Origin: Candidatus Dormiibacter spiritus
GTDB lineage: Bacteria; Chloroflexota; Dormibacteria; Dormibacterales; Dormibacteraceae
Assembly: GCA_003244185.1 (NCBI GenBank)
Contig: QHBT01000029.1
Coordinates: forward strand, 62,001 to 126,000
DNA length: 64,000 bases
Direction of reading: 5' to 3'
Positions within the stretch are counted from its first letter, which is position 1; each line of letters opens with the position of its first letter. This document shows, piece after piece, positions 1 to 64,000 of the stretch. The notes beneath the pieces were generated by a model, which saw only the letters and a list, made by a program, of their open reading frames with translations, was not told where the DNA came from and did no database searches. The translations under genes and the position numbers were made by a program.

Positions 1-118
1 GGACCGAGGCCGGCAGGAGCCTGGTCGCCAGAGCGAACGTCCGCGCCACCCGCTTGGTCAGCGCTCTCGCGGCGACCACGTGGCCCGTGTCAACCACGGT
101 CTGAGCCACAGTCGTCAT
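1..118 (-). CDS. crtB: phytoene synthase, N-terminal part (cut by window edge)
   Basis: Start of a phytoene synthase, which joins two geranylgeranyl diphosphates into phytoene, the first committed carotenoid step. Only 39 residues are in the window. They include LTKRVARTFALATRLLP, matching the opening helix of the squalene/phytoene synthase fold (family pattern close to SKSFxLAxRLLP). The ATG shares one base with the crtI stop (TAATG), so the gene is the sixth cistron of the leftward crt operon. The Asp-rich substrate motifs lie outside the window and cannot be checked, so the call rests on this short match plus its position beside crtI. Confidence 0.83.
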   Translation of the reverse strand, partial: MTTVAQTVVDTGHVVAARALTKRVARTFALATRLLPASV

Positions 119-1593
119 TACAGCCCCAGATCCGAGTTGATCAGGTTGCTGGTCACCTCAGCACCCAGGAGCACGCCCGGAATCCCAGCCCCGGGATGGG
201 TGCCGCCGCCCGCGTAGTAGAGGTTCGACACCTGGCGATCCCGATTGGGCGTCCGGAAGTAAGCCGACTGCCTGAGTATCGGCTCGGCCGCGAACGCGTT
301 GCCGTCGACAGCGCCCAAGCGGTCGCGAAAGTCCAGAGGCGTCCAGGCCGCCTCGAAGGCGATATCGCTTCGCAACCCAGTGAGGCCGAGCCCGGCCGGG
401 CTCTCCAGCTCGTTGAGCAGTCGCTCGCGCAGCTCCGTACTTGTGCACTGCCAATCCATCCCGGCCCTCAAGTTGGGCACCGGCAGCAACACTGCTAGCG
501 ATTCCCCGCCTGTTGTCGCCATGCCCGGTTCGGTGCGGGCAGGCGCGTGCACGTAAACAGAGATGTCGTCGGAGAGCCTCTCCCGGCGCGTCACATCCGT
601 GATGAAGCCGCGATAATCGGCGCCCACCAGCAGCGTGTGGTGCTGAAGCTGCGGATAGCTGCGGCGGGTGCCGAGGTAGAGCAGGTAGCAGCCCATCGTG
701 GAGCGCAGCCGGGGCCGTGGCCTGCCCAGCAGATCGGTCGCGGTGGTTACCGCGTCCGCGTTGCTGACGACCAGGTCCGCCGCCAGCTCTTCGCCACCCT
801 CCAGCTGCACCCCCCGGACACGATTGCCGGCGGTCAGAATGCGCATCACTCGAGAGCCTGTCTCGATCCGGCCTCCGACCGCTCGAAGCAGGCTGCCCAG
901 CGCCTGGATCAGCGCGTGGACGCCGCCCTCCACATACCAGACGCCCTGCTCGATCTGGAGATAGGCAAGCGCGGCGTAGACGGCAGGGACGCGAAATGGG
1001 TCACCGCCGATGAAGAGCGGATGGAAGCCGAACGCCTGGCGGACGTGCCGCTCCTGGAAGAAGCGGCCGACGAACGCATCGACGGAGCGCAGGGCGCCCA
1101 GCCGCAGCATCGCCGGCACCAGCGCCAGGAAGTCGGCCAGGCGCAGAAAGCTGCGCCGCCCGGCCACCAGGATCGCCTGTTCGTAGATTGCCCGGCTGGC
1201 CGCCAGGAAGCCGTCGTAGCGGGCGGCGTCGGCCCAGGAGAACTGGCCGATCTGCTCCAGCATGGCGGAGCGGTCGCCGTTGAACAGGAAGCTCCGGCTC
1301 TCGCCATGCCAGGCGATGCGATAGAAGGGATCGAGCAGCCGCAGCCTGACGGCTTGGTGCAAATCCTGCCCGGCGGCGGTGAACAGCTCCTCCAGCACCC
1401 AGGGCATGGTGATGAGCGAGGGGCCGACGTCGAAGGTGTAGCCCGCCTCCCGGATCTGGGCTGCCCGGCCGCCGATCACGGCTTCCTGCTCCAGTACCGT
1501 CACGTCCAGCCCCCGAGCGGCCAGGCGGATGCCGCAGGCGAGGCCGCCGAGGCCGGCACCGATCACCACTGCCCGCCGCCCAGGTCGGCTCAC
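118..1593 (-). CDS. crtI: phytoene desaturase (CrtI type)
   Basis: FAD-dependent desaturase converting phytoene to lycopene or neurosporene at the membrane. The 491-residue length is normal for CrtI. The N-terminus has the dinucleotide-binding GAGLGG (about residues 12-17) followed by an acidic beta-strand end (VLEQE). The C-terminal 33 residues carry YYAGGGTHPGAGIPGVLLG, the bacterial-type phytoene dehydrogenase signature. The start is GTG and overlaps the upstream crtEb-like stop as GTGA; the stop overlaps crtB. The number of desaturation steps cannot be read from sequence; the elongase and cyclase neighbours suggest lycopene. Confidence 0.95.
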   Translation of the reverse strand: MSRPGRRAVVIGAGLGGLACGIRLAARGLDVTVLEQEAVIGGRAAQIREAGYTFDVGPSLITMPWVLEELFTAAGQDLHQAVRLRLLDPFYRIAWHGESRSFLFNGDRSAMLEQIGQFSWADAARYDGFLAASRAIYEQAILVAGRRSFLRLADFLALVPAMLRLGALRSVDAFVGRFFQERHVRQAFGFHPLFIGGDPFRVPAVYAALAYLQIEQGVWYVEGGVHALIQALGSLLRAVGGRIETGSRVMRILTAGNRVRGVQLEGGEELAADLVVSNADAVTTATDLLGRPRPRLRSTMGCYLLYLGTRRSYPQLQHHTLLVGADYRGFITDVTRRERLSDDISVYVHAPARTEPGMATTGGESLAVLLPVPNLRAGMDWQCTSTELRERLLNELESPAGLGLTGLRSDIAFEAAWTPLDFRDRLGAVDGNAFAAEPILRQSAYFRTPNRDRQVSNLYYAGGGTHPGAGIPGVLLGAEVTSNLINSDLGL

Positions 1594-2438
1594 GCGGGGG
1601 TTCCCAGCCGCTCGTGGAATACGCCGTTGATCTGGAGCAGCAGCAGCGTTAAGAAGCAGCCTGCGACCAGGTTCAGACCCAGGAAGCCGCGCCAGGCAGT
1701 GCGCGCCTGCCGGGTGGCGATGAGCGCCAGTGCTGCGTAGGGCAGGACCACCACCGCCGCCACGAGGGCAGGACCACCACCGGTGGCTGTGAAGACTCCG
1801 GCCAGCAGGTAGACGCCGAAGGCGGCCACGGCGGTGGCGCGGCCGCCGAGCCAGGCGGCGATCGAGCCGATTCCGGCGGCTCTGTCGTACTCAACGTCCT
1901 GAATCGCGCCCAAAGCCTGTGAGGCCATGCCCCAGAGCAGGAAGGCGAGCAGAAAGCGCCAGGGCAGCGCGCTGAGGTGGGCGCCCGCCAAAAGCCCGCC
2001 GCAAACCGGCGGCAAGACGAAGTGAAGGGAGCTGTTGAGCGAGTCAAGGAAGGGCCTTTCCTTGAGTCGTAGGGGCGGCGCCGAGTAGCTGACAGCGGCC
2101 AGCACCGTGAAGGCCAGCACTCCTGCCGCAACCGGACCCGCCAGCCAGGCCATCGCCAGCAGCAGGGGCACATTGGTCGCCGCGATGGTCAGCAGCATGC
2201 GCCGGGCCTGAGCAGGCGGCACCAAGCCCCCCTCGATGGCACCCCCCTTGCGCGGGTTGCGACGGTCAGACTCGTAATCGAAGAGATCGTTGACGCCGTA
2301 CAGCAGCAGGTTGTAGGGCAGCAGGAAATACACGGTGCCCAGCACCACCGCAGCTGTCACGCGGCCGGTGAGCAACGCGACGGCCAAGAAGGGCAGCGCC
2401 GTGTTGATCCAGCTATAGGGCCGGCTAGCTCTCAGCAT
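1590..2438 (-). CDS. crtEb: UbiA-family lycopene elongase (CrtEb-like prenyltransferase)
   Basis: Integral membrane prenyltransferase, predicted to add C5 units to lycopene ends on the way to C50 carotenoids, as CrtEb does in Corynebacterium. Both UbiA Asp motifs are visible: NDLFDYESD at about residues 50-58 and DVEYD at 181-185, with about eight hydrophobic segments. I chose the internal ATG (MLRASRPYSW), giving 282 residues; the longer open frame adds a polar stretch antisense to crtYd with no homologous look. It overlaps crtYd by 14 bases. Other UbiA roles (bacteriochlorophyll, quinone) are possible, but the crtYc/Yd neighbours favour the carotenoid role. Confidence 0.85.
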   Translation of the reverse strand: MLRASRPYSWINTALPFLAVALLTGRVTAAVVLGTVYFLLPYNLLLYGVNDLFDYESDRRNPRKGGAIEGGLVPPAQARRMLLTIAATNVPLLLAMAWLAGPVAAGVLAFTVLAAVSYSAPPLRLKERPFLDSLNSSLHFVLPPVCGGLLAGAHLSALPWRFLLAFLLWGMASQALGAIQDVEYDRAAGIGSIAAWLGGRATAVAAFGVYLLAGVFTATGGGPALVAAVVVLPYAALALIATRQARTAWRGFLGLNLVAGCFLTLLLLQINGVFHERLGTPA

Positions 2439-2712
2439 GGCGACCACACCAGGCACTGACGGCGACGGCATACAGAGCCAGGCCGTAGAGCAGATCCTCA
2501 ACCGGCATCCTGCCGATCCCCACACCCGAGCGATAGCGGTCGGCGTAGTGATAGAGCCCTTCACTCGTCATCAGGAGATCAAAGGCAGCCGTGAGCAGGC
2601 CGAAGACAACGATTCCTGCCCAGAAAGCTGGCCGCCGCCAGCTGCCGGTCACGGCGGCCAACACCGCGGCCACCAGGAGAAGCCCGAGGGACGCCAGCGT
2701 GTACTCCCTCAA
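2425..2712 (-). CDS. crtYd: lycopene cyclase domain protein, second half (CrtYd/CrtYf-like)
   Basis: Small membrane protein of 95 residues, one half of the heterodimeric lycopene cyclase found in actinobacteria. It has three hydrophobic segments and the domain signature PVEDLLYG at about residues 70-77 (family P-x-E-D/E-x-x-F/Y). The start is TTG, overlapping the CrtYc stop as TTGA, so translation is coupled. With CrtYc it would form the ring-closing enzyme; beside a CrtEb-like elongase the pair may act as a C50 cyclase (CrtYe/Yf type), which sequence alone cannot separate from beta-cyclase. Confidence 0.87.
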   Translation of the reverse strand: MREYTLASLGLLLVAAVLAAVTGSWRRPAFWAGIVVFGLLTAAFDLLMTSEGLYHYADRYRSGVGIGRMPVEDLLYGLALYAVAVSAWCGRHAES

Positions 2713-3011
2713 CGAGTCGCGAGCCGTGTCGCCAGGAAGCGGAAGATCACCACCGAAACCAGCGTCAGAAATCCCAGCAGGATCGGCTCCTCCAAGGGGA
2801 TGCCTGGCGGAAAGATGACTGAGTTCAGCCGAGGATCGCTGGCGAACCAGCCCCGCGCCGACCCCGTCACGTCGAAGGCCAGAAAGAGGGGAACCGTGAT
2901 CAGCACCGCCCGAACCAGGCGCCGGCCGAAGCCAAGCTGCCAGCGGCCGGCCAGGACGAGCGTTCCCGTCCAGCTGCCGATCAGCAGAAGCAGGTAGGTG
3001 TAGCGAATCAC
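2709..3011 (-). CDS. crtYc: lycopene cyclase domain protein, first half (CrtYc/CrtYe-like)
   Basis: A 100-residue membrane protein with three hydrophobic segments and the lycopene cyclase domain motif GIPLEEP at about residues 70-76. It is the partner of the next gene; together they equal the fused cyclase domain of other bacteria and archaea. GTG start overlapping the crtE stop (GTGA). The order E, Yc, Yd, Eb, I, B differs from Corynebacterium and Micrococcus but has the same parts. Confidence 0.88.
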   Translation of the reverse strand: MIRYTYLLLLIGSWTGTLVLAGRWQLGFGRRLVRAVLITVPLFLAFDVTGSARGWFASDPRLNSVIFPPGIPLEEPILLGFLTLVSVVIFRFLATRLATR

Positions 3012-4024
3012 GAATTGCGCCTGATGAGCCGCTCCGTCAGCTGCTCCAGCTCAGACTCGGCCTCCGGAGCGACTGGCATGGCCCGCAGCGCCGCCAGCGC
3101 TTCGGTTTCCAGCCGGCTGATCTCCGCTTCGGCGGCCGCCGCGGCGCCAGACTCCAGAGCTGCCGCCCGCAGTTCGGGCACAGTCTCCAGTCGCGCGGCA
3201 TCGGGTCGGAGCCGGAGCGTGCGGGCCCAGAGCCACGTCGGCTTACGCTCCAGCAGGTCCTGGCCGCTGGGCTTGCCCGTTACCTCCGGGTCGCCGAAGG
3301 CGCCCAGCTGATCGTCCCTGAGCTGGAATGCGATGCCGGCGGGCACGGCGAAACCCGGCACGCTGTCGAGCAATGAAACCGGTGCGCCGGCCAGTGCCAT
3401 CCCGAGCTGGATCGGCCGTTGCACCGTGTAGCAGGCTGTCTTGTAACGGTTCACGCGCAGCGCGTCCTCTTCGGTCAGCCGATCTGTGTGGGAGACGACG
3501 ATGTCCAGATACTGGCCGAGCGTCACTTCCGCGCACAGCTCGTGGTAAACACGCAGCCCTGCCTGCAGACGTTCAGCTGGAAAGCCTGACTCGGCCAGCA
3601 GTTGGCCCGACCAGATGAGGGCCAGGTCGCCGAGCAGGATGGCGGCGCTCTCACCGAAGCGGTCGCGCCGTCCGCTCTGCGCCGCCCCGGCCAGGCGGAC
3701 GTGGCTGGCGGGACGGCCGCGGCGCGTCGGCGCCTGGTCGATGACGTCGTCCTGAATCAGAGCGAAGGTGTGCAGGAGCTCGAGCGCCGCCGCCGCCTGG
3801 AGCATCTCGCGCCCCACGGTCGCGCCGGCCGCCCGATGGCCCCAACAGGCGAGCTGCGGCCGCAGCCGCTTACCCGGTGCCCTCACAGCGCTCTCGAGTT
3901 CGGCGTGCAGGACCAGCAGACGATCGTCGAGGTCAACCGCCTCCTGCCGGCGCGCGGCCAGAAAGTCGGAGAGAAGGCTGACCACCGCCTCGTCAACAGA
4001 TCCTGGTTTGATGAATTCACTCAC
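3008..4024 (-). CDS. crtE: geranylgeranyl diphosphate synthase (polyprenyl synthetase)
   Basis: Makes C20 geranylgeranyl diphosphate from IPP and allylic diphosphates. Motifs in order: GKRLRP (about residues 51-56, IPP binding), the first Asp-rich motif DDVID (92-96), and the second region RDDQLGAFGD (236-245), where the usual DDxxD is replaced by the DDxLGxFG form common in actinobacterial IdsA-type enzymes. 338 residues, normal length. First gene of the leftward operon. The GTG start sits six bases after a GATACT hexamer with no Shine-Dalgarno sequence, suggesting a leaderless transcript. Confidence 0.93.
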   Translation of the reverse strand: MSEFIKPGSVDEAVVSLLSDFLAARRQEAVDLDDRLLVLHAELESAVRAPGKRLRPQLACWGHRAAGATVGREMLQAAAALELLHTFALIQDDVIDQAPTRRGRPASHVRLAGAAQSGRRDRFGESAAILLGDLALIWSGQLLAESGFPAERLQAGLRVYHELCAEVTLGQYLDIVVSHTDRLTEEDALRVNRYKTACYTVQRPIQLGMALAGAPVSLLDSVPGFAVPAGIAFQLRDDQLGAFGDPEVTGKPSGQDLLERKPTWLWARTLRLRPDAARLETVPELRAAALESGAAAAAEAEISRLETEALAALRAMPVAPEAESELEQLTERLIRRNS

Positions 4025-4054
4025 TTAGTAAGTATCTTGGCTGATAATCTAACC
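4025..4054. promoter_or_regulatory. 30-bp divergent crtE / marR promoter-operator
   Basis: Only 30 bp separate the crtE GTG and the marR ATG. A GATACT hexamer on the minus strand (4031-4036) and GATAAT on the plus strand (4043-4048) each lie exactly six bases before a start codon and are six bases apart, giving mirror-image -10 elements. The edges read TTAG and CTAA, a loose inverted repeat where a MarR dimer could sit. Placement of the hexamers is seen directly; promoter and operator function are inferred. Confidence 0.65.
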
Positions 4055-4594
4055 ATGCAGCGATCTCTTCCACCCACCGCGCTCGAGGAGGTGCTGCTGC
4101 ACCTCCGGATGATGGCGACCGAGGTGGATGCCGTCAGCGGTGCGGCGGCCGAGCACATGAGCCTGAACCGGACCGAGCTCCGCGCCCTCCACTGCTTACG
4201 GGCCATCGGGGATTCGGCCACCGCCGGCGACCTGGCCCGAATGCTGGCGCTGACCACTGGCGCCACAACGCGGGTCATCGACGGCCTGGTGGATCACGGC
4301 CACGCCCAGCGCATGCCGGATGCCCAGGACCGCCGGCGGACGGTAGTTACGCTCACACCAAGCGTGAAGGTCCAGCTCAGAGGGCTGTTCATGCCGCTCG
4401 GTGAGGAGATGCGGCGCGAGCTCAGGGAGATGAACATCGAGGATGATGCGCTGGCCGCCATGTCGAGGGTGCTGGAGGTGGCCCGCCGCCTGATGCGCGA
4501 GCACACCCACCGGCTGCACCAGAGCGCCCTCTCAACGACCGGCAGCCCCGGCGCCTCGGTCGGCGCGGACGACCATTCCAGTGAGCGGCAGTGA
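4055..4594 (+). CDS. MarR-family regulator, probable CrtR-like repressor of the crt genes
   Basis: 179-residue winged-helix regulator: N-terminal dimer helices, recognition region about residues 40-85 (LNRTELRALHCL through TTRVIDGLVDHG), and the wing DRRRTVVTLT at about 92-101. It is divergent from crtE and overlaps fni by GTGA. In Corynebacterium glutamicum a MarR-type CrtR, also divergent from crtE, represses the crt operon and is relieved by GGPP; the arrangement suggests the same logic here. I chose the ATG at 4055 because the upstream frame is antisense crtE sequence. Confidence 0.85.
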   Translation: MQRSLPPTALEEVLLHLRMMATEVDAVSGAAAEHMSLNRTELRALHCLRAIGDSATAGDLARMLALTTGATTRVIDGLVDHGHAQRMPDAQDRRRTVVTLTPSVKVQLRGLFMPLGEEMRRELREMNIEDDALAAMSRVLEVARRLMREHTHRLHQSALSTTGSPGASVGADDHSSERQ

Positions 4595-5610
4595 AGGCGA
4601 TCGAGCACCGCAAGGCGGAGCACCTGCGGATCAACATCGAGGAGAACGTGGCTGGCAAAGGCATCAGCGCAGGGTTCGAGCAGTGGCGGTTTGAACATGT
4701 GGCGCTGCCGGAGATCTCGCTTGCCACTGTGGATCTCACGGCGGAGCTGTTCGGCCGTCAGCTGGGCGCCCCGATCCTCCTCTCCTGCATGACCGGAGGC
4801 GTCGAGGAAGCGGGGCGCTTGAATCGCGAGCTGGCGGGCGTGGCGCAGGTGTTCGGGCTGCCCATGGGTCTCGGCTCGGGCCGGGCGCTGCTGGAGGATC
4901 CTGCCCTTCTGCCCACTTTCCTCGTTCGGGCCGAAGCGCCGGATGTGCCGCTGCTGGCGAACCTGGGCGCCATCCAGCTGAACCGCGGAGTCAGCGCTGA
5001 AGCCTGCCGCCGGTTGGTCGATCAACTTCAGGCCGACGCTCTCGTCCTGCACCTGAACCCGTTGCAAGAAGCTCTGCAAGCGGCCGGCGACACCGACTTC
5101 TCAGGCCTGCTGGGTAGGATTGCCACCCTCTGCTCGGAGCTCGAGTGTCCCGTGGTGGTGAAGGAGGTCGGCTGGGGGATAGCCGCCGACTTGGTCAGGC
5201 GCCTCTGGGACGCCGGGGTGGCGGCGATCGATGTGGCCGGCGCCGGCGGAACCAGTTGGAGCGAGGTCGAGCGGCACCGGCTGGACAACGCGGTCCGGGC
5301 CCGCGTTGCGGGCGCCTTCGCCGGCTGGGGCATCCCCACAGCTACCGCCATCCTTGAGGGCCGTGCGGCGGCTCCCGAGGCGACGCTGATAGCCAGCGGC
5401 GGCATCGCCGACGGTATCGACATCGCCAAGAGCATCGCGCTGGGCGCCGATCTGGCCGGGCTGGCCGGCCCGTTCCTTCGGGCCGCCGCCGCCGGCTCGG
5501 CGGCAGAGCTCGCGGCCGAACTCTGTGAGACACTGCGCCTGGCGATGTTCGCGATTGGCGCCTCCGATCTAAGTCAGCTTCGCAACAGCCCCCGACTCAA
5601 GCCGGCTTGA
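4591..5610 (+). CDS. fni: type 2 isopentenyl-diphosphate isomerase (FMN)
   Basis: Interconverts IPP and DMAPP using reduced FMN, feeding crtE. Type 2 features are visible: RKAEH near the N-terminus (7-11), the FMN-contact region SCMTGG (65-70), LNPLQE (155-160), KEVGWG (191-196), DVAGAGGTSW (214-223) and a late SGGI-DGIDIAK phosphate-binding segment. 339 residues, normal size. GTG start overlapping the marR stop; the stop overlaps the following glycosyltransferase as TTGA. Expression with the regulator suggests precursor supply is co-controlled with carotenoid synthesis. Confidence 0.95.
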   Translation: MKAIEHRKAEHLRINIEENVAGKGISAGFEQWRFEHVALPEISLATVDLTAELFGRQLGAPILLSCMTGGVEEAGRLNRELAGVAQVFGLPMGLGSGRALLEDPALLPTFLVRAEAPDVPLLANLGAIQLNRGVSAEACRRLVDQLQADALVLHLNPLQEALQAAGDTDFSGLLGRIATLCSELECPVVVKEVGWGIAADLVRRLWDAGVAAIDVAGAGGTSWSEVERHRLDNAVRARVAGAFAGWGIPTATAILEGRAAAPEATLIASGGIADGIDIAKSIALGADLAGLAGPFLRAAAAGSAAELAAELCETLRLAMFAIGASDLSQLRNSPRLKPA

Positions 5611-6766
5611 TAAGCACTGCCCTGGCCGCAGGCCAGGCGGGCATGGCCGTGCTGGTGCTTGGCCGCTTTCTTCGGCGGTCGCAGACGGCGCCGGCCCGGC
5701 TGGTCAAGGTTGACAGGGCTGCCGTCTCGGTGCTGGTGCCGGCCCTGGACGAGGAGCTGCGGCTTTCTGCCTGCCTCCAAGCGCTTTGCCGCCTCGCTCC
5801 GGAGGTGAGCGAGATCCTGGTTCTGGACGGCGGTTCTCGGGATGGCACCGTAGCGCTGGCCGAGGGCTTTGCGGCTGCAGAACCGAAGTTCCGGGTGGTC
5901 CAGGTGGGCGCGCCGCCGCCAGGCTGGAACGGCAAGGCGTGGAACCTGGAGGCAGGCCGCCGGCTGGCGACCGGCACCCATCTTCTCACGGTGGACGCCG
6001 ACGTTCGCTTGGGGCCTGGCGCGCTGCCCTTACTTCTGTCGCAGGCGCAGCGCTCAGGCCTTGCCTCCACCAGCCTGGCCACCAGGCAGGAGGTGCCGGG
6101 GCTCTGGCTGGGAGCGCTGCATCCCGCTCGCTGACCACCTACATCTACCGGCAGGGACGGCCGGGGCGGATCAGCGTGACACCGGAGCGAGCGGAGGCCA
6201 GCGGCCAGTGCCAACTGCTGGAGAGCGGAGCGCTGAGCGAGATCGGGGGTTTCAGCCGGGTTCGCGCATCCACTTGCGAGGACGTCAGCCTGGCGCGCGA
6301 GCTGACCGCCGCCGGCTACGCCGTCGGACTGTTTGAGGGCGGAGGGGCGGCCACGACCCGGATGTACGAGGGGGTCGGCGAAGCGTGGCGCGGGATGCCG
6401 CGCTCGCTGGCGCTGAGAGATCGCTTCTGGACGTGGCGCGACTGGCCCCGGCTGGTAGGTGCGCTGCTGACCCAGGCACCGCCCCTTCCGCTAAGCCTCC
6501 TGACCAGCCGGCGGCCGGGCGCACTCCGGTCGGTGAACCTGGCCCTGCTCGTGATGCCGCTGGGCGTCCTGCTGGGCACGCGGCGCGCGTATGCGAGCAT
6601 CAGGTGGACCTATTGGCTTTCACTGCTCGCCGACATCCCGGCAGCTCTGACACTGACGGCCAGCGCCTTGCGCCGCAAGCACACCTGGCGTGGCCGGAGG
6701 CTGGTGATCGACCGCCGCTCCTTTCGGCTCGGCCCGCATAGATTGTCCCCGCGATTAGGGGACTGA
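5607..6766 (+). pseudogene. family 2 glycosyltransferase of the carotenoid locus, frameshifted
   Basis: Membrane-anchored GT2 enzyme, likely a carotenoid glycosyltransferase. The first frame gives an N-terminal hydrophobic helix, then VSVLVPALDEE, LVLDGGSRDGT and TVDADVRL (nucleotide-sugar and metal-binding sites), and stops at 6134. The protein continues in another frame from about 6120 (SRSLTTYIYRQG onward, CEDVSLARELTAAG, then C-terminal membrane helices) to 6766. Adding one base near 6118-6121 joins the halves without loss. TTG start overlapping fni. Either a recent pseudogene or a single-base assembly error; both halves are otherwise well conserved. Confidence 0.8.
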
Positions 6767-7420
6767 GCGCAACAAAGGCTCGGCCAGGTCTCGGCGGCCA
6801 CCGGCGCCCAGGACTTCACACTCGAGCAGGGCACGGGCCGCGGCCGGATCTCGTTTACGCAGTTGCAGTGTGTCGGCGGCGCGTCGCACTGTCCAGCGCG
6901 GATAGGGCCGATCGTCCAGCCTCCACCAGCCCAGGCTGCAGCACCCGGAGATACCAGCCGTGCCGGCCGGTGTCGAGGACTCTGCCGAAAGGTCGGGCCG
7001 GTTCCAGCGACGGCTGATCTTGAAGCAGGGACCGCGCGACTGCGAGACCTGGACGATCGCCTCCCCCAGCTCGTAAACATCTCCAAGGCAGACGCTGTGT
7101 TCATCCTGGCCGGCGATCGTGAAGTTCTCGCCGAAGCCGCCCGGGCCCAGCTCGGCCAGGTCCAGTTCAGCCCGCCAAAGGGGGTAATGGTCCGCCGAGT
7201 AGCCGAGCACCGCCATGTCGGGGCCGCGGTGCACGCCAAGATCGGCCTGCTGATTTTCGGCCAGATTCTCCCAGTCGAGCCAGACCGGCCCCGCCGTCGG
7301 CTGCTTCACGAAAGCCGACCGCCAGCTCTTGCCCTCCGGCGTCACCCGCGAGGTCGGCCGGCCGACGTGCACCGCCGTGAGCTGGCCCGCGTCAGTCGAG
7401 ATCACGCTTCCCTGAACCAA
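6755..7420 (-). CDS. MOSC-domain protein with an internal out-of-frame segment
   Basis: MOSC (molybdenum cofactor sulfurase C-terminal) family, YiiM-like. Visible: SAFVKQPTAGPVWLDWENL, HRGPDMAVLGYSADHYPLWR, GGFGENFT and the conserved cysteine in SRGPCFKISRRW; related proteins handle Moco-bound sulfur or reduce N-hydroxylated compounds. Between about 6990 and 6915 the frame is wrong: the neighbouring frame reads RVLDTGRHGWYLRVLQPGLV, the expected family sequence. The original frame then resumes (RWTVRRAADTL). Two compensating indels explain this. The TTG start is uncertain; an in-frame GTG five codons later is an alternative. Its end overlaps the glycosyltransferase end by 12 bp. Confidence 0.8.
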   Translation of the reverse strand: MVQGSVISTDAGQLTAVHVGRPTSRVTPEGKSWRSAFVKQPTAGPVWLDWENLAENQQADLGVHRGPDMAVLGYSADHYPLWRAELDLAELGPGGFGENFTIAGQDEHSVCLGDVYELGEAIVQVSQSRGPCFKISRRWNRPDLSAESSTPAGTAGISGCCSLGWWRLDDRPYPRWTVRRAADTLQLRKRDPAAARALLECEVLGAGGRRDLAEPLLRSVP

Positions 7421-7471
7421 TTCGGGCGCTGATTCGTTTCACATCAATAGACGCCAGGAGGTTCGCTAACG

Positions 7472-7669
7472 ATGAATCAGCCATCCAGCTCACGATCCAG
7501 CAATGACAAGGCCGCGGACTTCCGCGCCGGCCCTCCGGCGCCAGACCTGAACAGCCAGTTCGAGGAGCTGCTGCACCAGGTTTGGTCGGCCGAAGCTGAG
7601 TGTGGGTTCGACGACCGCCTCGATCTCGCCGTCAAATACCGGCGGCCCGCACGACCCAAGCTCGGCTGA
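7472..7669 (+). CDS. small protein of unknown function, 65 residues
   Basis: I do not recognise this protein. It is hydrophilic with no membrane segment or motif; residues 20-45 (DLNSQFEELLHQVWSAEAEC) could be helical. Support for it being real is an AGGAGG Shine-Dalgarno sequence about ten bases before the ATG, its divergent position from the MOSC gene, and clean fit in the gap before the convergent ferredoxin oxidoreductase. Confidence 0.5.
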   Translation: MNQPSSSRSSNDKAADFRAGPPAPDLNSQFEELLHQVWSAEAECGFDDRLDLAVKYRRPARPKLG

Positions 7670-7699
7670 GACCGGGAGGCCAGACTCGGTGGCCACGGC

Positions 7700-10600
7700 T
7701 CAGGCCGTCGCAGCGACCTCCTGCAGTTCCGAGCGCTTGCGCTCGACGTGCTTCAAGACCAGGTCGGCGTTGCGCTGCTTGATCTGCTCATAGCCGCGGA
7801 TCCGATCCGGCGTCGCCGCCAGCTGCACAGCCGTCCCGTGATTCGCCGGCGTGAGGTTGGCGCAGATCTCGTCCAGCAGCTCCTCATACCAACTGATGAG
7901 AGCCCGTTCAAGGCGCCGGATCTCGCTCCGCGCGAACGGGTCCCAGGCGGTGCCGCGGAGCCGCCGGAGCGGAATCAGAGTCTGTAGGAAGGGCCGGAAC
8001 CAGCCCCCCAGTTCCAGCTTTCGCTTCAAACCGCGGTCGCGGAGAAACGGCGGGTGCAGGTTGTAGCGGACCTTGGGCTTGTCGAAGGTCTCCTTGACTC
8101 GTAGCTCCCACTCCTGCTTCAGCAGCAGTCGGGCGACCTCGTACTCGTCCTTGTAGGCCATGAGCTTGTATAGGTGACGGACCGCTTGAGTGACGAGCTC
8201 CTCATTGCCCGGCAGCACCTGCTGTTCCGCTGCGTGCACCTCCAGTACCCGAGCCAGATAGCGGCCGGCATAAGCGACGTCCTGATAGCCGATCAGCTCC
8301 CCCAAGCGATACCCCAGCGCCCTCCGCAGATCCTCGCTCAAGCCGGCCCGACCCGCGTCGGCCAGCATTTCTTGGTAGGCACCCCCCAGGTCGCCGAGCC
8401 GCTGCAGGTACTGCTTACGCACTTCCTCATAGCGCAGCGGCGGCGGCGAGAGAGAGCGCCTGACCGCCGCCGGGTCGTGCCGATAGAGCCGGCCGTAACG
8501 GAAGGCCTGGAGGTTGCGGTCGACCGCCACACCGTTCAGCCGGATCGCCTCCTCCAGATCGGCAAAGGCGACAGGCAGCACGCCTGACTGATAGGCAACG
8601 CCGAGCATGAAGGTGTTGGTGAGCATCTGGTCACCGAAGAGCGCTTCAGCCGTCTTTCCGGCGTCGATCCAGACGTTCCGCTCTGGCTGGCTCCACTGGT
8701 CGATGGCGCTCTCCAGCGCGCTCTTGCCAGGGAGCAGGATGTCCACGTGGCGCACTGTCTCCGCGGTCGGTTGCAGCGAAGAGTCGGCCACCACCACAGT
8801 GCGGCCGGGCGCCATCCGATCGGCATTGAGGGGCGCCACCACGCCCAGCGCGTCGAGGCCGAGCATCAGGTCCGCCCCGGCCACGCCGACGCGGTTGGAG
8901 CGGTAGGGATCCTGCTCCCCCGGCAGGATGACGAGGGAGGAAAGCACGGCGCCTCCCTTCTGCGCCAGTCCTGTCTGGTCCAGCGCGTGCACAGCCTTAC
9001 CGCCCAGCATGGCCGCGACGGCCAGCACCTGGTTGGTGGTGACGACGCCGGTGCCGCCGATGCCCGGCATGTAAACGCGATAGCCGTCAGGCGGCACGCT
9101 CGGCTTGCCAGCAGGCTCCGGCAACTTGTCCAGACTCAGCTCGGGCACGGGCTTGCGCACCACGCCGCCTTCTGAGATGACCGTCAGAAAGCTCGGGCAG
9201 TCGCCCCGCGAGCACGAATAGTCCTTGTTGCAGGACGACTGGTGGATCTGCGTCTTGCGGCCGAACTCGGTCTCGATCGGCTGCACCGACATGCAGTTGG
9301 AGATGTCGCCGCAGTCGCCGCAGCCCTCGCAGACCTCCTCGTTGATGAAGATGAACTTCGTGGGCTGTGGCTGCTTGCCGCGCTTGCGCGCCCGCCGCTT
9401 CTCGGCCGCGCACTCCTGATCGAAGACCAGCACAGTGACGCCAGGAGTGTCCCGCAGCTCGCGCACAGCAGCCTCGTACCGCTCGCGGGGAAAGAGCTTC
9501 GCGTTGCTCGCCAGCCTGGCTAAATGCCAGCGATCCGGATCCTCGCTCACCACTATCGTGCGCCTGACGCCCTCCGACTCCAGGTAGCGGGTGAGCGTCG
9601 GCACGTCGGTGGCGCCGGTCGCGTGCTGGCCGCCAGTCATGGCGACGTGACCGTTGTAGAGGAGCTTGAAAGTGATGTTCACGCCGGCTGCCACGCAGGC
9701 GCGGACCGACTGGGAGGCAGAGTGGAAGAAGGTCCCGTCGCCGACGTTCTGGAGGAAGTGCTCAGTGTCGACGAAGGGCGCCAGGCCGATGAAGGCGGAG
9801 CCCTCGGCGCCCATGGGTGCCGCGTTGATAGTCCGCCGTTCCGGCTGGCTCATCATCGGCGCCATGCCGTGACAGCCGATGCCACCGCCCACCAGTTCGC
9901 CGTCGAGCGAGACGGTCGAGCGGCTATGCGGGCAGCCCGGGCAGTAGTTGGGCAACCGGCGCAGGAAGGCGTCATAGGACCGGCCCCGGACCTCCGCGAC
10001 TGCGCTCAAGCGGCGTGAGACCGGGTCTCCACCGCCCAGCTCGAGCAGGCGCGGGCCGATTCGCTCTGCCACCAGATCTGCGTCAAGTTCGCCGAAGTAG
10101 GGGAACCAATGCTGCCCCTCCGCGTTCAGCTTGCCCAGCACGTGCGGGCGCTTGGGCAGGTCGTAGAGCAGGTTGCGAACCTGGCCCTCGACCAGATCTC
10201 GCTTCTCCTCGATGACCACTATCTCCTGCAGGCCTTGCGCGAATTCACGCACCACCTGGGGGTCGAGCGGATAGGGCATGCCGACCTTGAGCACTCGCAC
10301 TCCCAGCCGCTGCAGCGCGGGTGCGTCCAGACCCAGGTCCAGCAGCGCCTGGCGGAGGTCGGAAAAGGACTTGCCCGACGCGACCAGGCCCAGGCGATCC
10401 CGCCGCCCCTTGACAGTGATTCGGTTCAGCTGGTTGGCGCGAGCGTAGGCGTGAGCGGCCGGGAAGCGCTCCTCGAAGAGGTGTCTCTCCATCTCGATCG
10501 AACCGGGGGCGAAGAAGAGGAAGGAGTTGGGCTTCTGGAAGTCACCGAGATCAGGGATGACTATCGGCGGTTTGGCCGGGCTGAGATCGACAGTGGCGCC

Positions 10601-11212
10601 CCCATCACAGAGGTTGGTCACACACTTGAGCGCGGGCCAGAGCCCCGTCAGGCGGGAGAGCGCGATCCCGTGGAGGCCCAGCTCCAGCAGCTCCGAGACC
10701 GAGGCCGGCGCCAAGACAGGCATGCCGCAGGCGACGAAGTCCCATTCGGAAGCGTTGGGCAGGGTCGAGCTCTTGGCCTGAGGGTCGTCGGCGGCCAGGG
10801 CCAGCAGCCCTGAGTGACGCGGACCGCCGCCCAAGTTAGCGTGCTTGAAGATGTCCAGGCAGCGGTCGACGCCAGGGCTCTTGCCGTACCAGATGCCGGT
10901 GACCCCGTCGTAGGTGGATTGGAAGACCTCGGTCATCTGGCTGCCCCAGACGACTGTGGCCGCCAGCTCCTCATTCAATCCCGGCCGGAGGTGAATGTCA
11001 AGCGGTTCCAGGTGCTTTTTGGCTCGGGCCAGCTCCAGGTCGTAACCACCCAGCGGCGAGCCGGGATAGCCGCTGATCATGATCCCTGTCCTGAGCCTTG
11101 CCGCGCGATCGCGCTGAGCTTGGATCATCGGCAGCCGGACCAGCGCCTGGACGCCTGTCATGAACGCGCGGCCTATCTCGAGGGTGTATTTGTCCTCCAG
11201 CGAGACAGGCAT
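7700..11212 (-). CDS. indolepyruvate:ferredoxin oxidoreductase, fused two-subunit type
   Basis: Oxidative decarboxylation of aryl pyruvates (from aromatic amino acids) to aryl-acetyl-CoA, with thiamine diphosphate and Fe-S clusters passing electrons to ferredoxin. This is the long fused form of about 1,170 residues: pyrimidine-binding part first (SGYPGSPLGGYD), CPGCPH near residue 424, TPP-binding middle part (GGIGCHGM, NVGDGTFFHSA), a Cys-rich cluster CEGCGDCGDISNC near 627, then the gamma-type domain (PGIGGTGVVTTNQVLA) and the long C-terminal extension typical of this form. I chose the ATG at 11212 over a TTG two codons upstream. Monocistronic, between convergent neighbours. Confidence 0.92.
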   Translation of the reverse strand: MPVSLEDKYTLEIGRAFMTGVQALVRLPMIQAQRDRAARLRTGIMISGYPGSPLGGYDLELARAKKHLEPLDIHLRPGLNEELAATVVWGSQMTEVFQSTYDGVTGIWYGKSPGVDRCLDIFKHANLGGGPRHSGLLALAADDPQAKSSTLPNASEWDFVACGMPVLAPASVSELLELGLHGIALSRLTGLWPALKCVTNLCDGGATVDLSPAKPPIVIPDLGDFQKPNSFLFFAPGSIEMERHLFEERFPAAHAYARANQLNRITVKGRRDRLGLVASGKSFSDLRQALLDLGLDAPALQRLGVRVLKVGMPYPLDPQVVREFAQGLQEIVVIEEKRDLVEGQVRNLLYDLPKRPHVLGKLNAEGQHWFPYFGELDADLVAERIGPRLLELGGGDPVSRRLSAVAEVRGRSYDAFLRRLPNYCPGCPHSRSTVSLDGELVGGGIGCHGMAPMMSQPERRTINAAPMGAEGSAFIGLAPFVDTEHFLQNVGDGTFFHSASQSVRACVAAGVNITFKLLYNGHVAMTGGQHATGATDVPTLTRYLESEGVRRTIVVSEDPDRWHLARLASNAKLFPRERYEAAVRELRDTPGVTVLVFDQECAAEKRRARKRGKQPQPTKFIFINEEVCEGCGDCGDISNCMSVQPIETEFGRKTQIHQSSCNKDYSCSRGDCPSFLTVISEGGVVRKPVPELSLDKLPEPAGKPSVPPDGYRVYMPGIGGTGVVTTNQVLAVAAMLGGKAVHALDQTGLAQKGGAVLSSLVILPGEQDPYRSNRVGVAGADLMLGLDALGVVAPLNADRMAPGRTVVVADSSLQPTAETVRHVDILLPGKSALESAIDQWSQPERNVWIDAGKTAEALFGDQMLTNTFMLGVAYQSGVLPVAFADLEEAIRLNGVAVDRNLQAFRYGRLYRHDPAAVRRSLSPPPLRYEEVRKQYLQRLGDLGGAYQEMLADAGRAGLSEDLRRALGYRLGELIGYQDVAYAGRYLARVLEVHAAEQQVLPGNEELVTQAVRHLYKLMAYKDEYEVARLLLKQEWELRVKETFDKPKVRYNLHPPFLRDRGLKRKLELGGWFRPFLQTLIPLRRLRGTAWDPFARSEIRRLERALISWYEELLDEICANLTPANHGTAVQLAATPDRIRGYEQIKQRNADLVLKHVERKRSELQEVAATA

Positions 11213-11579
11213 TAGCAAGCGTCCGCCCAGCGGTTCACTATGCGGATTCTAGTTGCCTGCAACTGTCGGATATTCAGCAGGCCCTCATGGCCTCCCTTGA
11301 CCGGCGTTCCGGGCTGGCGGCGCCAAGATCCCGGGGGACCGGGTCCTGGCACGCGGGCATCAGGGCCCGGAAGGCGCCCCGTCGATCTGGGGCCTCGGAT
11401 GCTAACTCTGGCCGGAACAGGCAACAGCAACAGGCAGCCAGGCCCATCCAGTCGGAGGCCCAGCGGGCTTGCCATGCTGTTAGAAAGCCGCGGCTGGGCA
11501 AAGTCGCATAGTCATCCCTTCCCGCGTGCGCGGACTTACCATCTCCACTTACCACATTGCTCCCGTAGGTTTGTGGGAC
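11213..11579. other. 367-bp divergent spacer upstream of the oxidoreductase and the ECF sigma factor
   Basis: No convincing gene on either strand: short open frames here have no homologous look and no ribosome-binding site. It must hold the promoters of both flanking genes. A G/C-rich imperfect inverted repeat lies around 11325-11350. I could not pick a confident -35/-10 pair. Confidence 0.5.
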
Positions 11580-12110
11580 ATGGCTGAGGTGGCGGGATCA
11601 CTCGACTTCGACGATCTCTACCAGCGTTACCGCCTGCCGATTTATCGCTCGATCCGCGGTATTGTCCTGGACGGCGCGGCAGCTGAGGATCTGACTCAGG
11701 AAACGTTCGAGCGGGCCTTCAAGGCGCAATCTGAGAGCATCACCGCGGCCGGTGCCTGGCTGCACAGGATTGGCATCAACCTAGCGCTCTCCCACCTCCG
11801 ACGCCAGAAGCTGGCACGACTCCTGCCTGTCAAGCTGTTCACCCGCGAGGAAGTGAGCGACTTCGACCGCTCGGAGAACCGCACAGCCGTGAGTCGGGCC
11901 CTCGAGGCGCTCAACCCCAACCAGCGCGCAGTGGTGGTGCTCACCTACTACAGCGATCTCACCCGAGAGGAGGTCAGCCAGTCGCTGGGCATCCCGCCGG
12001 GCACGGTCGCCTCGCGCTTGACTGCCGCACTCAGGATCATGCGCGGCGTGATAGGTAAAACGGAAACCGCTCCCGAAGCGTCCTTAGCTTCAGGACCCGA
12101 CAATGGATGA
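11580..12110 (+). CDS. ECF RNA polymerase sigma factor
   Basis: Sigma-70 family, extracytoplasmic-function type, 176 residues. Region 2 reads FDDLYQRYRLPIYR ... AAEDLTQETFERAF (about residues 9-50), and region 4 reads LEALNPNQRAVVVLTYY ... TREEVSQSLGIPPGTVASRL, ending in a helix-turn-helix. The ATG at 11580 opens just before region 2; the longer frame adds 18 unlikely residues. The next gene overlaps by eight bases and encodes a single-pass membrane protein, the usual place for an anti-sigma factor. Confidence 0.9.
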   Translation: MAEVAGSLDFDDLYQRYRLPIYRSIRGIVLDGAAAEDLTQETFERAFKAQSESITAAGAWLHRIGINLALSHLRRQKLARLLPVKLFTREEVSDFDRSENRTAVSRALEALNPNQRAVVVLTYYSDLTREEVSQSLGIPPGTVASRLTAALRIMRGVIGKTETAPEASLASGPDNG

Positions 12111-12912
12111 GACTGAGAATCGGCGGCCGACCGACCAGATCGCTGCCTTGATTCGCGGCGAACTCGATGCCTACCAGCCCCGGCGACTGCCCGCCAGGAT
12201 GCCCGACTGGGGCGGTCTGATCCGGGCCGAGTTGGAGACATATCAACCCAGCCGGCTCCCCGCTCGCCTGCCCGACTGGCAAACGTTGGTACAGGGTGAG
12301 TTGAAGTCCTACCGGCCTGACCACCTTCCGGCAACCTTCCGCCAGGTACTCGAACGCAAGCCGAAGCGCGTCTGGGAACCGCACTTGAACTGGGCGCCGG
12401 CCCTGGCGCTGACTGTGGTCGTCATCCTGGCGCTGGCCTTTGGCGGTGCGTCGGCACAGCCGGGCGGCTTCAGTGGGACCATGCAGCGGGTCGGCTTGAC
12501 CAGGTTGCTGCAGGGCGCATCACCCACCCCCCTGCCGCCCAGGACTGAAAGCCCGAGCCCCGGTCCCCGCGATAACAGCGGCGGCGGCGCTGCGCCCCAG
12601 CCATCGCCGAGTGGGCAGGCTCCCGCCACGCCGGGCAGTCCAGGTGGTGGCGACCAGCCGTCCGCCAACCCAGGCGGTGGCGGCCAGCCACCTTCCAACC
12701 CTGGCGGTGGCGGCCAGCCGCCGATTCCGGTGCCGGCACCCGCGCCCCCGCCGGCGCCGCTGCCCCCGCTGCCGCCAGTGCCGCTGCCCACCCTGCCCCC
12801 TGTGCCGCTGCCTACGCTGCCCCCTGTGCCGCTGCCTACGCTGCCCCCCGTACCGTTGCCCACGCTGCCGGTCTGCCCGCCGGTTCCCGTTCCCGGTGTG
12901 CCGTGCAGGTGA
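12103..12912 (+). CDS. single-pass membrane protein with triple N-terminal repeat and Pro-rich tail; candidate anti-sigma factor
   Basis: 269 residues in three parts. The cytoplasmic N-terminus holds three tandem 23-residue repeats (about 14-36, 37-59, 60-82) built on LIRxELxxYQPxRLPARxPDW. A membrane helix follows at about 97-117. The outer part is low-complexity: Gly/Gln/Pro stretches, then four PLPTLPPV units, ending with two cysteines (PVCPP, VPCR). The eight-base overlap with the sigma gene and the topology suggest a membrane anti-sigma or sensor partner, but I see no ZAS zinc motif (HxxxCxxC) or other known anti-sigma domain. Function is inferred from position. Confidence 0.6.
   Translation: MDETENRRPTDQIAALIRGELDAYQPRRLPARMPDWGGLIRAELETYQPSRLPARLPDWQTLVQGELKSYRPDHLPATFRQVLERKPKRVWEPHLNWAPALALTVVVILALAFGGASAQPGGFSGTMQRVGLTRLLQGASPTPLPPRTESPSPGPRDNSGGGAAPQPSPSGQAPATPGSPGGGDQPSANPGGGGQPPSNPGGGGQPPIPVPAPAPPPAPLPPLPPVPLPTLPPVPLPTLPPVPLPTLPPVPLPTLPVCPPVPVPGVPCR
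12778..12870 (+). repeat. 24-bp tandem repeat, nearly four copies, inside the Pro-rich tail
   Basis: Units begin at 12778, 12802, 12826 and 12850; each codes VPLPTLPP. Units 2 and 3 differ at one base, units 1 and 4 at a few, pointing to recent copy-number change. The last unit is incomplete. Confidence 0.9.
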
Positions 12913-13013
12913 GGAACCCGTCACAACAGGCGTAGAACGACTGGTTCTCGGCGCCACAGCGCGCTGGGGCCACGCTGCCGGCTAGCTCCGCAGCTAATCC
13001 GGTGCGGCGAGCG

Positions 13014-15374
13014 TCATCGGGTGGTCTGGCAGCCGAAAACTCTTCCCTCAGCGACAGAAGCGCCTGCCTCCACTTCCCGACCCCGCAACCAGTCGAGCAG
13101 CTTCCAGGGAGCGATGGGATAACCGTGGGGGTGCACACCCGTCGCATCAGCTACGGCGTTGGCGATCGCAGCCGCAACCGGGATCACGCCGGCCTCACCC
13201 ACGCCTTTGGCGCCGAAGGGACCCTCGGGGTCGATCGTCTCGACAGGGATGACATGGATGGGCGGAATGCCCAGTGCTGTCAGCATTCCGTACTCCCGCG
13301 GGCTGGGCCGGAGCAGCTGACCGTCGGCCACACCGAGCTCCTCCGTCAGGGCCAGGCCAAGTCCCATCACAGCTCCACCCAGCACCTGGCCTTCCACCGC
13401 GGCTGGATTCAGCGCCCGACCCACGTCGTGAGCGCACCAGAGGTTGAGTACGTGCACGAGCCCGCTGTCGGGTTCCACCTCCACCTCCGCCACGTGAGCG
13501 CCGAAGCCGTAGGCAGCCGAGATGTTGCCCACGAATAGTCGGTCCTGGGGCTCGGTGGGCGGGTCGTAGAAGGACGTCGCCATCAGCATCGAGCCACCCT
13601 GGCGCAGCATCCGCCGGCGCGCCACCTTGTCGTAGGCCAGTGAACTGTCGGGCGCGCCGCGCACGGCGATGACGCCCTCGCTAAGGGTCAGATCGGCGGC
13701 GTCAACCTCGAGGATTTCAGAGGCTGTCTCGAGCAGCTTCTGGCGAAGCTCGACGGCCGCGAGGCGGGCCGAGTTGCCGGCCACAAAAGTGGTGCGCGAA
13801 GCGTGAGCCCCGACATCCCACGGCTTGAGCTCTGTGGAGTCGTTGACCACGCTGACGGCGCTGAGCGGCACGCCGAGTGACTCGGCAGTGACCATCGCCA
13901 GCACAGTCTCCGAACCCTGGCCCAGCTCCGAGGCACCGCTGATCAGCGTCACCCGGCCTGCTTCATCGATCTTCAGGATCGAGCCGCAGCCGTCCGACGG
14001 ATAAATCCGGGCGCCCCCGCCGACGTGAATGTAGGCGGCTGCGCCGAACCCGCGATGCAGATGCCGCCGGCGACCTCGCAGCTCTGCCCAGCCTGACGCC
14101 TTGCGTACCTCTTCCAGACACTCCGCCAGGCCGCAGGAGGTGATCCGCATGCCCTGCGGCGTGACGTCGCCTGAGCGGTTGGCGTTCATGAGGCGCAGGT
14201 CGATCGGGTCCAGTCCAAGCCGATCGGCTATTTCCTCGGTCTGCTGCTCGATGGCGAAGGTGGCCTCGGGGTTGCCGAAGCCTCGAACCGAGCCGCCGTA
14301 TGCCTTGTTGGTGTAGACGACTCGCGCTCGCACTCGACAGTTCGGCACCCGGTAGAGGGAGCTGATGCTCTGCATCACAACCAGCAGCGCATGCGAGCCC
14401 CAGGCGTTGTAGGCGCCGTTGTCGGAGATGACGTCGGCATCGCGAAAGAGGAGGTTGCCGGCTTTGTCGGCGCCTGTGCGAAGCCGGATCTGCATGGGCT
14501 GGCGGACGCGGGAGCCGACGAACTCCTCCTCCCGGCTCAGATGGACTTTGACCGGCCGGCGGGCCGCCTTGGCCAGCAGCACAGTGATGAAGTCGAGGGG
14601 ATCGATGTCGATCTTGCCGCCGAAGCTGCCGCCGATCGGCGGCTGGTGGATGACTATGTCCCGCCAGTCCAGCTGCAGCGTGTCAGCGATCGCCTTGCGA
14701 TACATGAAGGCCATGTGCACGCCTGTCCACACATCCAGCCGACCCTCGGAATCGAAGGCGGCGATGCAGCAATGGGTCTCGATGGATGCTGGAGCCGAAA
14801 GCGGGCTCTGGAAGGTGCCCTCGACGATGACGTGAGCCGCCCGCGACGCCTGCTCGACGTCGCCGTGGTCGAAGTCCCAGCGCATGGAGACGTTCGGATC
14901 CAGGTCCGCCAGTTGGGGGTGGATCGCCGGCGCCCCGGCTGCCAGAGCCTCGTGGGGATCGTAGACGGCTGGCAGGGGCTCGTACTCGACTTCGATCAAC
15001 TCCAGCGCGCGCTCGGCCGTCGCCTCGTCCTCGGCGGCGACCGCTGCCACCTCGTCGCCGGCGCAGCGGACTTTTTCCTGCTTCAACGGCAGGTTGTCCA
15101 GCCCGTAGCCGAACGGCCGCTGGGTGACGTTGCCGGCGTGGAGGACCGCATGCACCCCGGGCAGCCGCTCAGCCTCGGCTACGTCGAGGGAGAGGATGCG
15201 CGCGTGCGGGTGGGGACTGCGCAGGATGCGTCCGACGAGCTGACCAGGCAGTTGAAGATCGGAGATGAAGCGCGTGCGCCCCAGCACCTTGTCCCGCCCG
15301 TCGAGCTTCCGCTGCGACCTGCCGATGATCCGCAGCTCTGCGCTCTCTGCCGACCTGGCGGGAGGGGCGCTCAC
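13014..15374 (-). CDS. xanthine dehydrogenase-family molybdopterin-binding large subunit, stand-alone
   Basis: Molybdenum hydroxylase catalytic subunit (786 residues from the chosen start). Visible: N-terminal small domain (KVLGRTRFISDLQLPGQL, with HPHARI), then GGSFGGK, the Moco-contact region GGSVRGFGNPEATFAIEQQ, GQGSETVLAM, and the C-terminal GAKGVGEAGV containing the catalytic Glu. It looks closer to 4-hydroxybenzoyl-CoA reductase or nicotinate dehydrogenase types than to CoxL, whose active-site Cys loop (AYRCSF) is absent. No FAD or [2Fe-2S] subunit gene is adjacent, so partners must be elsewhere. I prefer the GTG at 15374 because TACGCT lies six bases before it; a TTG at 15395 is possible. 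Confidence 0.87.
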   Translation of the reverse strand: MSAPPARSAESAELRIIGRSQRKLDGRDKVLGRTRFISDLQLPGQLVGRILRSPHPHARILSLDVAEAERLPGVHAVLHAGNVTQRPFGYGLDNLPLKQEKVRCAGDEVAAVAAEDEATAERALELIEVEYEPLPAVYDPHEALAAGAPAIHPQLADLDPNVSMRWDFDHGDVEQASRAAHVIVEGTFQSPLSAPASIETHCCIAAFDSEGRLDVWTGVHMAFMYRKAIADTLQLDWRDIVIHQPPIGGSFGGKIDIDPLDFITVLLAKAARRPVKVHLSREEEFVGSRVRQPMQIRLRTGADKAGNLLFRDADVISDNGAYNAWGSHALLVVMQSISSLYRVPNCRVRARVVYTNKAYGGSVRGFGNPEATFAIEQQTEEIADRLGLDPIDLRLMNANRSGDVTPQGMRITSCGLAECLEEVRKASGWAELRGRRRHLHRGFGAAAYIHVGGGARIYPSDGCGSILKIDEAGRVTLISGASELGQGSETVLAMVTAESLGVPLSAVSVVNDSTELKPWDVGAHASRTTFVAGNSARLAAVELRQKLLETASEILEVDAADLTLSEGVIAVRGAPDSSLAYDKVARRRMLRQGGSMLMATSFYDPPTEPQDRLFVGNISAAYGFGAHVAEVEVEPDSGLVHVLNLWCAHDVGRALNPAAVEGQVLGGAVMGLGLALTEELGVADGQLLRPSPREYGMLTALGIPPIHVIPVETIDPEGPFGAKGVGEAGVIPVAAAIANAVADATGVHPHGYPIAPWKLLDWLRGREVEAGASVAEGRVFGCQTTR

Positions 15375-15380
15375 CGCAGA

Positions 15381-15386
15381 AGCGTA
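15381..15386 (-). promoter_or_regulatory. putative -10 hexamer of the molybdenum hydroxylase gene (leaderless)
   Basis: TACGCT on the minus strand, six bases before the GTG at 15374, fitting the TANNNT pattern seen before other genes in the window. No Shine-Dalgarno sequence is present. Inferred. Confidence 0.45.
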
Positions 15387-15590
15387 ACCGGCCAAAGGGC
15401 ACGTCTCGCCCTACGGTCGTGAGGAGCCGGCTCGCTCTCGGCTGCCCTCAGACGCGGATGACGGTTGTCGGACAGGCGATGACCGGCATGGCGGTGAGAT
15501 CGTAGCGGCCCGCCCCGAGACCGGGGTGGCGGTGGCGAATCCCCAGGCCGGCGGGGCGCCGCCGCCGGCCGGCTTCGCCAGAATGCACGG

Positions 15591-15989
15591 GTGAGCCGCG
15601 CCGAGGAGGAGCTGAACCGGCGCCTGCTGCGCGCCCGGGACGCCATCGACCGCTCCTATTCGGAGCCCCTCGACATCCCGCGCCTGGCGCAGGTCGCGCA
15701 CGTCTCGCCGGCGCATTTTATTCGCAGCTTCCACGCCGCCTTCGGTGAGACACCGCACCGCTACCTGCAGCGGCGGCGGGTCGAGCGCGCGATGTACATG
15801 CTGGTCCAGACCAGGCGCGACATCACCGACATCTGCCTCGATGTCGGGTTCACCAGCCTGGGTACCTTCAGCCGCACTTTCAGCCGGATCGTCGGCGAGT
15901 CTCCGAGCCGCTTTCGGTCCCACACGAAGCCGCTTCCGGTACCCAACTGCTTCGCCATGGCCTGGCTGACACCGAGCAGTTTTGGATAA
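15591..15989 (+). CDS. AraC-family regulator, DNA-binding domain only
   Basis: 132 residues, essentially just the two-helix-turn-helix AraC domain: IPRLAQVAHVSPAHFIRSFHAAFGETPHRYLQ, then ITDICLDVGFTSLGTFSRTFSRIVGESPSRFR. No ligand-binding domain, as in short MarA-like members. GTG start with CAGAAT six bases upstream. The following VOC-domain gene lies about 100 bp downstream with tandem repeats between, so this protein may control it. Confidence 0.88.
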   Translation: MSRAEEELNRRLLRARDAIDRSYSEPLDIPRLAQVAHVSPAHFIRSFHAAFGETPHRYLQRRRVERAMYMLVQTRRDITDICLDVGFTSLGTFSRTFSRIVGESPSRFRSHTKPLPVPNCFAMAWLTPSSFG

Positions 15990-16041
15990 GCCGCGCCAGC
16001 GGCGCACGGGTAGCGTGGTCCTCGGCGGGCCGACGACCCAC

Positions 16042-16071
16042 TCGACAGACAACCCATCGACAGACAACCTA
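16042..16071 (+). repeat. two tandem 15-bp repeats upstream of the VOC gene, possible AraC operator
   Basis: TCGACAGACAACCCA is followed at once by TCGACAGACAACCTA (14 of 15 identical). The pair lies 20 bp before the VOC start. AraC proteins usually bind direct repeats, so an operator is a reasonable inference. Confidence 0.6.
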
Positions 16072-16090
16072 TGAAGGAAGGAAATAACGA

Positions 16091-16537
16091 ATGCTGAAGT
16101 CACTTCGCGTCTCATCGCTCTACGTCCTCGACCAGGATCAGGCCGTGGATTTCTACGTCGGCAAGCTGGGGCTGAAGGTGATCGACGACATCCCCCTCGG
16201 CTACATGCGCTGGCTCACGGTGGGCGTGCCCGGCGATGGCGATCGCTCAATTCTTCTAGAGAAGCCGGGGCCGCCCTCGATGGACGAGAACGGTGCCGCT
16301 GAGGTGAGGGCACTGGTCACCAAGGGCCGGACCGCCGGCAGCCTCTTCTTCACCATCGACGATTGCCAGAAGACCTACGACGGGCTGGTCGCCAAGGGCG
16401 TGGAGTTCAGCGAGCCGCCGACCAACCGCGGCTACGGCATCGACTGCGGCCTTCGCGATCCGTTCGGAAACTTCATCCGCTTCTCGCAGATGTCCGACAG
16501 CTTCGTCGAAGGCAAGTGGGAGGGTACCCCCGCCTGA
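16091..16537 (+). CDS. VOC (glyoxalase/bleomycin resistance) superfamily protein
   Basis: 148 residues with the paired beta-alpha-beta-beta-beta modules of the vicinal oxygen chelate fold: VSSLYVLDQDQAVDFYVGKLGLKV, SILLEKPG, FTIDDCQKTYDGLVAKGVEF and LRDPFGNFIRF. This glyoxalase-like subfamily often accompanies AraC or TetR regulators; the substrate cannot be predicted. A purine-rich GAAGGAAGGAAA precedes the ATG. Probably transcribed from its own promoter near the 15-bp repeats, with or without read-through from the AraC gene. Confidence 0.88.
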   Translation: MLKSLRVSSLYVLDQDQAVDFYVGKLGLKVIDDIPLGYMRWLTVGVPGDGDRSILLEKPGPPSMDENGAAEVRALVTKGRTAGSLFFTIDDCQKTYDGLVAKGVEFSEPPTNRGYGIDCGLRDPFGNFIRFSQMSDSFVEGKWEGTPA

Positions 16538-16640
16538 GCCGCGGCGGCAGCAGGATCGTGGCCAGCAGTTCCTCGAGCCATTCCTGGTACGCCTCGGGCG
16601 TCCAGCCCTCGCCCGTCACCCAGCTCGGCGTACGCCTCAT
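16538..16640 (-). pseudogene. possible remnant of a TetR-type regulator C-terminus
   Basis: The minus strand reads MRRTPSWVTGEGWTPEAYQE then WLEELLATILLP, which looks like the C-terminal helices of TetR-family regulators, but no N-terminal DNA-binding part follows upstream and the frame runs on into the VOC gene without a natural stop. The rest of the spacer to 16834 shows nothing. A weak call from sequence character only. Confidence 0.3.
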
Positions 16641-16834
16641 GCTGACCGAACCGCACGATCGGATTTACACCAGCTCGCGCGACGTGACCCCGGGAGCCGG
16701 CCCCGAGCAGTGGGAAAGCAGGGCCGACCCGTCTGACGGCGGCAAGGGTGCGATGTCCCGAAGGTAGGGGCAGTGGCCATTGAAGAGGCAGTCAACACAG
16801 CCCGAGCACTGGTAGCGCGGCTATATCGACGGGC

Positions 16835-17911
16835 ATGAACGAGCGTGACATCATCAGGCGGCGCCAGCGCAACCAGCGGCTGACGGGTCAGCCGTTGAAG
16901 ACCGCGTTGGAGATGGTGACCTGGCTGGGCGCCGTGCAGGCGCAGGAGTATGAGGAAGCCAAGTGGTCGGTCGGCCAGCGGCTCGCCTCCGGGACGGAGT
17001 CCGAGGTGGAGCGGGCTCTGACCGAAGGGACGATTCTGCGCACGCACATCCTGCGGCCGACCTGGCACTTCGTGAGCCGCGCCGACATCCGCTGGCTGCT
17101 GCAGCTGACCGCCGCCAGGGTGCAGGCCGCTACCGCCCAGTACTACCGCCACTCCGAGCTGGACGCGGCCAACCTGAACCAGGCAACGGATCTGCTCGTG
17201 AGCAGCCTGCGGGAGGGACAGGCCCAGACCCGGGCGGCGCTGGTCGAGAGGCTGCTGGCAGCGGGGATCCAGGGCGACGGCCCGCGGATGGGGTTCATCT
17301 TCATGCACGCCGAGCTGGAGGGAGTGATCGCCAGCGGTCCCCGCCAGGGCCGTCAGCACACCTACGCCCTGCTCGAGGTCGAATCCACGAGCGGGTTGGA
17401 GGCGGATCGTGAGGCGGCGCTGGCCGAGCTCACCTTGCGCTACTTCCGCAGCCACGGGCCGGCCGCGATCAGGGACTTCAGCTGGTGGTCCAGCCTCACG
17501 ACGGCCGACATCAGGATCGGCCTCGAGCTGAACCGGACGACGCTGGAAAGCTGGACAGATCGGGAGGGCAAGGCGTGGTTCGGTCCTGGCGAGCTAGAGC
17601 CACAAAGCGATGACCCTCAGGCCTTCCTGCTCCCCACCTACGACGAGTCGGTCGTCGCCTACCAGAGTCTCCGGAACTTCCTAGACGGTTCGGGTGCCGA
17701 TCGCACGCTGCTGACCAGGCCCCTGGTCATCGCCGGCCGAACGCTGGGGTCCTGGAAGCGCAAACCGGCCAAAGGAGCAGTCACCGTCGACGTGAGCGTT
17801 GGCCGACCCCTCTCGGCTGAGGAGAACGTCCAGCTGCAGGGGGCAGTCGAGCGGTTCAGCCAATTTCATGGCCTTCCGGCGGAACTGACTACTCGAATCG
17901 AAGAGGCCTAG
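16835..17911 (+). CDS. winged-helix DNA-binding domain protein (HTH_42 / YcaQ-AlkX family)
   Basis: 358 residues of the DUF1006/HTH_42 family. Visible: N-terminal RRRQRNQRLTG, the stretch MVTWLGAVQAQEYEEAKWSV, ILRTHILRPTWHFVSRADIRW and, later, a LLPTYDESVVAYQ motif. Relatives include YcaQ/AlkX DNA glycosylases that unhook crosslinks, but YcaQ-type catalytic QxQ is not obvious here, so repair activity is unproven; many actinobacterial relatives are called only winged-helix proteins. Monocistronic. Confidence 0.8.
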   Translation: MNERDIIRRRQRNQRLTGQPLKTALEMVTWLGAVQAQEYEEAKWSVGQRLASGTESEVERALTEGTILRTHILRPTWHFVSRADIRWLLQLTAARVQAATAQYYRHSELDAANLNQATDLLVSSLREGQAQTRAALVERLLAAGIQGDGPRMGFIFMHAELEGVIASGPRQGRQHTYALLEVESTSGLEADREAALAELTLRYFRSHGPAAIRDFSWWSSLTTADIRIGLELNRTTLESWTDREGKAWFGPGELEPQSDDPQAFLLPTYDESVVAYQSLRNFLDGSGADRTLLTRPLVIAGRTLGSWKRKPAKGAVTVDVSVGRPLSAEENVQLQGAVERFSQFHGLPAELTTRIEEA

Positions 17912-17961
17912 CTGGCGCTGTCTGATCCGGTATCTCGGCGAGCGTCGGGCGCGTCCTGGCC

Positions 17962-18572
17962 TTAGCGACCGCCCAAAAGGGCTATGACCGGTGCCAGCAG
18001 TCCGGCCGTGGCGGCAGGGACTGACCAGTAGGAGACGCCCAGCTTTTCCCGGCGGCGCTCGAGCTGCTCGCACATGTCGTCGGTGCTACCCCAGAGCGCC
18101 ATCGGCGAGCCGGCCGCATGGAGGTCGCGCGGCTGGAGCCCCATTCCCGCCAGCCAGCGGGTGGGCGCATCCCCGACAGCCGCCAGGTTCAAGTTGAGCT
18201 CGATCTCGTCCGCGCGCCCCCCGGCGCTGTCCCGAAGCCAGCCGATCCGCTCAGCCACCTCGGCCTCCGTGGCCTGGGGCGGCAGGCTGATGGTGACTGT
18301 GTCAGCCACCGTGCCCGCCAGCTTCATTCCCCGCCGGCCGGACGGATCACATCCTCGAGCTGATGTCTGGCGACCGCCAGCACGAAGGTGCCGACGCGCA
18401 GGCGCTTGGTCACGGCCGCCGCCGCCGCCAGCGCCGGCAGGGCGGAGGGCAGCTGCGGGCGGTCGGGCATGAGCAGGACGTCGAAGCCCAGATCCTCCAG
18501 CCGCCGCGCCTGTTCTGACCAATCCATGGCCGGCAGGTCGACGGCGCCGAAGCGGAAGGGCCGGCGCCTCAT
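17962..18572 (-). pseudogene. LLM-type F420-dependent oxidoreductase, internally deleted and frameshifted
   Basis: The N-terminus (FRFGAVDLPAMDWSEQARRL, LGFDVLLMPDRP, RLRVGTFVLAVARHQ) is that of a luciferase-like monooxygenase-fold protein. It runs out at a stop near 18324. The C-terminus (GRRGMKLAGTVADTVTISLP, then about 95 residues) continues in another frame. About 120 residues of the usual middle, including the LSGGR motif, are missing. A deletion plus frame change means the product is not functional. Its ATG overlaps the upstream membrane-protein stop (ATGA). Confidence 0.75.
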
Positions 18573-18940
18573 GCCAGCACTGCCCGACGCTGCGACCAAC
18601 CGCCGAGCGCCTCGATCAGGCCGACGGCGGCCAGTCCGACCAGCAGGTGAGCGACCTGAACTAGCACGTGTCCCGCGCCTGGCAGCAAGGACGCCTGGGC
18701 CAGCCCGAAGCTCGGCATGACCAGGCTCCAAACCAGGGCGACGGCAGCCAGGGCGATCGGCACCCTGGCCCTGAGCCCAACTGCGACGGCTGCCCAAAGA
18801 TCGATGACCAGGAGCAACCCGATCGTCATGTGGACGGGAACCAGCCAGTCGGCCTGGCCGGTCCAGAACAGCAGGCCGAGGGCGATCTGGACAACCGCTA
18901 TCAACCGCGCCGCCAGGCGGGTCGCGAAGACCCCGAACGT
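18569..18940 (-). CDS. four-helix membrane protein of unknown function, apparent ACG start
   Basis: About 123 residues with four hydrophobic helices (LIAVVQIALGLLF, IGLLLVIDLWAAVAVGL, VPIALAAVALVWSLVM, LVQVAHLLVGLAAVGLIEAL). I do not recognise a family. A strong AAAGGAGGTG stands seven bases before an in-frame ACG (FGVFATRLAARL follows); the first standard start, TTG, comes about 12 codons later, at the first helix. It is divergent from the TetR gene at 19000 and so likely under its control, and overlaps the decayed LLM gene. Confidence 0.6.
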   Translation of the reverse strand, partial: TFGVFATRLAARLIAVVQIALGLLFWTGQADWLVPVHMTIGLLLVIDLWAAVAVGLRARVPIALAAVALVWSLVMPSFGLAQASLLPGAGHVLVQVAHLLVGLAAVGLIEALGGWSQRRAVLA

Positions 18941-18999
18941 TGCAGCACCTCCTTTATTTGTATGGATAGTATAGCCAAATATTAGATAGGCTGCAAGCG
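18941..18999. promoter_or_regulatory. divergent promoter region between the membrane protein and TetR regulator
   Basis: AT-rich against the background. The minus strand has TATACT (18969-18974) as a good -10 and the strong Shine-Dalgarno sequence; the plus strand has TAGGCT (18987-18992) seven bases before the TetR TTG. A TetR operator would be expected here, but I see no clean palindrome. Confidence 0.55.
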
Positions 19000-19656
19000 T
19001 TGAGTCCGCGGTCCTACAGATCCGACGTTCGAGTGCTGGGCGCCAGCGAGACGCGCCGGCGCATCCTGGAGGCGGCACGGACTCTGCTCAGCACGGACGG
19101 CCCGGTGAGCTTCACGATCGACGCTGTCGCAGAGCAGGCAGGGGTGGCCCGGATGACGGTCTACAACCGTTTTGGCTCCAAGGTCGGGCTGGTCGACGCG
19201 ATGTCAGACGATCTCGCCCTGCGTGGTGGCATCCAGCGCTTGCCTGAGGCGTTCCGAACTCCCGACGCTCTGGCGGGTCTGGAGATCCTGGTCAGCGTCT
19301 TCGTCGGGCTTTGGGAGTCGGAGCGACTCCTCATCCGGCGGCTTCGCGCGCTCACCACTCTGGACCCCGAGCTGGCGCGCGAGGATCGCAACCAGCGCCG
19401 GCGGCAGGCGCTGATGGTGCTCCTTCAGCGTCTCGCCCAGCAGCGTGGAGACGCGCTCCCCGAGGATCTGGATGACCTGGCCGACCTGCTGCTGGTCCTC
19501 ACCTCATTCGACGCGTACGAGTCGCTGTCAACGAGGGGAAGGAGCGCAGCTGCTGTGGCAGCGCTGCTGACCGAAATGATCAACGAGATACTCGCGGGGA
19601 GGTGGTCCACCGAACCTTCGTCTCCTGCGGGAGCCGGACCCGCTAAGGCAACTTAG
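19000..19656 (+). CDS. TetR-family transcriptional regulator
   Basis: 218 residues. N-terminal DNA-binding domain about residues 15-62: ETRRRILEAARTLLS, FTIDAVAEQAGVARMTVYNRFGSK. The C-terminal ligand domain is helical and unassigned. TTG start with a TANNNT hexamer seven bases upstream and no Shine-Dalgarno sequence. Divergent from a four-helix membrane protein, its likely target. The stop region overlaps the convergent paaK-like gene by four bases. Confidence 0.88.
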   Translation: MSPRSYRSDVRVLGASETRRRILEAARTLLSTDGPVSFTIDAVAEQAGVARMTVYNRFGSKVGLVDAMSDDLALRGGIQRLPEAFRTPDALAGLEILVSVFVGLWESERLLIRRLRALTTLDPELAREDRNQRRRQALMVLLQRLAQQRGDALPEDLDDLADLLLVLTSFDAYESLSTRGRSAAAVAALLTEMINEILAGRWSTEPSSPAGAGPAKAT

Positions 19657-20873
19657 CCGCGTTCGTCGACGACGCGCTTCGTCTTGCGGTCGGTCCGGGG
19701 CAGGCTGCCCGGCGGAACTATCTCGATCTCCGGCCGAACCCCCAGCTCCTGCCGCAGCGCCGCCGACAGCACCTCAGTGCCGGACACCTCCGGGGCCTCC
19801 ACGCGGATCAGGAAGCGATCTCGGCCTTCCCGCCGGGTCAACAGCACCTGGTATTCGCTGCCCAGCCCGGGCTGCGCCGAAAGCACTGTGTCGATCTGGG
19901 CCGGAAAGACAGCCACCCCGCGCACCTTGAACATGTCATCCACCCGGCCCTTCAATCGCTCGATGCGCGGAAAGGGGCTGCCGCAGGGGCAGGGCTCAGG
20001 GATGATGCGAGACAGATCGTGGGTGCGGTAGCGCAGCAGCGGCTGCGCCTGCTTGCGCAGCGTGGTCACCACCAGCTCGCCCTCCTCCCCGGCCGCCAGC
20101 ACCTTCTCGCTGGCGTGGTCGATCACCTCGACCAGGTAGTAGTCGTCCCAGTAATGGATGCCTTCGTGTTCTCGGCAATCCAGGCCCATGCCGGGCCCGT
20201 ACAGCTCGGTGAAGCCGTAGATGTCAAACGTCTCGATTTTGAGCAACTCCTCGATCCGGCTCCGCATCGCCTCACCCCAGCGCTCGGAGCCGAACACCCC
20301 CACCCGCAGCGCCAGCCGCTCGTTGAGGCCTCGCCGCTGGGTTTCCTCCGCAATCAGCAAGGCGAATGACGAAGTAGCGCAGAGAACCGTGCTCTGCAAG
20401 TCGAGCATCACTTCGAACTGCAGGTTCAGATTGCCCGGTCCGGTGGGCACTGCAGTGGCGCCCAACCGCTCAGCGCCCGCCTGGAAGCCGATGCCGGCCG
20501 TCCAGAGGCCGTAGCCAGGCGTGATCTGGACTCTGTCAGCGGCGGTCACCCCGGCGAATTCGTAGCAGCGCTGGAACATGGCCGCCCAATCCTCGAGATC
20601 GTTCGCGGTGTAGGTGGCGAGAATGCGCCTACCCGTGGTGCCGGTCGAGGCGTGGATCCTGACCACCTGCTCCGGCGGCACGCAGGTCCAGCCGAACGGA
20701 TAGGCCTCGCGCAGCTCCTGCTTGGTCGTCAGTGGCAAGCGGGGCAGGTCGGCCTCGCTGCGGATCGAATGGGGATCGACGCCGGCAGCGTCGAGCTTGC
20801 GGCGAAAGAACTCGCTGCCCCGATAAGCGTGCTGAACCGTCCAGCCGAGCCCGGCGTCGACGGCTTCGGTCAT
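19653..20873 (-). CDS. paaK: phenylacetate-CoA ligase family protein
   Basis: AMP-forming ligase of the PaaK group, 406 residues. Visible: STGTTGRR (phosphate loop), QITPGYGLWTAG, YGFTELYGPGMGLDC, LRYRTHDLSRII followed by the CPCG cysteine pair, then GRVDDMFKVRGVAVFPAQID and a C-terminal TDRKTKRVVD. It would activate phenylacetate or another aryl-acid to its CoA ester. Third of three leftward genes; its ATG overlaps the preceding stop by one base. Together with the indolepyruvate oxidoreductase 8 kb away this suggests aromatic amino acid catabolism. Confidence 0.9.
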   Translation of the reverse strand: MTEAVDAGLGWTVQHAYRGSEFFRRKLDAAGVDPHSIRSEADLPRLPLTTKQELREAYPFGWTCVPPEQVVRIHASTGTTGRRILATYTANDLEDWAAMFQRCYEFAGVTAADRVQITPGYGLWTAGIGFQAGAERLGATAVPTGPGNLNLQFEVMLDLQSTVLCATSSFALLIAEETQRRGLNERLALRVGVFGSERWGEAMRSRIEELLKIETFDIYGFTELYGPGMGLDCREHEGIHYWDDYYLVEVIDHASEKVLAAGEEGELVVTTLRKQAQPLLRYRTHDLSRIIPEPCPCGSPFPRIERLKGRVDDMFKVRGVAVFPAQIDTVLSAQPGLGSEYQVLLTRREGRDRFLIRVEAPEVSGTEVLSAALRQELGVRPEIEIVPPGSLPRTDRKTKRVVDERG

Positions 20874-21475
20874 CAGTCCTTCACCACCAGGGCATCCAGC
20901 ACCAGCGGCTGACCGTCCCGGACGAGGATGGGGTTGACGTCCACCTCGCTCACCTCGGGATCGGCTTCCAGCAGCGCACCGATGGCGGCGAGGATCGAGC
21001 CCAGCGCGCCCAGGTTTACGGGCGGCCGCCCGCGCCAGCCGCGGAAAAGGGGCGCCGAGAGCAGCCTGGCAGTCGCCTTCTCTAGCTCCCCTGGCTCGGC
21101 CGGACTGAGCAGAAACGCCACGTCCCGGAACACCTCAGCTGTGACGCCGCCCAGGCCGATCGTCAGCACAGGGCCGAACTGCGCATCGCGCAAGCCGCCG
21201 GCGATGAGCTCCAGCTCGCCCCGCACCTGCTCAGCGACCAGCACCGAGCCGTCCCCCAGAGCGGCCAGGCGCTGCCAGCAGGCGCTGAGGTCAGCGTTCA
21301 GCACGACCGCGCCTCGCTCCGACTTGTGCGCCAGACCCAGCGCTTTGGCTACGACAGGTCCGGTCACCGAGGCGGAGAAGGCCAAGGCTTCATTCAGAGT
21401 CCGGGTGAGAGCCTCGCGCGGCTTCGGCACGTCGCCAAGCAGAAGCTTGCTCTCCCACTCGTTGAGCGCCCTCAC
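20873..21475 (-). CDS. NDP-forming acyl-CoA synthetase, beta (ATP-grasp) subunit
   Basis: 200 residues matching the ATP-grasp half of ADP/GDP-forming acyl-CoA synthetases: N-terminal LNEWESKLLLGDVPKP, SASVTGPVVAKALGLAHKSE, LVAEQVRGELELIAGGLRD, GPVLTIGLGGVTAEVF and C-terminal EVDVNPILVRDG (metal ligands). The pair interconverts acyl-CoA and acid with ATP formation. GTG start overlapping the alpha stop (GTGA). Usual bacterial forms are one chain; here the halves are separate genes. Confidence 0.88.
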   Translation of the reverse strand: MRALNEWESKLLLGDVPKPREALTRTLNEALAFSASVTGPVVAKALGLAHKSERGAVVLNADLSACWQRLAALGDGSVLVAEQVRGELELIAGGLRDAQFGPVLTIGLGGVTAEVFRDVAFLLSPAEPGELEKATARLLSAPLFRGWRGRPPVNLGALGSILAAIGALLEADPEVSEVDVNPILVRDGQPLVLDALVVKD

Positions 21476-22785
21476 AGCGGAACCAGCGCCGCGTAGGCCG
21501 CGACTGCCCGCTCCGGCGTAGGCAGGACCGGAAGGCCGGCGCTGCGCAGGTGCTGCTCGATCTGGGGCACATCGAGGAGGAAGGCGGTGACCGGCTTGCC
21601 CGTCTCCCGCTGCGCCTGGGCCAGGCCGAGACCGAACTCCTGCACATCCAGACCGCAGTTGATGGCCACCACGCCCTCCACGGCCGGATCGGTGAACACC
21701 GCCCGCAGCGCCGGCTGAAAGTGGTCCGGCGGACACTGCGGCGTCAGATCGACGGGGTTGCCGGTGGCGGCGAAGCTCGGAGCCAGCCGGCGGAGCTCAG
21801 CCACCGTCTTCGCGGCGAGTGCGGGAAGCTCCAGGCCGGCTCGCTCGGCAGCGTCGGCGCCGAGCACTGAGGGGCCGCCGGAGATCGTCACGATGGCTAT
21901 CCGGCGGCCAGCTGTGGGCGGCCGGGCTGACAGCACCTGCAAGCTGTCGAAGAAGTCGTCCGAGGTACCCGATTCGATGACGCCGCCACGGCGAAAGGCC
22001 GCCGTCACCGCGCCTCGGCTGCCGGCGAGCGATCCCGTGTGACTCGCAGCTGCCCGAGCTCCGGCTGCCAGCCGGCCAGCCTTCAGCACCACCACCGGCT
22101 TGGGGCAGCGCCGAGCCACCTCGACGAAGCGGCGTCCCTGCTGGAAGGCTTCTACGAAGAGGCCTATCACTTCCGTCGCGGGGTCCTCCGCCAGCCATTC
22201 CAGGGCGTCGGTCTCGACCACCTCGGCGCTGTTGCCGACCGAGAGAAAGCGCGCGACGCCGAGCCCTCGGCGGCGGCTCTCGGCCAGGAACATGCCGCCA
22301 AAGGCTCCGCTCTGGCTAACCAGGCTGATGTTGCCCGGCCGCTGGGGCAGGCGCCAGAAGTAGCTCCCATTGAAGAAACCTGGAGCGGATCGGCTCACCA
22401 CGCCCATACAGTTGGGCCCCACCAGCCGCATGCCGGCAGCACGCGCTCGGGCGGCCATCCGGCTCTCCACTTCGCGCCCCGCAGCTCCCGTCTCGCCGAA
22501 GCCCGAGGCCAGGACGATCGCCGCCGCACAGCGGGCCCGCACGGCATCCGCGACAGCGGCTTCGGCGGAGTCCGCGGGCACCGAGATCAGCGCTAGATCC
22601 ACCGGCCGCGCCAAGCGGGGCACGGTGGCCAAGCCCAGCACCTCACCACCGGCGGGGTTGACGGCTATCACGTCTCCTTCGAAGCCACCACCTAGCACGT
22701 TGCGCAGCAGCGTGTGGCCCAGCTTCGCTGGGTTCCGGGAAGCGCCGTAGACGGCCACGGACAGCGGCCGGAAGATAGCGTCCAT
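21472..22785 (-). CDS. NDP-forming acyl-CoA synthetase, alpha (CoA-binding) subunit
   Basis: 437 residues: CoA-binding Rossmann domain (SVAVYGASRNPAKLG), LVGPNCMGV, and two succinyl-CoA synthetase-like flavodoxin domains with LVSQSGAFGG and ASHTGSLAGS, which contains the phosphohistidine position. I chose the ATG at 22785 (MDAIFRPLSVAVYG); the longer frame is antisense to the dehydrogenase gene. It heads a three-gene leftward operon (alpha, beta, paaK-like), divergent from a GCDH-like gene 54 bp away, which may share regulation. Confidence 0.9.
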   Translation of the reverse strand: MDAIFRPLSVAVYGASRNPAKLGHTLLRNVLGGGFEGDVIAVNPAGGEVLGLATVPRLARPVDLALISVPADSAEAAVADAVRARCAAAIVLASGFGETGAAGREVESRMAARARAAGMRLVGPNCMGVVSRSAPGFFNGSYFWRLPQRPGNISLVSQSGAFGGMFLAESRRRGLGVARFLSVGNSAEVVETDALEWLAEDPATEVIGLFVEAFQQGRRFVEVARRCPKPVVVLKAGRLAAGARAAASHTGSLAGSRGAVTAAFRRGGVIESGTSDDFFDSLQVLSARPPTAGRRIAIVTISGGPSVLGADAAERAGLELPALAAKTVAELRRLAPSFAATGNPVDLTPQCPPDHFQPALRAVFTDPAVEGVVAINCGLDVQEFGLGLAQAQRETGKPVTAFLLDVPQIEQHLRSAGLPVLPTPERAVAAYAALVPL

Positions 22786-22839
22786 GGGCAGACCATTCTT
22801 CCACCTGCTGCATGGCGGAGGCTGAGGCACAATGGGCGG

Positions 22840-24027
22840 GTGAGCACCGCCACCAAGCCGTCCACGCGGCTGGACCCCTCGGACTTCCTGGACATCGCCT
22901 CCCTGCTCTCGGAAGAGGAGCTGCTGATCCGCGACACCGTGCGCGGCTTCGTCAAGGACCGCGTCCTGCCGGGCATCGAGCAGTGGTGGGAGGAAGGAGT
23001 CTTTCCGAAGGAGATGGCGCGCGAGCTGGGCGAGCTGGGGCTGCTCGGCATGCACCTCCAGGGCTACGGCTGCGCCGGGGCCAGTGCCGTCAGCTACGGA
23101 CTGGCCTGCCTCGAGCTGGAGGCCGGCGATTCAGGCTTCCGCAGCTTCGTTTCCGTGCAAGGCTCGCTGGCCATGTTTCCCATCCACCGCTACGGCTCCG
23201 AGGAGCAGAAGCAGCGGTGGCTGCCGGGCATGGCGAAGGGCGAGCTGGTCGGCTGCTTCGGGCTCACCGAACCTGACTTCGGCTCGGACCCCGCCGGCAT
23301 GCGGGCGACTGCCAAAAAGCGTGGGTCGGACTGGGTGCTGAACGGCAACAAGCTCTGGATCACGAATGGCGGCATCTCGGACCTGGCAGTGGTCTGGGCT
23401 CGGGCGGAGGAGGGCATTCGCGGCTTCATAGTGGCGACCGGCAGCCGGGGCTACTCGATCCGCAACATCCATCGCAAGGTCTCTCTTCGGGCCTCGGTCA
23501 CCTCTGAGCTGATCCTGGAGGACGTGGTCCTGCCGGAGTCCGCCGCGCTGCCAGGCGTGGTCGGACTCAAGGGACCGCTCTCCTGCCTCAATGAAGCTCG
23601 CTTCGGCATCATCTGGGGGGCGCTCGGCGCCGCACGCGCCTGCTACGAGGCCGCGCTCGACTATGCCAAGACCCGGCATCAGTTCGGCAAGCCGATCGGA
23701 GGCTTCCAACTCACGCAGCGCAAGCTGGTCGAGATGCTGCTGGAGATCAACAAGGGCACGCTGCTCGCGCTGCACCTGGGCCGCATGAAGGACGAAGGCA
23801 GGATCGCCGCCCCGCATGTCAGCGTCGGCAAGCTGAACAACGTGCGGGCGGCACTGGAGATCGCCCGGGAGGCGCGCGGCATTCTGGGCGCCAATGGGAT
23901 CACTCTGGAGTACCCGGTGATGCGGCACATGAACAACCTGGAGTCGGTCTTCACCTACGAGGGCACCAACGAGATCCACACGCTCGCCATCGGGGAGGCA
24001 ATCACCGGAATCCCCGCCTACCGCTGA
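22840..24027 (+). CDS. acyl-CoA dehydrogenase, glutaryl-CoA dehydrogenase-like
   Basis: FAD enzyme of 395 residues. FAD/substrate motifs: GCFGLTEPDFGSDPAGM, KLWITNGGISDLAVVWA and RHQFGKPIGGFQLTQ; the C-terminal ARGILGANGITLEYPVMRHM and TYEGTNEIHTLAIGEAITGI closely follow the glutaryl-CoA dehydrogenase pattern, with the catalytic Glu in YEGT. It would oxidise and decarboxylate glutaryl-CoA to crotonyl-CoA, late in lysine, tryptophan or aromatic acid breakdown. GTG start; CACAAT lies six bases upstream. The longer open frame is antisense to the synthetase gene and is rejected. Confidence 0.88.
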   Translation: MSTATKPSTRLDPSDFLDIASLLSEEELLIRDTVRGFVKDRVLPGIEQWWEEGVFPKEMARELGELGLLGMHLQGYGCAGASAVSYGLACLELEAGDSGFRSFVSVQGSLAMFPIHRYGSEEQKQRWLPGMAKGELVGCFGLTEPDFGSDPAGMRATAKKRGSDWVLNGNKLWITNGGISDLAVVWARAEEGIRGFIVATGSRGYSIRNIHRKVSLRASVTSELILEDVVLPESAALPGVVGLKGPLSCLNEARFGIIWGALGAARACYEAALDYAKTRHQFGKPIGGFQLTQRKLVEMLLEINKGTLLALHLGRMKDEGRIAAPHVSVGKLNNVRAALEIAREARGILGANGITLEYPVMRHMNNLESVFTYEGTNEIHTLAIGEAITGIPAYR

Positions 24028-24150
24028 TTACGACGCGGGGCGGCCCTCGATCCTCCTGACCATTTTCGCAGGCCGTCCGGCGACTATCGTGAAGGGCTCC
24101 ACGTCGTTCATCACCAGCGACCCGCCGGCGGCCGGGACTGCGGGGAGGGC
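24028..24150 (-). pseudogene. C-terminal scrap of a hexapeptide-repeat acyltransferase
   Basis: The last part of this frame reads SLVMNDVEPFTIVAGRPAKM, the standard end of left-handed beta-helix acyltransferases (SVVTKDVPPYTIVAGNPAK). No active-site repeats are found upstream; the frame turns into antisense of the TetR gene. A remnant left between two intact genes. Confidence 0.65.
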
Positions 24151-24165
24151 TGGCAGACTAGCCTG

Positions 24166-24837
24166 ATGACGCTCCCAGCCACAAGCCGCGCGGCCGGACG
24201 CCCGGCGCGCCTTTCCCGGCAGGTGGTCATCGACCGCGCCGAGGCCATCCTGGCGTCCGAAGGCATAGAGGCGCTGACTATGCGCCGCCTGGCACGCGAT
24301 CTGGGCAGCTCGCCGATGGCGCTCTACGGCTATGTACACGACAAGGAAGAACTGCTGGTCGCCTTGCTTGACCGGCGGGCCGCCGAACTACCCCGGCCTG
24401 CCCTGCCGGACGACCCTCGAGGGCGACTGCTGGTTCTCTATGGGCTGCTGTTTGAGAGCCTGTCCAACCAGCCGTGGATAGTGCCTGTTCTGATGAAGGG
24501 GGATCTGTCCGCGCCTTCCATCTTTGGCATTGTGGATGCGATCCTGGGCGCGTTTTTGGCCGCTCGTCTGCCGCTCGAGCGAGCAGCGGCCGCTTATCAC
24601 GTCGCCTGGCGCTACACGGTGGGCGAGCTCAGCGTCCGCCAGGCCAGCGCAGAGCGGCGAGCCGCCATCTCGCGCGAGCCGCTGATCACTACTCTGCAGC
24701 GGCGGGCCGACCCGACTGACTTTCCGCACCTGGCGGCTCTGCGCGGTTCGATGGCAGCCGCTCGGGAAAGGCTCGAATTCCAAGTGGGACTGGCCGCCGT
24801 CATCGACGGCCTGCTCGCGTGGCGCGACCGGTCTTGA
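24166..24837 (+). CDS. TetR-family regulator with tetracycline-repressor-like C-terminal domain
   Basis: 223 residues. DNA-binding domain about residues 18-65: LSRQVVIDRAEAILASEGIE, LTMRRLARDLGSSPMALYGY, where the recognition helix SSPMALYGYV is typical of the TetR/class with TetR_C. CAGACT lies six bases before the ATG. The VOC-YjbR pair follows after 61 bp containing a 12-bp perfect palindrome, which makes it a likely local regulator of those genes. Confidence 0.87.
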   Translation: MTLPATSRAAGRPARLSRQVVIDRAEAILASEGIEALTMRRLARDLGSSPMALYGYVHDKEELLVALLDRRAAELPRPALPDDPRGRLLVLYGLLFESLSNQPWIVPVLMKGDLSAPSIFGIVDAILGAFLAARLPLERAAAAYHVAWRYTVGELSVRQASAERRAAISREPLITTLQRRADPTDFPHLAALRGSMAAARERLEFQVGLAAVIDGLLAWRDRS

Positions 24838-24862
24838 TGTACGTTCCCTGAGTTAGTATTTC

Positions 24863-24874
24863 CGTACGCGTACG
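24863..24874. promoter_or_regulatory. 12-bp perfect palindrome, candidate TetR operator
   Basis: CGTACGCGTACG reads the same on both strands. It lies just after a TTAGTATTT stretch that could hold a -10 (TAGTAT, 24854-24859) and before the AGAGGAGGTG ribosome-binding site of the VOC gene, so a bound repressor would block initiation there. Confidence 0.6.
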
Positions 24875-24898
24875 CAAACTGGTCAGAGGAGGTGTCCC

Positions 24899-25348
24899 AT
24901 GGAGACAGGCAGAGGCGTGAAGGCGGCCGGCAGCCAAGCAGCATGGAGCGCACCCGACGTCATCCCCAGCTTCAGCTACCAGGATGCAAAGGCGGCGATC
25001 AACTTTCTGGAGAAGGCCTTCGGCTTCGAGGTTCACGCGGTCTATGAGGGCGAAGGCGGGACGATTGACCACGCGGAGCTGCGCTTCGGCAACGGGATGA
25101 TCATGCTCGGCACCGCCCACGATCGGCCGGACTGGCCGACGCGGGCGCCGGGCCAGCTCGGCGGCACGACGGGTGGAACCTACGTGATAGTGGCCGATCC
25201 GGACGCTCACTTCGCCCGTGCCCGGGCGGCGGGGGCCGAGATCGTCAGGGGACTGGTCGACCAGGACTACGGCGGGCGCGACTACGGCGCCCGCGACCCC
25301 GAGGGCTACCTCTGGAGCTTCGGCACCTATCGTCCCACCGCCGGCTGA
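24899..25348 (+). CDS. VOC superfamily protein (PhnB/glyoxalase-like)
   Basis: 149 residues: VIPSFSYQDAKAAINFLEKA, FGFEVHAVYEGEG, DHAELRFGNGMIMLG, then TYVIVADPDAHFARARAAGA and DYGARDPEGYLWSFG. This is the PhnB-like VOC layout often linked to resistance or small-molecule binding; substrate unknown. Strong AGAGGAGGTG before the ATG. The stop shares one base with the next ATG (TGATG). Confidence 0.88.
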   Translation: METGRGVKAAGSQAAWSAPDVIPSFSYQDAKAAINFLEKAFGFEVHAVYEGEGGTIDHAELRFGNGMIMLGTAHDRPDWPTRAPGQLGGTTGGTYVIVADPDAHFARARAAGAEIVRGLVDQDYGGRDYGARDPEGYLWSFGTYRPTAG

Positions 25349-25668
25349 TGCTTTCGGCGGCGCAAGTACGCCGAATTGCGCTGGGTTTTCCTGAAGCCGC
25401 TGAACAAGATCATCACGGCTTTCCCTCGTTCAGGGTAAACGACAGAATCTTCGCCACGCTGCCCGACCCGGGTCACCTCAATGTGATGCTCGACGCGAAT
25501 CAGACGTTTTGGTCGGTCCAGCATTACCCGGACACTTGCGAGGAGCTGTGGTGGGGCAAACGGCTCAGCGGTGTGCGCGTCGATCTCGGCCTCGCCGGCC
25601 GACCGATGGTCGCGGACCTGTTATCCGAAGCCTGGCGGCGCAAGGCGCCCAGCCATTTAGTGGTCTGA
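25348..25668 (+). CDS. MmcQ/YjbR family protein
   Basis: 106 residues of the MmcQ/YjbR (DUF419-like) family, a double-wing DNA-binding fold of unknown role. Recognised from RRIALGFPEAAEQDHHGFPS, FRVNDRIFATL, LNVMLDAN and the C-terminal DLLSEAWRRKAP. The start shares a base with the VOC stop, so both are co-translated. Confidence 0.85.
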   Translation: MLSAAQVRRIALGFPEAAEQDHHGFPSFRVNDRIFATLPDPGHLNVMLDANQTFWSVQHYPDTCEELWWGKRLSGVRVDLGLAGRPMVADLLSEAWRRKAPSHLVV

Positions 25669-25753
25669 GGCACCCGCTCTGAGGCATAGGGCGCTGCGCA
25701 TCAAGCGGCCCCGCTGCCTGGCCTGATGCGCGCCGTCACCGAGATGGGGCGCG

Positions 25754-26713
25754 CTAGCTGGCGGCGAGAACTGCTGCTCCGACAGCGCCGGAGAGGTCGC
25801 CCAGTTGAGTGGGCAGGAACTGGGGCGGCCGCTCCGGCACCAGCAGCAGCGGCTGGGCCGCTTCCGCTACCCGGTCGATGAACGGTTTGCCGAGCCGGTC
25901 GCCGAGCCCGCCGCCGACTATGATCGCCTCCACGTCGAGCAGGTTCTGCGCGTTCGACAGGGCGACGCCAAGAGCCCAGACTGCCTGGTCCACCAGCTCC
26001 TGGGCAACCGCGTCGTGCTTGTCCAGCGCCTTGGCGATCACGCCGCTGGTCAGCCGGTCTCGACCCTTGTCCTTCATGATCTGGAACAGCTTCGTCTTCC
26101 GCCCATCGGACTGCCAGCGGCGGGCGGTCGCCTCGATCATGCGCCGCCCGGCGTAAGCCTCCAGGTGCCCGTCGCGACCGCAGCCACACTTGCGGCCGCC
26201 TGGCTTCACAGTGGTGTGGCCAATCTCTCCGGCTGCGCCCAGACCATGGCGGATCTTGCCATCCAAGACCAGGCCGCCGCCCACGCCGGTGCCCACGAAG
26301 ACCCCGAGGAAGTCTGTGAATTGCCTGCCGGCGCCGCGCTTCCACTCACCCAGCACTGCCACTCGGACGTCGTTGTCAACCTTCACCTTGATGCCGCCGA
26401 ACCGCTTGCTTAGCCCGGCTGCCAGCGGCACGGGTTCCGGTTTCTCAAACCCTGGCACGTTGGGGGCGTTGGCCACCCCGCCCCGCACATCGATGGTGCC
26501 TGGCGTGCCGATACCAACTGCCGCCAGCGCCGAGCCGCTCGCCTCGGCGTTGTGCAGCGCTGTTTTCACAGCCTCCACCACTGCCGCCATGACGGAGTCG
26601 GCGCCCTCTTGGGGAGTGGCGGCGCGGGCGCTGCCCAGCACCCGCTCTCTGTCCAGCACGACAGCCTGGATTTTGGTTCCGCCGAGGTCGATGCCCGCAA
26701 CCAGTTTCTCCAC
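25754..26713 (-). CDS. ROK-family sugar kinase (glucokinase-like)
   Basis: 319 residues. Phosphorylates glucose or a related sugar. Visible: GIDLGGTKIQAVVLD (ATP loop), GIGTPGTID, DNDVRVAVLGEW (catalytic Asp region), FVGTGVGGGLVLDG and the ROK zinc site GHTTVKPGGRKCGCGRDGHLE. No N-terminal helix-turn-helix, so an enzyme and not a repressor. GTG start with TACGCT seven bases upstream. Confidence 0.92.
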   Translation of the reverse strand: MEKLVAGIDLGGTKIQAVVLDRERVLGSARAATPQEGADSVMAAVVEAVKTALHNAEASGSALAAVGIGTPGTIDVRGGVANAPNVPGFEKPEPVPLAAGLSKRFGGIKVKVDNDVRVAVLGEWKRGAGRQFTDFLGVFVGTGVGGGLVLDGKIRHGLGAAGEIGHTTVKPGGRKCGCGRDGHLEAYAGRRMIEATARRWQSDGRKTKLFQIMKDKGRDRLTSGVIAKALDKHDAVAQELVDQAVWALGVALSNAQNLLDVEAIIVGGGLGDRLGKPFIDRVAEAAQPLLLVPERPPQFLPTQLGDLSGAVGAAVLAAS

Positions 26714-26751
26714 GGCAATCAGCGTAGGCCTGAAGCCGCCTCTACTGCAAT

Positions 26752-27747
26752 TCAGCCACCCGCGAAATAGGCGTCGAGCGCTGCGCTGAGGGCAGTAGCA
26801 ATGCGTCGCTGACCCCAGGCGGAAGCAGCCAGATCGGCTTGCTGGGGGTTCGTCAGAAAGAGCGGTTCAGTGAGCGCGCCTGGCATGCGGCTGGGCCGCT
26901 CCAGCCAGCCCTGCTGGGCGGGCCCAAGCTCGACCAGATGGCCATAGCTCTCCGCAGCTGCGTCGACGGCCGGCACGTTCAGACTGGCCTCGGAGAGCGC
27001 CCCCCGATCGGGCAGTCCGAGACCGGCGACTAGCTGCGCCTGCACACCCTTTGCCAGCCGAGCGTTCGGCTGATTGAATGCGCGGGCGGAGTCGTAGTAG
27101 GTCTCGGTGCCCCCGGCGCTTACGCCGTCGTAGGCGTTGAAGTGGATGGCGAGCAGCACGTCGGCACCGGCCGCGTTGGCGCAGTCAACGCGTGCGATGA
27201 GGTCCTGCCGCAGCGCGTCCCGCGTCAGCACTCCGTTTCCCGTGCCGTCCGCGCCCGCGCCGATGAGCGTGGTGTCAGAGGTGCGTGAGAGCACCACCCG
27301 ATAGCCGGCGGCGCGCAGCCTGGCCGCCAGCGCCAGAGCCACCTCGAGCGTGGCTGTCTTCTCGCTGATGGTGGCACCAGCGCTCGTGCGGCCGACAACG
27401 CCTGGGTCGAGTCCACCATGGCCGGGGTCGATGAAGACTGTCTGGCGCCGATCCTTGCCGGTGGGAGCAAAGCTGAGGCAGGTGCCAGCGGTGAGGCCGC
27501 TGAGTCCTTTGACCGGGACCCCCTGGGGGGGCACCGGATGATGCGCAGCCGCCTGTTTCACAGGACCGGTCGCCCGCGGCCTGGGCAGAGCGGCCAGGCC
27601 GCGGTCGAGCAGGAACGCAGCCGCAACCAGAACAAGTGCGAGAGCCACCGCGCCCAGGGGGCGAAGCGCTGAGCTGCCGCGGCTGCGGCGAGATCCACGC
27701 CGACGTCGTGGTGGGACGTAAGAGCGAGACGCGATCGGCGCCTTCAA
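26752..27747 (-). CDS. N-acetylmuramoyl-L-alanine amidase (Amidase_3), membrane-anchored
   Basis: 331 residues: basic N-terminus, one membrane helix about residues 30-52, a short Pro-rich linker, then the zinc amidase domain with DPGHGGLDPG (His ligand), SEKTATLEVAL (Glu ligand), IHFNAYDG (His ligand) and a C-terminal FLTNPQQADL where many members have a catalytic Glu-FxSN; here the local sequence is TEPLFLTN. It cleaves the amide between MurNAc and the peptide in the wall. The TTG start is uncertain because a TATATT stretch overlaps it. The repeat copy at 27810-28108 lies directly upstream. Confidence 0.88.
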   Translation of the reverse strand: MKAPIASRSYVPPRRRRGSRRSRGSSALRPLGAVALALVLVAAAFLLDRGLAALPRPRATGPVKQAAAHHPVPPQGVPVKGLSGLTAGTCLSFAPTGKDRRQTVFIDPGHGGLDPGVVGRTSAGATISEKTATLEVALALAARLRAAGYRVVLSRTSDTTLIGAGADGTGNGVLTRDALRQDLIARVDCANAAGADVLLAIHFNAYDGVSAGGTETYYDSARAFNQPNARLAKGVQAQLVAGLGLPDRGALSEASLNVPAVDAAAESYGHLVELGPAQQGWLERPSRMPGALTEPLFLTNPQQADLAASAWGQRRIATALSAALDAYFAGG

Positions 27748-27809
27748 TATAGACAGTCAAGGGGCGGCTGCGCCTCCCTTCACGAACCCCTCCCGGTCGG
27801 CCTTTAGTG

Positions 27810-28108
27810 TGTCCGGTCCCCGAGTAGCTGAGACGCTCTTGGTTTGAGGTCGTCCTCCCCCCGGCCAGGGCGAGGTAGGTGGGGGGCCTTGGATTGCAGG
27901 CTGGACCAGAGCCGCCATTTCGGTCCTGGGCATCTCGCCGCAGCTCCTGAGCGCTCGAGAGGGTTTGACGAACCTTGGACGCGAGGTCTCACCACAAGGC
28001 GGCGGGGGCAAGGCGGGCCGCTGACGCCCCCCTTCCGAGCCTCCCCCGCCCCGCGGGGGGAGGACGCAAAAATGCCTGCTCGGCTTCTCAAGATCTCGGG
28101 ACCGGACA
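27810..28108 (+). repeat. 300-bp repeat element with terminal inverted repeats, copy A
   Basis: Bounded by TGTCCGGTCCCCGAG and its inverse CTCGGGACCGGACA. A second inverted block (GTCCTCCCCCC / GGGGGGAGGAC) lies about 40 bases in from each end, giving imperfect arms of about 54 bp. The body is over 90 percent identical by eye to the reverse complement of 44732-45033. It fills the gap between the amidase and the frameshifted transglycosylase. No transposase or convincing gene inside; MITE-like or a structured RNA element. Confidence 0.85.
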
Positions 28109-28126
28109 GGCTAGAGCCGGCGCCCT

Positions 28127-28893
28127 CTACTTGCAGCTCCAGGGTCCGCCCGTGCGGCCTGTCGCGCCGTAGTACCAGGCGGCCCCCTGCGCGTTGGCCG
28201 CCGGATCGAAGACCGACAGGCCCTGCCGTCCCTGAGGCGTGCTAGCCCAGCTGGAGGGCAGGAACTGGAACAGCCCTGACGCCCCGCTGGAGGAGTTGAC
28301 GGCGTTGGGGTTGTAGTGCGATTCGCAGTCCGCGACTCGCAGCGCCCACGCCTGCCCGGCCGCCCCGTAGGCCGCAAAGGTGTCGAGAATCAGCACCTGG
28401 ATCGCGCTGCTCACGCCCAGGCTGTGCAGCAGCTGCTGGTAGCGATTGGCTAGCGTGCTGCGTGCGGCGTCGGCTCTCTGACGGTCCCCTTCCAGGGTGG
28501 TCCTCTCTCGCTCTGCAAGCGGCTCAGGTCGCGGTCACGGGCGGACCGAGTCGCAGCGGCGCGCTCGGCGGCCGCCCGGAGATCGGCGTAGTGGTTCAAC
28601 GCCTCGGACGGCGAGCCGGCGCTGAACAGCGCGAGGATCGGCGACGCCGGCTGGCCGTCGAGGTAGCGCGCGAGCTGGCGCAGCTCTGCCTGCTCGTGAG
28701 CGATGCGCACCTGCGTCTGGTCGATCTCATCTTGGAGAGCCGCCAGCTTCGTGTCCAGGGCTTGGACCTGGGCGGTGGCATCCGCCAGCTGCTGCTTCAA
28801 GTCCTGCTGGCTCGGGGTGGCGCTGTCGGCGGACACCGGCCGCAGCAGGGCCAGAGCGAGTGCAAAGCAGATCAGAAGCTTGGCCAACCACAA
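28127..28893 (-). pseudogene. secreted coiled-coil lytic transglycosylase, frameshifted paralogue
   Basis: Same design as the next gene: signal peptide (LLICFALALALLRPVSA), coiled coil (QQDLKQQLADATAQVQALDT onward), then a transglycosylase/Rpf-like domain with DCESHYNPNAVNSSSGASGL and FQFLPSSW. The first frame stops at 28450. The second frame (ERTTLEGDRQRADAARSTLA and on) carries the rest to 28127. Removing one GA from the GAGAGAGG run near 28495 restores a single protein of about 254 residues. Slippage pseudogene or sequencing error. Confidence 0.8.
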
Positions 28894-28958
28894 CCGCCAG
28901 CGAGACCGACGCGACCCGCTCAGCTTACCGGCGCAAGCGTCGCTTTGCCCTTACGTCC

Positions 28959-29801
28959 TCAGCGGCAGACCCAGGGGCCGGCCCCGCTGGTGCTGTAGTA
29001 GTAGGCGGCCGCCTGGGCATTGGCGACAGGGTCGAAGACATCCTTTCCCGCCCTGCCCTGGGGCATGTTGCGCCAGGTCGAGGGCAGGAACTGGAAGAGT
29101 CCGGCCGCGCCGCTGGAAGCGTTGACCGCCCGAGGGTTGTAGCCGGACTCGCACTTGGCGATGCGGAGCGCCCAGGCCTGGGCACCAGCGCCCTGCGATG
29201 CAAACGCGTCGAGAATGATCTGCTGGATCGAGCCCTGTGCCACAGGCGGGGTGTTGGCGGTGGTGGCAGGCGCGGCTGGCGTCTGGGTCTGATCAGGAAC
29301 CGGCTTCTGGCTTTGCACCGCCTGGGCGGCGATGGCGTCGCCCAGCTGCTGATACTTCTGGCTCAGGTCCCGCTGCATGGCCACCTGCCGAGCGCGATCC
29401 CTCTCCAGAGTCGCCTTGTCAGCTTTGAGCCGGTCGGTGTCCCGGTCCAGCGCAGCCTTGGTGGCAGCCGCCCTCTCCGCAGCAACCTTGAGGTCGGAGT
29501 AGCGCGTCAGCGCGTCGCTCGGCGAGCTGGCGCTGAAGATGGCAAGCAGAGGCGACGCGGGCTGGGCATAGACGGTGCGAGCGAGGACCTTCACCTCGCT
29601 GCGCTCCTTGTCGACCTTCTGCTGGGTGGTGTCGATCTCAGTCTGCGTGCCAGCGATCTTGTCGTCGAGCGCTGAGATCGCTGTCGCCACCTGGGCCAGC
29701 TGCTGCTTGATCTGCTGCTGTTGAGCGACAAGCCCGTCATCCGCCGACACCGGCCGTGCCAGGGTCGCGAAGGCAAAGAGAAAGATGACGAGTTTCCGCA
29801 A
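28959..29801 (-). CDS. secreted coiled-coil protein with lytic transglycosylase domain
   Basis: 280 residues. Signal peptide about 1-20 (KLVIFLFAFATLARPVSA), coiled coil about 25-160 rich in Q, K, D and A, a Pro/Thr/Gln linker, then a C-terminal lysozyme-like domain of about 80 residues: ALRIAKCESGYNPRAVNASS, GAAGLFQFLPSTW, with the catalytic Glu in CESGYNP and paired cysteines (KCES, PWVCR). It likely cleaves or remodels peptidoglycan outside the cell; the coiled coil recalls PcsB/FtsX-partner hydrolases. TTG start. Tandem paralogue of the frameshifted gene downstream. Confidence 0.85.
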   Translation of the reverse strand: MRKLVIFLFAFATLARPVSADDGLVAQQQQIKQQLAQVATAISALDDKIAGTQTEIDTTQQKVDKERSEVKVLARTVYAQPASPLLAIFSASSPSDALTRYSDLKVAAERAAATKAALDRDTDRLKADKATLERDRARQVAMQRDLSQKYQQLGDAIAAQAVQSQKPVPDQTQTPAAPATTANTPPVAQGSIQQIILDAFASQGAGAQAWALRIAKCESGYNPRAVNASSGAAGLFQFLPSTWRNMPQGRAGKDVFDPVANAQAAAYYYSTSGAGPWVCR

Positions 29802-29986
29802 GTTCAGCTACCCCCATCCGTCGCTCTCTTTCGAGCGACGGGCAGAACCCCACCTTACCAAAGGTCAGCTGAGGCGGACGCCCCGCAAGCTGACCGACAG
29901 CCCTGACCTCCTCCAGGTAGCCTGTGCCTCCAAAGACGACGAGTAGGCGGTGTGGCCGAGCCGATTCGGCCAAGGAGATGAGGGCG

Positions 29987-30406
29987 ATGGCGTTTCGCGA
30001 GGCATCCCTAGAAACGAGTGCCGAGCCAACCGAGGTCTGGCGCATCTGGTCAGATGTGAACAGCTGGCCGGAATGGAATCCCGACATGAAAGAGTCGCGG
30101 CTCGACGGCCCGCTTGCGGTAGGGACGACAGGCATGATCGATACCCGCTCCGGTGGCAAGCACGACGTGGTGGTGACTCAATTTGAGCCCGCGAAGTCGT
30201 TCGAGCTGGAGAGCACCGCCCTGCCCGGAACCAAGATGGCGATCCGGGCAACTGTCACGCCGATCGAAAGCGGAACCCGGATCTCTCAGGGCTTCGAAGC
30301 GCGCGGCCTGCTCAGCCCGGTGGTGGGGCGATTGATGGGTGCCACCATCCTGAAGACTTTCACCTCGGTGCTCGAGGGGCTCAAGAAGAAGGTCGAAGTC
30401 GAGTAG
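29987..30406 (+). CDS. SRPBCC (START-like) family protein
   Basis: 139 residues of the polyketide cyclase/dehydrase-like SRPBCC fold: ASLETSAEPTEVWRIWSDVN, SWPEWNPDMKESRLDGPLAV, and a late amphipathic helix TFTSVLEGLKKKVE. These proteins bind small hydrophobic ligands; the substrate is unknown. AAGGAG is placed for the ATG at 29987; an ATG three codons earlier is also in frame. Convergent with the following oxidase-like gene. Confidence 0.85.
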   Translation: MAFREASLETSAEPTEVWRIWSDVNSWPEWNPDMKESRLDGPLAVGTTGMIDTRSGGKHDVVVTQFEPAKSFELESTALPGTKMAIRATVTPIESGTRISQGFEARGLLSPVVGRLMGATILKTFTSVLEGLKKKVEVE

Positions 30407-30416
30407 TAGCTGACCT

Positions 30417-31097
30417 TCAGCCCCCGGGCTGCGGTGGCGCCGTCCAGCCCGGCCGGGTGTAGCTCATTATGTGCGAGCCAGCAGGGCTGTTCGGCTGATC
30501 TTCGCCGGAGGGGGGCAGAGCCACTGTCCTGAGGGGGATCTCTCCCGCCCACACGCTGACGCCTTGGTCCGCCTCGGGCACGTTGGGGCCACCGCTGCGC
30601 AGCTTGACAGACGCTTCCTGAAGGCCCAGTGCCAGCACCTTGGTGCTGTTCAGCTCCTTGTCGGAGGGCTGCCTCACCTCGCCCCAGCGGCCCCGACAGA
30701 CATGCTCCACCAGCCGCTCGAAGGCTGTCAGCTTCTCCGCAGGATCCAGCACTTCACGGGCGCTGCCGAGGATCATGACCGACCGGTAGTTCATAGAGTG
30801 ATGAAAGGCCGAGCGAGCCATGACGAGGCCGTCAAGTAGCGTAACTGTGAGACAGACGTCCACAGCGCCGGAGGCACTCTGCAGCATTCGGGAAGCTGGT
30901 GAGCCGTGGATGTAAACCTGGTTGCCAGCTCGGGCGTACATGGTGGGAACCACATAAGGAACGCCGTCTGCGATGAAGCCCAGGTGGCAGATCATCGATT
31001 CGTCGAGGATCGCCTCCACCAGCTGAGCTTCATAGCGGGCGCGCTCCGGATGCCGGCGGACCCGGCTCCGGGAGCTAGGTGCTGTGGCCTCGGCCAC
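30417..31097 (-). CDS. pyridoxamine 5'-phosphate oxidase-like FMN-binding protein (Nim-like)
   Basis: 226 residues, split-barrel flavin fold. Visible: SMICHLGFIADGVPYVVPTM, YIHGSPASRML, and AFHHSMNYRSVMILGSA, the pattern of the 5-nitroimidazole resistance/PNPOx-like subgroup. It probably binds FMN or haem and reduces a small molecule; exact substrate unknown. GTG start only three bases after the stop of a 29-residue ORF, so translation is probably coupled. Divergent from a MocR-type regulator that may control it. Confidence 0.85.
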   Translation of the reverse strand: MAEATAPSSRSRVRRHPERARYEAQLVEAILDESMICHLGFIADGVPYVVPTMYARAGNQVYIHGSPASRMLQSASGAVDVCLTVTLLDGLVMARSAFHHSMNYRSVMILGSAREVLDPAEKLTAFERLVEHVCRGRWGEVRQPSDKELNSTKVLALGLQEASVKLRSGGPNVPEADQGVSVWAGEIPLRTVALPPSGEDQPNSPAGSHIMSYTRPGWTAPPQPGG

Positions 31098-31100
31098 CGC

Positions 31101-31190
31101 TTAGCAAGCCAAGTCCCGATCGAGCCGAGCGAGGTCCTCGCGACGGCGAACGTCGGCCAGCATGCCCAGGAAACCAGCTGTCATGTACAT
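31101..31190 (-). CDS. 29-residue small ORF with strong ribosome-binding site
   Basis: Reads MYMTAGFLGMLADVRRREDL then nine more residues ending in Cys. AAGGAG stands about seven bases before the ATG, one of the best Shine-Dalgarno sequences in the window, and the stop (TAA) is three bases from the GTG of the FMN-protein gene. An upstream TACAAT (minus strand, about 31236-31241) could be its -10. It could be a genuine small protein or a translated leader controlling the downstream gene. I recognise no family. Confidence 0.55.
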   Translation of the reverse strand: MYMTAGFLGMLADVRRREDLARLDRDLAC

Positions 31191-31291
31191 TGGAAATCTC
31201 CTTGTGTTAGTACGTAATTGCTTTGTTCTTACATTGTACCACTTTCATCTAGGAACTGAGCTGGGCCGCGCGCTGGCTGTTACATAACACC

Positions 31292-32629
31292 ATGGGAAAC
31301 ATGGGCTCTGATCCCTCCGCCTTGCCGGCTATCAGAGGCAGCAGGGCGGCCGAGATCAGCTCGAGCGTCGAGGACGCCATCAGAACCGGCAAGCTGCGCC
31401 CTCTCGACGCGCTGCCGCCTGTGCGGCGGCTGGCGCAAGACCTGTCAGTCAGCCCGACGACAGTTCAAGCCGCCTATCGGGACCTCCAGCGGCGCGGGCT
31501 GATTACCGCTTCGGGGAGGCGCGGCACTCAGGTCAGTCCCTGGCCGCCGCTGGCCTCCCGCTCTGTGGCCGACGTCCCGGCTGGAGTGCGGGATCTCAGC
31601 ACAGGCAATCCTGATCCGGCCTTCCTGCCCCCTTTGCCCGACTTTCTGCAAAAGCTCAGGTGCCGGCAGTGGCTCTACGGCGAGAGCCCCTACGTGCCCG
31701 ACCTGCTCGATCTGGCCGCCGAAAGCTTCCGAGCGGACAGCATCGAGCCCAATTCCCTGGCAGTCGCCGGTGGAGGGCTGGACGGCATCGAGAGAACCCT
31801 AGTTGCCCACCTTCACCCTGGCGCTCGCGTGGGAGTGGAGGATCCCGGCTTCCACTCCCTCTTCGACCTTATCCTCGCCCTCGGTTTGGTCCCCGAGCCG
31901 ATAGTTGTCGACGATCTCGGACTCCGGCCCGAGGAGCTCGAGGCGTCTCTGCGGCAGCTCGCGGCAGTTGTTGTCACACCCCGGGCTCAGAATCCAACGG
32001 GGGCCGCGCTGGATGCCGGGCGGGCGGCTGAGCTGCGAGAGGTGCTGGCACAAAGGCCTCAACTCCTGCTGATCGAGGATGATCATTTCGGCGCTGCCTC
32101 GGGAGCCCGGAGCCATACTTTGACAGGCGGGCAGGAGCGTTGGGCTGTGGTCCGCTCCACCTCCAAAGCGCTCGGCCCTGACCTGCGAGTCGCGGTGGTG
32201 GCCGGGGACGCGGTGACCATCTCCCGGCTGGAGGACCGCCAGCGTCTGGGCGCCGGCTGGGTCAGCCGTCTCCTCCAGGGACTGGTGGCGGAGATGTCGC
32301 GCGATCCCGGCGTTCAGCGACTGGTCGAGGCGGCCGCCAGCGAGTACGCCCGGCGCCGGGAGGCGCTAATCTCCGCCCTTACCGAGCAAGGCATCGCCGC
32401 CCATGGTCGCTCAGGCCTCAACGTGTGGGTGGAGGTGCCCGACGAAGCTGAGGCCCTGGCCAGCCTACTCCGAGCCGGCTGGGCGGCCTCGGCCGGGCAA
32501 CGCTTCCGCCTTCGCAGTGGGCCTGGCGTCCGGATCTCGATAGGCGCCATGCAAGCCGGCGAAGCACAGGCGATCGCGGCGGCGCTGGCGAGGCAGACGG
32601 TGCCGGCACCGAGGACGCGCTCCGGCTGA
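31292..32629 (+). CDS. MocR/PtsJ-type regulator: GntR winged helix fused to PLP aminotransferase domain
   Basis: 445 residues. N-terminal GntR DNA-binding domain (about 15-85): PLDALPPVRRLAQDLSVSPT, TVQAAYRDLQRRGLI. Then a fold-type I aminotransferase domain with AVAGGGLDGIERTL, TPRAQNPTGA, LIEDDHF and the PLP lysine in RSTSKALGPDLR. Such regulators sense PLP or amino compounds; PtsJ controls a pyridoxal kinase gene. Its divergent partner here is a PNPOx-fold protein, consistent with vitamin B6-linked regulation but not proof. Confidence 0.9.
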   Translation: MGNMGSDPSALPAIRGSRAAEISSSVEDAIRTGKLRPLDALPPVRRLAQDLSVSPTTVQAAYRDLQRRGLITASGRRGTQVSPWPPLASRSVADVPAGVRDLSTGNPDPAFLPPLPDFLQKLRCRQWLYGESPYVPDLLDLAAESFRADSIEPNSLAVAGGGLDGIERTLVAHLHPGARVGVEDPGFHSLFDLILALGLVPEPIVVDDLGLRPEELEASLRQLAAVVVTPRAQNPTGAALDAGRAAELREVLAQRPQLLLIEDDHFGAASGARSHTLTGGQERWAVVRSTSKALGPDLRVAVVAGDAVTISRLEDRQRLGAGWVSRLLQGLVAEMSRDPGVQRLVEAAASEYARRREALISALTEQGIAAHGRSGLNVWVEVPDEAEALASLLRAGWAASAGQRFRLRSGPGVRISIGAMQAGEAQAIAAALARQTVPAPRTRSG

Positions 32630-32684
32630 GGGCCTTCCCCCGGGCCGTTACAAACGCTGCCGGAGGGGCGAGAGTGACTGATGT

Positions 32685-33443
32685 TCAAGACTGGACCAAG
32701 CCCCCATCCACGTTGATCGCCTGGCCGTTGATGCCCCGGCCCGCCTCTGAGGCCAGCAGCAAGCAGACCGCCGCCACCTCCTCTGGCTTCACCAGCCGGC
32801 GCTGGGGCGTCAGAAGCGGCTTCAGCGCCTCCTCCCGGCTCCGGCCGGTCTTGGCCACTATGGTGTCCAGGGTCATCTGGGTCATGGGCGTGTCGACGTA
32901 GCCGGGGCAGACGCAGTTGAAAGTGAGGCCCCGGGCGGCGTACTCGGCGGCGAGCGAGCGCATCAGGCCGAGCAGTCCGTGCTTCGCGGCTGTGTAGGCG
33001 GCTATGTAGGGAGCGCCGGTCCGGCTCGCCACCGAGGCGATGGCGATGACAGCGCCCGAGCCGCGCTGGAGCATGCCGGGAACTGCCGCGCGCGTCAGGA
33101 AGAAGGGCCCTTCCAGGTCGACCGCCAAAGTTCGCCGCCAGCTGGCCGTATCCAGCTCGGTGAACTTGTGCGACGTCGCAACGCCTGCGTTGTTGACCAG
33201 GATGTCGAGGCGGCCGAACTCGCGCTCCACTCGCGCCACCGCCTCGACGCAGCCATTCTCGTCTGTCACGTCGAGCTGGACGGCGAGGCCACCGCATTCA
33301 GCGGCGACGGCAGCGATCTCGCGCTGGGTGCGGGCGGCGACGGCGACTTGGGCTCCGGCGTGGGCGAAGGCAAGGGCGACCGACCGCCCGATCCCCCGGC
33401 CACCCCCGGTCACCAGCGCGGTTTGCCCCTTCAGCGTCTCCAC
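32685..33443 (-). CDS. short-chain dehydrogenase/reductase
   Basis: 252-residue classical SDR. NAD(P)-binding TGGGRGIGRS, the structural NNAGVA, catalytic Ser region IAIASVASRTG, and YTAAK (Tyr-Lys pair); the C-terminus ends GRGINGQAINVDGGL. The loop CPGYVDTPMTQM and size resemble 3-hydroxybutyrate or 2-hydroxycyclohexanecarboxyl-CoA dehydrogenases, but substrate cannot be fixed. GTG start with TACAGT six bases upstream and no Shine-Dalgarno sequence. Confidence 0.9.
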   Translation of the reverse strand: METLKGQTALVTGGGRGIGRSVALAFAHAGAQVAVAARTQREIAAVAAECGGLAVQLDVTDENGCVEAVARVEREFGRLDILVNNAGVATSHKFTELDTASWRRTLAVDLEGPFFLTRAAVPGMLQRGSGAVIAIASVASRTGAPYIAAYTAAKHGLLGLMRSLAAEYAARGLTFNCVCPGYVDTPMTQMTLDTIVAKTGRSREEALKPLLTPQRRLVKPEEVAAVCLLLASEAGRGINGQAINVDGGLVQS

Positions 33444-33449
33444 CGGGGG

Positions 33450-33455
33450 ACTGTA
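33450..33455 (-). promoter_or_regulatory. putative -10 hexamer of the SDR gene (leaderless)
   Basis: TACAGT on the minus strand, exactly six bases before the GTG at 33443. Fits the TANNNT pattern found before other genes in this window. Inferred. Confidence 0.45.
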
Positions 33456-33530
33456 TCACCGCAACTGCCGCTGACGAAGCTCACGGTCGGAGCGCGGCAC
33501 CGAGCCGACGAGGAGGCACAATCAGCGGCA

Positions 33531-34031
33531 ATGGAGTTTGAAGTCATCGTCGAGGTGCCGAAGGGCAGCCGCAACAAGTACGAGGTCAACCATGAGACGG
33601 GTGTCATCCACCTGGATCGGGAGCTTTTCACGGCCACCCGCTATCCGGCCGAATACGGCTACATCGAGCACACGTGGGCGGAGGATGGCGATCCGCTCGA
33701 CGTGCTCGTGATGCTGCGCGAACCCACCTTCCCCGGCTGCCACATCCGCTGCCGCGCCATCGGCATCTTCGCCATGCATGACGAGAAGGGGCCCGATCAC
33801 AAGATCCTGGCGGTTCCGGTCTGGGATCAAAGACAGGGCTGGTTCGATCTGAGCGACGTGCCGCGGCCCTTTTTGAAGGAGATCGCTCACTTCTTCGACA
33901 TCTACAAGGACCTGGAGGAGGGCAAGGCGACGACTGTGGGCGACTGGACCAGCCGGGAGGGGGCCGAAGAGGAGATCCGGCGGGCTCAGGAGCGCTACAG
34001 CGCCCGCGCTCAGGGCGAGCCGGCGACCTAG
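33531..34031 (+). CDS. ppa: inorganic pyrophosphatase, family I
   Basis: Hydrolyses PPi made by biosynthetic reactions, cytosolic hexamer. 166 residues, normal for bacterial PPases. Active-site residues visible: VEVPKGSRNKYEV (Lys/Arg/Glu), YGYIEHTWAEDGDPLDVLVM with the DxDPxD signature, and DEKGPDHKILAVP. I chose the ATG at 33531, where the protein starts as the family does (MEFEVIVEVP); the longer frame is antisense to the SDR gene. Confidence 0.95.
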   Translation: MEFEVIVEVPKGSRNKYEVNHETGVIHLDRELFTATRYPAEYGYIEHTWAEDGDPLDVLVMLREPTFPGCHIRCRAIGIFAMHDEKGPDHKILAVPVWDQRQGWFDLSDVPRPFLKEIAHFFDIYKDLEEGKATTVGDWTSREGAEEEIRRAQERYSARAQGEPAT

Positions 34032-34162
34032 CGGGTGTCGCTCCAAGTCTCGACCCAGTCACGGATGTCCCGGGCGAGGGCTTGGACGCTGCGGTGCGCG
34101 GAGCGTTGGAGCTTCTTGGTGCTTAGGGCTGAGGACCAGCGCTGGACGACGCTCTTGCCTCT
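34028..34162 (-). mobile_element. IS630-type transposase remnant (C-terminal scrap)
   Basis: The minus strand reads VVQRWSSALSTKKLQRSAHR then SVQALARDIRDWVETWSDTR and a stop at 34028. This follows the end of IS630-family transposases (VERWFSELTTKRLRRGxHRSVKALxxxIRxWIxTWN). An in-frame stop lies at about 34157; the DDE residues are gone. No terminal repeats were found. The rest of the spacer to 34234 shows nothing. Confidence 0.7.
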
Positions 34163-34234
34163 TCAGAAACCAGCTCCAGACTACGAAATCCCGATTCCAG
34201 GAAAGTTCGTCGACGGATCGACCTGGCACCACAA

Positions 34235-35353
34235 CTAGGAGTCTGCCAGCCACGCCAGGAAGCTGCCCTCCGACCAGCAGCGGCCAATAGCCTCGACGCG
34301 CAGAGCCGACCGGCCGAACACCGCCAGGCCCATGATGCTGTGGCCAGAGGCGCGGCGATCGCCAAGTGTCGGTATCGTCGGCGCGACTCCAACCCCCTCC
34401 GCTGACACCCACGCCACCGCCCTGCCGGCCGCCGCTTCGTCGAGGCGGTGCAGGAAGCGCAGGCGGCTCTCGAACGGGAAGTGCGACAGCGCCCAGGTCG
34501 TGGTGACGACAGGCAGGGCGTCCGCGGGCACACGGGCGAAGGCGTCGGGCACCACCTCGACGGCGTCACCTTGCAGCAGCAGCGGAGGGGCCGCCGCCGC
34601 CAGCGCCATCTCCGCTTCGAGCCTCGCGACCCGCTCTGGCTGATCCGGCCACAGGCAGGCGCGCAACCATCGGGCGTCATCCGCATCGGTCACGTCGACC
34701 GGATCGAGGTCGACGCCGATCCGTGCGACGACCTCCGGCATCGCCCGCGTCGGGATGGGCCGGTCTCCTACGATCGAAGATGACAGCTGGACGGAGGATG
34801 ACGGGTCGCCCAGCGATTGTCCGTTGCTGTACGTGATGCCAACGCGATCGACATTGAGATTGAGTCCAGCCGAACAGCCCACGTCGATTAGCCCAACCGA
34901 ATTCGCGCCTACCCGGCGCGCCGCCTCGGCGATGGCCGGATACAGCACGGCGCAGCGCCCGGTCTCGTTGCTCCGTGTCTGCCGGCGCACGGCGATGGCC
35001 ACGACCGAGTCGGTCATTTGCAGCAGGGTGTCGATCGCCGCGCCGGCGGCACCGTCGCCGTCCGAAGCGGCATAGGCCGCGGCAAGCGCAGGGGCGCGTC
35101 CGGCGAGGGCGAGGTCGTGCAGCGCGGCGAGGATCACCGTGGGGTGCCGCTTGCGCGCCGGCGCCGCCTCGATGGCGCGCAGCGCCTCGTCGGACTTGCT
35201 CAGGGCGACGGCGACGCGCTCGTACAGCGGCGATGTTTCGGCGGCGTCGACCTCACCGAAGTGTCGGTACACCTGAGCGAGTGTGCGGGCCCCACCCACG
35301 GGTACGGCGCTTCCTGCGGTCGGCCCTGGCATCCTCACGACGACTCTAGCCAT
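34235..35353 (-). CDS. DUF2332 family protein
   Basis: 372 residues from the chosen ATG. Member of the uncharacterised DUF2332 family, common in actinobacteria: LAQVYRHFGEVDAAETSPLY near the N-terminus, GLIDVGCSAGLNLNVDRVGI in the middle (SAM-methyltransferase-like glycine loop), and VTTTWALSHFPFESRLRFL later. A methyltransferase-type fold is plausible but no activity is known. Start uncertain; an in-frame GTG 12 codons upstream is possible. Monocistronic. Confidence 0.82.
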   Translation of the reverse strand: MARVVVRMPGPTAGSAVPVGGARTLAQVYRHFGEVDAAETSPLYERVAVALSKSDEALRAIEAAPARKRHPTVILAALHDLALAGRAPALAAAYAASDGDGAAGAAIDTLLQMTDSVVAIAVRRQTRSNETGRCAVLYPAIAEAARRVGANSVGLIDVGCSAGLNLNVDRVGITYSNGQSLGDPSSSVQLSSSIVGDRPIPTRAMPEVVARIGVDLDPVDVTDADDARWLRACLWPDQPERVARLEAEMALAAAAPPLLLQGDAVEVVPDAFARVPADALPVVTTTWALSHFPFESRLRFLHRLDEAAAGRAVAWVSAEGVGVAPTIPTLGDRRASGHSIMGLAVFGRSALRVEAIGRCWSEGSFLAWLADS

Positions 35354-35478
35354 CGGAACGACAACCCCCGACCGTTTACCTTGGCACACCAGAGCGCGCC
35401 GAGGAGATACTCGACCGACTCTCCGGCTACTGCCGCTCCCTTAACAGATAGCGAGCGCTCCAACTTGACCGGACACCG

Positions 35479-36654
35479 CTAGCTGAGAGCTGTCTCCATC
35501 CGCTCCACCACCTGCGCCAAGATCTCGGCGGTGGTACCAATATTGACCCGCAGGTGCCCACGGCCGGCGCTGCCGTAGGGAGGGCCGCCGCCCAGGGCGA
35601 CGCGGCCGTGCTTCAGGAAGTGATCGACCGGCTCCTCGGGCAGGTTCAACTCGCGGCAGTCCAGCCAGGCTAGGTAGGTGGCGGCGGGCGGCGTGTAGCG
35701 GATCCGCGGGAAGCGTTCGCGCACCGCCTCGGCCAGGAAGTCCCCATTCTTCTGTACGGCACCGAGCACCTGGTCCAGCCAGTCCCCGGCCTCCTCGTAG
35801 GCTGCGCTGGCGGCCAGAATTCCGAAGAGCCCGGCGTGGACGCCGAAGCTGGGCGGCAGCTGGCCAATCAGCGCTCGTATCTCCGTCGACTGGCTGACGA
35901 TCTGCGCGCACTTCAGGCCCGGGAGGTTCCAGCCCTTCGAGGCAGCTACGAAGGCAATCCCGTGAGCGGCCGCCTTGGGACTCGCGGCCAGGTAAGGCGT
36001 GAACCTGTGGCCGGGCAGCACGAGCGGCGCGTGGATCTCGTCGGAGAAGACGAGCGCGCCGTACCGCTCAGCCAGCTCGGCCACCTGCTGCAGCTCCCGC
36101 GCCGAGTACACGATGCCTGTGGGGTTGTGGGGGCTGCAGAGAAGGAGGGCGCGGGCTCCCCCTCGAAAAGCCGCTTCCAGGCCGTTCAGGTCCAGGTGAT
36201 AGCCTGCCTCGTCCAAGAGAAGGGGTGACTCGACCACCCGGCAGCCTGCCTCCGCCACCTGGCGGAAGAAGGGCGGGTAGACCGGGGGGTTGATCACCAC
36301 CCCATCGCCCGGCTTCAGCGCGAGGCGGAGCAGCTCGGTGATGCCTGACATCACATCCGGGGCGAGCGTCACGTCGGTTGGTTCGACCCTCCAGCCAAAG
36401 CGCCTCAGCGCGAAGCGGCTGTAGGCCTCTCCCAGCTCCGGCTGCGGACAGGCGTAGCCGGTGTCGCCGAGCTCGGCGGCGGCCGTGAGCGCGCGAACGA
36501 TCGCAGGGGCCGGCCGGAAGTCCATCTCGGCCACGAACGCGGGCAGCACATCCTCCGGATAGGCCCGCCACTTGTAGCTGTGACGCTGCCGCAGCTCGGC
36601 CAGGGAGATGTCGTCGAAACGCCGCTCGATGGCCTGGGCTGTCGAGACCTGCAT
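35479..36654 (-). CDS. PatB/MalY-type PLP-dependent C-S lyase (cystathionine beta-lyase-like)
   Basis: 391-residue fold-type I PLP enzyme: AFVAEMDFRPAPAIVRAL, GDTGYACPQPELGEAYSRF, DVMSGITELLRLALKPGDGV, CSPHNPTGIVYS, FSDEIHAPLVLPGHRFTPY and the PLP lysine in AASKGWNLPGLKCA. This matches the MalY/PatB group, which splits cystathionine or other cysteine conjugates and can act as an aminotransferase. I chose the ATG at 36654; the longer frame adds a non-homologous arginine-rich stretch. Upstream lies a decayed gene. Confidence 0.9.
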   Translation of the reverse strand: MQVSTAQAIERRFDDISLAELRQRHSYKWRAYPEDVLPAFVAEMDFRPAPAIVRALTAAAELGDTGYACPQPELGEAYSRFALRRFGWRVEPTDVTLAPDVMSGITELLRLALKPGDGVVINPPVYPPFFRQVAEAGCRVVESPLLLDEAGYHLDLNGLEAAFRGGARALLLCSPHNPTGIVYSARELQQVAELAERYGALVFSDEIHAPLVLPGHRFTPYLAASPKAAAHGIAFVAASKGWNLPGLKCAQIVSQSTEIRALIGQLPPSFGVHAGLFGILAASAAYEEAGDWLDQVLGAVQKNGDFLAEAVRERFPRIRYTPPAATYLAWLDCRELNLPEEPVDHFLKHGRVALGGGPPYGSAGRGHLRVNIGTTAEILAQVVERMETALS

Positions 36655-36789
36655 ACAGGCCTCGATGGTAAGCCGTCCACGTCGCGGGCTGTGCCGCCCT
36701 CTCGGCTGAGCCGGCACCGGGGCTGCCCGCGGGCGAGGTTTGGGCTGGTTGGGACAAGGCTCTCCGACACCCTCCACCGGGGAGTGTCG

Positions 36790-37350
36790 TCTGCTTCGAT
36801 TTCGGAGGGGTGACGACGACCCCGCTGGCAGGCCTCTCCGGCCTGCTCAGCACCAACCTAGGTGCCGCCGGCAACCGGTTCCGAAACCCCGTTCAGCTCA
36901 CCTCTCCCAACGGGCACCTGCAGTCGTTGTTCCCCTTCTGGTCGGACGGGTAACAGCACCACCTACTCCTATGACCGGACGGCGCAGGCCGCCTGCGCCG
37001 CCTTCGTAAAGGGGGGCGTTACCCGGCCATACGGCTATGCGGTCAGGGCCAGTGGCTGCGTCTACGCACTGGGCGACGCGGGCTTACTCTTCAGCCTGGA
37101 CCCGTTGACCGGCACCTCACCCTGCCTGCCCACCAACTCGACGGCGACACTTACGCCCTCGGCCTTCTATTTGCGGCGCCAACCCGGTCACGCCACTAGC
37201 TACGGCAGTCATTCCTTGCAGCAGTCTGGGCGGTCCGCTCGGCGGTCAGCTCCTCACTTCCCGGGTTGCTCGCGGGGGGCTTGGCGCTGCTCGGCCTGGC
37301 CGGCCTATCGTTCTTCTCCATTCGGGCGCCGGCGCCAGCACTTCTGACCG
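36790..37350 (+). pseudogene. degenerate secreted-protein gene in several frames
   Basis: Three protein-like pieces follow each other in different frames: GGVTTTPLAGLSGLLSTNLG and on to a stop at about 36952; then TTYSYDRTAQAACAAFVKGG with three cysteines; then, from about 37205, a C-terminal ARGGLALLGLAGLSFFSIR hydrophobic helix followed by arginine-containing residues. The order (Gly/Ser/Thr-rich body, cysteines, C-terminal membrane anchor) suggests a broken surface or secreted protein. No family recognised; it could also be noncoding. Confidence 0.4.
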
Positions 37351-37413
37351 CGCGCAGGTTCAGCCAAGTCGTCGAGGGCCGGCACGGCGCCGGCCCTGTC
37401 CTATGCTCTCGCC

Positions 37414-37638
37414 ATGGGTGAACTGAGCGACAAGAAGAAGCAAAGGCTGCCGGACAGCGATTTTGCCTTCCCCAAGGAGCGGAAGGAGCCGCTCACAGAC
37501 GCTGGCCATGTGCGCAATGCGTCGGCGCGGTTCAACCAGGTGAAGGGCGTCAGCGAAAGTGAGCGCAAGCAGGCCAAGCAGCGGATCGAGAAGGCCGCCA
37601 AGAAGCACGGAGTGAAGCTCAGCAAAGAACCCGACTGA
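37414..37638 (+). CDS. small lysine-rich protein (DUF6582-like)
   Basis: 74 residues, highly charged, no cysteines. The pattern LPDSDFAFPKERKEPLTDAG then HVRNASARFNQVKGVSESER is one I have seen in many actinobacterial small proteins, usually as LPDSAFAFPxxRxxPLxDAxHVRNA, also as a domain in phage-related proteins. Function unknown; a nucleic-acid-associated or stress role is only a guess. ATG start after the decayed gene. Confidence 0.75.
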   Translation: MGELSDKKKQRLPDSDFAFPKERKEPLTDAGHVRNASARFNQVKGVSESERKQAKQRIEKAAKKHGVKLSKEPD

Positions 37639-37649
37639 GCTGTCCGGGC

Positions 37650-38171
37650 TCAGAGCCGTTTCACGTAGCGCAGCTCGACCAGATCGCGCCCGCCGAGGCT
37701 GATTGCCTTGGTGGCGCCATCAGTTTCGAAGCTACGCCTTTCATAGAAGCCGAGGGCACGTAGCTTGTCGCGCAGCACCCAGAGGCCGACCCGCTCAGCC
37801 TGGCCGGTCAGACCGCTCAGTCCTGCGGTCAAGAGTGCGCTGCCGGCACCTGAGCGCCAAGCCTGGGGCAGCACGTAGATGGCGTAGAGCTCATAGTGAT
37901 CGCGTTCGGCGACGTCGCGCGATGGGCCCAAGGAGGCGAAGCCGATCAGCCCCGCCGTTGAGTGGGCTGTGAGCGCCATGCTGCCGGCGGGTGGCTGGCG
38001 AAGCCACTCCCCCCACTGCTCTGCTCGCCTCCGCCAGTCGAGCGCGTCCAGATACCCGGCTGGCAGCAAGCCGGCGTAGGCGCTCTGCCAGGAAGCGACG
38101 TGAACCCGCGCGATGGCCTCCTCGTCGCCCGGCTGAGCGTGCCGGATCTCAAAGTGAGGCACACCAGACAT
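37650..38171 (-). CDS. GNAT-family N-acetyltransferase
   Basis: 173 residues with the GNAT core: IRHAQPGDEEAIARVHVASW, GLIGFASLGPS, ELYAIYVLPQAWRSGAGSAL (acetyl-CoA loop, Q/R-x-x-G-x-G/A form) and LWVLRDKLRALGFYERRSFE. Target unknown. Lies just downstream of treZ in the same direction, 52 bp apart, so it may be on the same message. Confidence 0.87.
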   Translation of the reverse strand: MSGVPHFEIRHAQPGDEEAIARVHVASWQSAYAGLLPAGYLDALDWRRRAEQWGEWLRQPPAGSMALTAHSTAGLIGFASLGPSRDVAERDHYELYAIYVLPQAWRSGAGSALLTAGLSGLTGQAERVGLWVLRDKLRALGFYERRSFETDGATKAISLGGRDLVELRYVKRL

Positions 38172-38223
38172 CGTGGCTCAAGCCATGCCGTCCGGCTGAG
38201 GCGGCAACCACTGCGATCGCGGC

Positions 38224-39744
38224 TCAGCCCAGCGGACAGGTCCAGCTACGCTCGCCGCGGCTGAAAATGATCGCCGCCGGCTGGTCGGTCCAGCGAACCT
38301 GATACGGCTGACCGCGCAGTGAGCGGCGTTGGGCCAGCAGCGAGCTGTAGTGGGCCAGCATGGCCTGGTGTGGCTGTGCCTCCAGCTCAGACCAGTTGAG
38401 CTTGGAGCGCCGATAAGTCGCTGGATCCTGGGGGTCGGACACTTCATCCCGACGCCAGCCGAAACCTGCGAACTCACTGATGCGTCCTTCCGTTGCGAGC
38501 CGAGCGATCCTCGGATCGTGGTGATCGCTGAAGTACTGGAACGGGGTGGACGCCGCCCACTCCTCACCCATGAAGAGCATCGGCACGAAGGGGGAGAGCA
38601 GTGTCAGGGTGGCCGCCGAACGGCACTGCTGCGGCGAAGCCAGGTGACAGAGGCGCTCACCCAGGGCTCGATTGCCGATCTGGTCGTGGGTCTGCGAATA
38701 GGTCAGGACCCGCTCGTAAGGCACGCCCAGCTCTCGCGGGGCAAGCAGAAAGCCCGCCACCTCACTCGTGCTGCCGGTGTAAGGCGCGTAGTAACCCTGG
38801 CGCTCGCCGGTGAAATGGACGTGCAGGGAGTGATGGACGTCGTCTTCCCACTGAGCGTCCAGCCCCAGCGCCAGCAGCGGCGGGTCGATGAAGGGCTGCT
38901 CGCCGATGAGGAAGAGTGGCTTTCCGAGCTGCCGCCCCAGCGGGCGTACGCCATCCGCCAGCTCGGTCAGAATATGGCGCTGGGAAGAGTCGAGGATGGC
39001 GTCCACCGCGTCCAGACGCAGTCCGTCGACGTGGTACTCCTGCAGCCACATCAGCGCGTTGTCGATGAAGAAGTCGCGCACCGGCCGAGAGGACCTCCCG
39101 TCAAAGTCGACAGCGTCGCCCCACGGGGTTTTCCGCCGGGCTGTGAAGTAGGGCCCGTACCTCGGGAGGTAGTTGCCCTCGGGACCGAGGTGGTTGTAGA
39201 CAACGTCCAGCACCACTGCCAGCCCCTGCTGATGGCAGGCGTCGACGAGCCGACGCAGACCCTCCGGACCACCATAGGCGTGATGCGGGGCGTACAGGTC
39301 CACGCCGTCGTAGCCCCAGCCTCGCTCACCCGCGAACTCGGCCACCGGCATCAGCTCCAGGCAGTTCACGCCCAGGGCGAGCAGGTGGGGCAGCTTCTCG
39401 ATGACCGCCTCGAAAGTGCCAGCTTCGCTGAAGGTGCCGGTGTGCAGCTCATAGATCACCGCTTCGCTGAGAGGTAGGCCGCGCCATTCGGAGTCAGACC
39501 AATCGAAGGCCGACGGAACGTCCACCCGGGACAGGCCGTGGACACCGTCTGGCTGCCAGCGCGAGCGGGGGTCGGGCAGGGGCTCGGCCCCGTCCAGCAC
39601 GAAACCATAGTCCTGACCTGGCCGAGCAACGACTGTCGAGTTCCACCAGCCTTCGGAGTTCCGGTCCAGCGGCAGCCGCTGCCCTTGCAACCAGAGCTCG
39701 ACCCGCTCAGGGCTGGGCGCCCAGACTTGAAAGGTAGCGCTCAG
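38224..39744 (-). CDS. treZ: malto-oligosyltrehalose trehalohydrolase
   Basis: Releases trehalose from maltooligosyl trehalose; GH13_10, 506 residues. Catalytic residues visible: Asp in DGLRLDAVDAI, Glu in FLIGEQPF and Asp in SQTHDQIG; N-terminal carbohydrate-binding fold FQVWAPSPERVELWL and DYGFVLDGAEPLPDPRSRWQ. The family N-terminus (xxFxVWAP) is only encoded if translation starts at the CTG at 39744, which overlaps the treY stop as CTGA and has GGAG nine bases upstream; the first standard codon (TTG, 39690) would cut off that strand. Third gene of treX-treY-treZ. Confidence 0.93.
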   Translation of the reverse strand: MSATFQVWAPSPERVELWLQGQRLPLDRNSEGWWNSTVVARPGQDYGFVLDGAEPLPDPRSRWQPDGVHGLSRVDVPSAFDWSDSEWRGLPLSEAVIYELHTGTFSEAGTFEAVIEKLPHLLALGVNCLELMPVAEFAGERGWGYDGVDLYAPHHAYGGPEGLRRLVDACHQQGLAVVLDVVYNHLGPEGNYLPRYGPYFTARRKTPWGDAVDFDGRSSRPVRDFFIDNALMWLQEYHVDGLRLDAVDAILDSSQRHILTELADGVRPLGRQLGKPLFLIGEQPFIDPPLLALGLDAQWEDDVHHSLHVHFTGERQGYYAPYTGSTSEVAGFLLAPRELGVPYERVLTYSQTHDQIGNRALGERLCHLASPQQCRSAATLTLLSPFVPMLFMGEEWAASTPFQYFSDHHDPRIARLATEGRISEFAGFGWRRDEVSDPQDPATYRRSKLNWSELEAQPHQAMLAHYSSLLAQRRSLRGQPYQVRWTDQPAAIIFSRGERSWTCPLG

Positions 39745-42359
39745 CCGATACGCTCCAGTAGGGCGACCGGAAACCTGCCAAGCAGCTCAGCCAGCGCCAC
39801 CGGGCCACCGCCGTGCTCCGCCGCGCTGAACAGGTTCCGCCAGCGACCCTCGGGCAGATCGGCCGCAGTGGCCGCCCCCCATTCGCCGGCCAGGCCGCAG
39901 ACAAGCCTGGGCACCACTGTGACCGCACCCTCGCCGCGCTTGAAGGCAATCACGTGATCCGCCTGGGGACCCGCCACCGTCACCGGCTCGTACCCTGCTG
40001 TGAAGATCTCCGGCCGCCGCTCGCGCAGGCGAAGCGCTCGCGTCACCACCAGCAGCTTGGGCAGCCCTGAATCCTGGCCTTCGGACCAGACGCCGGCCGC
40101 GCCATCGCCCATCGCATCCAGTTCGGCCAAGAGCCGAGCCCGCCTGGTGAAGTCGACTGGGCGCCGGTTGTCAGGGTCGACCAGGCTCAGGTCCCAGAGC
40201 TCGCAGCCCTGATAGCAGTCGGGCACTCCCGGCGCTGTCAGGCAGAGCAGCTTCTGAGCCAGTGAGTTGACCCGGCCGGGCGCGATCAGTGGCTGGACGA
40301 AGCCCGTCAAGTCGGTCACGAACTTCTGGTCAGCCAGGATGCCTCTAACGAAGCGCTCCAGCGCGGCCTCGTAGGCGTGGTTGTTCTGGATCCAGGAGGT
40401 CTCGGCCTTGGCCTCGCGGGCTGCCTTGATCATGTACTCCACGGCTCGGTCAGGGCCCAGCGGCCAAGCGCCGACCAGCGTCTGGTAGAGCAGGTACTCG
40501 GCCGACCTGTCCGGGCCGTCCGGGCTGCGCTGCCGCTCGTTGAGCTCCGACCAGCGCGCCGCGGCAGCGGACCAGGGCAGCGGCAGCTCCGAGAGCAGTG
40601 CCAGCCGGGCCCTGACGTCCTCCGACCGCTTGGTGTCGTGAGTGCTGGTGGAAAGCATGGCCGCCGGCCAGCGCTCAGCGCGGTGGACGCACGCAGCGTG
40701 GAAGGCGGCCGGCGACACGCCGAACCGGCCGGGATCGCCACCCACCTCGTTGAGGCCGATCAGCCGGTTGTAGACATAGAAGCTCGTGTCCTCCACGCCC
40801 TTGGCGGTGACTGGGCTGGAGGTCTGCTGAAAGCGCGCGATCAGCTCGACCGCGTCCTCGCTCAAGGGTTCTTCTTTGAGGATGAGCCGGCCCAAGAATC
40901 CCAGCAGCTCAGGCGCCAGCTCTGGCCTTCGCCGTCGGACCGCCCCCACGGCCGCTTCGATGACTGCGCGGTCAGCCGGGGAAGGCGGCTCCGCGGTCCC
41001 GGGCCGCACATAGGTGCGGTACACCGGAAGGCAGGCGATCAGCTCGGTAAGGCATGCCCTCAGCTCGTGGCTGGTGTAGTCGCGGTATCTGCGATCGGTC
41101 TCGCGAACCCGCTCGAAGTGAACCAGCAGCCGGTTCAGATCCGAACCCAGCAGCTGCTCCAGCACCTGCCGCTTCCGGTTGTAGACCACCTCCGCATACG
41201 GTTCACTGAGGCCAGTGAACTCCTGAAAAGCATCGCTCAGCCCCGTCTCGCCGTGGGGGTCGATGAAGAGGCCCAGGGCGAGGTTCAGGAAGTCATAGCC
41301 TGTCGTGCCGGCCACCGGCCAGTCCTCGGGCAGCTGCTCTGAGGTGCCCAGGATCTTCTCGGCCACCACCCAGGCCGAAGGTGCCTGAGCGGAAAGCTTC
41401 TGGAAGTAGCCCTTCGGATCCCGCAGGCCGTCAGGGTGGTCGATGCGGAGGCCATCGAGGACGCCTGCGTTGATCCAATCGATGACCAACCTGTGGGTCT
41501 GCTCGAACACCTCAGGATCCTCGACGCGCATGGCCGCCAGCTCTGACACATCGAAGAAGCGACGGTAGGACAGCTCGTGGGCGGCCACCTGCCAGCGCGC
41601 CAACCGGTAGTGCTGCCGACACAGCAGGGCGTCGACAGCCTCCGCATCGGCGTTTACCTGGACGAGGCGCTGGTCGACGAGCAGCGCCAGATCCGGCTGC
41701 TCAAGCTGTCGCAGCAGGGCGGTGGCGAGACGATGACGGTGGCGGGCGCCGTCCTGGTCGCCTGGCGTCACCTCGGGCAGGGCGGCCAGCTCAGCGCCCA
41801 GGCCGGTCAGGGGCTCGGGCAGCACCAGCGCATAGGTCTGCGGATCGAGCGGGAACTCCTGCTCCAAGTAGGCGACGTTGAGGCGCCATCCGCGGCGAAC
41901 CAGCTGCAGCTGGCCGGATTCCAGCGCTCGGGCATAGTGGTCGCCCAGCACTGGCAGCAGGATCAGACCGCGCAGCTTGCGCTCGGGCGGATCCCAGAAC
42001 ACGTCGAAGTAGGAGGCATAGCGGCTGGAGTGGCCGTTCTCCAGCACGTCCCACCACCAGCGGTTGCGCCGATCGTTGATGGCCATGTGGTTGGGCACGT
42101 GGTCCAGCACCTGGCCCAAGCCCTGCTCCTTGAGCGCCGAGCAGAACCGGGCGTGAGCTGCCTCGCCGCCCAGGTCCTCATTCAAACTCCGGTGGTCGAC
42201 CACGTCGTAGCCGTGGCGGCTGCCCGGCCGCGCCTGTAGGTAGGGCGAGCAGTAGAGGTGGCTCACGCCCAGCCGCGCCAGGTAGGGCACGATCTCGGCG
42301 GCAGCGTCGAAGCCGAAGTCGGGCGTGAGCTGGACGCGATAGGTCGAGCGGGGCGTCAG
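39741..42359 (-). CDS. treY: malto-oligosyltrehalose synthase
   Basis: Converts the reducing-end alpha-1,4 bond of maltodextrin to the alpha,alpha-1,1 bond; GH13_26, 872 residues. Visible: HLYCSPYLQARPGSRHGYDV, GLRIDHPDGL (nucleophile), WVVAEKILGTSEQLP (acid/base), TAKGVEDTSFYVYNRLIGLN and STHDTKRSEDVRARLA. The conserved opening STYRVQLTPDFGF appears only if translation begins at the CTG at 42359 (LTPRSTYRVQ), overlapping the treX stop as CTGA; the next standard codon, GTG at 42290, lies after it. Operon with treX and treZ; product passes to TreZ. Confidence 0.93.
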   Translation of the reverse strand: MTPRSTYRVQLTPDFGFDAAAEIVPYLARLGVSHLYCSPYLQARPGSRHGYDVVDHRSLNEDLGGEAAHARFCSALKEQGLGQVLDHVPNHMAINDRRNRWWWDVLENGHSSRYASYFDVFWDPPERKLRGLILLPVLGDHYARALESGQLQLVRRGWRLNVAYLEQEFPLDPQTYALVLPEPLTGLGAELAALPEVTPGDQDGARHRHRLATALLRQLEQPDLALLVDQRLVQVNADAEAVDALLCRQHYRLARWQVAAHELSYRRFFDVSELAAMRVEDPEVFEQTHRLVIDWINAGVLDGLRIDHPDGLRDPKGYFQKLSAQAPSAWVVAEKILGTSEQLPEDWPVAGTTGYDFLNLALGLFIDPHGETGLSDAFQEFTGLSEPYAEVVYNRKRQVLEQLLGSDLNRLLVHFERVRETDRRYRDYTSHELRACLTELIACLPVYRTYVRPGTAEPPSPADRAVIEAAVGAVRRRRPELAPELLGFLGRLILKEEPLSEDAVELIARFQQTSSPVTAKGVEDTSFYVYNRLIGLNEVGGDPGRFGVSPAAFHAACVHRAERWPAAMLSTSTHDTKRSEDVRARLALLSELPLPWSAAAARWSELNERQRSPDGPDRSAEYLLYQTLVGAWPLGPDRAVEYMIKAAREAKAETSWIQNNHAYEAALERFVRGILADQKFVTDLTGFVQPLIAPGRVNSLAQKLLCLTAPGVPDCYQGCELWDLSLVDPDNRRPVDFTRRARLLAELDAMGDGAAGVWSEGQDSGLPKLLVVTRALRLRERRPEIFTAGYEPVTVAGPQADHVIAFKRGEGAVTVVPRLVCGLAGEWGAATAADLPEGRWRNLFSAAEHGGGPVALAELLGRFPVALLERIG

Positions 42360-44461
42360 GACTTGTCGACCCTCATCAGCACCGCCACTGAGCGCTCTTG
42401 CACAGGCACCTGGCCGCCCGCCCGGTAGTAGCGCACCAGCGGGTCGGCCGTGTCCAGAACCCGCTTCCAGCGCTGGCCGAAACCGCGGGGCAGGGAAAAG
42501 CGGATGGGCTCGAAGTGGGCGTTGAAGAGCAGGAAGATCGAATCGTCGATCACCTTGCGGCCTCGCAGGTCCGGACTGGCGATCTCGTCGCCGTTCAGGT
42601 AGACGGCCAGTGAGCGGGCAAAGCCGACATTCCAGTCGGCGGAGGTCATGCGGCCGCCGTCGGGTCGAAACCAGCCGATATCACTGGTCTCCTCGGCTTG
42701 GATCTCGCGGCCGGCGAACCAGCGCCGGCGCCTGAAGACCGGGTGCGCCCGGCGAAATTCGATCAGCTTGGTGCAGAAAGCGAGAAGGTCGTAGTCGACC
42801 TTGCTCCAGTCGAACCAGCTGATCTCGTTGTCCTGACAGTAGGCGTTGTTGTTGCCCCCCTGAGAGCGGCCGAACTCGTCGCCGCCCAGGAGCATGGGCA
42901 CGCCCTGGGAGAACATGATGGTGGCCAGAAAGTTGCGCTTCTGACGCTGGCGCAGGGCGTTGACAGCGGGATCGGGGCTGGGCCCCTCCTCGCCGCAGTT
43001 CCAGGAGCGGTTGTAGCTCTCGCCGTCGCGGTTGCCCTCACCGTTTGCCTCGTTGTGCTTCAGGTTGTAGGAGACGAGGTCGTCAAGCGTGAAACCGTCG
43101 TGACAGGTGACGAAGTTGATGCTGGCGTAAGGCCGGCGGCCATCCAGTTGATAGAGGTCGGAGGAGCCCGTGAAACGCATGGCGAATTCGCCCAGCGTGG
43201 CTGCCTCGCCCCGCCAGTAGTCGCGCACGCAGTCGCGGTACTTCCCGTTCCACTCCGACCAGAGCACTGGGAAGTTGCCCACCTGGTAACCGCCCTCACC
43301 GACGTCCCAGGGCTCCGCTATCAACTTCACCTGAGAGAGGATCGGATCCTGCTGGACCAGGTCGAAGAAGGCCGACAGCCTGTCGACGTCGTGCAGCTCG
43401 CGCGCCAGGGTGGCGGCAAGGTCGAAGCGAAAGCCATCCACGTGCATGTCCGTGACCCAGTAGCGGAGGCTGTCCATGATCATCTGGAGGACGTGCGGAT
43501 GGCGCATGTTGAGGCTGTTCCCGGTGCCCGTGTAGTCCATGCAGTAGCGCGGGTTGTCGGCGATGAGCCGGTAATAGGCGGCGTTGTCGATGCCCCGGAA
43601 ACAGAGAGTTGGGCCCAGGTGGTTGCCCTCGGCTGTGTGGTTGTAGACAACGTCGAGGATGACCTCGATACCTGCTCTGTGCAGGTTCTTCACCATCTGC
43701 TTGAACTCCTGCACCTGCTGGCCGCGCTGCCCGCTGGAGCTGTACTCGTTGTGGGGCGCGAAATAGCCGATCGAGTTGTAGCCCCAGTAGTTGCGCAGGC
43801 CGAGCTGGTTCAGGCGGTTGTCGTGCACGAACTGGTGCACGGGCAGCAGCTCGACAGCCGTGATCCCCAGGTTCTGGAGGTACTGGATCGCTTCGGGCGT
43901 GCCGAGTCCGGCGTAGGTGCCGCGCAGGTCGGGCGGAAGTTGCGGATGCAGCTTTGTCATGCCCTTGACGTGCACCTCGTAGATGACTGTCTCGTGCCAG
44001 GGGATGCGCAGGTGCCGGTCCTCTTCCCAGCTGAACCAGGGATCGCTGACCACCGACTTGGGCACATAGGGCCCGCTGTCGGTGGGGTCCAAGGCCAGGT
44101 CCTGGGCCGGGTTGCTCTGGTCGTAGGCGAAGATGGTGGCGTTCCAGTGCACGACACCCTCGATTGCCTTGGCGTAAGGATCGAGCAGGAGCTTGGCGGG
44201 ATTGCAGCGCACTCCGTGATCAGGTGAGTAGGGGCCATGCACGCGGAAGCCGTAGCGATGACCGGGCCTGATGTTGGGCACGTAGGCGTGCCAACAATGC
44301 GCGGTGACCTCGGGCAGAGCTAGCCGAGTCTCCTCACCGCCGGCTCCGTCGAACAAACAAAGTTCGACCTTCTCGGCTACCTCCGAGAAGATCGAGAAGT
44401 TGGTGCCCACACCGTCGAAATGCGCACCCAAGGGGTAGGGCTGTCCCGGCCAAATCTCCAT
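42356..44461 (-). CDS. treX: glycogen debranching enzyme GlgX/TreX
   Basis: GH13_11 debranching enzyme of 701 residues that removes alpha-1,6 branches to give linear chains for TreY. N-terminal CBM48 (PLGAHFDGVGTNFSIFSEVA), then VYEVHVKGMT, VILDVVYNHTAEGN, GFRFDLAATLARELH (nucleophile Asp), LIAEPWDVGEGGYQVGNFP (acid/base Glu), FVTCHDGFTLDDLV, and LLGGDEFGRSQGGNNNAYCQ. First gene of the leftward trehalose operon. The promoter must lie in the 605-bp spacer before malQ. Confidence 0.96.
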   Translation of the reverse strand: MEIWPGQPYPLGAHFDGVGTNFSIFSEVAEKVELCLFDGAGGEETRLALPEVTAHCWHAYVPNIRPGHRYGFRVHGPYSPDHGVRCNPAKLLLDPYAKAIEGVVHWNATIFAYDQSNPAQDLALDPTDSGPYVPKSVVSDPWFSWEEDRHLRIPWHETVIYEVHVKGMTKLHPQLPPDLRGTYAGLGTPEAIQYLQNLGITAVELLPVHQFVHDNRLNQLGLRNYWGYNSIGYFAPHNEYSSSGQRGQQVQEFKQMVKNLHRAGIEVILDVVYNHTAEGNHLGPTLCFRGIDNAAYYRLIADNPRYCMDYTGTGNSLNMRHPHVLQMIMDSLRYWVTDMHVDGFRFDLAATLARELHDVDRLSAFFDLVQQDPILSQVKLIAEPWDVGEGGYQVGNFPVLWSEWNGKYRDCVRDYWRGEAATLGEFAMRFTGSSDLYQLDGRRPYASINFVTCHDGFTLDDLVSYNLKHNEANGEGNRDGESYNRSWNCGEEGPSPDPAVNALRQRQKRNFLATIMFSQGVPMLLGGDEFGRSQGGNNNAYCQDNEISWFDWSKVDYDLLAFCTKLIEFRRAHPVFRRRRWFAGREIQAEETSDIGWFRPDGGRMTSADWNVGFARSLAVYLNGDEIASPDLRGRKVIDDSIFLLFNAHFEPIRFSLPRGFGQRWKRVLDTADPLVRYYRAGGQVPVQERSVAVLMRVDKS

Positions 44462-44731
44462 ACGTCCGTCCGCAACGGTACGGTCAGCGCGTGATCCACC
44501 GTCGCCGTCGATCAGGCTTGTCGGCCGGCGCCAGCTACAGTCCAGGGAAGTGACGGAGCAGCAAAATCAACGGCAACGGGAGGCACGCCTCCCCTTCCAA
44601 AACCCCACCAGGTGGGCGTTGGACGGATGCCTCCCTCGGCGCCAAACACTTCAGGCGGACGGCCGTGTGTACTTCGCACTGGCCGGCGCCGAGGTCCGGC
44701 TGGGATGAACCCCCAGCCCATCGACCTAACT
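44462..44731. other. spacer between treX and repeat copy B
   Basis: Part of the 605-bp divergent gap between treX and malQ. It holds a small GC-rich hairpin (GGGAGG-CACG-CCTCCC, 44578-44593) and no credible gene. Short open frames on both strands continue into the repeat and look noncoding. The treX promoter should be here but no clear hexamers stand out. Confidence 0.5.
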
Positions 44732-45033
44732 TGTCCGGTCCCCGAGATCTTGAGAACCCGAGCAGGGATTTTGCGTCCTCCCCCCGCAGCTGCGGGGGGA
44801 GGCTCGGAGGGGGGCGTCAGCGGCCCACCTTGCCCCCGCCGCCCTGTGGTGAGACCTTTGCGTCCAAGGTCCGTCAAACCCCTCTCGAGGGCCCAGGAGC
44901 TGCGGCGAGATGCCCAAGGACCGAAATGGCGGCTCTGGTCCAGCCTGCAATCCAAGGCCCCCCACCTGCCTCCCCCCGGGCGGGGGGAGGACGACCTCAA
45001 CCAAGAGCGTCTCAGCTACTCGGGGACCGGGCA
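44732..45033 (-). repeat. 300-bp repeat element with terminal inverted repeats, copy B (inverted relative to copy A)
   Basis: Reverse complement matches 27810-28108 almost throughout, with scattered substitutions and one- to four-base indels. Left end TGTCCGGTCCCCGAG is intact; the right end reads CCGGGCA instead of CCGGACA. Inner inverted blocks (GTCCTCCCCCC) are kept, as is a hairpin of CCTCCCCCCGCAGCTGCGGG type at about 44774-44796. Sits in the treX/malQ divergent spacer, 34 bp before malQ. Confidence 0.87.
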
Positions 45034-45066
45034 GCCTAACGTCCGTCCACGAGCGCGGCGGGAGTC

Positions 45067-46914
45067 ATGAACTCCGCTCACAGACCTGTCGCCGAGCAGC
45101 AGGTTCGTGCGCGCGCCTGGCGGGTGGCGATGGGTTATCACGACCAGGAAGGCCGCTGGCAGGAGCCTGCACCCGAGGTGCTCGAGCGCATCCTGGCGGC
45201 TTTGGGAGGCGGTGCAGACCTTCCCCCACCGCGCCGGCCGGTTCGGTTCCTCCGGCCAGGCCGATCACTCGCGCTGAACGAAGCGCACGAGCTTCTCACC
45301 GAGGACGGAGCGGTGCTGACTCTCGCAGGCAGGACGCCGGCTGACCTGCCCGCCGGCTACCACGAGCTGCGCCGCCTTGCCGATGGAGCTCGGCAGCGGC
45401 TGATTGTCAGCCCGGGCGTTTGCCGCTCTCCCAGCGATGCGAGGGCATGGGCCTGGGCGGTCCAGCTCTATGCTTTGCGTTCGCGCGCCAGCTGGGGCCT
45501 GGGCGATCTGGCCGACCTGCGTGAACTCGGGCGGTGGTCGAAGGCGGAGCTGGGTGCCGGCGGCGTCCTGCTCAACCCGCTGCACGCCGCTCTGCCGACT
45601 CTGCCTCAGCAGCCCAGCCCCTACTACCCGGCCAGCCGGCGCTTCCGCAGTCCCCTCTACCTGCGGGTCGAGGAGGCGCCGGGGGCCGAGCGGCTGGGCG
45701 GCCGCCTCGAGCCCCTGGCCAGTGCGGGCCGGGCGCTGAATCAGGCCCGGCTGATCGACCGCGACCGCGTCTTCCAGCTCAAGCTCGAAGCGCTGGCGGC
45801 CGTTTTTGAGACGTGGTCCGGCGACCCCGACTTGGATCGCTACGCCGAGCGGGAGGGCGCCGGACTGCGCGACTTCGCCCACTTCTGCGTGTTGAGCGAG
45901 GAGCACGGCTCGCCCTGGCAGCGCTGGCCCCAGGAGCTGCACCGACCTGACTCCCCTGCCGTGGCTCGGTTTGCAAAGGCGAAACGCCAGCGCGTGCGGT
46001 TCCACGAGTGGCTGCAGTGGCTGCTAGACAGGCAGCTGGCGGCAGCCGCCGGCGAGATCGGGCTGATCAATGACATGGCTGTCGGCGTGCAGAGCGACGG
46101 AGCTGACACCTGGCTCTGGCCCGACGCTTTCGCAGAAGGCGTCTCAGTCGGCGCCCCACCTGACTCCTTCAACCCGGCCGGCCAGAACTGGGGTGTCCTC
46201 CCCTTTCATCCGTGGCGGCTCGGGCAGGCGGGCTATGAGCCCTTCATCCAGACGGTGCGGGCAGCTTTCCGCCACGGCGCCGGACTGCGCTTCGATCACG
46301 TGATGGGACTGTTCAGGCTGTTCTGGATCCCAGCCGGCTCAGACGGCAGCCAGGGCGCCTACGTTCACTATCCCTTCGGTGACCTGCTCGACGTCCTGGC
46401 GCTCGAGTCCCAGCGCGCGGGCGCCTTCGTCGTGGGCGAGGACCTGGGCACCGTGGAGCCGGGGACGCGTGAGGAACTGAGCCGCCGGGAAGTCCTCTCC
46501 TACCGCCTGCTCTGGTTCGAGGAGCAGCCGCCGGAGAGCTACCCGGCGCGGGCGCTGGCGGCGCTCACCACTCACGACCTCCCCACGCTGGCCGGCGTCT
46601 GGGGCGGCGTGGACACGGATCCGGAGATCAGAGACCGGCTTCGCGAGCACGCCGGCTTGACCGGCGAGGAGACAGTGGCGGAGGTGATAGGTCCGGCGCA
46701 CAGAGCTCTGGCCCGCAGCCCAGCCCAGATTCTCAGCGCCACGCTGGAGGATGCTCTAGGCGTCGCCGAACGGCCCAATCATCCCGGCGGGGACGCTGAC
46801 TGGCCGAACTGGCGCCTGGCCCTGCCGCTATCACTGGAGCAGATTCAAGCGCAGGCAGGCGTCGCCCAAGTCGCCAGGGCGTTGAGCTCCGGCGAGCTGA
46901 GCGACTCTCGCTGA
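45067..46914 (+). CDS. malQ: 4-alpha-glucanotransferase (amylomaltase)
   Basis: GH77 enzyme, 615 residues, disproportionating maltodextrins. N-terminal helical extension, then WAVQLYALRSRASWGLGDLA, NPLHAALPTLPQQPSPYYPA, INDMAVGVQSDGADTWLWPD, GLRFDHVMGLFRLFWIP (nucleophile Asp), FVVGEDLGTVEPGTREEL (acid/base Glu) and TTHDLPTLAGVW. Rightward, divergent from treX and followed 29 bp later by the GH15 gene. Supplies or uses chains around the TreXYZ route. Confidence 0.95.
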   Translation: MNSAHRPVAEQQVRARAWRVAMGYHDQEGRWQEPAPEVLERILAALGGGADLPPPRRPVRFLRPGRSLALNEAHELLTEDGAVLTLAGRTPADLPAGYHELRRLADGARQRLIVSPGVCRSPSDARAWAWAVQLYALRSRASWGLGDLADLRELGRWSKAELGAGGVLLNPLHAALPTLPQQPSPYYPASRRFRSPLYLRVEEAPGAERLGGRLEPLASAGRALNQARLIDRDRVFQLKLEALAAVFETWSGDPDLDRYAEREGAGLRDFAHFCVLSEEHGSPWQRWPQELHRPDSPAVARFAKAKRQRVRFHEWLQWLLDRQLAAAAGEIGLINDMAVGVQSDGADTWLWPDAFAEGVSVGAPPDSFNPAGQNWGVLPFHPWRLGQAGYEPFIQTVRAAFRHGAGLRFDHVMGLFRLFWIPAGSDGSQGAYVHYPFGDLLDVLALESQRAGAFVVGEDLGTVEPGTREELSRREVLSYRLLWFEEQPPESYPARALAALTTHDLPTLAGVWGGVDTDPEIRDRLREHAGLTGEETVAEVIGPAHRALARSPAQILSATLEDALGVAERPNHPGGDADWPNWRLALPLSLEQIQAQAGVAQVARALSSGELSDSR

Positions 46915-46943
46915 GCAGCCGCCACGTGGTGAGATAGAGGGAC

Positions 46944-48818
46944 ATGCAACAAGACGCTCCGGTCGACGCCAAGGGCACGACAGGGAAGAGCAACCGCCAG
47001 ACGCCCAACGCCTATCCGCCCATCGGCGACTACGCCTTCATCAGCGACTGCCACTCGACGGCGCTCGTCAGCACCGATGCGTCGATCGACTGGTGCTGCC
47101 TGCGCCGGGTCGACGCCGGCAGCTGCTTCGGCCGCCTCCTCGACTGGCAGACCGGCGGCTACTGCTCCATCACTCCCTGCAGCGAGACCTACGCCAGCCA
47201 CCGCGAGTACGTATCGGACACCATGGTCCTCAAAACGACCTTCACCACTGGTGGCGGCGAGGCGACGGTGATCGACTGCTTCGCAATGCGCACCGGCGGC
47301 CGCGAGCAGCCGCTGATGGAGCTGATCCGCATCATCGAGGGAGTCCGGGGCAGGGTCGATTTCGACCTCGAAATCGTTCCCCGCTTCGACTACGGAGAGA
47401 TGAGGCCGTGGCTCCGCCGAGCGGGCATCCGCACCTGGGCGGTGATCGGCGGCGACGACGGAATGCTGGTCAGCAGCGACGTGGAGCTGAGCCTCGGCGA
47501 TCACCATGACCTGCGAGCCCAGGTTTCGGTCCACGGCGAAGAACGGATCAGGCTGGTGATCCAAGCCAAACCGCCCACCGAGTTGGACGACGGCGCCTGG
47601 GATCCCGTGACGGCCGACGTCATCGACGAGCACCTGAAGAGCACTGTTGCCTGGTGGCGGCGGTGGACGAAGCGGGCCACTTTCGGCGGCCCCGACCGCC
47701 CCGCTGTGCTGCGCAGCGCGCTGGTGCTGAAGGCGTTGACCAACGCGCCGACCGGAGCCATCGCGGCTGCGGCGACCACCTCGCTGCCCGAGGAGATCGG
47801 CGGCCCGCGCAATTGGGACTACCGCTACAGCTGGATCCGCGACTCCTATCTCAGCGTGCACTCGCTGGCCCTGATCGGCTGCGACAAGGAGGCCGACGGC
47901 TTCCGCCGCTTCATGCAGCGCAGCTCGGCAGGTTCAGCGGATGAGCTGCAGATCATGTACGGCGTGGGCGGCGAGCGGCGCCTGACCGAGATCGTGCTGC
48001 CGCTGGAGGGCTATCGGGGCTCCCGGCCTGTCCGGATCGGCAACGCCGCCTCTGAGCAGCTGCAGCTGGACGCCTACGGGGAGCTGCTCCTGCTGACCTG
48101 GATCTGGCATCGCCGCGGCCACTCTCCCGACGATGACTACTGGCGCTTCCTGGCCGAGCTGGTCGACGTGGCGGCGGAGCGCTGGCGCGAGCCGGACTCA
48201 GGCATCTGGGAGATGCGCGGCCCCCGCCGCCACTTCGTGCATTCCAAGGTCATGTGCTGGGCGGCCGTCGACCGCGGCCTCCAGCTGGCCGTCGAGTGCA
48301 TGCGCCAGGCGCCGCTCGACCGCTGGCGCAAGACGCTGAAGGAGATGCGGGAATCGATCGACGCCAACGGTGTGGACAAAAAGCGCGGCTGCTTTGTGCA
48401 GTCGTACAAGAGCCGGCAGCTGGACGCCGCGCTGCTCACGCTGCCCAACGTCGGCTACTGCGAGTACGACGATCCCCGCATGGTCGCGACAGTGGAAGCC
48501 ATCCGGGCCGAGCTCGAGCAGGAGGGGCTGATCCTGCGCTACAGGACCGACAAGGTCAACGATGGTGTCAAGGGGGGCCGGGAGGGCTACTTTCTCGCCT
48601 GCACGTTCTGGCTCGTCGACTGCCTGGCCGGGCAGCGCCGCTTCGCCGAGGCGCGAGAGGTCTTCGATCGGGCCACTGCCGCCGGCAATGACCTGGGCCT
48701 ATTTGCCGAGGAGTTCGATCCCGAGAGCGGTCAGCTGCTCGGCAACTTCCCCCAAGCGTTCACTCACCTGGCGCACATCGCGGCCGCCGTGCGGCTATCG
48801 GAGGCCAGCCGCGCCTGA
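46944..48818 (+). CDS. GH15 family protein (glucoamylase/trehalase type)
   Basis: 624 residues of bacterial GH15. N-terminal beta-sandwich part (YPPIGDYAFISDCHSTALVS, IDWCCLRRVDAGSCFGRLLD), linker, then (alpha/alpha)6 barrel with RNWDYRYSWIRDSYLSVHSL, the first catalytic Glu region IMYGVGGERRLTEIVLPLEG, and the second GLFAEEFDPESGQLLGNFPQ. Relatives include mycobacterial-type GH15 trehalases, glucodextranases and glucoamylases; beside treXYZ and malQ a trehalase or maltodextrin hydrolase is likely. Likely in operon with malQ. Confidence 0.9.
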   Translation: MQQDAPVDAKGTTGKSNRQTPNAYPPIGDYAFISDCHSTALVSTDASIDWCCLRRVDAGSCFGRLLDWQTGGYCSITPCSETYASHREYVSDTMVLKTTFTTGGGEATVIDCFAMRTGGREQPLMELIRIIEGVRGRVDFDLEIVPRFDYGEMRPWLRRAGIRTWAVIGGDDGMLVSSDVELSLGDHHDLRAQVSVHGEERIRLVIQAKPPTELDDGAWDPVTADVIDEHLKSTVAWWRRWTKRATFGGPDRPAVLRSALVLKALTNAPTGAIAAAATTSLPEEIGGPRNWDYRYSWIRDSYLSVHSLALIGCDKEADGFRRFMQRSSAGSADELQIMYGVGGERRLTEIVLPLEGYRGSRPVRIGNAASEQLQLDAYGELLLLTWIWHRRGHSPDDDYWRFLAELVDVAAERWREPDSGIWEMRGPRRHFVHSKVMCWAAVDRGLQLAVECMRQAPLDRWRKTLKEMRESIDANGVDKKRGCFVQSYKSRQLDAALLTLPNVGYCEYDDPRMVATVEAIRAELEQEGLILRYRTDKVNDGVKGGREGYFLACTFWLVDCLAGQRRFAEAREVFDRATAAGNDLGLFAEEFDPESGQLLGNFPQAFTHLAHIAAAVRLSEASRA

Positions 48819-48829
48819 GCGAGCGGGCC

Positions 48830-48943
48830 TGACCTGGCGCCCAGTGGTTGAGACGCTGCTGGCTGGAGTGGTCCTCCCTCCGCAAGCGGGGGGAGGAGCC
48901 AAAAACGCCCGCTTGCCAGCCCAGGAATTCGGCGACTGGACGT
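48830..48943 (+). repeat. repeat element copy C, internally deleted (about 114 bp)
   Basis: Left part matches the left arm of copy A (TGAGACGCT, then GGTCCTCC); right part matches its right arm (GCGGGGGGAGGA, CAAAAA, GCCxGCTxG, end GACTGGAC). The 190-bp middle present in A and B is missing, as in internal-deletion derivatives of MITEs. More diverged than A versus B. Its right end coincides with the GTG start of the next gene. Confidence 0.7.
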
Positions 48944-49280
48944 GTTAGCACGCCGCCGCTACCACGCCTACGACGAGCGGGCAGAGCGACTCACCTGGAC
49001 GCTGAGCACAGTCATCCAAAGCCTGCTGGCCGCCCGCTTCGGACTGGAGCTGCTGGGCTTGACAGGCCTGCCGGGAAGCACTCTCCTGCTGAGTGTGACC
49101 CGGCCGCTGCTGCTGCCCTTCGATCCGCTGAAGCCTCCGATCTGGTGGCTGCAGGACCAGGGCGACCCGCCCTTCCACTTCGAGCCCATCGTGCTGGTGG
49201 CGATGATGGGCTACGGCATACTCGGCTGGCTGGCCGGCCTCTTGGTCGCCATCCTCAGCAACCGCCGACCTCCGGCCTGA
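48942..49280 (+). CDS. YggT-like membrane protein
   Basis: 112 residues with two or three membrane helices: LSTVIQSLLAARFGLELLGL, then TRPLLLPFDPLKPP (the T-x-P-x-x-x-PF pattern of YGGT proteins), and a C-terminal VAMMGYGILGWLAGLLVAIL. YggT relatives are linked to division and osmotic tolerance, roles unproven. The GTG start falls on the edge of repeat copy C, so the original 5' end may have been replaced. Confidence 0.65.
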   Translation: MLARRRYHAYDERAERLTWTLSTVIQSLLAARFGLELLGLTGLPGSTLLLSVTRPLLLPFDPLKPPIWWLQDQGDPPFHFEPIVLVAMMGYGILGWLAGLLVAILSNRRPPA

Positions 49281-49346
49281 GCGCTGAGTCTGCCCATGCC
49301 GTCCCAGCCAGCGGCCAGGCGCAACTGTTAGCGCGGCCTCTGGCCG

Positions 49347-49352
49347 GATACT
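49347..49352 (+). promoter_or_regulatory. putative -10 hexamer of the LLM-hemerythrin gene (leaderless)
   Basis: GATACT six bases before the GTG at 49359, the same hexamer and spacing as at crtE. No Shine-Dalgarno sequence. Inferred. Confidence 0.45.
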
Positions 49353-49358
49353 CGGAGC

Positions 49359-50870
49359 GTGGCCGACTACCACCACGACCTGCTCTTCGGGGCCTTCCTG
49401 CTCCCGAACGCGCGTGACCAGCAGGCGGTCGTAGCCGCAGCGGAGACGGCGGACGACCTGGGCCTCGACATCGTCGCCTTCCAGGACCATCCCTATCAGC
49501 CGGCGTTCCTGGACGTCTGGACGCTGCTGTCCTACGTGGCCGCTCGAACCAAACGGATCAGGCTCTTCCCCGACGTCGCCAATGTGCCTCTGCGACCGCC
49601 CGCCGTCCTGGCCCGCAGCGCCGCCGCTCTCGACATCCTCAGCGGTGGACGTGTCGAGCTCGGCCTGGGTGCCGGCGGCTTTCTGGACGCGATAGTGTCG
49701 ATGGGCGGACCCCGCCGCTCCGTATCAGAGCACGTGGAAGCGCTGGCCGAGGCCATAACCGTGATCCGCAGCCTCTGGCGGCCCGGACCGCCGGTTCACT
49801 TCAAGGGCTCGTACTACTTCCTGGAAGGAGCACGGCCCGGCCCGGTCCCCCCGCATCCGATCGGCATCTGGCTCGGGGCCTACAAGCGGCGGATGCTGCA
49901 GCTCACCGGCCGGACCGCCGATGGCTGGATTCCCTCCCTCGGTTATGCCGCGCCCGAGGACCTGCGCAGGATGAACCTGACCATCGACAGCGCCGCCCAG
50001 GACGCCGGACGTGATCCGGCCGAGATTCGGCGCGCCCTAAACATCAGCGGCACCTTCGGACCGCCGGGCTCGGGATTCCTGAATGGACCGGCCACGGAGT
50101 GGGCTGAGCAGCTCGCTGAGCTCGCGCTGCTGGACGGGATGAGCACGTTCATCCTGGGCTCCGGACCGGAAATCGCCGCGGACCTGCGGCGCTTCGCTGA
50201 AGAGGTTGCGCCCGCCGTCCGCGAGGCCGTCAGCCGAGAGAGGCAGCGTCGCTCGGCCCTCCCACCAACTGGACCGGCAAGCCCTGCGGTCGCGGCAGCC
50301 GGGCCTCAGCCGACTGCCGATCGTCCTGCCCGCGAGGCAGCGCGTGAAGCAGAGCGGCTGGTGAGCCAAGAGGAGCCGATCAGCCGCGTCGGCCGTGCGG
50401 GACAGCAGATGCTGCTTGCCGTTCACGAGCACCTGAGGTTGGAGCTGGCGAAGCTTCGCGAAGTGATCACGGAGGTCGCGGAGGGCAGGGCCTCTGCGGC
50501 CCAAGCCAGGTCGTATCTGAACCAGATGACCATGCGGCAGAACTACTGGACGCTCGGCGCGTTCTGTGCCGCCTACTGCCGCGTTGTGAGCGTCCACCAC
50601 GCGATCGAGGACCAGCAGATGTTCGCCGATCTCAGGGCGGCTGACCAGTCACTGGGCCCGATCCTGGAGCGCCTCCGCCACGAACACGAGGGGATCGCCC
50701 GGGTTCTGGCCGAGGTCGACGCCGCCCTGGTCGCAATGGTGGACGACGAAAACCGTCTCAGCGACACCCAGGCAGCTGTCGACCACTTGGCGGATCTTCT
50801 GCTGGCCCACTTGAGGGACGAAGAGGAGCAGCTGCTGGAACCGATAGGCCGCCTGGGGATTCGAATCTAG
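49359..50870 (+). CDS. fusion: LLM-type flavin/F420 oxidoreductase plus hemerythrin HHE domain
   Basis: 503 residues, two domains. Residues about 1-290: luciferase-like monooxygenase TIM barrel (FGAFLLPNARDQQAVVAAAE, RIRLFPDVANVPLRPPAVLA, AALDILSGGRVELGLGAGGF, GIWLGAYKRRMLQLTGRTAD). A Pro/Ala linker follows (about 305-335). Residues about 350-500: hemerythrin-like four-helix bundle with the iron ligands spread over the helices (AVHEHLR, SVHHAIEDQQMF, LRHEHEGI, LLAHLRDEEEQLL). The fusion suggests O2 or redox sensing tied to a flavin/F420 reaction. Substrate unknown. Monocistronic with a leaderless-type promoter. Confidence 0.88.
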   Translation: MADYHHDLLFGAFLLPNARDQQAVVAAAETADDLGLDIVAFQDHPYQPAFLDVWTLLSYVAARTKRIRLFPDVANVPLRPPAVLARSAAALDILSGGRVELGLGAGGFLDAIVSMGGPRRSVSEHVEALAEAITVIRSLWRPGPPVHFKGSYYFLEGARPGPVPPHPIGIWLGAYKRRMLQLTGRTADGWIPSLGYAAPEDLRRMNLTIDSAAQDAGRDPAEIRRALNISGTFGPPGSGFLNGPATEWAEQLAELALLDGMSTFILGSGPEIAADLRRFAEEVAPAVREAVSRERQRRSALPPTGPASPAVAAAGPQPTADRPAREAAREAERLVSQEEPISRVGRAGQQMLLAVHEHLRLELAKLREVITEVAEGRASAAQARSYLNQMTMRQNYWTLGAFCAAYCRVVSVHHAIEDQQMFADLRAADQSLGPILERLRHEHEGIARVLAEVDAALVAMVDDENRLSDTQAAVDHLADLLLAHLRDEEEQLLEPIGRLGIRI

Positions 50871-50931
50871 TTTCCTCGCCCGGCCGTGCGGCGGCCGGCT
50901 TTTCGGCGGCGGTCATAATGCCGCTCCAGTG

Positions 50932-51735
50932 ATGGGGTCGCCGGTCGTGGCTGGACTGCGGACGCTGGTCGTTATGCCGACGTACAACGAGCTGCCGAAC
51001 CTGGCGCGGGTGGTGGCGTCGATCCGGGCGCAGGGGTTCCAGGTGCTGGTGGTCGACGACAGCTCCCCCGACGGCACGGGCGAGCTGGCCGACCAGCTGG
51101 CGGCCGTCGATCCCGGAGTAGCCGTCCTCCATCGCGCCGGCAAGCTGGGCCTCGGCAGCGCCTATGTCGAAGGCTTTCGGCGCGGGCTCGCCCTCGACCA
51201 CGACCTGCTGGCCGGGATGGACGCCGACGGCTCCCATCCGGCATCAGTGCTGAGTGCGCTGGTCGAGGCGGCCGCGTCCGCTGGCGGGCTGGCGATCGGG
51301 TCCCGCTACGTCCGCGGTGGCGCCATTGCGGGCTGGAACCGGCGGCGTCGCTTCCTCTCCCACTCGGCCAACCTCTACTGCCGCCGCATTCTTGGGGTGC
51401 AGGTGCGGGACTCCACATCTGGGTTCCGGTGCTATCCGCGCGAGCTGCTGGAACGGATCGATCTGGACAAAGTGGTCTCCGACGGCTACGCGTTCCTGAT
51501 CGAGATGGTGTACCGATCGCTGCGGTTGGGTTATCCGGTGGTCGAGATCCCGATCCGCTTCGAGGACCGGCTGGCGGGCCGCTCGAAGGTGTCCACCGCC
51601 GAGATCCGCAAGGCAATCGCGTTGGTCCCGCGGCTGCGCTGGGAGCAGATGACCGGTTCTGGGCCGCAGCCCGCGAAGGCGCCGCCGGAACCGACTGAGC
51701 CGGCTACGCGGCAGGGCCCGGTAGCGCGGGAGTGA
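50932..51735 (+). CDS. polyprenol-phosphate mannosyltransferase-like GT2
   Basis: 267 residues. Dolichol-phosphate mannose synthase-like: VVMPTYNELPNLARVV, VLVVDDSSPDGTGELAD, LLAGMDADGSHPASVLSALV (DAD metal site), RDSTSGFRCYPRELLERID, and PVVEIPIRFEDRLAGRSKVS. It makes the lipid-linked sugar donor at the inner membrane face. The stop overlaps the next gene (GTGA), a GT-C enzyme that would use such a donor. ATG at 50932; a GTG one codon earlier is possible. Confidence 0.9.
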   Translation: MGSPVVAGLRTLVVMPTYNELPNLARVVASIRAQGFQVLVVDDSSPDGTGELADQLAAVDPGVAVLHRAGKLGLGSAYVEGFRRGLALDHDLLAGMDADGSHPASVLSALVEAAASAGGLAIGSRYVRGGAIAGWNRRRRFLSHSANLYCRRILGVQVRDSTSGFRCYPRELLERIDLDKVVSDGYAFLIEMVYRSLRLGYPVVEIPIRFEDRLAGRSKVSTAEIRKAIALVPRLRWEQMTGSGPQPAKAPPEPTEPATRQGPVARE

Positions 51736-53279
51736 CGACAGCCAGGCACCGGTTCCGGTGGGCGGCCGGGGTCATGCCGATGCTGCCGGTGGCGGCAGCG
51801 GCCGGGCTCGCCGTCTGGAGCCTGGGCTTCGGGCTGCCCTTCCTCTTCCGTTCGGATGAGGACGTGATGGTCGGCCGCTCGGTGCGGATGGTCGTCGAGC
51901 ACAGCCTCGACCCGCTCTTTTACAACTACCCGCCGCTAGGCTTCTATGTGTTTGCCGCGGCTGAGGCCGCTCTGAGCTTGGTGCCCGGCCAGCACCTGGG
52001 GCCGGCGACGCGGATCGATCCCAGCGCCGAATACCTGGCCGCCCGCGCCGTGTCCGCGGCTGCCCTGGTGGCCGCCACCGCCCTCGTCTATCGGGCCGGC
52101 CGATCGGCGTACGGCACGGCCGGCGGCGTTCTGGCCGCCACCTGCTTGGCGCTCGCCCCGCTGGCGGTCAGGCAGGCCCACTTCGCGACCACCGACAGCC
52201 TGGCGATGGCGCTGGTGGCGCTCACCTTCTGGGCCGGACAGCGGGCCAGCGGTCGCGGCGGCTTCCTGCTGGCGGGGATCGTCTGCGGCCTGGCGGCGGC
52301 GACCAAGTACACCTCCGCCGCCGCGGCCGTTTACCTCTTGGTCCTCGCTCTCGGCGGTCCCGACCGCTGGGGCCGGCTGCTGGCTGCTGCAGGGAGCGCA
52401 GCTCTTGCGTTCGCCGCTGTGTTCGTGCCCGCTGGTCACCCGCTCGACTTTCTCCGCGGCCTGGCTTTTCTCGGCGGCCGCGCCGGCCAGGAGTACGCGG
52501 GGCTGCCGCTGGGACTGGTCTACCACCCGACGGTCAGCCTGCCGTTCGGGCTCGGCTTGGGCAGCTACGCCCTGGCGCTTGCGGGGATTGTGGTGGCAGT
52601 GGTTCGACGAGCTCGCACCGACCTGGCGCTGCTCGCCTTTGTTGGCGCGTACTTCCTCGCCTCCGGCCTGACCCACGAGGTGTTCTTCCGGTATGCCCTG
52701 CCTCTGCTGCCGGCCCTGAGCGTTCTGGCCGGCGGCCTCGTGCGAGCCGTGCCCACCCGAGCCGGGGCGCAGGCGGCCGCGGGCGGGCTGGCGCTGTTGC
52801 TCCTGGCGCCGGCCGGCTACGCCTCGGTGACCACCGACCGGCTGCTGGGCGCCCAGGACACGCGTGAGCAGGCGGCGGGGTGGCTGCAAACGAACGCTCC
52901 TCCGGGCTCACAGATTCGGATCGGAACTTACTGGTGGCAGCCCTTCTACGGCGCCTCCGAGCTGGGTGAGGGTGGGCTGCACGCGATCTATGCCACCGGC
53001 AACCCGATAGTTGACAGCTTCCAGATGGGTCGCTACACGGACCGTTTTAACGTCAACCGTGAAGGGGCGCCCTGCTACGCACTGGCAGCCTCAGGTCCAC
53101 CCTGGCAATCCCCGCCCCGGGACACGGCGTCAGCGCCGGCAGCGATCTTCAAGCCCTACACAGGTGATTCGCCCGTGGGCGCCGTTTACGACCCGATCGA
53201 CTCCTTCTACCTGCCGATCTGGGGCTTCGCCAGCCTCGATCGGCCCGGGCCGGCCGTGGTGATCGAGGCCTGTGGCTAG
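51732..53279 (+). CDS. GT-C glycosyltransferase (PMT/ArnT-like membrane protein)
   Basis: 515 residues, about ten or more membrane helices. First extracytoplasmic loop has the catalytic acidic pair (RSDEDVMVGRSVRMVVEHSL, then DPLFYNYPPLGFY), the signature of protein mannosyl- or polyprenyl-linked sugar transferases; ATKYTSAAAAVYLLVLAL and similar helices follow, then a soluble C-terminal region of about 120 residues. GTG start overlapping the preceding gene. Likely transfers a sugar from the lipid donor to a protein or wall glycan. Confidence 0.85.
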   Translation: MTTARHRFRWAAGVMPMLPVAAAAGLAVWSLGFGLPFLFRSDEDVMVGRSVRMVVEHSLDPLFYNYPPLGFYVFAAAEAALSLVPGQHLGPATRIDPSAEYLAARAVSAAALVAATALVYRAGRSAYGTAGGVLAATCLALAPLAVRQAHFATTDSLAMALVALTFWAGQRASGRGGFLLAGIVCGLAAATKYTSAAAAVYLLVLALGGPDRWGRLLAAAGSAALAFAAVFVPAGHPLDFLRGLAFLGGRAGQEYAGLPLGLVYHPTVSLPFGLGLGSYALALAGIVVAVVRRARTDLALLAFVGAYFLASGLTHEVFFRYALPLLPALSVLAGGLVRAVPTRAGAQAAAGGLALLLLAPAGYASVTTDRLLGAQDTREQAAGWLQTNAPPGSQIRIGTYWWQPFYGASELGEGGLHAIYATGNPIVDSFQMGRYTDRFNVNREGAPCYALAASGPPWQSPPRDTASAPAAIFKPYTGDSPVGAVYDPIDSFYLPIWGFASLDRPGPAVVIEACG

Positions 53280-53320
53280 CGAAGGGGCCTACTTCGCCGG
53301 CATGGAAGTACATTTGCAAG

Positions 53321-56053
<2,733 letters not shown>

Positions 56054-56072
56054 GCTAAGGCGGCGCCTCACT

Positions 56073-56096
56073 GGGAGCCACGGCTCTGCGGCTCCC
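56073..56096 (+). terminator. hairpin after acnA
   Basis: GGGAGCC and GGCTCCC pair around a 10-base loop, 20 bases after the acnA stop. No T-run follows, so it may be a weak or factor-dependent terminator. Confidence 0.5.
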
Positions 56097-56252
56097 TCGC
56101 TCTCGAAAAGCAACCCGATCTGGATCACCGAGTCGGCGGGAGTAGAACTTATTCGCCCTCATCAGCACCATTTGAGTGCTGGCCTGTCCATTTTGACCCG
56201 CGGTCTTCGTCGTAGGTGCAGGATCAACGTTTATCACCTAGGAGGAACCGAC

Positions 56253-56597
56253 ATGAAGTACATGCTCTTGTTGACCCGCGGCGAGTGGGAGGACACCGGC
56301 CCTGAGGACGAACGGCAGAGGATCTATGCCGAGATCGGCGAGTGGTGGGCCAAGCTCGCCTCTCAGGGAAAGATGGTCGGAGGCCATCAGCTCCAACCGC
56401 CGCACACCGCGACGACGCTGGTTCTGAACGCCCGCCGGGAGGCGACCGTCGTTGACGGGCCGTTCATGGAAGCCAAGGAGTCAGTTGGTGGCTATGGCAT
56501 CCTGGAAGCCGCCGACCTCGACGAGGCGCTGACCATTGCTCGGACCTTCCCCTCGCCGAGCAGCAAGGTGGAGGTCAGACCTGTCATCCAGCGCTAG
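56253..56597 (+). CDS. YciI-family (DGPF) protein
   Basis: 114 residues: MKYMLLLTRGEWED, VGGHQLQPPHTATTLVL, VVDGPFMEAKESVGGYGILE. The DGPF/YCII family, commonly encoded beside large ECF sigma factors as here. AGGAGG lies nine bases before the ATG. The C-terminus overlaps the start of the sigma gene. Role unknown, possibly a sensor or modulator of the sigma factor. Confidence 0.92.
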   Translation: MKYMLLLTRGEWEDTGPEDERQRIYAEIGEWWAKLASQGKMVGGHQLQPPHTATTLVLNARREATVVDGPFMEAKESVGGYGILEAADLDEALTIARTFPSPSSKVEVRPVIQR

Positions 56598-57843
56598 TAC
56601 AACCAGCAGCGAGGTCTCGCTCGAGCGAGTCTTCCGAGAGGAGGCGGGCCGGCTCACAGCGAGCCTGGTCCGCATTCTCGGCGACTTCGACCTGGCGGAG
56701 GACCTGGTCTCCGAAGCGCTGCTCGAGGCCCTCGAGCACTGGCCCAGGGATGGCGTGCCGGAGCGGCCTGGCGCCTGGCTCCTGACGACAGCGCGCCGCA
56801 AGGGCTTGGACCGGCTTCGGCGTGACGCCAAGCAGCGCGCGAAGCTCGAACTGATCGGCGCCCTGCCTGAGCGCCCGCGGCGGGAAGCCGACGATCGCCT
56901 GCGGCTCATCTTCACCTGCTGTCACCCGGCCCTCGCCCGGGAGGCCCAGGTCGCCCTCACGCTGCGCGCCGTGGTGGGCCTCACGACTCCCGAGATCGCC
57001 CGAGCCTTTATCGTGCCTGAGCCGACGCTCGCCAAGCGGATTGTGCGAGCCAAGCGCAAGATTGTCGACGCCGGCATCCCCTACCGACTGCCAGGTCCAG
57101 AAGACCTTCGGCCGCGACTCGACGAGGTGCTCACAGTGCTCTACATGGTCTTCAACGAAGGCCATCTCGCCACTGGCGGTGACGCGCCCGTCCGCCACGA
57201 CCTGGCCCGCGATGCCGAGTGGCTGGCTGAGCTGCTGATACGTCTGCTGCCCGACGTGCCTGAGCCCCTGGGTCTGCTCGCCCTGATCCGCCTTCATCTC
57301 GCTCGCTGGTCTGCGCGACTTGACGGTCAGGGCCGGCTGGTGCTGCTGGAGCATCAGGACCGCTCGCTCTGGGATCGACGGGCAATCGCCGAGGCGGTCC
57401 GGCTCATCCATCGCGCCGCAGCGCTTCACCGCCTGGGCCCCTACCAGGTGCAGGCGGCGATCGCCGCTGTGCACTGCGAGGGGCCGACTTGGGAAGAGAC
57501 CGACTGGCGGGAGATCCTCGGTCTCTACACCATGCTCTTGGCACTCGATCCATCGCCCGTGGTGAGGCTCAACCGGGCGATAGCGCGGAGCCATGTCGAA
57601 GGTCCTGGGAAGGCCCTGGCCGAGATCGACGAGGTCCGAAACCGGCTTGACAACTACCATCTCCTTCACGCGACCCGCGCAGTGCTGCTGCGCGATTTGG
57701 GTCGGGAGGCGGAGGCTGTCGCTGCCGGCCGGCGCGCATCGGCCCTGACTTCAAACTCGGCTGAGCAGGCTCTCCTCGAGCGGCGCCTCGCTAAAGACGT
57801 GGACAGCCTCGCCAACGCTGGGAAGGTAGCCGACGGCGCCTGA
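56581..57843 (+). CDS. large ECF sigma factor (DUF6596 type), apparent CTG start
   Basis: About 420 residues. Sigma regions 2 and 4 at the N-terminus (ILGDFDLAEDLVSEALLEAL, RPGAWLLTTARRKGLDRLRR, VALTLRAVVGLTTPEIARAF, VPEPTLAKRIVRAKRKI) are followed by the long C-terminal domain of this group (LYMVFNEGHLATGG, IRLHLARWSARLDGQGRLVL, LNRAIARSHVEGPGKALAEI). The YciI partner overlaps it. Between the YciI reading frame and region 2 there is no ATG, GTG or TTG near a ribosome-binding site, but GGAGG stands six bases before an in-frame CTG at 56581. An ATG at 56536 is possible but deep in yciI. Confidence 0.88.
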   Translation: MSSSASTTSSEVSLERVFREEAGRLTASLVRILGDFDLAEDLVSEALLEALEHWPRDGVPERPGAWLLTTARRKGLDRLRRDAKQRAKLELIGALPERPRREADDRLRLIFTCCHPALAREAQVALTLRAVVGLTTPEIARAFIVPEPTLAKRIVRAKRKIVDAGIPYRLPGPEDLRPRLDEVLTVLYMVFNEGHLATGGDAPVRHDLARDAEWLAELLIRLLPDVPEPLGLLALIRLHLARWSARLDGQGRLVLLEHQDRSLWDRRAIAEAVRLIHRAAALHRLGPYQVQAAIAAVHCEGPTWEETDWREILGLYTMLLALDPSPVVRLNRAIARSHVEGPGKALAEIDEVRNRLDNYHLLHATRAVLLRDLGREAEAVAAGRRASALTSNSAEQALLERRLAKDVDSLANAGKVADGA

Positions 57844-57904
57844 GCGTAATCTCCGAGACTTACGCCGTCGGCTACTTCAGAACTAGTGTTGTAAGCTAGG
57901 TGCC

Positions 57905-58471
57905 ATGGATATGGCAAAGCGCAACTTCAGTGACATAGTCCGCCGCAGCGGTGAGGTACTGAAGGTCAGTGAGTCAGGCCAGGACGTGCTGCTCCAACGC
58001 CGGGACGGAGCTGACCTGATGCTTGTGGAGGCTAAGCGCGAAGAAGGCATTCGGGACAGCCTGCGCACCGCCGCCTCCCTGCTGCTGGCGGGGCTGGAGG
58101 GTGACGCTGCGCGGAAAGCATTGACTGCCAAGGCGCCCGGCACGCTGCCCTGGCTGCGGCTGCTACCGGTGGAATGGCACGCGCAGTTCCTGCGCGAGTT
58201 TGCTGAGACGGCCCAAGCCGCCGTCGACACTGGAGCGTTCGGGGCGCTGGGCCAACTCGAGCGCAGCTGGAACGTCACGGCCCGGCTATATGCTGAGCCG
58301 GCCATGCGGGAGTGGCTGCTGGAACCCATCGAGATCAACCCTGAATACGGCCACCACCGCCTTCGCGAGCGGAAGAATCTGAGCGGGCAACGCCAGCCGA
58401 AGGCAACCGCCAGTGCGCGCCCTGGGAAGCCAGGCCGCCGCCGATTGGGAAGTCAAGCCCAGCCGGCGTGA
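57905..58471 (+). CDS. Phd/YefM-like antitoxin with extended C-terminal domain (DUF6247-like)
   Basis: 188 residues. The first about 45 residues (AKRNFSDIVRRSGEVLKVSE, DVLLQRRDGADLMLVEA) match the Phd/YefM pattern: short helix, strand, helix with a hydrophobic LML core. The C-terminal part (LPWLRLLPVEWHAQFLREFA, ERSWNVTARLYAEPAMREWL) resembles a conserved actinobacterial extension found on such proteins, and ends in a basic tail. GTGA overlap with the following gene. TAAGCT lies seven bases before the ATG. Antitoxin role inferred from family and context. Confidence 0.72.
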   Translation: MDMAKRNFSDIVRRSGEVLKVSESGQDVLLQRRDGADLMLVEAKREEGIRDSLRTAASLLLAGLEGDAARKALTAKAPGTLPWLRLLPVEWHAQFLREFAETAQAAVDTGAFGALGQLERSWNVTARLYAEPAMREWLLEPIEINPEYGHHRLRERKNLSGQRQPKATASARPGKPGRRRLGSQAQPA

Positions 58472-58770
58472 GCGTCGAGCGCTGGCGCGTCACCTGGGCC
58501 GGCGCCGAGGCGGAAACCCAGTGGCAGGCCGGCGAGGCTGCGTATCCGACACAGGCCGCCGAGGCTTGGCTGCAGCTGGAGTCCAACCCCTTGGCCCACG
58601 GCCTCAGCCTGCCCTCGCCGGCCGCCCAGGTGATTGTCATGGGCAGGCCCATGAGCAAGCGGCTACTCTGGCTCACGCCTGATGTGGTGGTGGGCTTTGC
58701 AGTCGACCTGGCAGAGCGGGAGGTCTGGATTCTGACTGTGCGAAAGTATCCCAGCGGAACAGTGTTCTGA
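58468..58770 (+). CDS. 100-residue protein, weak RelE/ParE-like toxin candidate
   Basis: Compact protein (WRVTWAGAEAETQWQAGEA, AAEAWLQLESNPLAHGLSLP, KRLLWLTPDVVVGFAVDLAE, REVWILTVRKYPSG). The helix-then-antiparallel-strand order and the final strand carrying K/R fit RelE/ParE toxins, but the similarity is loose and no catalytic set can be confirmed. GTG start overlapping the Phd-like gene; its stop is one base from the next GTG. It could instead be a small partner of unknown fold. Confidence 0.5.
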   Translation: MSVERWRVTWAGAEAETQWQAGEAAYPTQAAEAWLQLESNPLAHGLSLPSPAAQVIVMGRPMSKRLLWLTPDVVVGFAVDLAEREVWILTVRKYPSGTVF

Positions 58771-58771
58771 G

Positions 58772-59281
58772 GTGGAGCTGGCGCAGCTGCAGGCCGTCTA
58801 TCAGGAGCTTTCACGCGGCGTCGACGCTCGGGTCCAGAACTTGCGGGCGCTGCAGCAGAGAGCTGCCACGGGAGCCGCTGCAACTGGCATCCTTCTGGGA
58901 CTGCTGGCTTCTGAGCGCTCGGCTCGGCCGGCCTTCATCTGGTTGGTGAGCCTGCTTGCGATACTGACCCTGCTGGCCGGTCTCTACTGCGCCGCGAAAG
59001 CGCTCTGGCCGCGACGCCTTCAGATCCGATGGCCTCTGCTGCCGCCCGCCTCCAGCGAGCTGTTCACTCTCGAGGCATATCTGGAGTCGTCGCCGAGCGA
59101 CCTTCTGCGCGGCTTCTGCGAGCAGCTCTTCGATCAGCTGTACTCGGCTGAGCTTCAGGAATCCGAGGCGGACGTGGAGCGCTGGGTGCGGCGGCAGGCG
59201 CTCTGTCTGGCTGGGGGCTTCGGCCTCGTCCTGCTGGTCGCCCTCGCGGTGACATTGACCAACTCGGCCCTCAGGTTCTGA
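58772..59281 (+). CDS. membrane protein, third gene of the toxin-antitoxin-like operon
   Basis: 169 residues: N-terminal helix, two adjacent membrane helices (AATGILLGLLAS and FIWLVSLLAILTLLAGLYCA), a soluble middle part of about 60 residues (LEAYLESSPSDLLRGFCEQL, YSAELQESEADVERWV) and a C-terminal membrane helix (FGLVLLVALAVTL). The layout loosely recalls SLATT or PycTM-type defence effectors, but no family is recognised. One-base spacing from the preceding stop makes co-expression almost certain. Hairpins follow. Confidence 0.7.
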   Translation: MELAQLQAVYQELSRGVDARVQNLRALQQRAATGAAATGILLGLLASERSARPAFIWLVSLLAILTLLAGLYCAAKALWPRRLQIRWPLLPPASSELFTLEAYLESSPSDLLRGFCEQLFDQLYSAELQESEADVERWVRRQALCLAGGFGLVLLVALAVTLTNSALRF

Positions 59282-59284
59282 GCG

Positions 59285-59310
59285 GTCAGGGGAGTCACGC
59301 CTCCCCTGAC
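59285..59310 (+). terminator. hairpin after the three-gene operon
   Basis: Perfect 10-bp stem GTCAGGGGAG / CTCCCCTGAC with loop TCACGC, four bases after the stop codon. No T-run; likely an RNA end or protective structure. Confidence 0.6.
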
Positions 59311-59330
59311 AGACCTCCGCTCCCCTGACT

Positions 59331-59353
59331 CTCGCCGGCCGTCAGCCGGCGAG
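59331..59353 (+). terminator. second hairpin of the operon 3' region
   Basis: Perfect 9-bp stem CTCGCCGGC / GCCGGCGAG with a five-base loop, 20 bp after the first hairpin and followed by TTGC. The two together probably end the operon message. Confidence 0.5.
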
Positions 59354-59414
59354 TTGCAACACCCAGAGTTTCCGCCTCCTGGCAAGCCGGACCGGGAGTC
59401 CTCCCCCTGACTGC

Positions 59415-59582
59415 TCAGTTGTAGCAGCGGACCAGCTGCACCATCACCGACTCCTGGGCAAAGGCCGCCTGGGGTCGCTCGCCGGCCTGAACCCGCTCCG
59501 CCGCCCGACGGCACGCAGCTTCGTCCAGCTCCGCAAAGCTCCTGCGTAGCTGGTCGTAAGTCTCTCGTTCCTGTTCCATCAT
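59415..59582 (-). CDS. small ORF of 55 residues
   Basis: Reads MMEQERETYDQLRRSFAELD then EAACRRAAERVQAGERPQAA and a last 15 residues ending in CYN. Mostly helical and charged; two cysteines. AGAGGTAG lies just before the double ATG and could be a ribosome-binding site. It sits alone on the minus strand in a 549-bp gap, below a strong terminator-like hairpin. I recognise no family; codon use looks like the neighbours. Confidence 0.5.
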   Translation of the reverse strand: MMEQERETYDQLRRSFAELDEAACRRAAERVQAGERPQAAFAQESVMVQLVRCYN

Positions 59583-59610
59583 GTCTACCTCTGGCTGATC
59601 CTGATAACAA

Positions 59611-59644
59611 AGAACCCCGCCCCAGTCAACTGAGGCGGGGTTCT
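59611..59644 (-). terminator. strong hairpin with T-rich tail on the minus strand, upstream of the 55-residue ORF
   Basis: Perfect 11-bp stem AGAACCCCGCC / GGCGGGGTTCT. On the minus strand it is followed by TTGTTATC, as in an intrinsic terminator; the ORF ATG comes about 30 bases later. With no gene on the minus strand upstream, it may be an attenuator for the small ORF or a stop for antisense transcription from the pucR promoter. Confidence 0.65.
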
Positions 59645-59780
59645 CCGGGCCGCTCCTACGGCACTGGCAAACCCGCCTTTCTAATCAGGAGCCCAAGCCG
59701 GAGCTCGACGATCGGTGAGATGCGGGAGACTGCCATCGCGCTTCAGGTTAGGACTGCCTGGAGGGAACGGATAGGCAGCG

Positions 59781-59819
59781 GTTGACAATCAACATCTTCC
59801 GGCTTTGTGTGGCGAACAC
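59781..59819. promoter_or_regulatory. inverted repeats upstream of pucR-type gene
   Basis: GTTGA-CAA-TCAAC (59781-59793, containing a TTGACA) and GTGT-GGCGA-ACAC (59807-59819) lie within 50 bp of the ATG; CATAAT follows at 59820-59825, five bases from the start. Possible promoter and autoregulatory sites; inferred. Confidence 0.4.
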
Positions 59820-59830
59820 CATAATTAGGC

Positions 59831-61630
59831 ATGGTCACCTCTGCCCGCGAACCTGAGTCTGGGGAGGAGCCGCGGATCCCGCCCCCCACGCTGCGTCAGG
59901 CCATGCACTTCGACGGCCTCTCGCAGGCGGTCTTGGTCGGCGGCGGCGCCGGTCTCGACAGGTCGATCGAGTGGGTCCGCGTGATGGAGACACCAGAGAC
60001 AGAGGACCGGTTGCGCCCGCACGACCTGCTGCTCACCACAGGTTTCCGCCTCCAGGAAGACGTCGACGCTCTGACGCGCCTTGTCAGCAAGATCGCGGCA
60101 GCGGGAGGCTCAGGCCTCGTCGTGAAGCTCGGCCGCTCCCTGACGCAGCTGCCGCCCGAGATGGTCAGGGAGGCGGACCACCTCGGCATCCCGCTCCTGA
60201 CTGTCGGCGAGGAGGTGGCTTGGGCAGATCTGATGGAGCCGCTGTTGGAGCGCATCATCAACGCCGAGCACTGGCGGCTGAAGCGCTCGCTCGATATCCA
60301 TCGCCGCTTCACCGAGCTGCTCCTCGACGGCAAGGGCGTGAGCGAGATCTGCCGCACGTTGGCGGAACTGCTGGGCAGCCCGGTCTCGGTCGAGGACGCC
60401 TCCTTCCATCTGCTGGCTCACGCGGGTGGCAGCGTTGACGCTCACCGGCGGGAGACCATCCACCACCACGGCACCCCGCCCAGGGTGCTCTACGACCCCG
60501 AGATCCAGAGCGTCCTCCGCCAGGTTGCCGAGCACAGGCATCCCATGAAGGTGCAGGCTTTCCCCCACCTCGGAATGCAGCGGCCGCGCATCATCGCGCC
60601 GATCATGGCCGCCCGGGAACTGCTGGGCGTCATCTCCATCTTGGACCAGCCACCCGACAACGAGGAACTCGCCTACATGGCCGTCGAGCAGGCGGCTCTG
60701 GTCATGGCTTTCGCCCTGACCAAGGAGCGAGAGGTGGCGGAGGCTGAAGAGCATGTGCGGGGCGAGTTCGTCGACGACCTGATCCACGGCACCTACGGGG
60801 ACGAGCCGGCCGCCCAGCGGCGTTCCCGGCACCTGCGCTACCCGCTGCTTGGGCGCCACGTCGTGCTGGTCACTGATGTCGACGACTTTCGGGCCTTCCT
60901 GCGCAATCGGAACCTGACTGAGGAGTCGATCCAAGCGGTGAAGCGCGAGCTGTACCGGCGCGTCTCAGGCGTTGTGCGCGCTTCTCATCCCCGCGCTCTC
61001 CTCCAAGCCCGCTCCGATAGCGTCGTCGCGCTGATTCCGCTCGGCCCCGAACCCGGCGACCCGCAGGCTCGCCTGCGCGCCCTGGCGGTCCAGGTCCGTG
61101 AAGCGCTCGGCGACTGGCGGCCGGGTTTTACAGTCTCCGTCGGTTACTCAGCGGCGGTCGAGGCCCCGGCCGGTGTCGCGACCGCTCACCGGGAGGTGCG
61201 GGCCGTGATGGACACACTGGCCCGCTTCCGGCGCTGGGCGCAGATCGTCGCCGTGCCGGAGCTGGGTCTGACGGGGCTCCTGGCCGGCGTCAGCCCTGAC
61301 CGCCTGGTGGAGTTCTCTCAACGCTATCTCGGCACGCTGGTCGAGTACGACGCGGAACGGGGCGCCGACCTGGTGGCGACGCTCAAGGCGTACCTGGAGC
61401 AAGGTGAGCAGCAGGCGGCGGCCCGCCGGCTCCGGATCCACACCAACACGCTCCGCTATCGGTTGGAGCGGATCCGTGAGATCACCGGCTCCTCCCTGGA
61501 GGATCCCGAGATTCGGCTCAACCTCACGGTCGCGCTGCGGGTGCACAGCTTGCTCGGCGACGGCCGGGACAGGCGAAGAAGAGAGGGACGGCAGGCGTCC
61601 CCTTCTGCAGCCCCAGCGCGTCCTGCTTGA
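59831..61630 (+). CDS. PucR/CdaR-family transcriptional regulator
   Basis: 599 residues in the PucR layout: N-terminal PucR domain about 20-150 (VETP-type segment WVRVMETPETEDRLRPHDLL, then LLTTGFRLQEDVDALTRLVS), a GAF-like middle (LAELLGSPVSVEDASFHLLA, IIAPIMAARELLGVISILDQ), CdaR GGDEF-like domain (FTVSVGYSAAVEAPAGVATA), and C-terminal HTH_30 (LRIHTNTLRYRLERIREITG). Such regulators control purine, polyamine or aromatic catabolism genes. The EamA transporter gene follows in the same direction after 125 bp. Confidence 0.92.
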   Translation: MVTSAREPESGEEPRIPPPTLRQAMHFDGLSQAVLVGGGAGLDRSIEWVRVMETPETEDRLRPHDLLLTTGFRLQEDVDALTRLVSKIAAAGGSGLVVKLGRSLTQLPPEMVREADHLGIPLLTVGEEVAWADLMEPLLERIINAEHWRLKRSLDIHRRFTELLLDGKGVSEICRTLAELLGSPVSVEDASFHLLAHAGGSVDAHRRETIHHHGTPPRVLYDPEIQSVLRQVAEHRHPMKVQAFPHLGMQRPRIIAPIMAARELLGVISILDQPPDNEELAYMAVEQAALVMAFALTKEREVAEAEEHVRGEFVDDLIHGTYGDEPAAQRRSRHLRYPLLGRHVVLVTDVDDFRAFLRNRNLTEESIQAVKRELYRRVSGVVRASHPRALLQARSDSVVALIPLGPEPGDPQARLRALAVQVREALGDWRPGFTVSVGYSAAVEAPAGVATAHREVRAVMDTLARFRRWAQIVAVPELGLTGLLAGVSPDRLVEFSQRYLGTLVEYDAERGADLVATLKAYLEQGEQQAAARRLRIHTNTLRYRLERIREITGSSLEDPEIRLNLTVALRVHSLLGDGRDRRRREGRQASPSAAPARPA

Positions 61631-61755
61631 GGTTTTGCGCTGCCCGAACCGGCTCGTGAGTGAAATCGCCGCTGCCTCCGGATCGGCGATTTGGGTGCGG
61701 GCCAGGTTGAACTGGACCGCCCCAACGTGGCGCCCAGCCGCAGCCGACGGCTGAG

Positions 61756-62697
61756 GTGGGCAGCAGAGCGCAGACCACTTCACGCCCTGGCCTCTCGCTG
61801 CGAGAGGCGACTCTTCTGCTGCTGATCGCGCCTATTCTCTTCGGCACCACGGGCACCGCCCAGGCGCTGGCCGGAGCCCACGCGGCGCCGCTGGCAGTGG
61901 GCGCGTTGCGCACAGCCGTCGGCGGTCTCGCCCTGGTACTTGTGGCCCTGCTCAGCGGGGGCCCACGGCCACTGCTTCAGGTTCTCTTTAGCCGGCCGTT
62001 GACTGCAACAGTGGCTGCGGTCAGCGTGGCCGCCTATCAGCTGTTCTTCTTCTCCGCTGTGGCGACCACTGGCGTGGCTCTCGGCACAGTGGTCGCCATC
62101 GGCTCGGGCCCAGTGTTCGCCGGACTGTTGGGCCTTCTCATCGGCGAACGTCCCGGCCTTCGCTGGGCGGCCGCCACAGCGCTCGCCCTGGCGGGCGTGC
62201 TGGCTCTGGTCGGGCCGGGCGCGCGGGTCGTGCCCGCCGGTGTCGCCACCGCCCTCGGCGCCGGTCTGGCCTACGCCTGCTTCACAGTCAGCGCGCGGCG
62301 ACTGCTGCGAGCGGGGCACTCGAGCCGAGCTGTGGTTGCCGCGAGCTTTGGCGCCGGCGCACTGTTACTGGTGCCGTTCTGGCTGGGTCAGAACCTGCAG
62401 CAACTTGCCGGGCTGCCCGGATTGCTCCTGATCGGCTGGCTGGGGTTCATCACGACGGCGCTCGCTTACCTGCTCTTCGGACGCGGCCTTCGAGCGGTCC
62501 CCGCCGCCCGCGCCACCACGCTAGGTCTGGCGGAGCCTCTGACCGCCGCGACGCTGGGGCTGCTGCTGCTTCATGAGCGGCCCACACCGATCGGCTGGCT
62601 GGGCGGCGCCTTGATCGCGATGGGTCTGGTCATCCAGGCGGTGCCGACCGCGGACCTCGGACGCCCGGGGGGCTGGCCGCACTGGTTGCGGCGCTGA
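61756..62697 (+). CDS. EamA/DMT-family transporter
   Basis: 313 residues with ten membrane helices in two EamA halves: first half LLLLIAPILFGTTGTAQALA through GPVFAGLLGLLIGERP; second half ATALGAGLAYACFTVSARRL through TAATLGLLLLHERPTPIGWL, each ending in the glycine/glutamate pattern of the family. Probably exports amino acids or related metabolites. GTG start. May be under the PucR protein. Confidence 0.9.
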   Translation: MGSRAQTTSRPGLSLREATLLLLIAPILFGTTGTAQALAGAHAAPLAVGALRTAVGGLALVLVALLSGGPRPLLQVLFSRPLTATVAAVSVAAYQLFFFSAVATTGVALGTVVAIGSGPVFAGLLGLLIGERPGLRWAAATALALAGVLALVGPGARVVPAGVATALGAGLAYACFTVSARRLLRAGHSSRAVVAASFGAGALLLVPFWLGQNLQQLAGLPGLLLIGWLGFITTALAYLLFGRGLRAVPAARATTLGLAEPLTAATLGLLLLHERPTPIGWLGGALIAMGLVIQAVPTADLGRPGGWPHWLRR

Positions 62698-62829
62698 TCG
62701 TCACGTGGCTGGGGGCTGCATCCCTCCGCTCGACCCACTTGCGCCTGCACGGCCGCTGTGGCTCGTCGGCGCGAGCAGGTGGCCGGGCCTGTCGGCTGAC
62801 GCCAATCGGTGCCGTACAGGGAAGTGACG

Positions 62830-64000
62830 CTAGGCGATCGTCGCCACGACACCCCCCGTCTTGAGCAGGTCAACCATCGTGAAAGCGCCACCTGAGCCAT
62901 AGGTCGGGGTCCAGTCTGGCTGCTGTTTGAGGTACGACTGGCTGTCGCCCTGGATCAACCCCGCGAGCACTTCGGCTACGATTCGGCCGCCGACCGGGCC
63001 GAGGTGCTCACCGTTGGCGGTCACAGCAGCTTCTCGAAGGATGTAGAACCACAGCGGTGTGCTCTGCTGCAGGTGCAGCAGCGATAGGTCGGCGAGGTCG
63101 CCGGGCGCCAGCTGCGGCAGCTGCATCGCCTGAGCGACGCGCTGGCCGGACGGCACCCCCATGGTCAGGCCGCGCAGCAGGTTCCGCGTCGGGAGCGAGG
63201 TTGGCGAATCGGGCGGCTGGCCCAGGAGATGGAACAGCACAGTCGAGAGGATGGTGTCGATCTTCTTATTTGGCCGCGCCCGGCTGTCTCCGAAGTCGAA
63301 GAAGGTCTGCCAGTCAATGAACCGGCGCGCCGCGCGGCGTCCGCCACGGAGGTCCGTAGGATCGTCGGGATTGACTGCGCTGGGGTCGAACAACAGCGCG
63401 AAGAACTGCTGTGACGGATCCGTGGCGCTGGTGCCGAAGTTCGCCCGGTAGCTAGGCCGAGCCTGAGAGTGGCCGAAGCGGTAGGCGGCCACCGAAAACT
63501 CCACAGGGATATAGGGGTTGTGACGCCACCTGAAGTACTTGAGCCCGTTGTTGAGCACATCGTCGATAGTTGCCTGGCCGACAGTCTTGGGCAGGAACTC
63601 GTGCAGGATGAGCCATTGATAGTGCCAGCGCACGGTCCGCTGAGCCTCGGCGAAGAGTTCGTCAGTGGTGTGACCAGACCCCAGTTCAGCCCTGACGTCA
63701 GTCACCACCGTGTTGTGGAAACGCAAGAAGGCCAGGTGAAGCTGGGAGACTATCAGGTTCTCATCATTGCGGGGATCACCCGCGATGGCGATGAGCTGGC
63801 TGTTGCGAGGCACGTCGTGGCGTGGGCTGCCGTCGACCGAGACCGCCTCCGAGCCGGGTATCGGCTCGGTGAGAAAACTCGTCCGGCCGCCATCGAGCGA
63901 CTGATCGTAGAGCTGCGGCGAGGCCCCGGGACCGCTCCCATACAGGCTGTCCAAGTCGAGCAGGGGAATTCGAAAGTTGCGGATGGACTCGGGGTCCTGA
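62830..64000 (-). CDS. animal-type haem peroxidase, N-terminus beyond the window
   Basis: 390 residues are in the window, in frame to the right edge. The first visible part reads IRNFRIPLLDLDSLYGSGP (family FRTPxxDLDSVYG), then RNDENLIVSQLHLAFLRFHN, RWHYQWLILHEFLP, and the proximal haem His in AYRFGHSQARPSYR. C-terminal LWFYILREA and LGPVGGRIVAEVL are also family motifs. Bacterial members oxidise halides or organic substrates and are often secreted; the distal His and any signal peptide lie outside the window. Confidence 0.93.
   Translation of the reverse strand, partial: QDPESIRNFRIPLLDLDSLYGSGPGASPQLYDQSLDGGRTSFLTEPIPGSEAVSVDGSPRHDVPRNSQLIAIAGDPRNDENLIVSQLHLAFLRFHNTVVTDVRAELGSGHTTDELFAEAQRTVRWHYQWLILHEFLPKTVGQATIDDVLNNGLKYFRWRHNPYIPVEFSVAAYRFGHSQARPSYRANFGTSATDPSQQFFALLFDPSAVNPDDPTDLRGGRRAARRFIDWQTFFDFGDSRARPNKKIDTILSTVLFHLLGQPPDSPTSLPTRNLLRGLTMGVPSGQRVAQAMQLPQLAPGDLADLSLLHLQQSTPLWFYILREAAVTANGEHLGPVGGRIVAEVLAGLIQGDSQSYLKQQPDWTPTYGSGGAFTMVDLLKTGGVVATIA

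Follow-up and report, generated by a model that had tools for sequence, protein, structure and literature searches.

Results

A single-gene fusion of an LLM barrel and a hemerythrin-like domain

The window, i.e., the whole stretch of 64,000 nucleotides analyzed here from contig QHBT01000029.1 of Candidatus Dormiibacter spiritus, a soil bacterium, contains a single open frame at 49359-50870 (stop codon included; this and all features below are on the + strand) that encodes 503 amino acids without an internal stop. It begins with GTG at 49359, a start backed by the alignment, in which homologues begin MxDYGH. The initial annotation had described a flavin/F420-type barrel, a Pro/Ala linker and an HHE domain within one gene, and this was borne out by Pfam, which placed PF00296 at residues 22-229 (E = 5e-48; 164.5 bits versus a cut-off of 27.9) and PF01814 at residues 350-493 (E = 5e-13; 50.1 bits versus a cut-off of 25.3). 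These were the only Pfam domains in the protein, neither a metallo-beta-lactamase nor a flavodoxin domain being found. The luciferase-like (LLM) TIM-barrel domain, which also has sequence and fold matches in the PDB, occupies approximately residues 1-297 (49359-50249), and the hemerythrin HHE domain (Hr), all-helical in its AF2 model, residues 345-503 (50391-50867). They are joined by a linker of about 47 residues (approximately 298-344; 50250-50390), of which the first half is Pro/Ala-rich and the second half charged and helix-prone. In an end-to-end alignment of eight sequences, the window's included, the linker was the sole poorly conserved part, differing among relatives in both length and sequence, with a dN above that of both domains. 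Both domains are under purifying selection, with the Hr domain being the more constrained module (dN/dS = 0.07-0.10, versus 0.15-0.27 for the barrel). A full-length AlphaFold model built from eight input sequences had a mean pLDDT of 60, and contacts between the domains were not read from it. The host genome (2.96 Mb in 71 contigs; 93% complete) has its named relatives in Candidatus Dormiibacterota, the nearest being Candidatus Dormiibacter inghamiae.

The barrel is probably closest to F420-dependent enzymes

When a profile of the barrel was compared with PDB sequences, the top eight matches were all F420 enzymes, the best being Mer, Fgd and fHMAD. The barrel of the full-length model (pLDDT 60) matched the folds of Fgd, Mer and Adf and also those of FMN-dependent members; this fold is common to FMN-using and F420-using LLM proteins (PMC6279831). 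The motif D43-H44-P45-Y46 (49485-49496) is conserved in at least 95% of LLM homologues, fused and unfused, and its first two residues, D43-H44, are aligned with the "DH" found in Mer and other F420 enzymes. The protein has both the TIM-barrel fold and the aligned "DH" in common with the F420-dependent LLM oxidoreductases (Mer, Fgd, Adf, fHMAD; TIGR03560/TIGR03619), but differs from them in having a C-terminal di-iron-type domain and in scoring below the NCBIfam subfamily cut-offs. The best NCBIfam matches of the barrel were F420 families, with every subfamily cut-off shown being missed; the score against TIGR03560 (F420_Rv1855c), for example, was 124.1 bits, below the curated cut-off of 231.4. 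The genome has adjoining genes for CofD, CofE and FbiC, the last with both CofG and CofH halves, on contig C30 (G000:C30:38194-42133). With F420 enzymes as its closest relatives of known structure, and with these F420 genes in the genome, the barrel is likely to use F420 as its cofactor, in keeping with the earlier designation of the barrel as F420-type, although the cofactor itself is a prediction.

In two other genomes carrying the fusion (G011 and G020), CofD and CofE were present but neither CofG nor CofH was detected. An argument for FMN based on these genomes was dropped, CofD and CofE being intact there. All 16 Dormibacterota genomes tested contained CofD and CofE, with CofH being detected only in four (G000, G001, G012, G033) and not in the other twelve (G003, G008, G011, G015, G017, G018, G020, G022, G023, G024, G055, G064); CofG was also absent from all eight of these twelve that were tested for it. 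The presence of CofD and CofE, while CofH and CofG mostly went undetected, suggests that FO may be salvaged, or made by an unrecognized FO synthase, across Dormibacterota.

The hemerythrin-like domain has a RIC-like predicted iron site

Residue conservation in the Hr domain was assessed among 34 relatives with the fusion and 10 without it and, separately, in a wider set of 37 members. H356, H413, H414, E417, H443, H484, E488 and E489 were invariant in both sets. The candidate iron ligands are H356 on helix 1 (50424-50426; H358 is less conserved), H413 and E417 of an HHxxE motif formed with H414 on helix 2 (50595-50609), H443 on helix 3 (50685-50687), and H484 and E488 of an HxxxE motif on helix 4 (50808-50822), all in or at predicted helices. 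Classical O2-carrying hemerythrins have a second histidine on helix 3, in an HxxxH pattern; here the corresponding position, four residues before the helix-3 histidine, is an invariant leucine (L439). Thus, the initial claim that all of the usual histidine and acidic ligands were present holds for the 4-His/2-Glu set of HHE/YtfE proteins, which is complete, but not for the fifth histidine of hemerythrin. Because the latter is missing, a role in O2 delivery is unlikely, and the classical O2 carrier was rejected on the ligand set. The O2-binding or delivery function proposed originally is weakened accordingly, the ligands matching instead those of RIC-type and HLP-type di-iron proteins. These have reported roles in Fe-S repair and in the chemistry of NO, nitrite or peroxide.

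In YtfE the ligands are H84/H129/E133/H160/H204/E208 (PMC9268430), and the RIC/YtfE/ScdA proteins agree in both ligand set and spacing with H356/H413-x3-E417/H443/H484-x3-E488 of the window protein. The second-shell glutamate E159 of YtfE corresponds to E442, a position that is usually Glu but Gln or Asp in some Hr members. Unlike RIC/YtfE/ScdA, however, the window domain lacks the ScdA N-terminal domain, contains a CxxxC motif and is fused to an LLM barrel; it also gave no match to TIGR02481 (at an E threshold of 0.01) or to TIGR03652, the RIC/YtfE equivalog. As it has RIC-like ligands but matches neither model, we classify it from its sequence as an HHE protein with a predicted RIC-like site, outside both curated subfamilies. 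The mycobacterial hemerythrin-like proteins (HLPs; Rv2633c and Mka HLP) also have four histidines and two glutamates in a hemerythrin-like bundle, but Mka HLP has an additional tyrosine ligand and stands alone, whereas the window domain has an LLM barrel fused to it. Y396 and Y406 are conserved, as judged from sequence. The HLP of M. kansasii does not carry O2 but is an NO peroxidase, and NO-peroxidase and catalase chemistry, rather than O2 carriage, have been reported for related stand-alone proteins (PMC8913304).

The Hr domain has two further features. A pair of cysteines, C403-x3-C407, lies one turn apart on helix 2 (50565-50579); C403 was invariant in both sets (37 of 37 in the wider one) and C407 was found in 36 of 37 members of the wider set, although this conservation is partly due to sampling, because members were selected for their similarity to the LLM-type Hr domain. 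The CxxxC precedes HHxxE by 6-10 residues and is near-invariant in the subclass, whether fused or unfused. The second feature, seen in alignments and as a helix in the model, is an extra helix with the motif MTMRQNYW at approximately residues 377-397 (50487-50549). A model of the Hr domain alone was all-helical with a mean pLDDT of 82; a fold search of the PDB with it returned nothing significant and was uninformative, and a search of PDB sequences with the Hr profile gave no hemerythrin match. One other hemerythrin-family domain is encoded in the window genome, on a different contig (L022; G000:C20:41903-42244).

The fusion is genuine and occurs in two phyla

A scan of species genomes revealed eight further loci with a complete or near-complete fusion (49-69% identity), in addition to a copy from the same genus. 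Full-length fusions were found in that scan in Dormibacterota, a Streptosporangiales MAG, Nitriliruptorales, Rubrobacter, Acrocarpospora and Allonocardiopsis, with a match in Phytoactinopolyspora spanning only residues 105-501; the fusion also occurs on Streptomyces megaplasmids. In a sample of 201 genomes from Streptosporangiales, the order of Allonocardiopsis, there were 62 places with a close Hr match (E below 1e-45), 54 of them within frames of at least 425 amino acids, and an LLM domain was present in all 27 such long-frame places that were fetched. The LLM-Hr fusion has thus been kept across two phyla and is present in many actinobacteria.

The closest relative of the window gene, from the same genus and with about 90% identity (L030:275-1784), is interrupted near codon 281, where one extra base gives two overlapping frames, as might be expected if two genes had been joined in the window through a missing stop or a sequencing error. 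However, the extra base adjoins a run of A, and purifying selection is still evident in both halves when each is read in its own frame, so the break in L030 probably arose very recently or reflects an assembly error. With an intact frame in the window, the 27 of 27 Streptosporangiales places that include LLM, and fusions of independent sequence in Streptosporangiales, Rubrobacter, Nitriliruptorales, Jiangellaceae and Streptomyces, neither an erroneously missing stop nor separate genes in all relatives agrees with what was found, and we regard an artefact as ruled out for practical purposes.

The initial annotation knew of no studied example of this architecture, and we likewise found no study of an LLM-hemerythrin fusion in the open-access literature. 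Yet genome databases contain many proteins of this architecture, which has no name of its own there: the Streptomyces fusion WP_329595745.1, for example, is labeled "LLM class flavin-dependent oxidoreductase" in RefSeq, an automatic annotation that leaves the second domain unmentioned and so conceals a metal domain.

The same Hr subclass is fused to a second F420-type enzyme

The next-nearest Hr domains were encoded on Streptomyces clavuligerus plasmids, in proteins annotated as "nitroreductase/quinone reductase family protein". The one examined by Pfam consisted of PF04075 (F420H2-dependent quinone reductase) followed by PF01814. Among 17 frames of 300-520 amino acids, drawn from the more distant Hr matches in the Streptosporangiales sample, 12 were PF04075-PF01814 fusions, one was an LLM fusion and four were Hr alone. 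The PF04075-PF01814 proteins (e.g., S. clavuligerus WP_003959286.1) have the same domain order as the LLM-Hr fusion and keep both the ligands and the CxxxC. However, their enzyme fold is unrelated to LLM, their Hr domains are without the MTMRQNYW helix present in the LLM type, and the two types of Hr form separate clades divided by a branch with 100/99 support. The PF04075 and LLM folds of F420 enzymes have been described as unrelated (PMC8498797). Because the two Hr types fall across this branch and the enzyme folds are unrelated, the sequences indicate that one Hr subclass has been fused to F420-type enzymes at least twice, in many actinobacteria in the case of PF04075. Fusion on at least two independent occasions suggests that deazaflavin redox and di-iron chemistry are functionally linked, and is our strongest argument for such a link.

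Each module also exists alone

LLM-only orthologues (L005-L016, L033, L082-L094) are frequent in Dormibacterota and actinobacteria, with about 50-59% identity over the barrel. They have the same conserved barrel motifs as the fusion but no Hr domain, and their host genomes may or may not contain Hr genes; in three of these hosts (G293, G310, G347) the Hr profile matched nothing. Conversely, close Hr-only genes without an adjoining LLM were found at six loci (L037, L038, L072, L074, L076, L078). As both modules persist alone, their coupling is not obligatory.

In a tree of the barrel, 32 fused proteins and the frame-broken L030 formed one clade (support 99/94), whereas the fusions L032 and L046 were basal to a group of ten LLM-only proteins, a placement that fits either one fusion followed by loss of Hr or two fusions. 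In a tree of the Hr domain, the Hr-only L074, L076 and L078 grouped with the fused L077 and L079 at 100/100, and the Hr-only L037 and L038 with the Rubrobacter fusion at 95/96. Because these Hr-only copies nest inside fused ones, they look like later fissions. In the Streptosporangiales lineage of L077:535-1965 and L079:535-1965 the barrel is on a long branch (0.57), and the close relatives L074, L076 and L078 have Hr alone at that place, a hint that the barrel may be lost before Hr.

No neighboring genes were conserved across the fusion lineages. The window fusion is flanked by genes for a GH15 protein and a glycosyltransferase, and the others by PanE and a PAS histidine kinase (L023), YbjQ and a PAS histidine kinase (L024), an AMP-binding protein (L025), a hydrolase and an SDR protein (L027), or an MFS protein (Streptomyces). 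Because the neighbors differ in every lineage compared, no pathway could be assigned, and operon context was abandoned as a guide. Just upstream of the fusion, at 42356-48818, the window contains a glycogen/maltodextrin block comprising, as read from sequence, a probable GlgX-like debranching enzyme and a MalQ-like frame, together with a GH15/TREH_N protein identified by Pfam.

Discussion

We tentatively favor a two-module redox enzyme, a reading that we hold with somewhat less than even confidence. The barrel would transfer hydride between F420/F420H2 and a small molecule. The di-iron domain tethered to it, of the RIC/mycobacterial-HLP type, would remove H2O2, NO or O2 in the vicinity of the reduced cofactor or the substrate, and C403 and C407 may act as a redox relay or sensor. 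As the linker is long and variable, it would serve for tethering or local delivery rather than as a rigid interface for electron transfer or allostery. This reading draws on an intact two-domain frame under purifying selection with fusions in many lineages, the kinship of the barrel with F420 enzymes in a genome with F420 genes, the YtfE-like ligands, the independent PF04075-Hr fusions, and the known chemistry of HLPs, exemplified by the M. kansasii NO peroxidase (PMC8913304). However, LLM-only and Hr-only copies persist, no conserved neighbors point to stress or to a pathway, and the fold search of the PDB with the Hr model gave nothing significant.

It is possible, but on balance unlikely, that the Hr domain is instead a redox, O2 or NO sensor that turns the activity of the oxidoreductase on or off. 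Hemerythrin domains are already known as oxygen and redox sensor modules in bacterial signaling proteins (PMC9388753), and both the almost invariant, potentially redox-active CxxxC and the conserved extra helix specific to the LLM type would suit such a role. However, the linker is highly variable and no coupling helix is conserved, Hr-only copies persist, and one of them (L074) retains the extra helix, so it is not evident that this helix serves for docking to the barrel.

That the fusion serves only co-expression or stability, or that Hr stores iron, in both cases without mechanistic coupling, is an improbable explanation. Each module is indeed also found alone, and the long branch of the L077/L079 barrel beside Hr-only relatives would fit it. 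Two independent fusions specifically to deazaflavin-type enzymes, the retention of the fusion over large distances, and the almost invariant ligands and CxxxC all argue otherwise.

Still more improbable is an analogue of the flavodiiron F420H2 oxidases, in which electrons from F420H2 or FMNH2 would pass via C403/C407 to the di-iron site and reduce O2, H2O2 or NO. The independent fusion of one Hr subclass to two unrelated F420-enzyme folds, the closeness of CxxxC to the iron site in sequence, and the precedent of F420H2 oxidase, mentioned in a review of F420 (PMC8498797), speak for it. The likeness to flavodiiron proteins and F420H2 oxidase would be one of function, i.e., a reduced (deaza)flavin combined with di-iron, as their folds differ from that of the window fusion. 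Because F420 is a hydride carrier, such a relay is chemically harder: one-electron transfer to di-iron would need an intermediate cofactor, for which Pfam revealed no domain. The long, variable linker and the existence of LLM-only and Hr-only copies also count against it.

A broader proposal, which we consider doubtful, is that the fusions represent an undescribed general class of "deazaflavo-diiron" enzymes in Actinobacteria and Dormibacterota, in which a CxxxC hemerythrin-like module was recruited independently by the LLM barrel and the PF04075 split barrel, and the reduced deazaflavin feeds, or is guarded by, a di-iron center that would reduce O2, H2O2 or NO. If true, these would be a non-homologous counterpart of the flavodiiron F420H2 oxidases. 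Actinobacterial F420 enzymes are numerous and mostly of unknown function. While the individual parts were known, the PF04075-Hr parallel, i.e., the same Hr subclass on a second F420 fold, is new, and the fact that one di-iron module has been joined repeatedly and independently to two unrelated F420-enzyme folds suggests a chemical need common to both, such as the handling of O2, peroxide or NO around F420H2. Natural fused, barrel-only and Hr-only versions all exist, so this need is testable with a small set of proteins.
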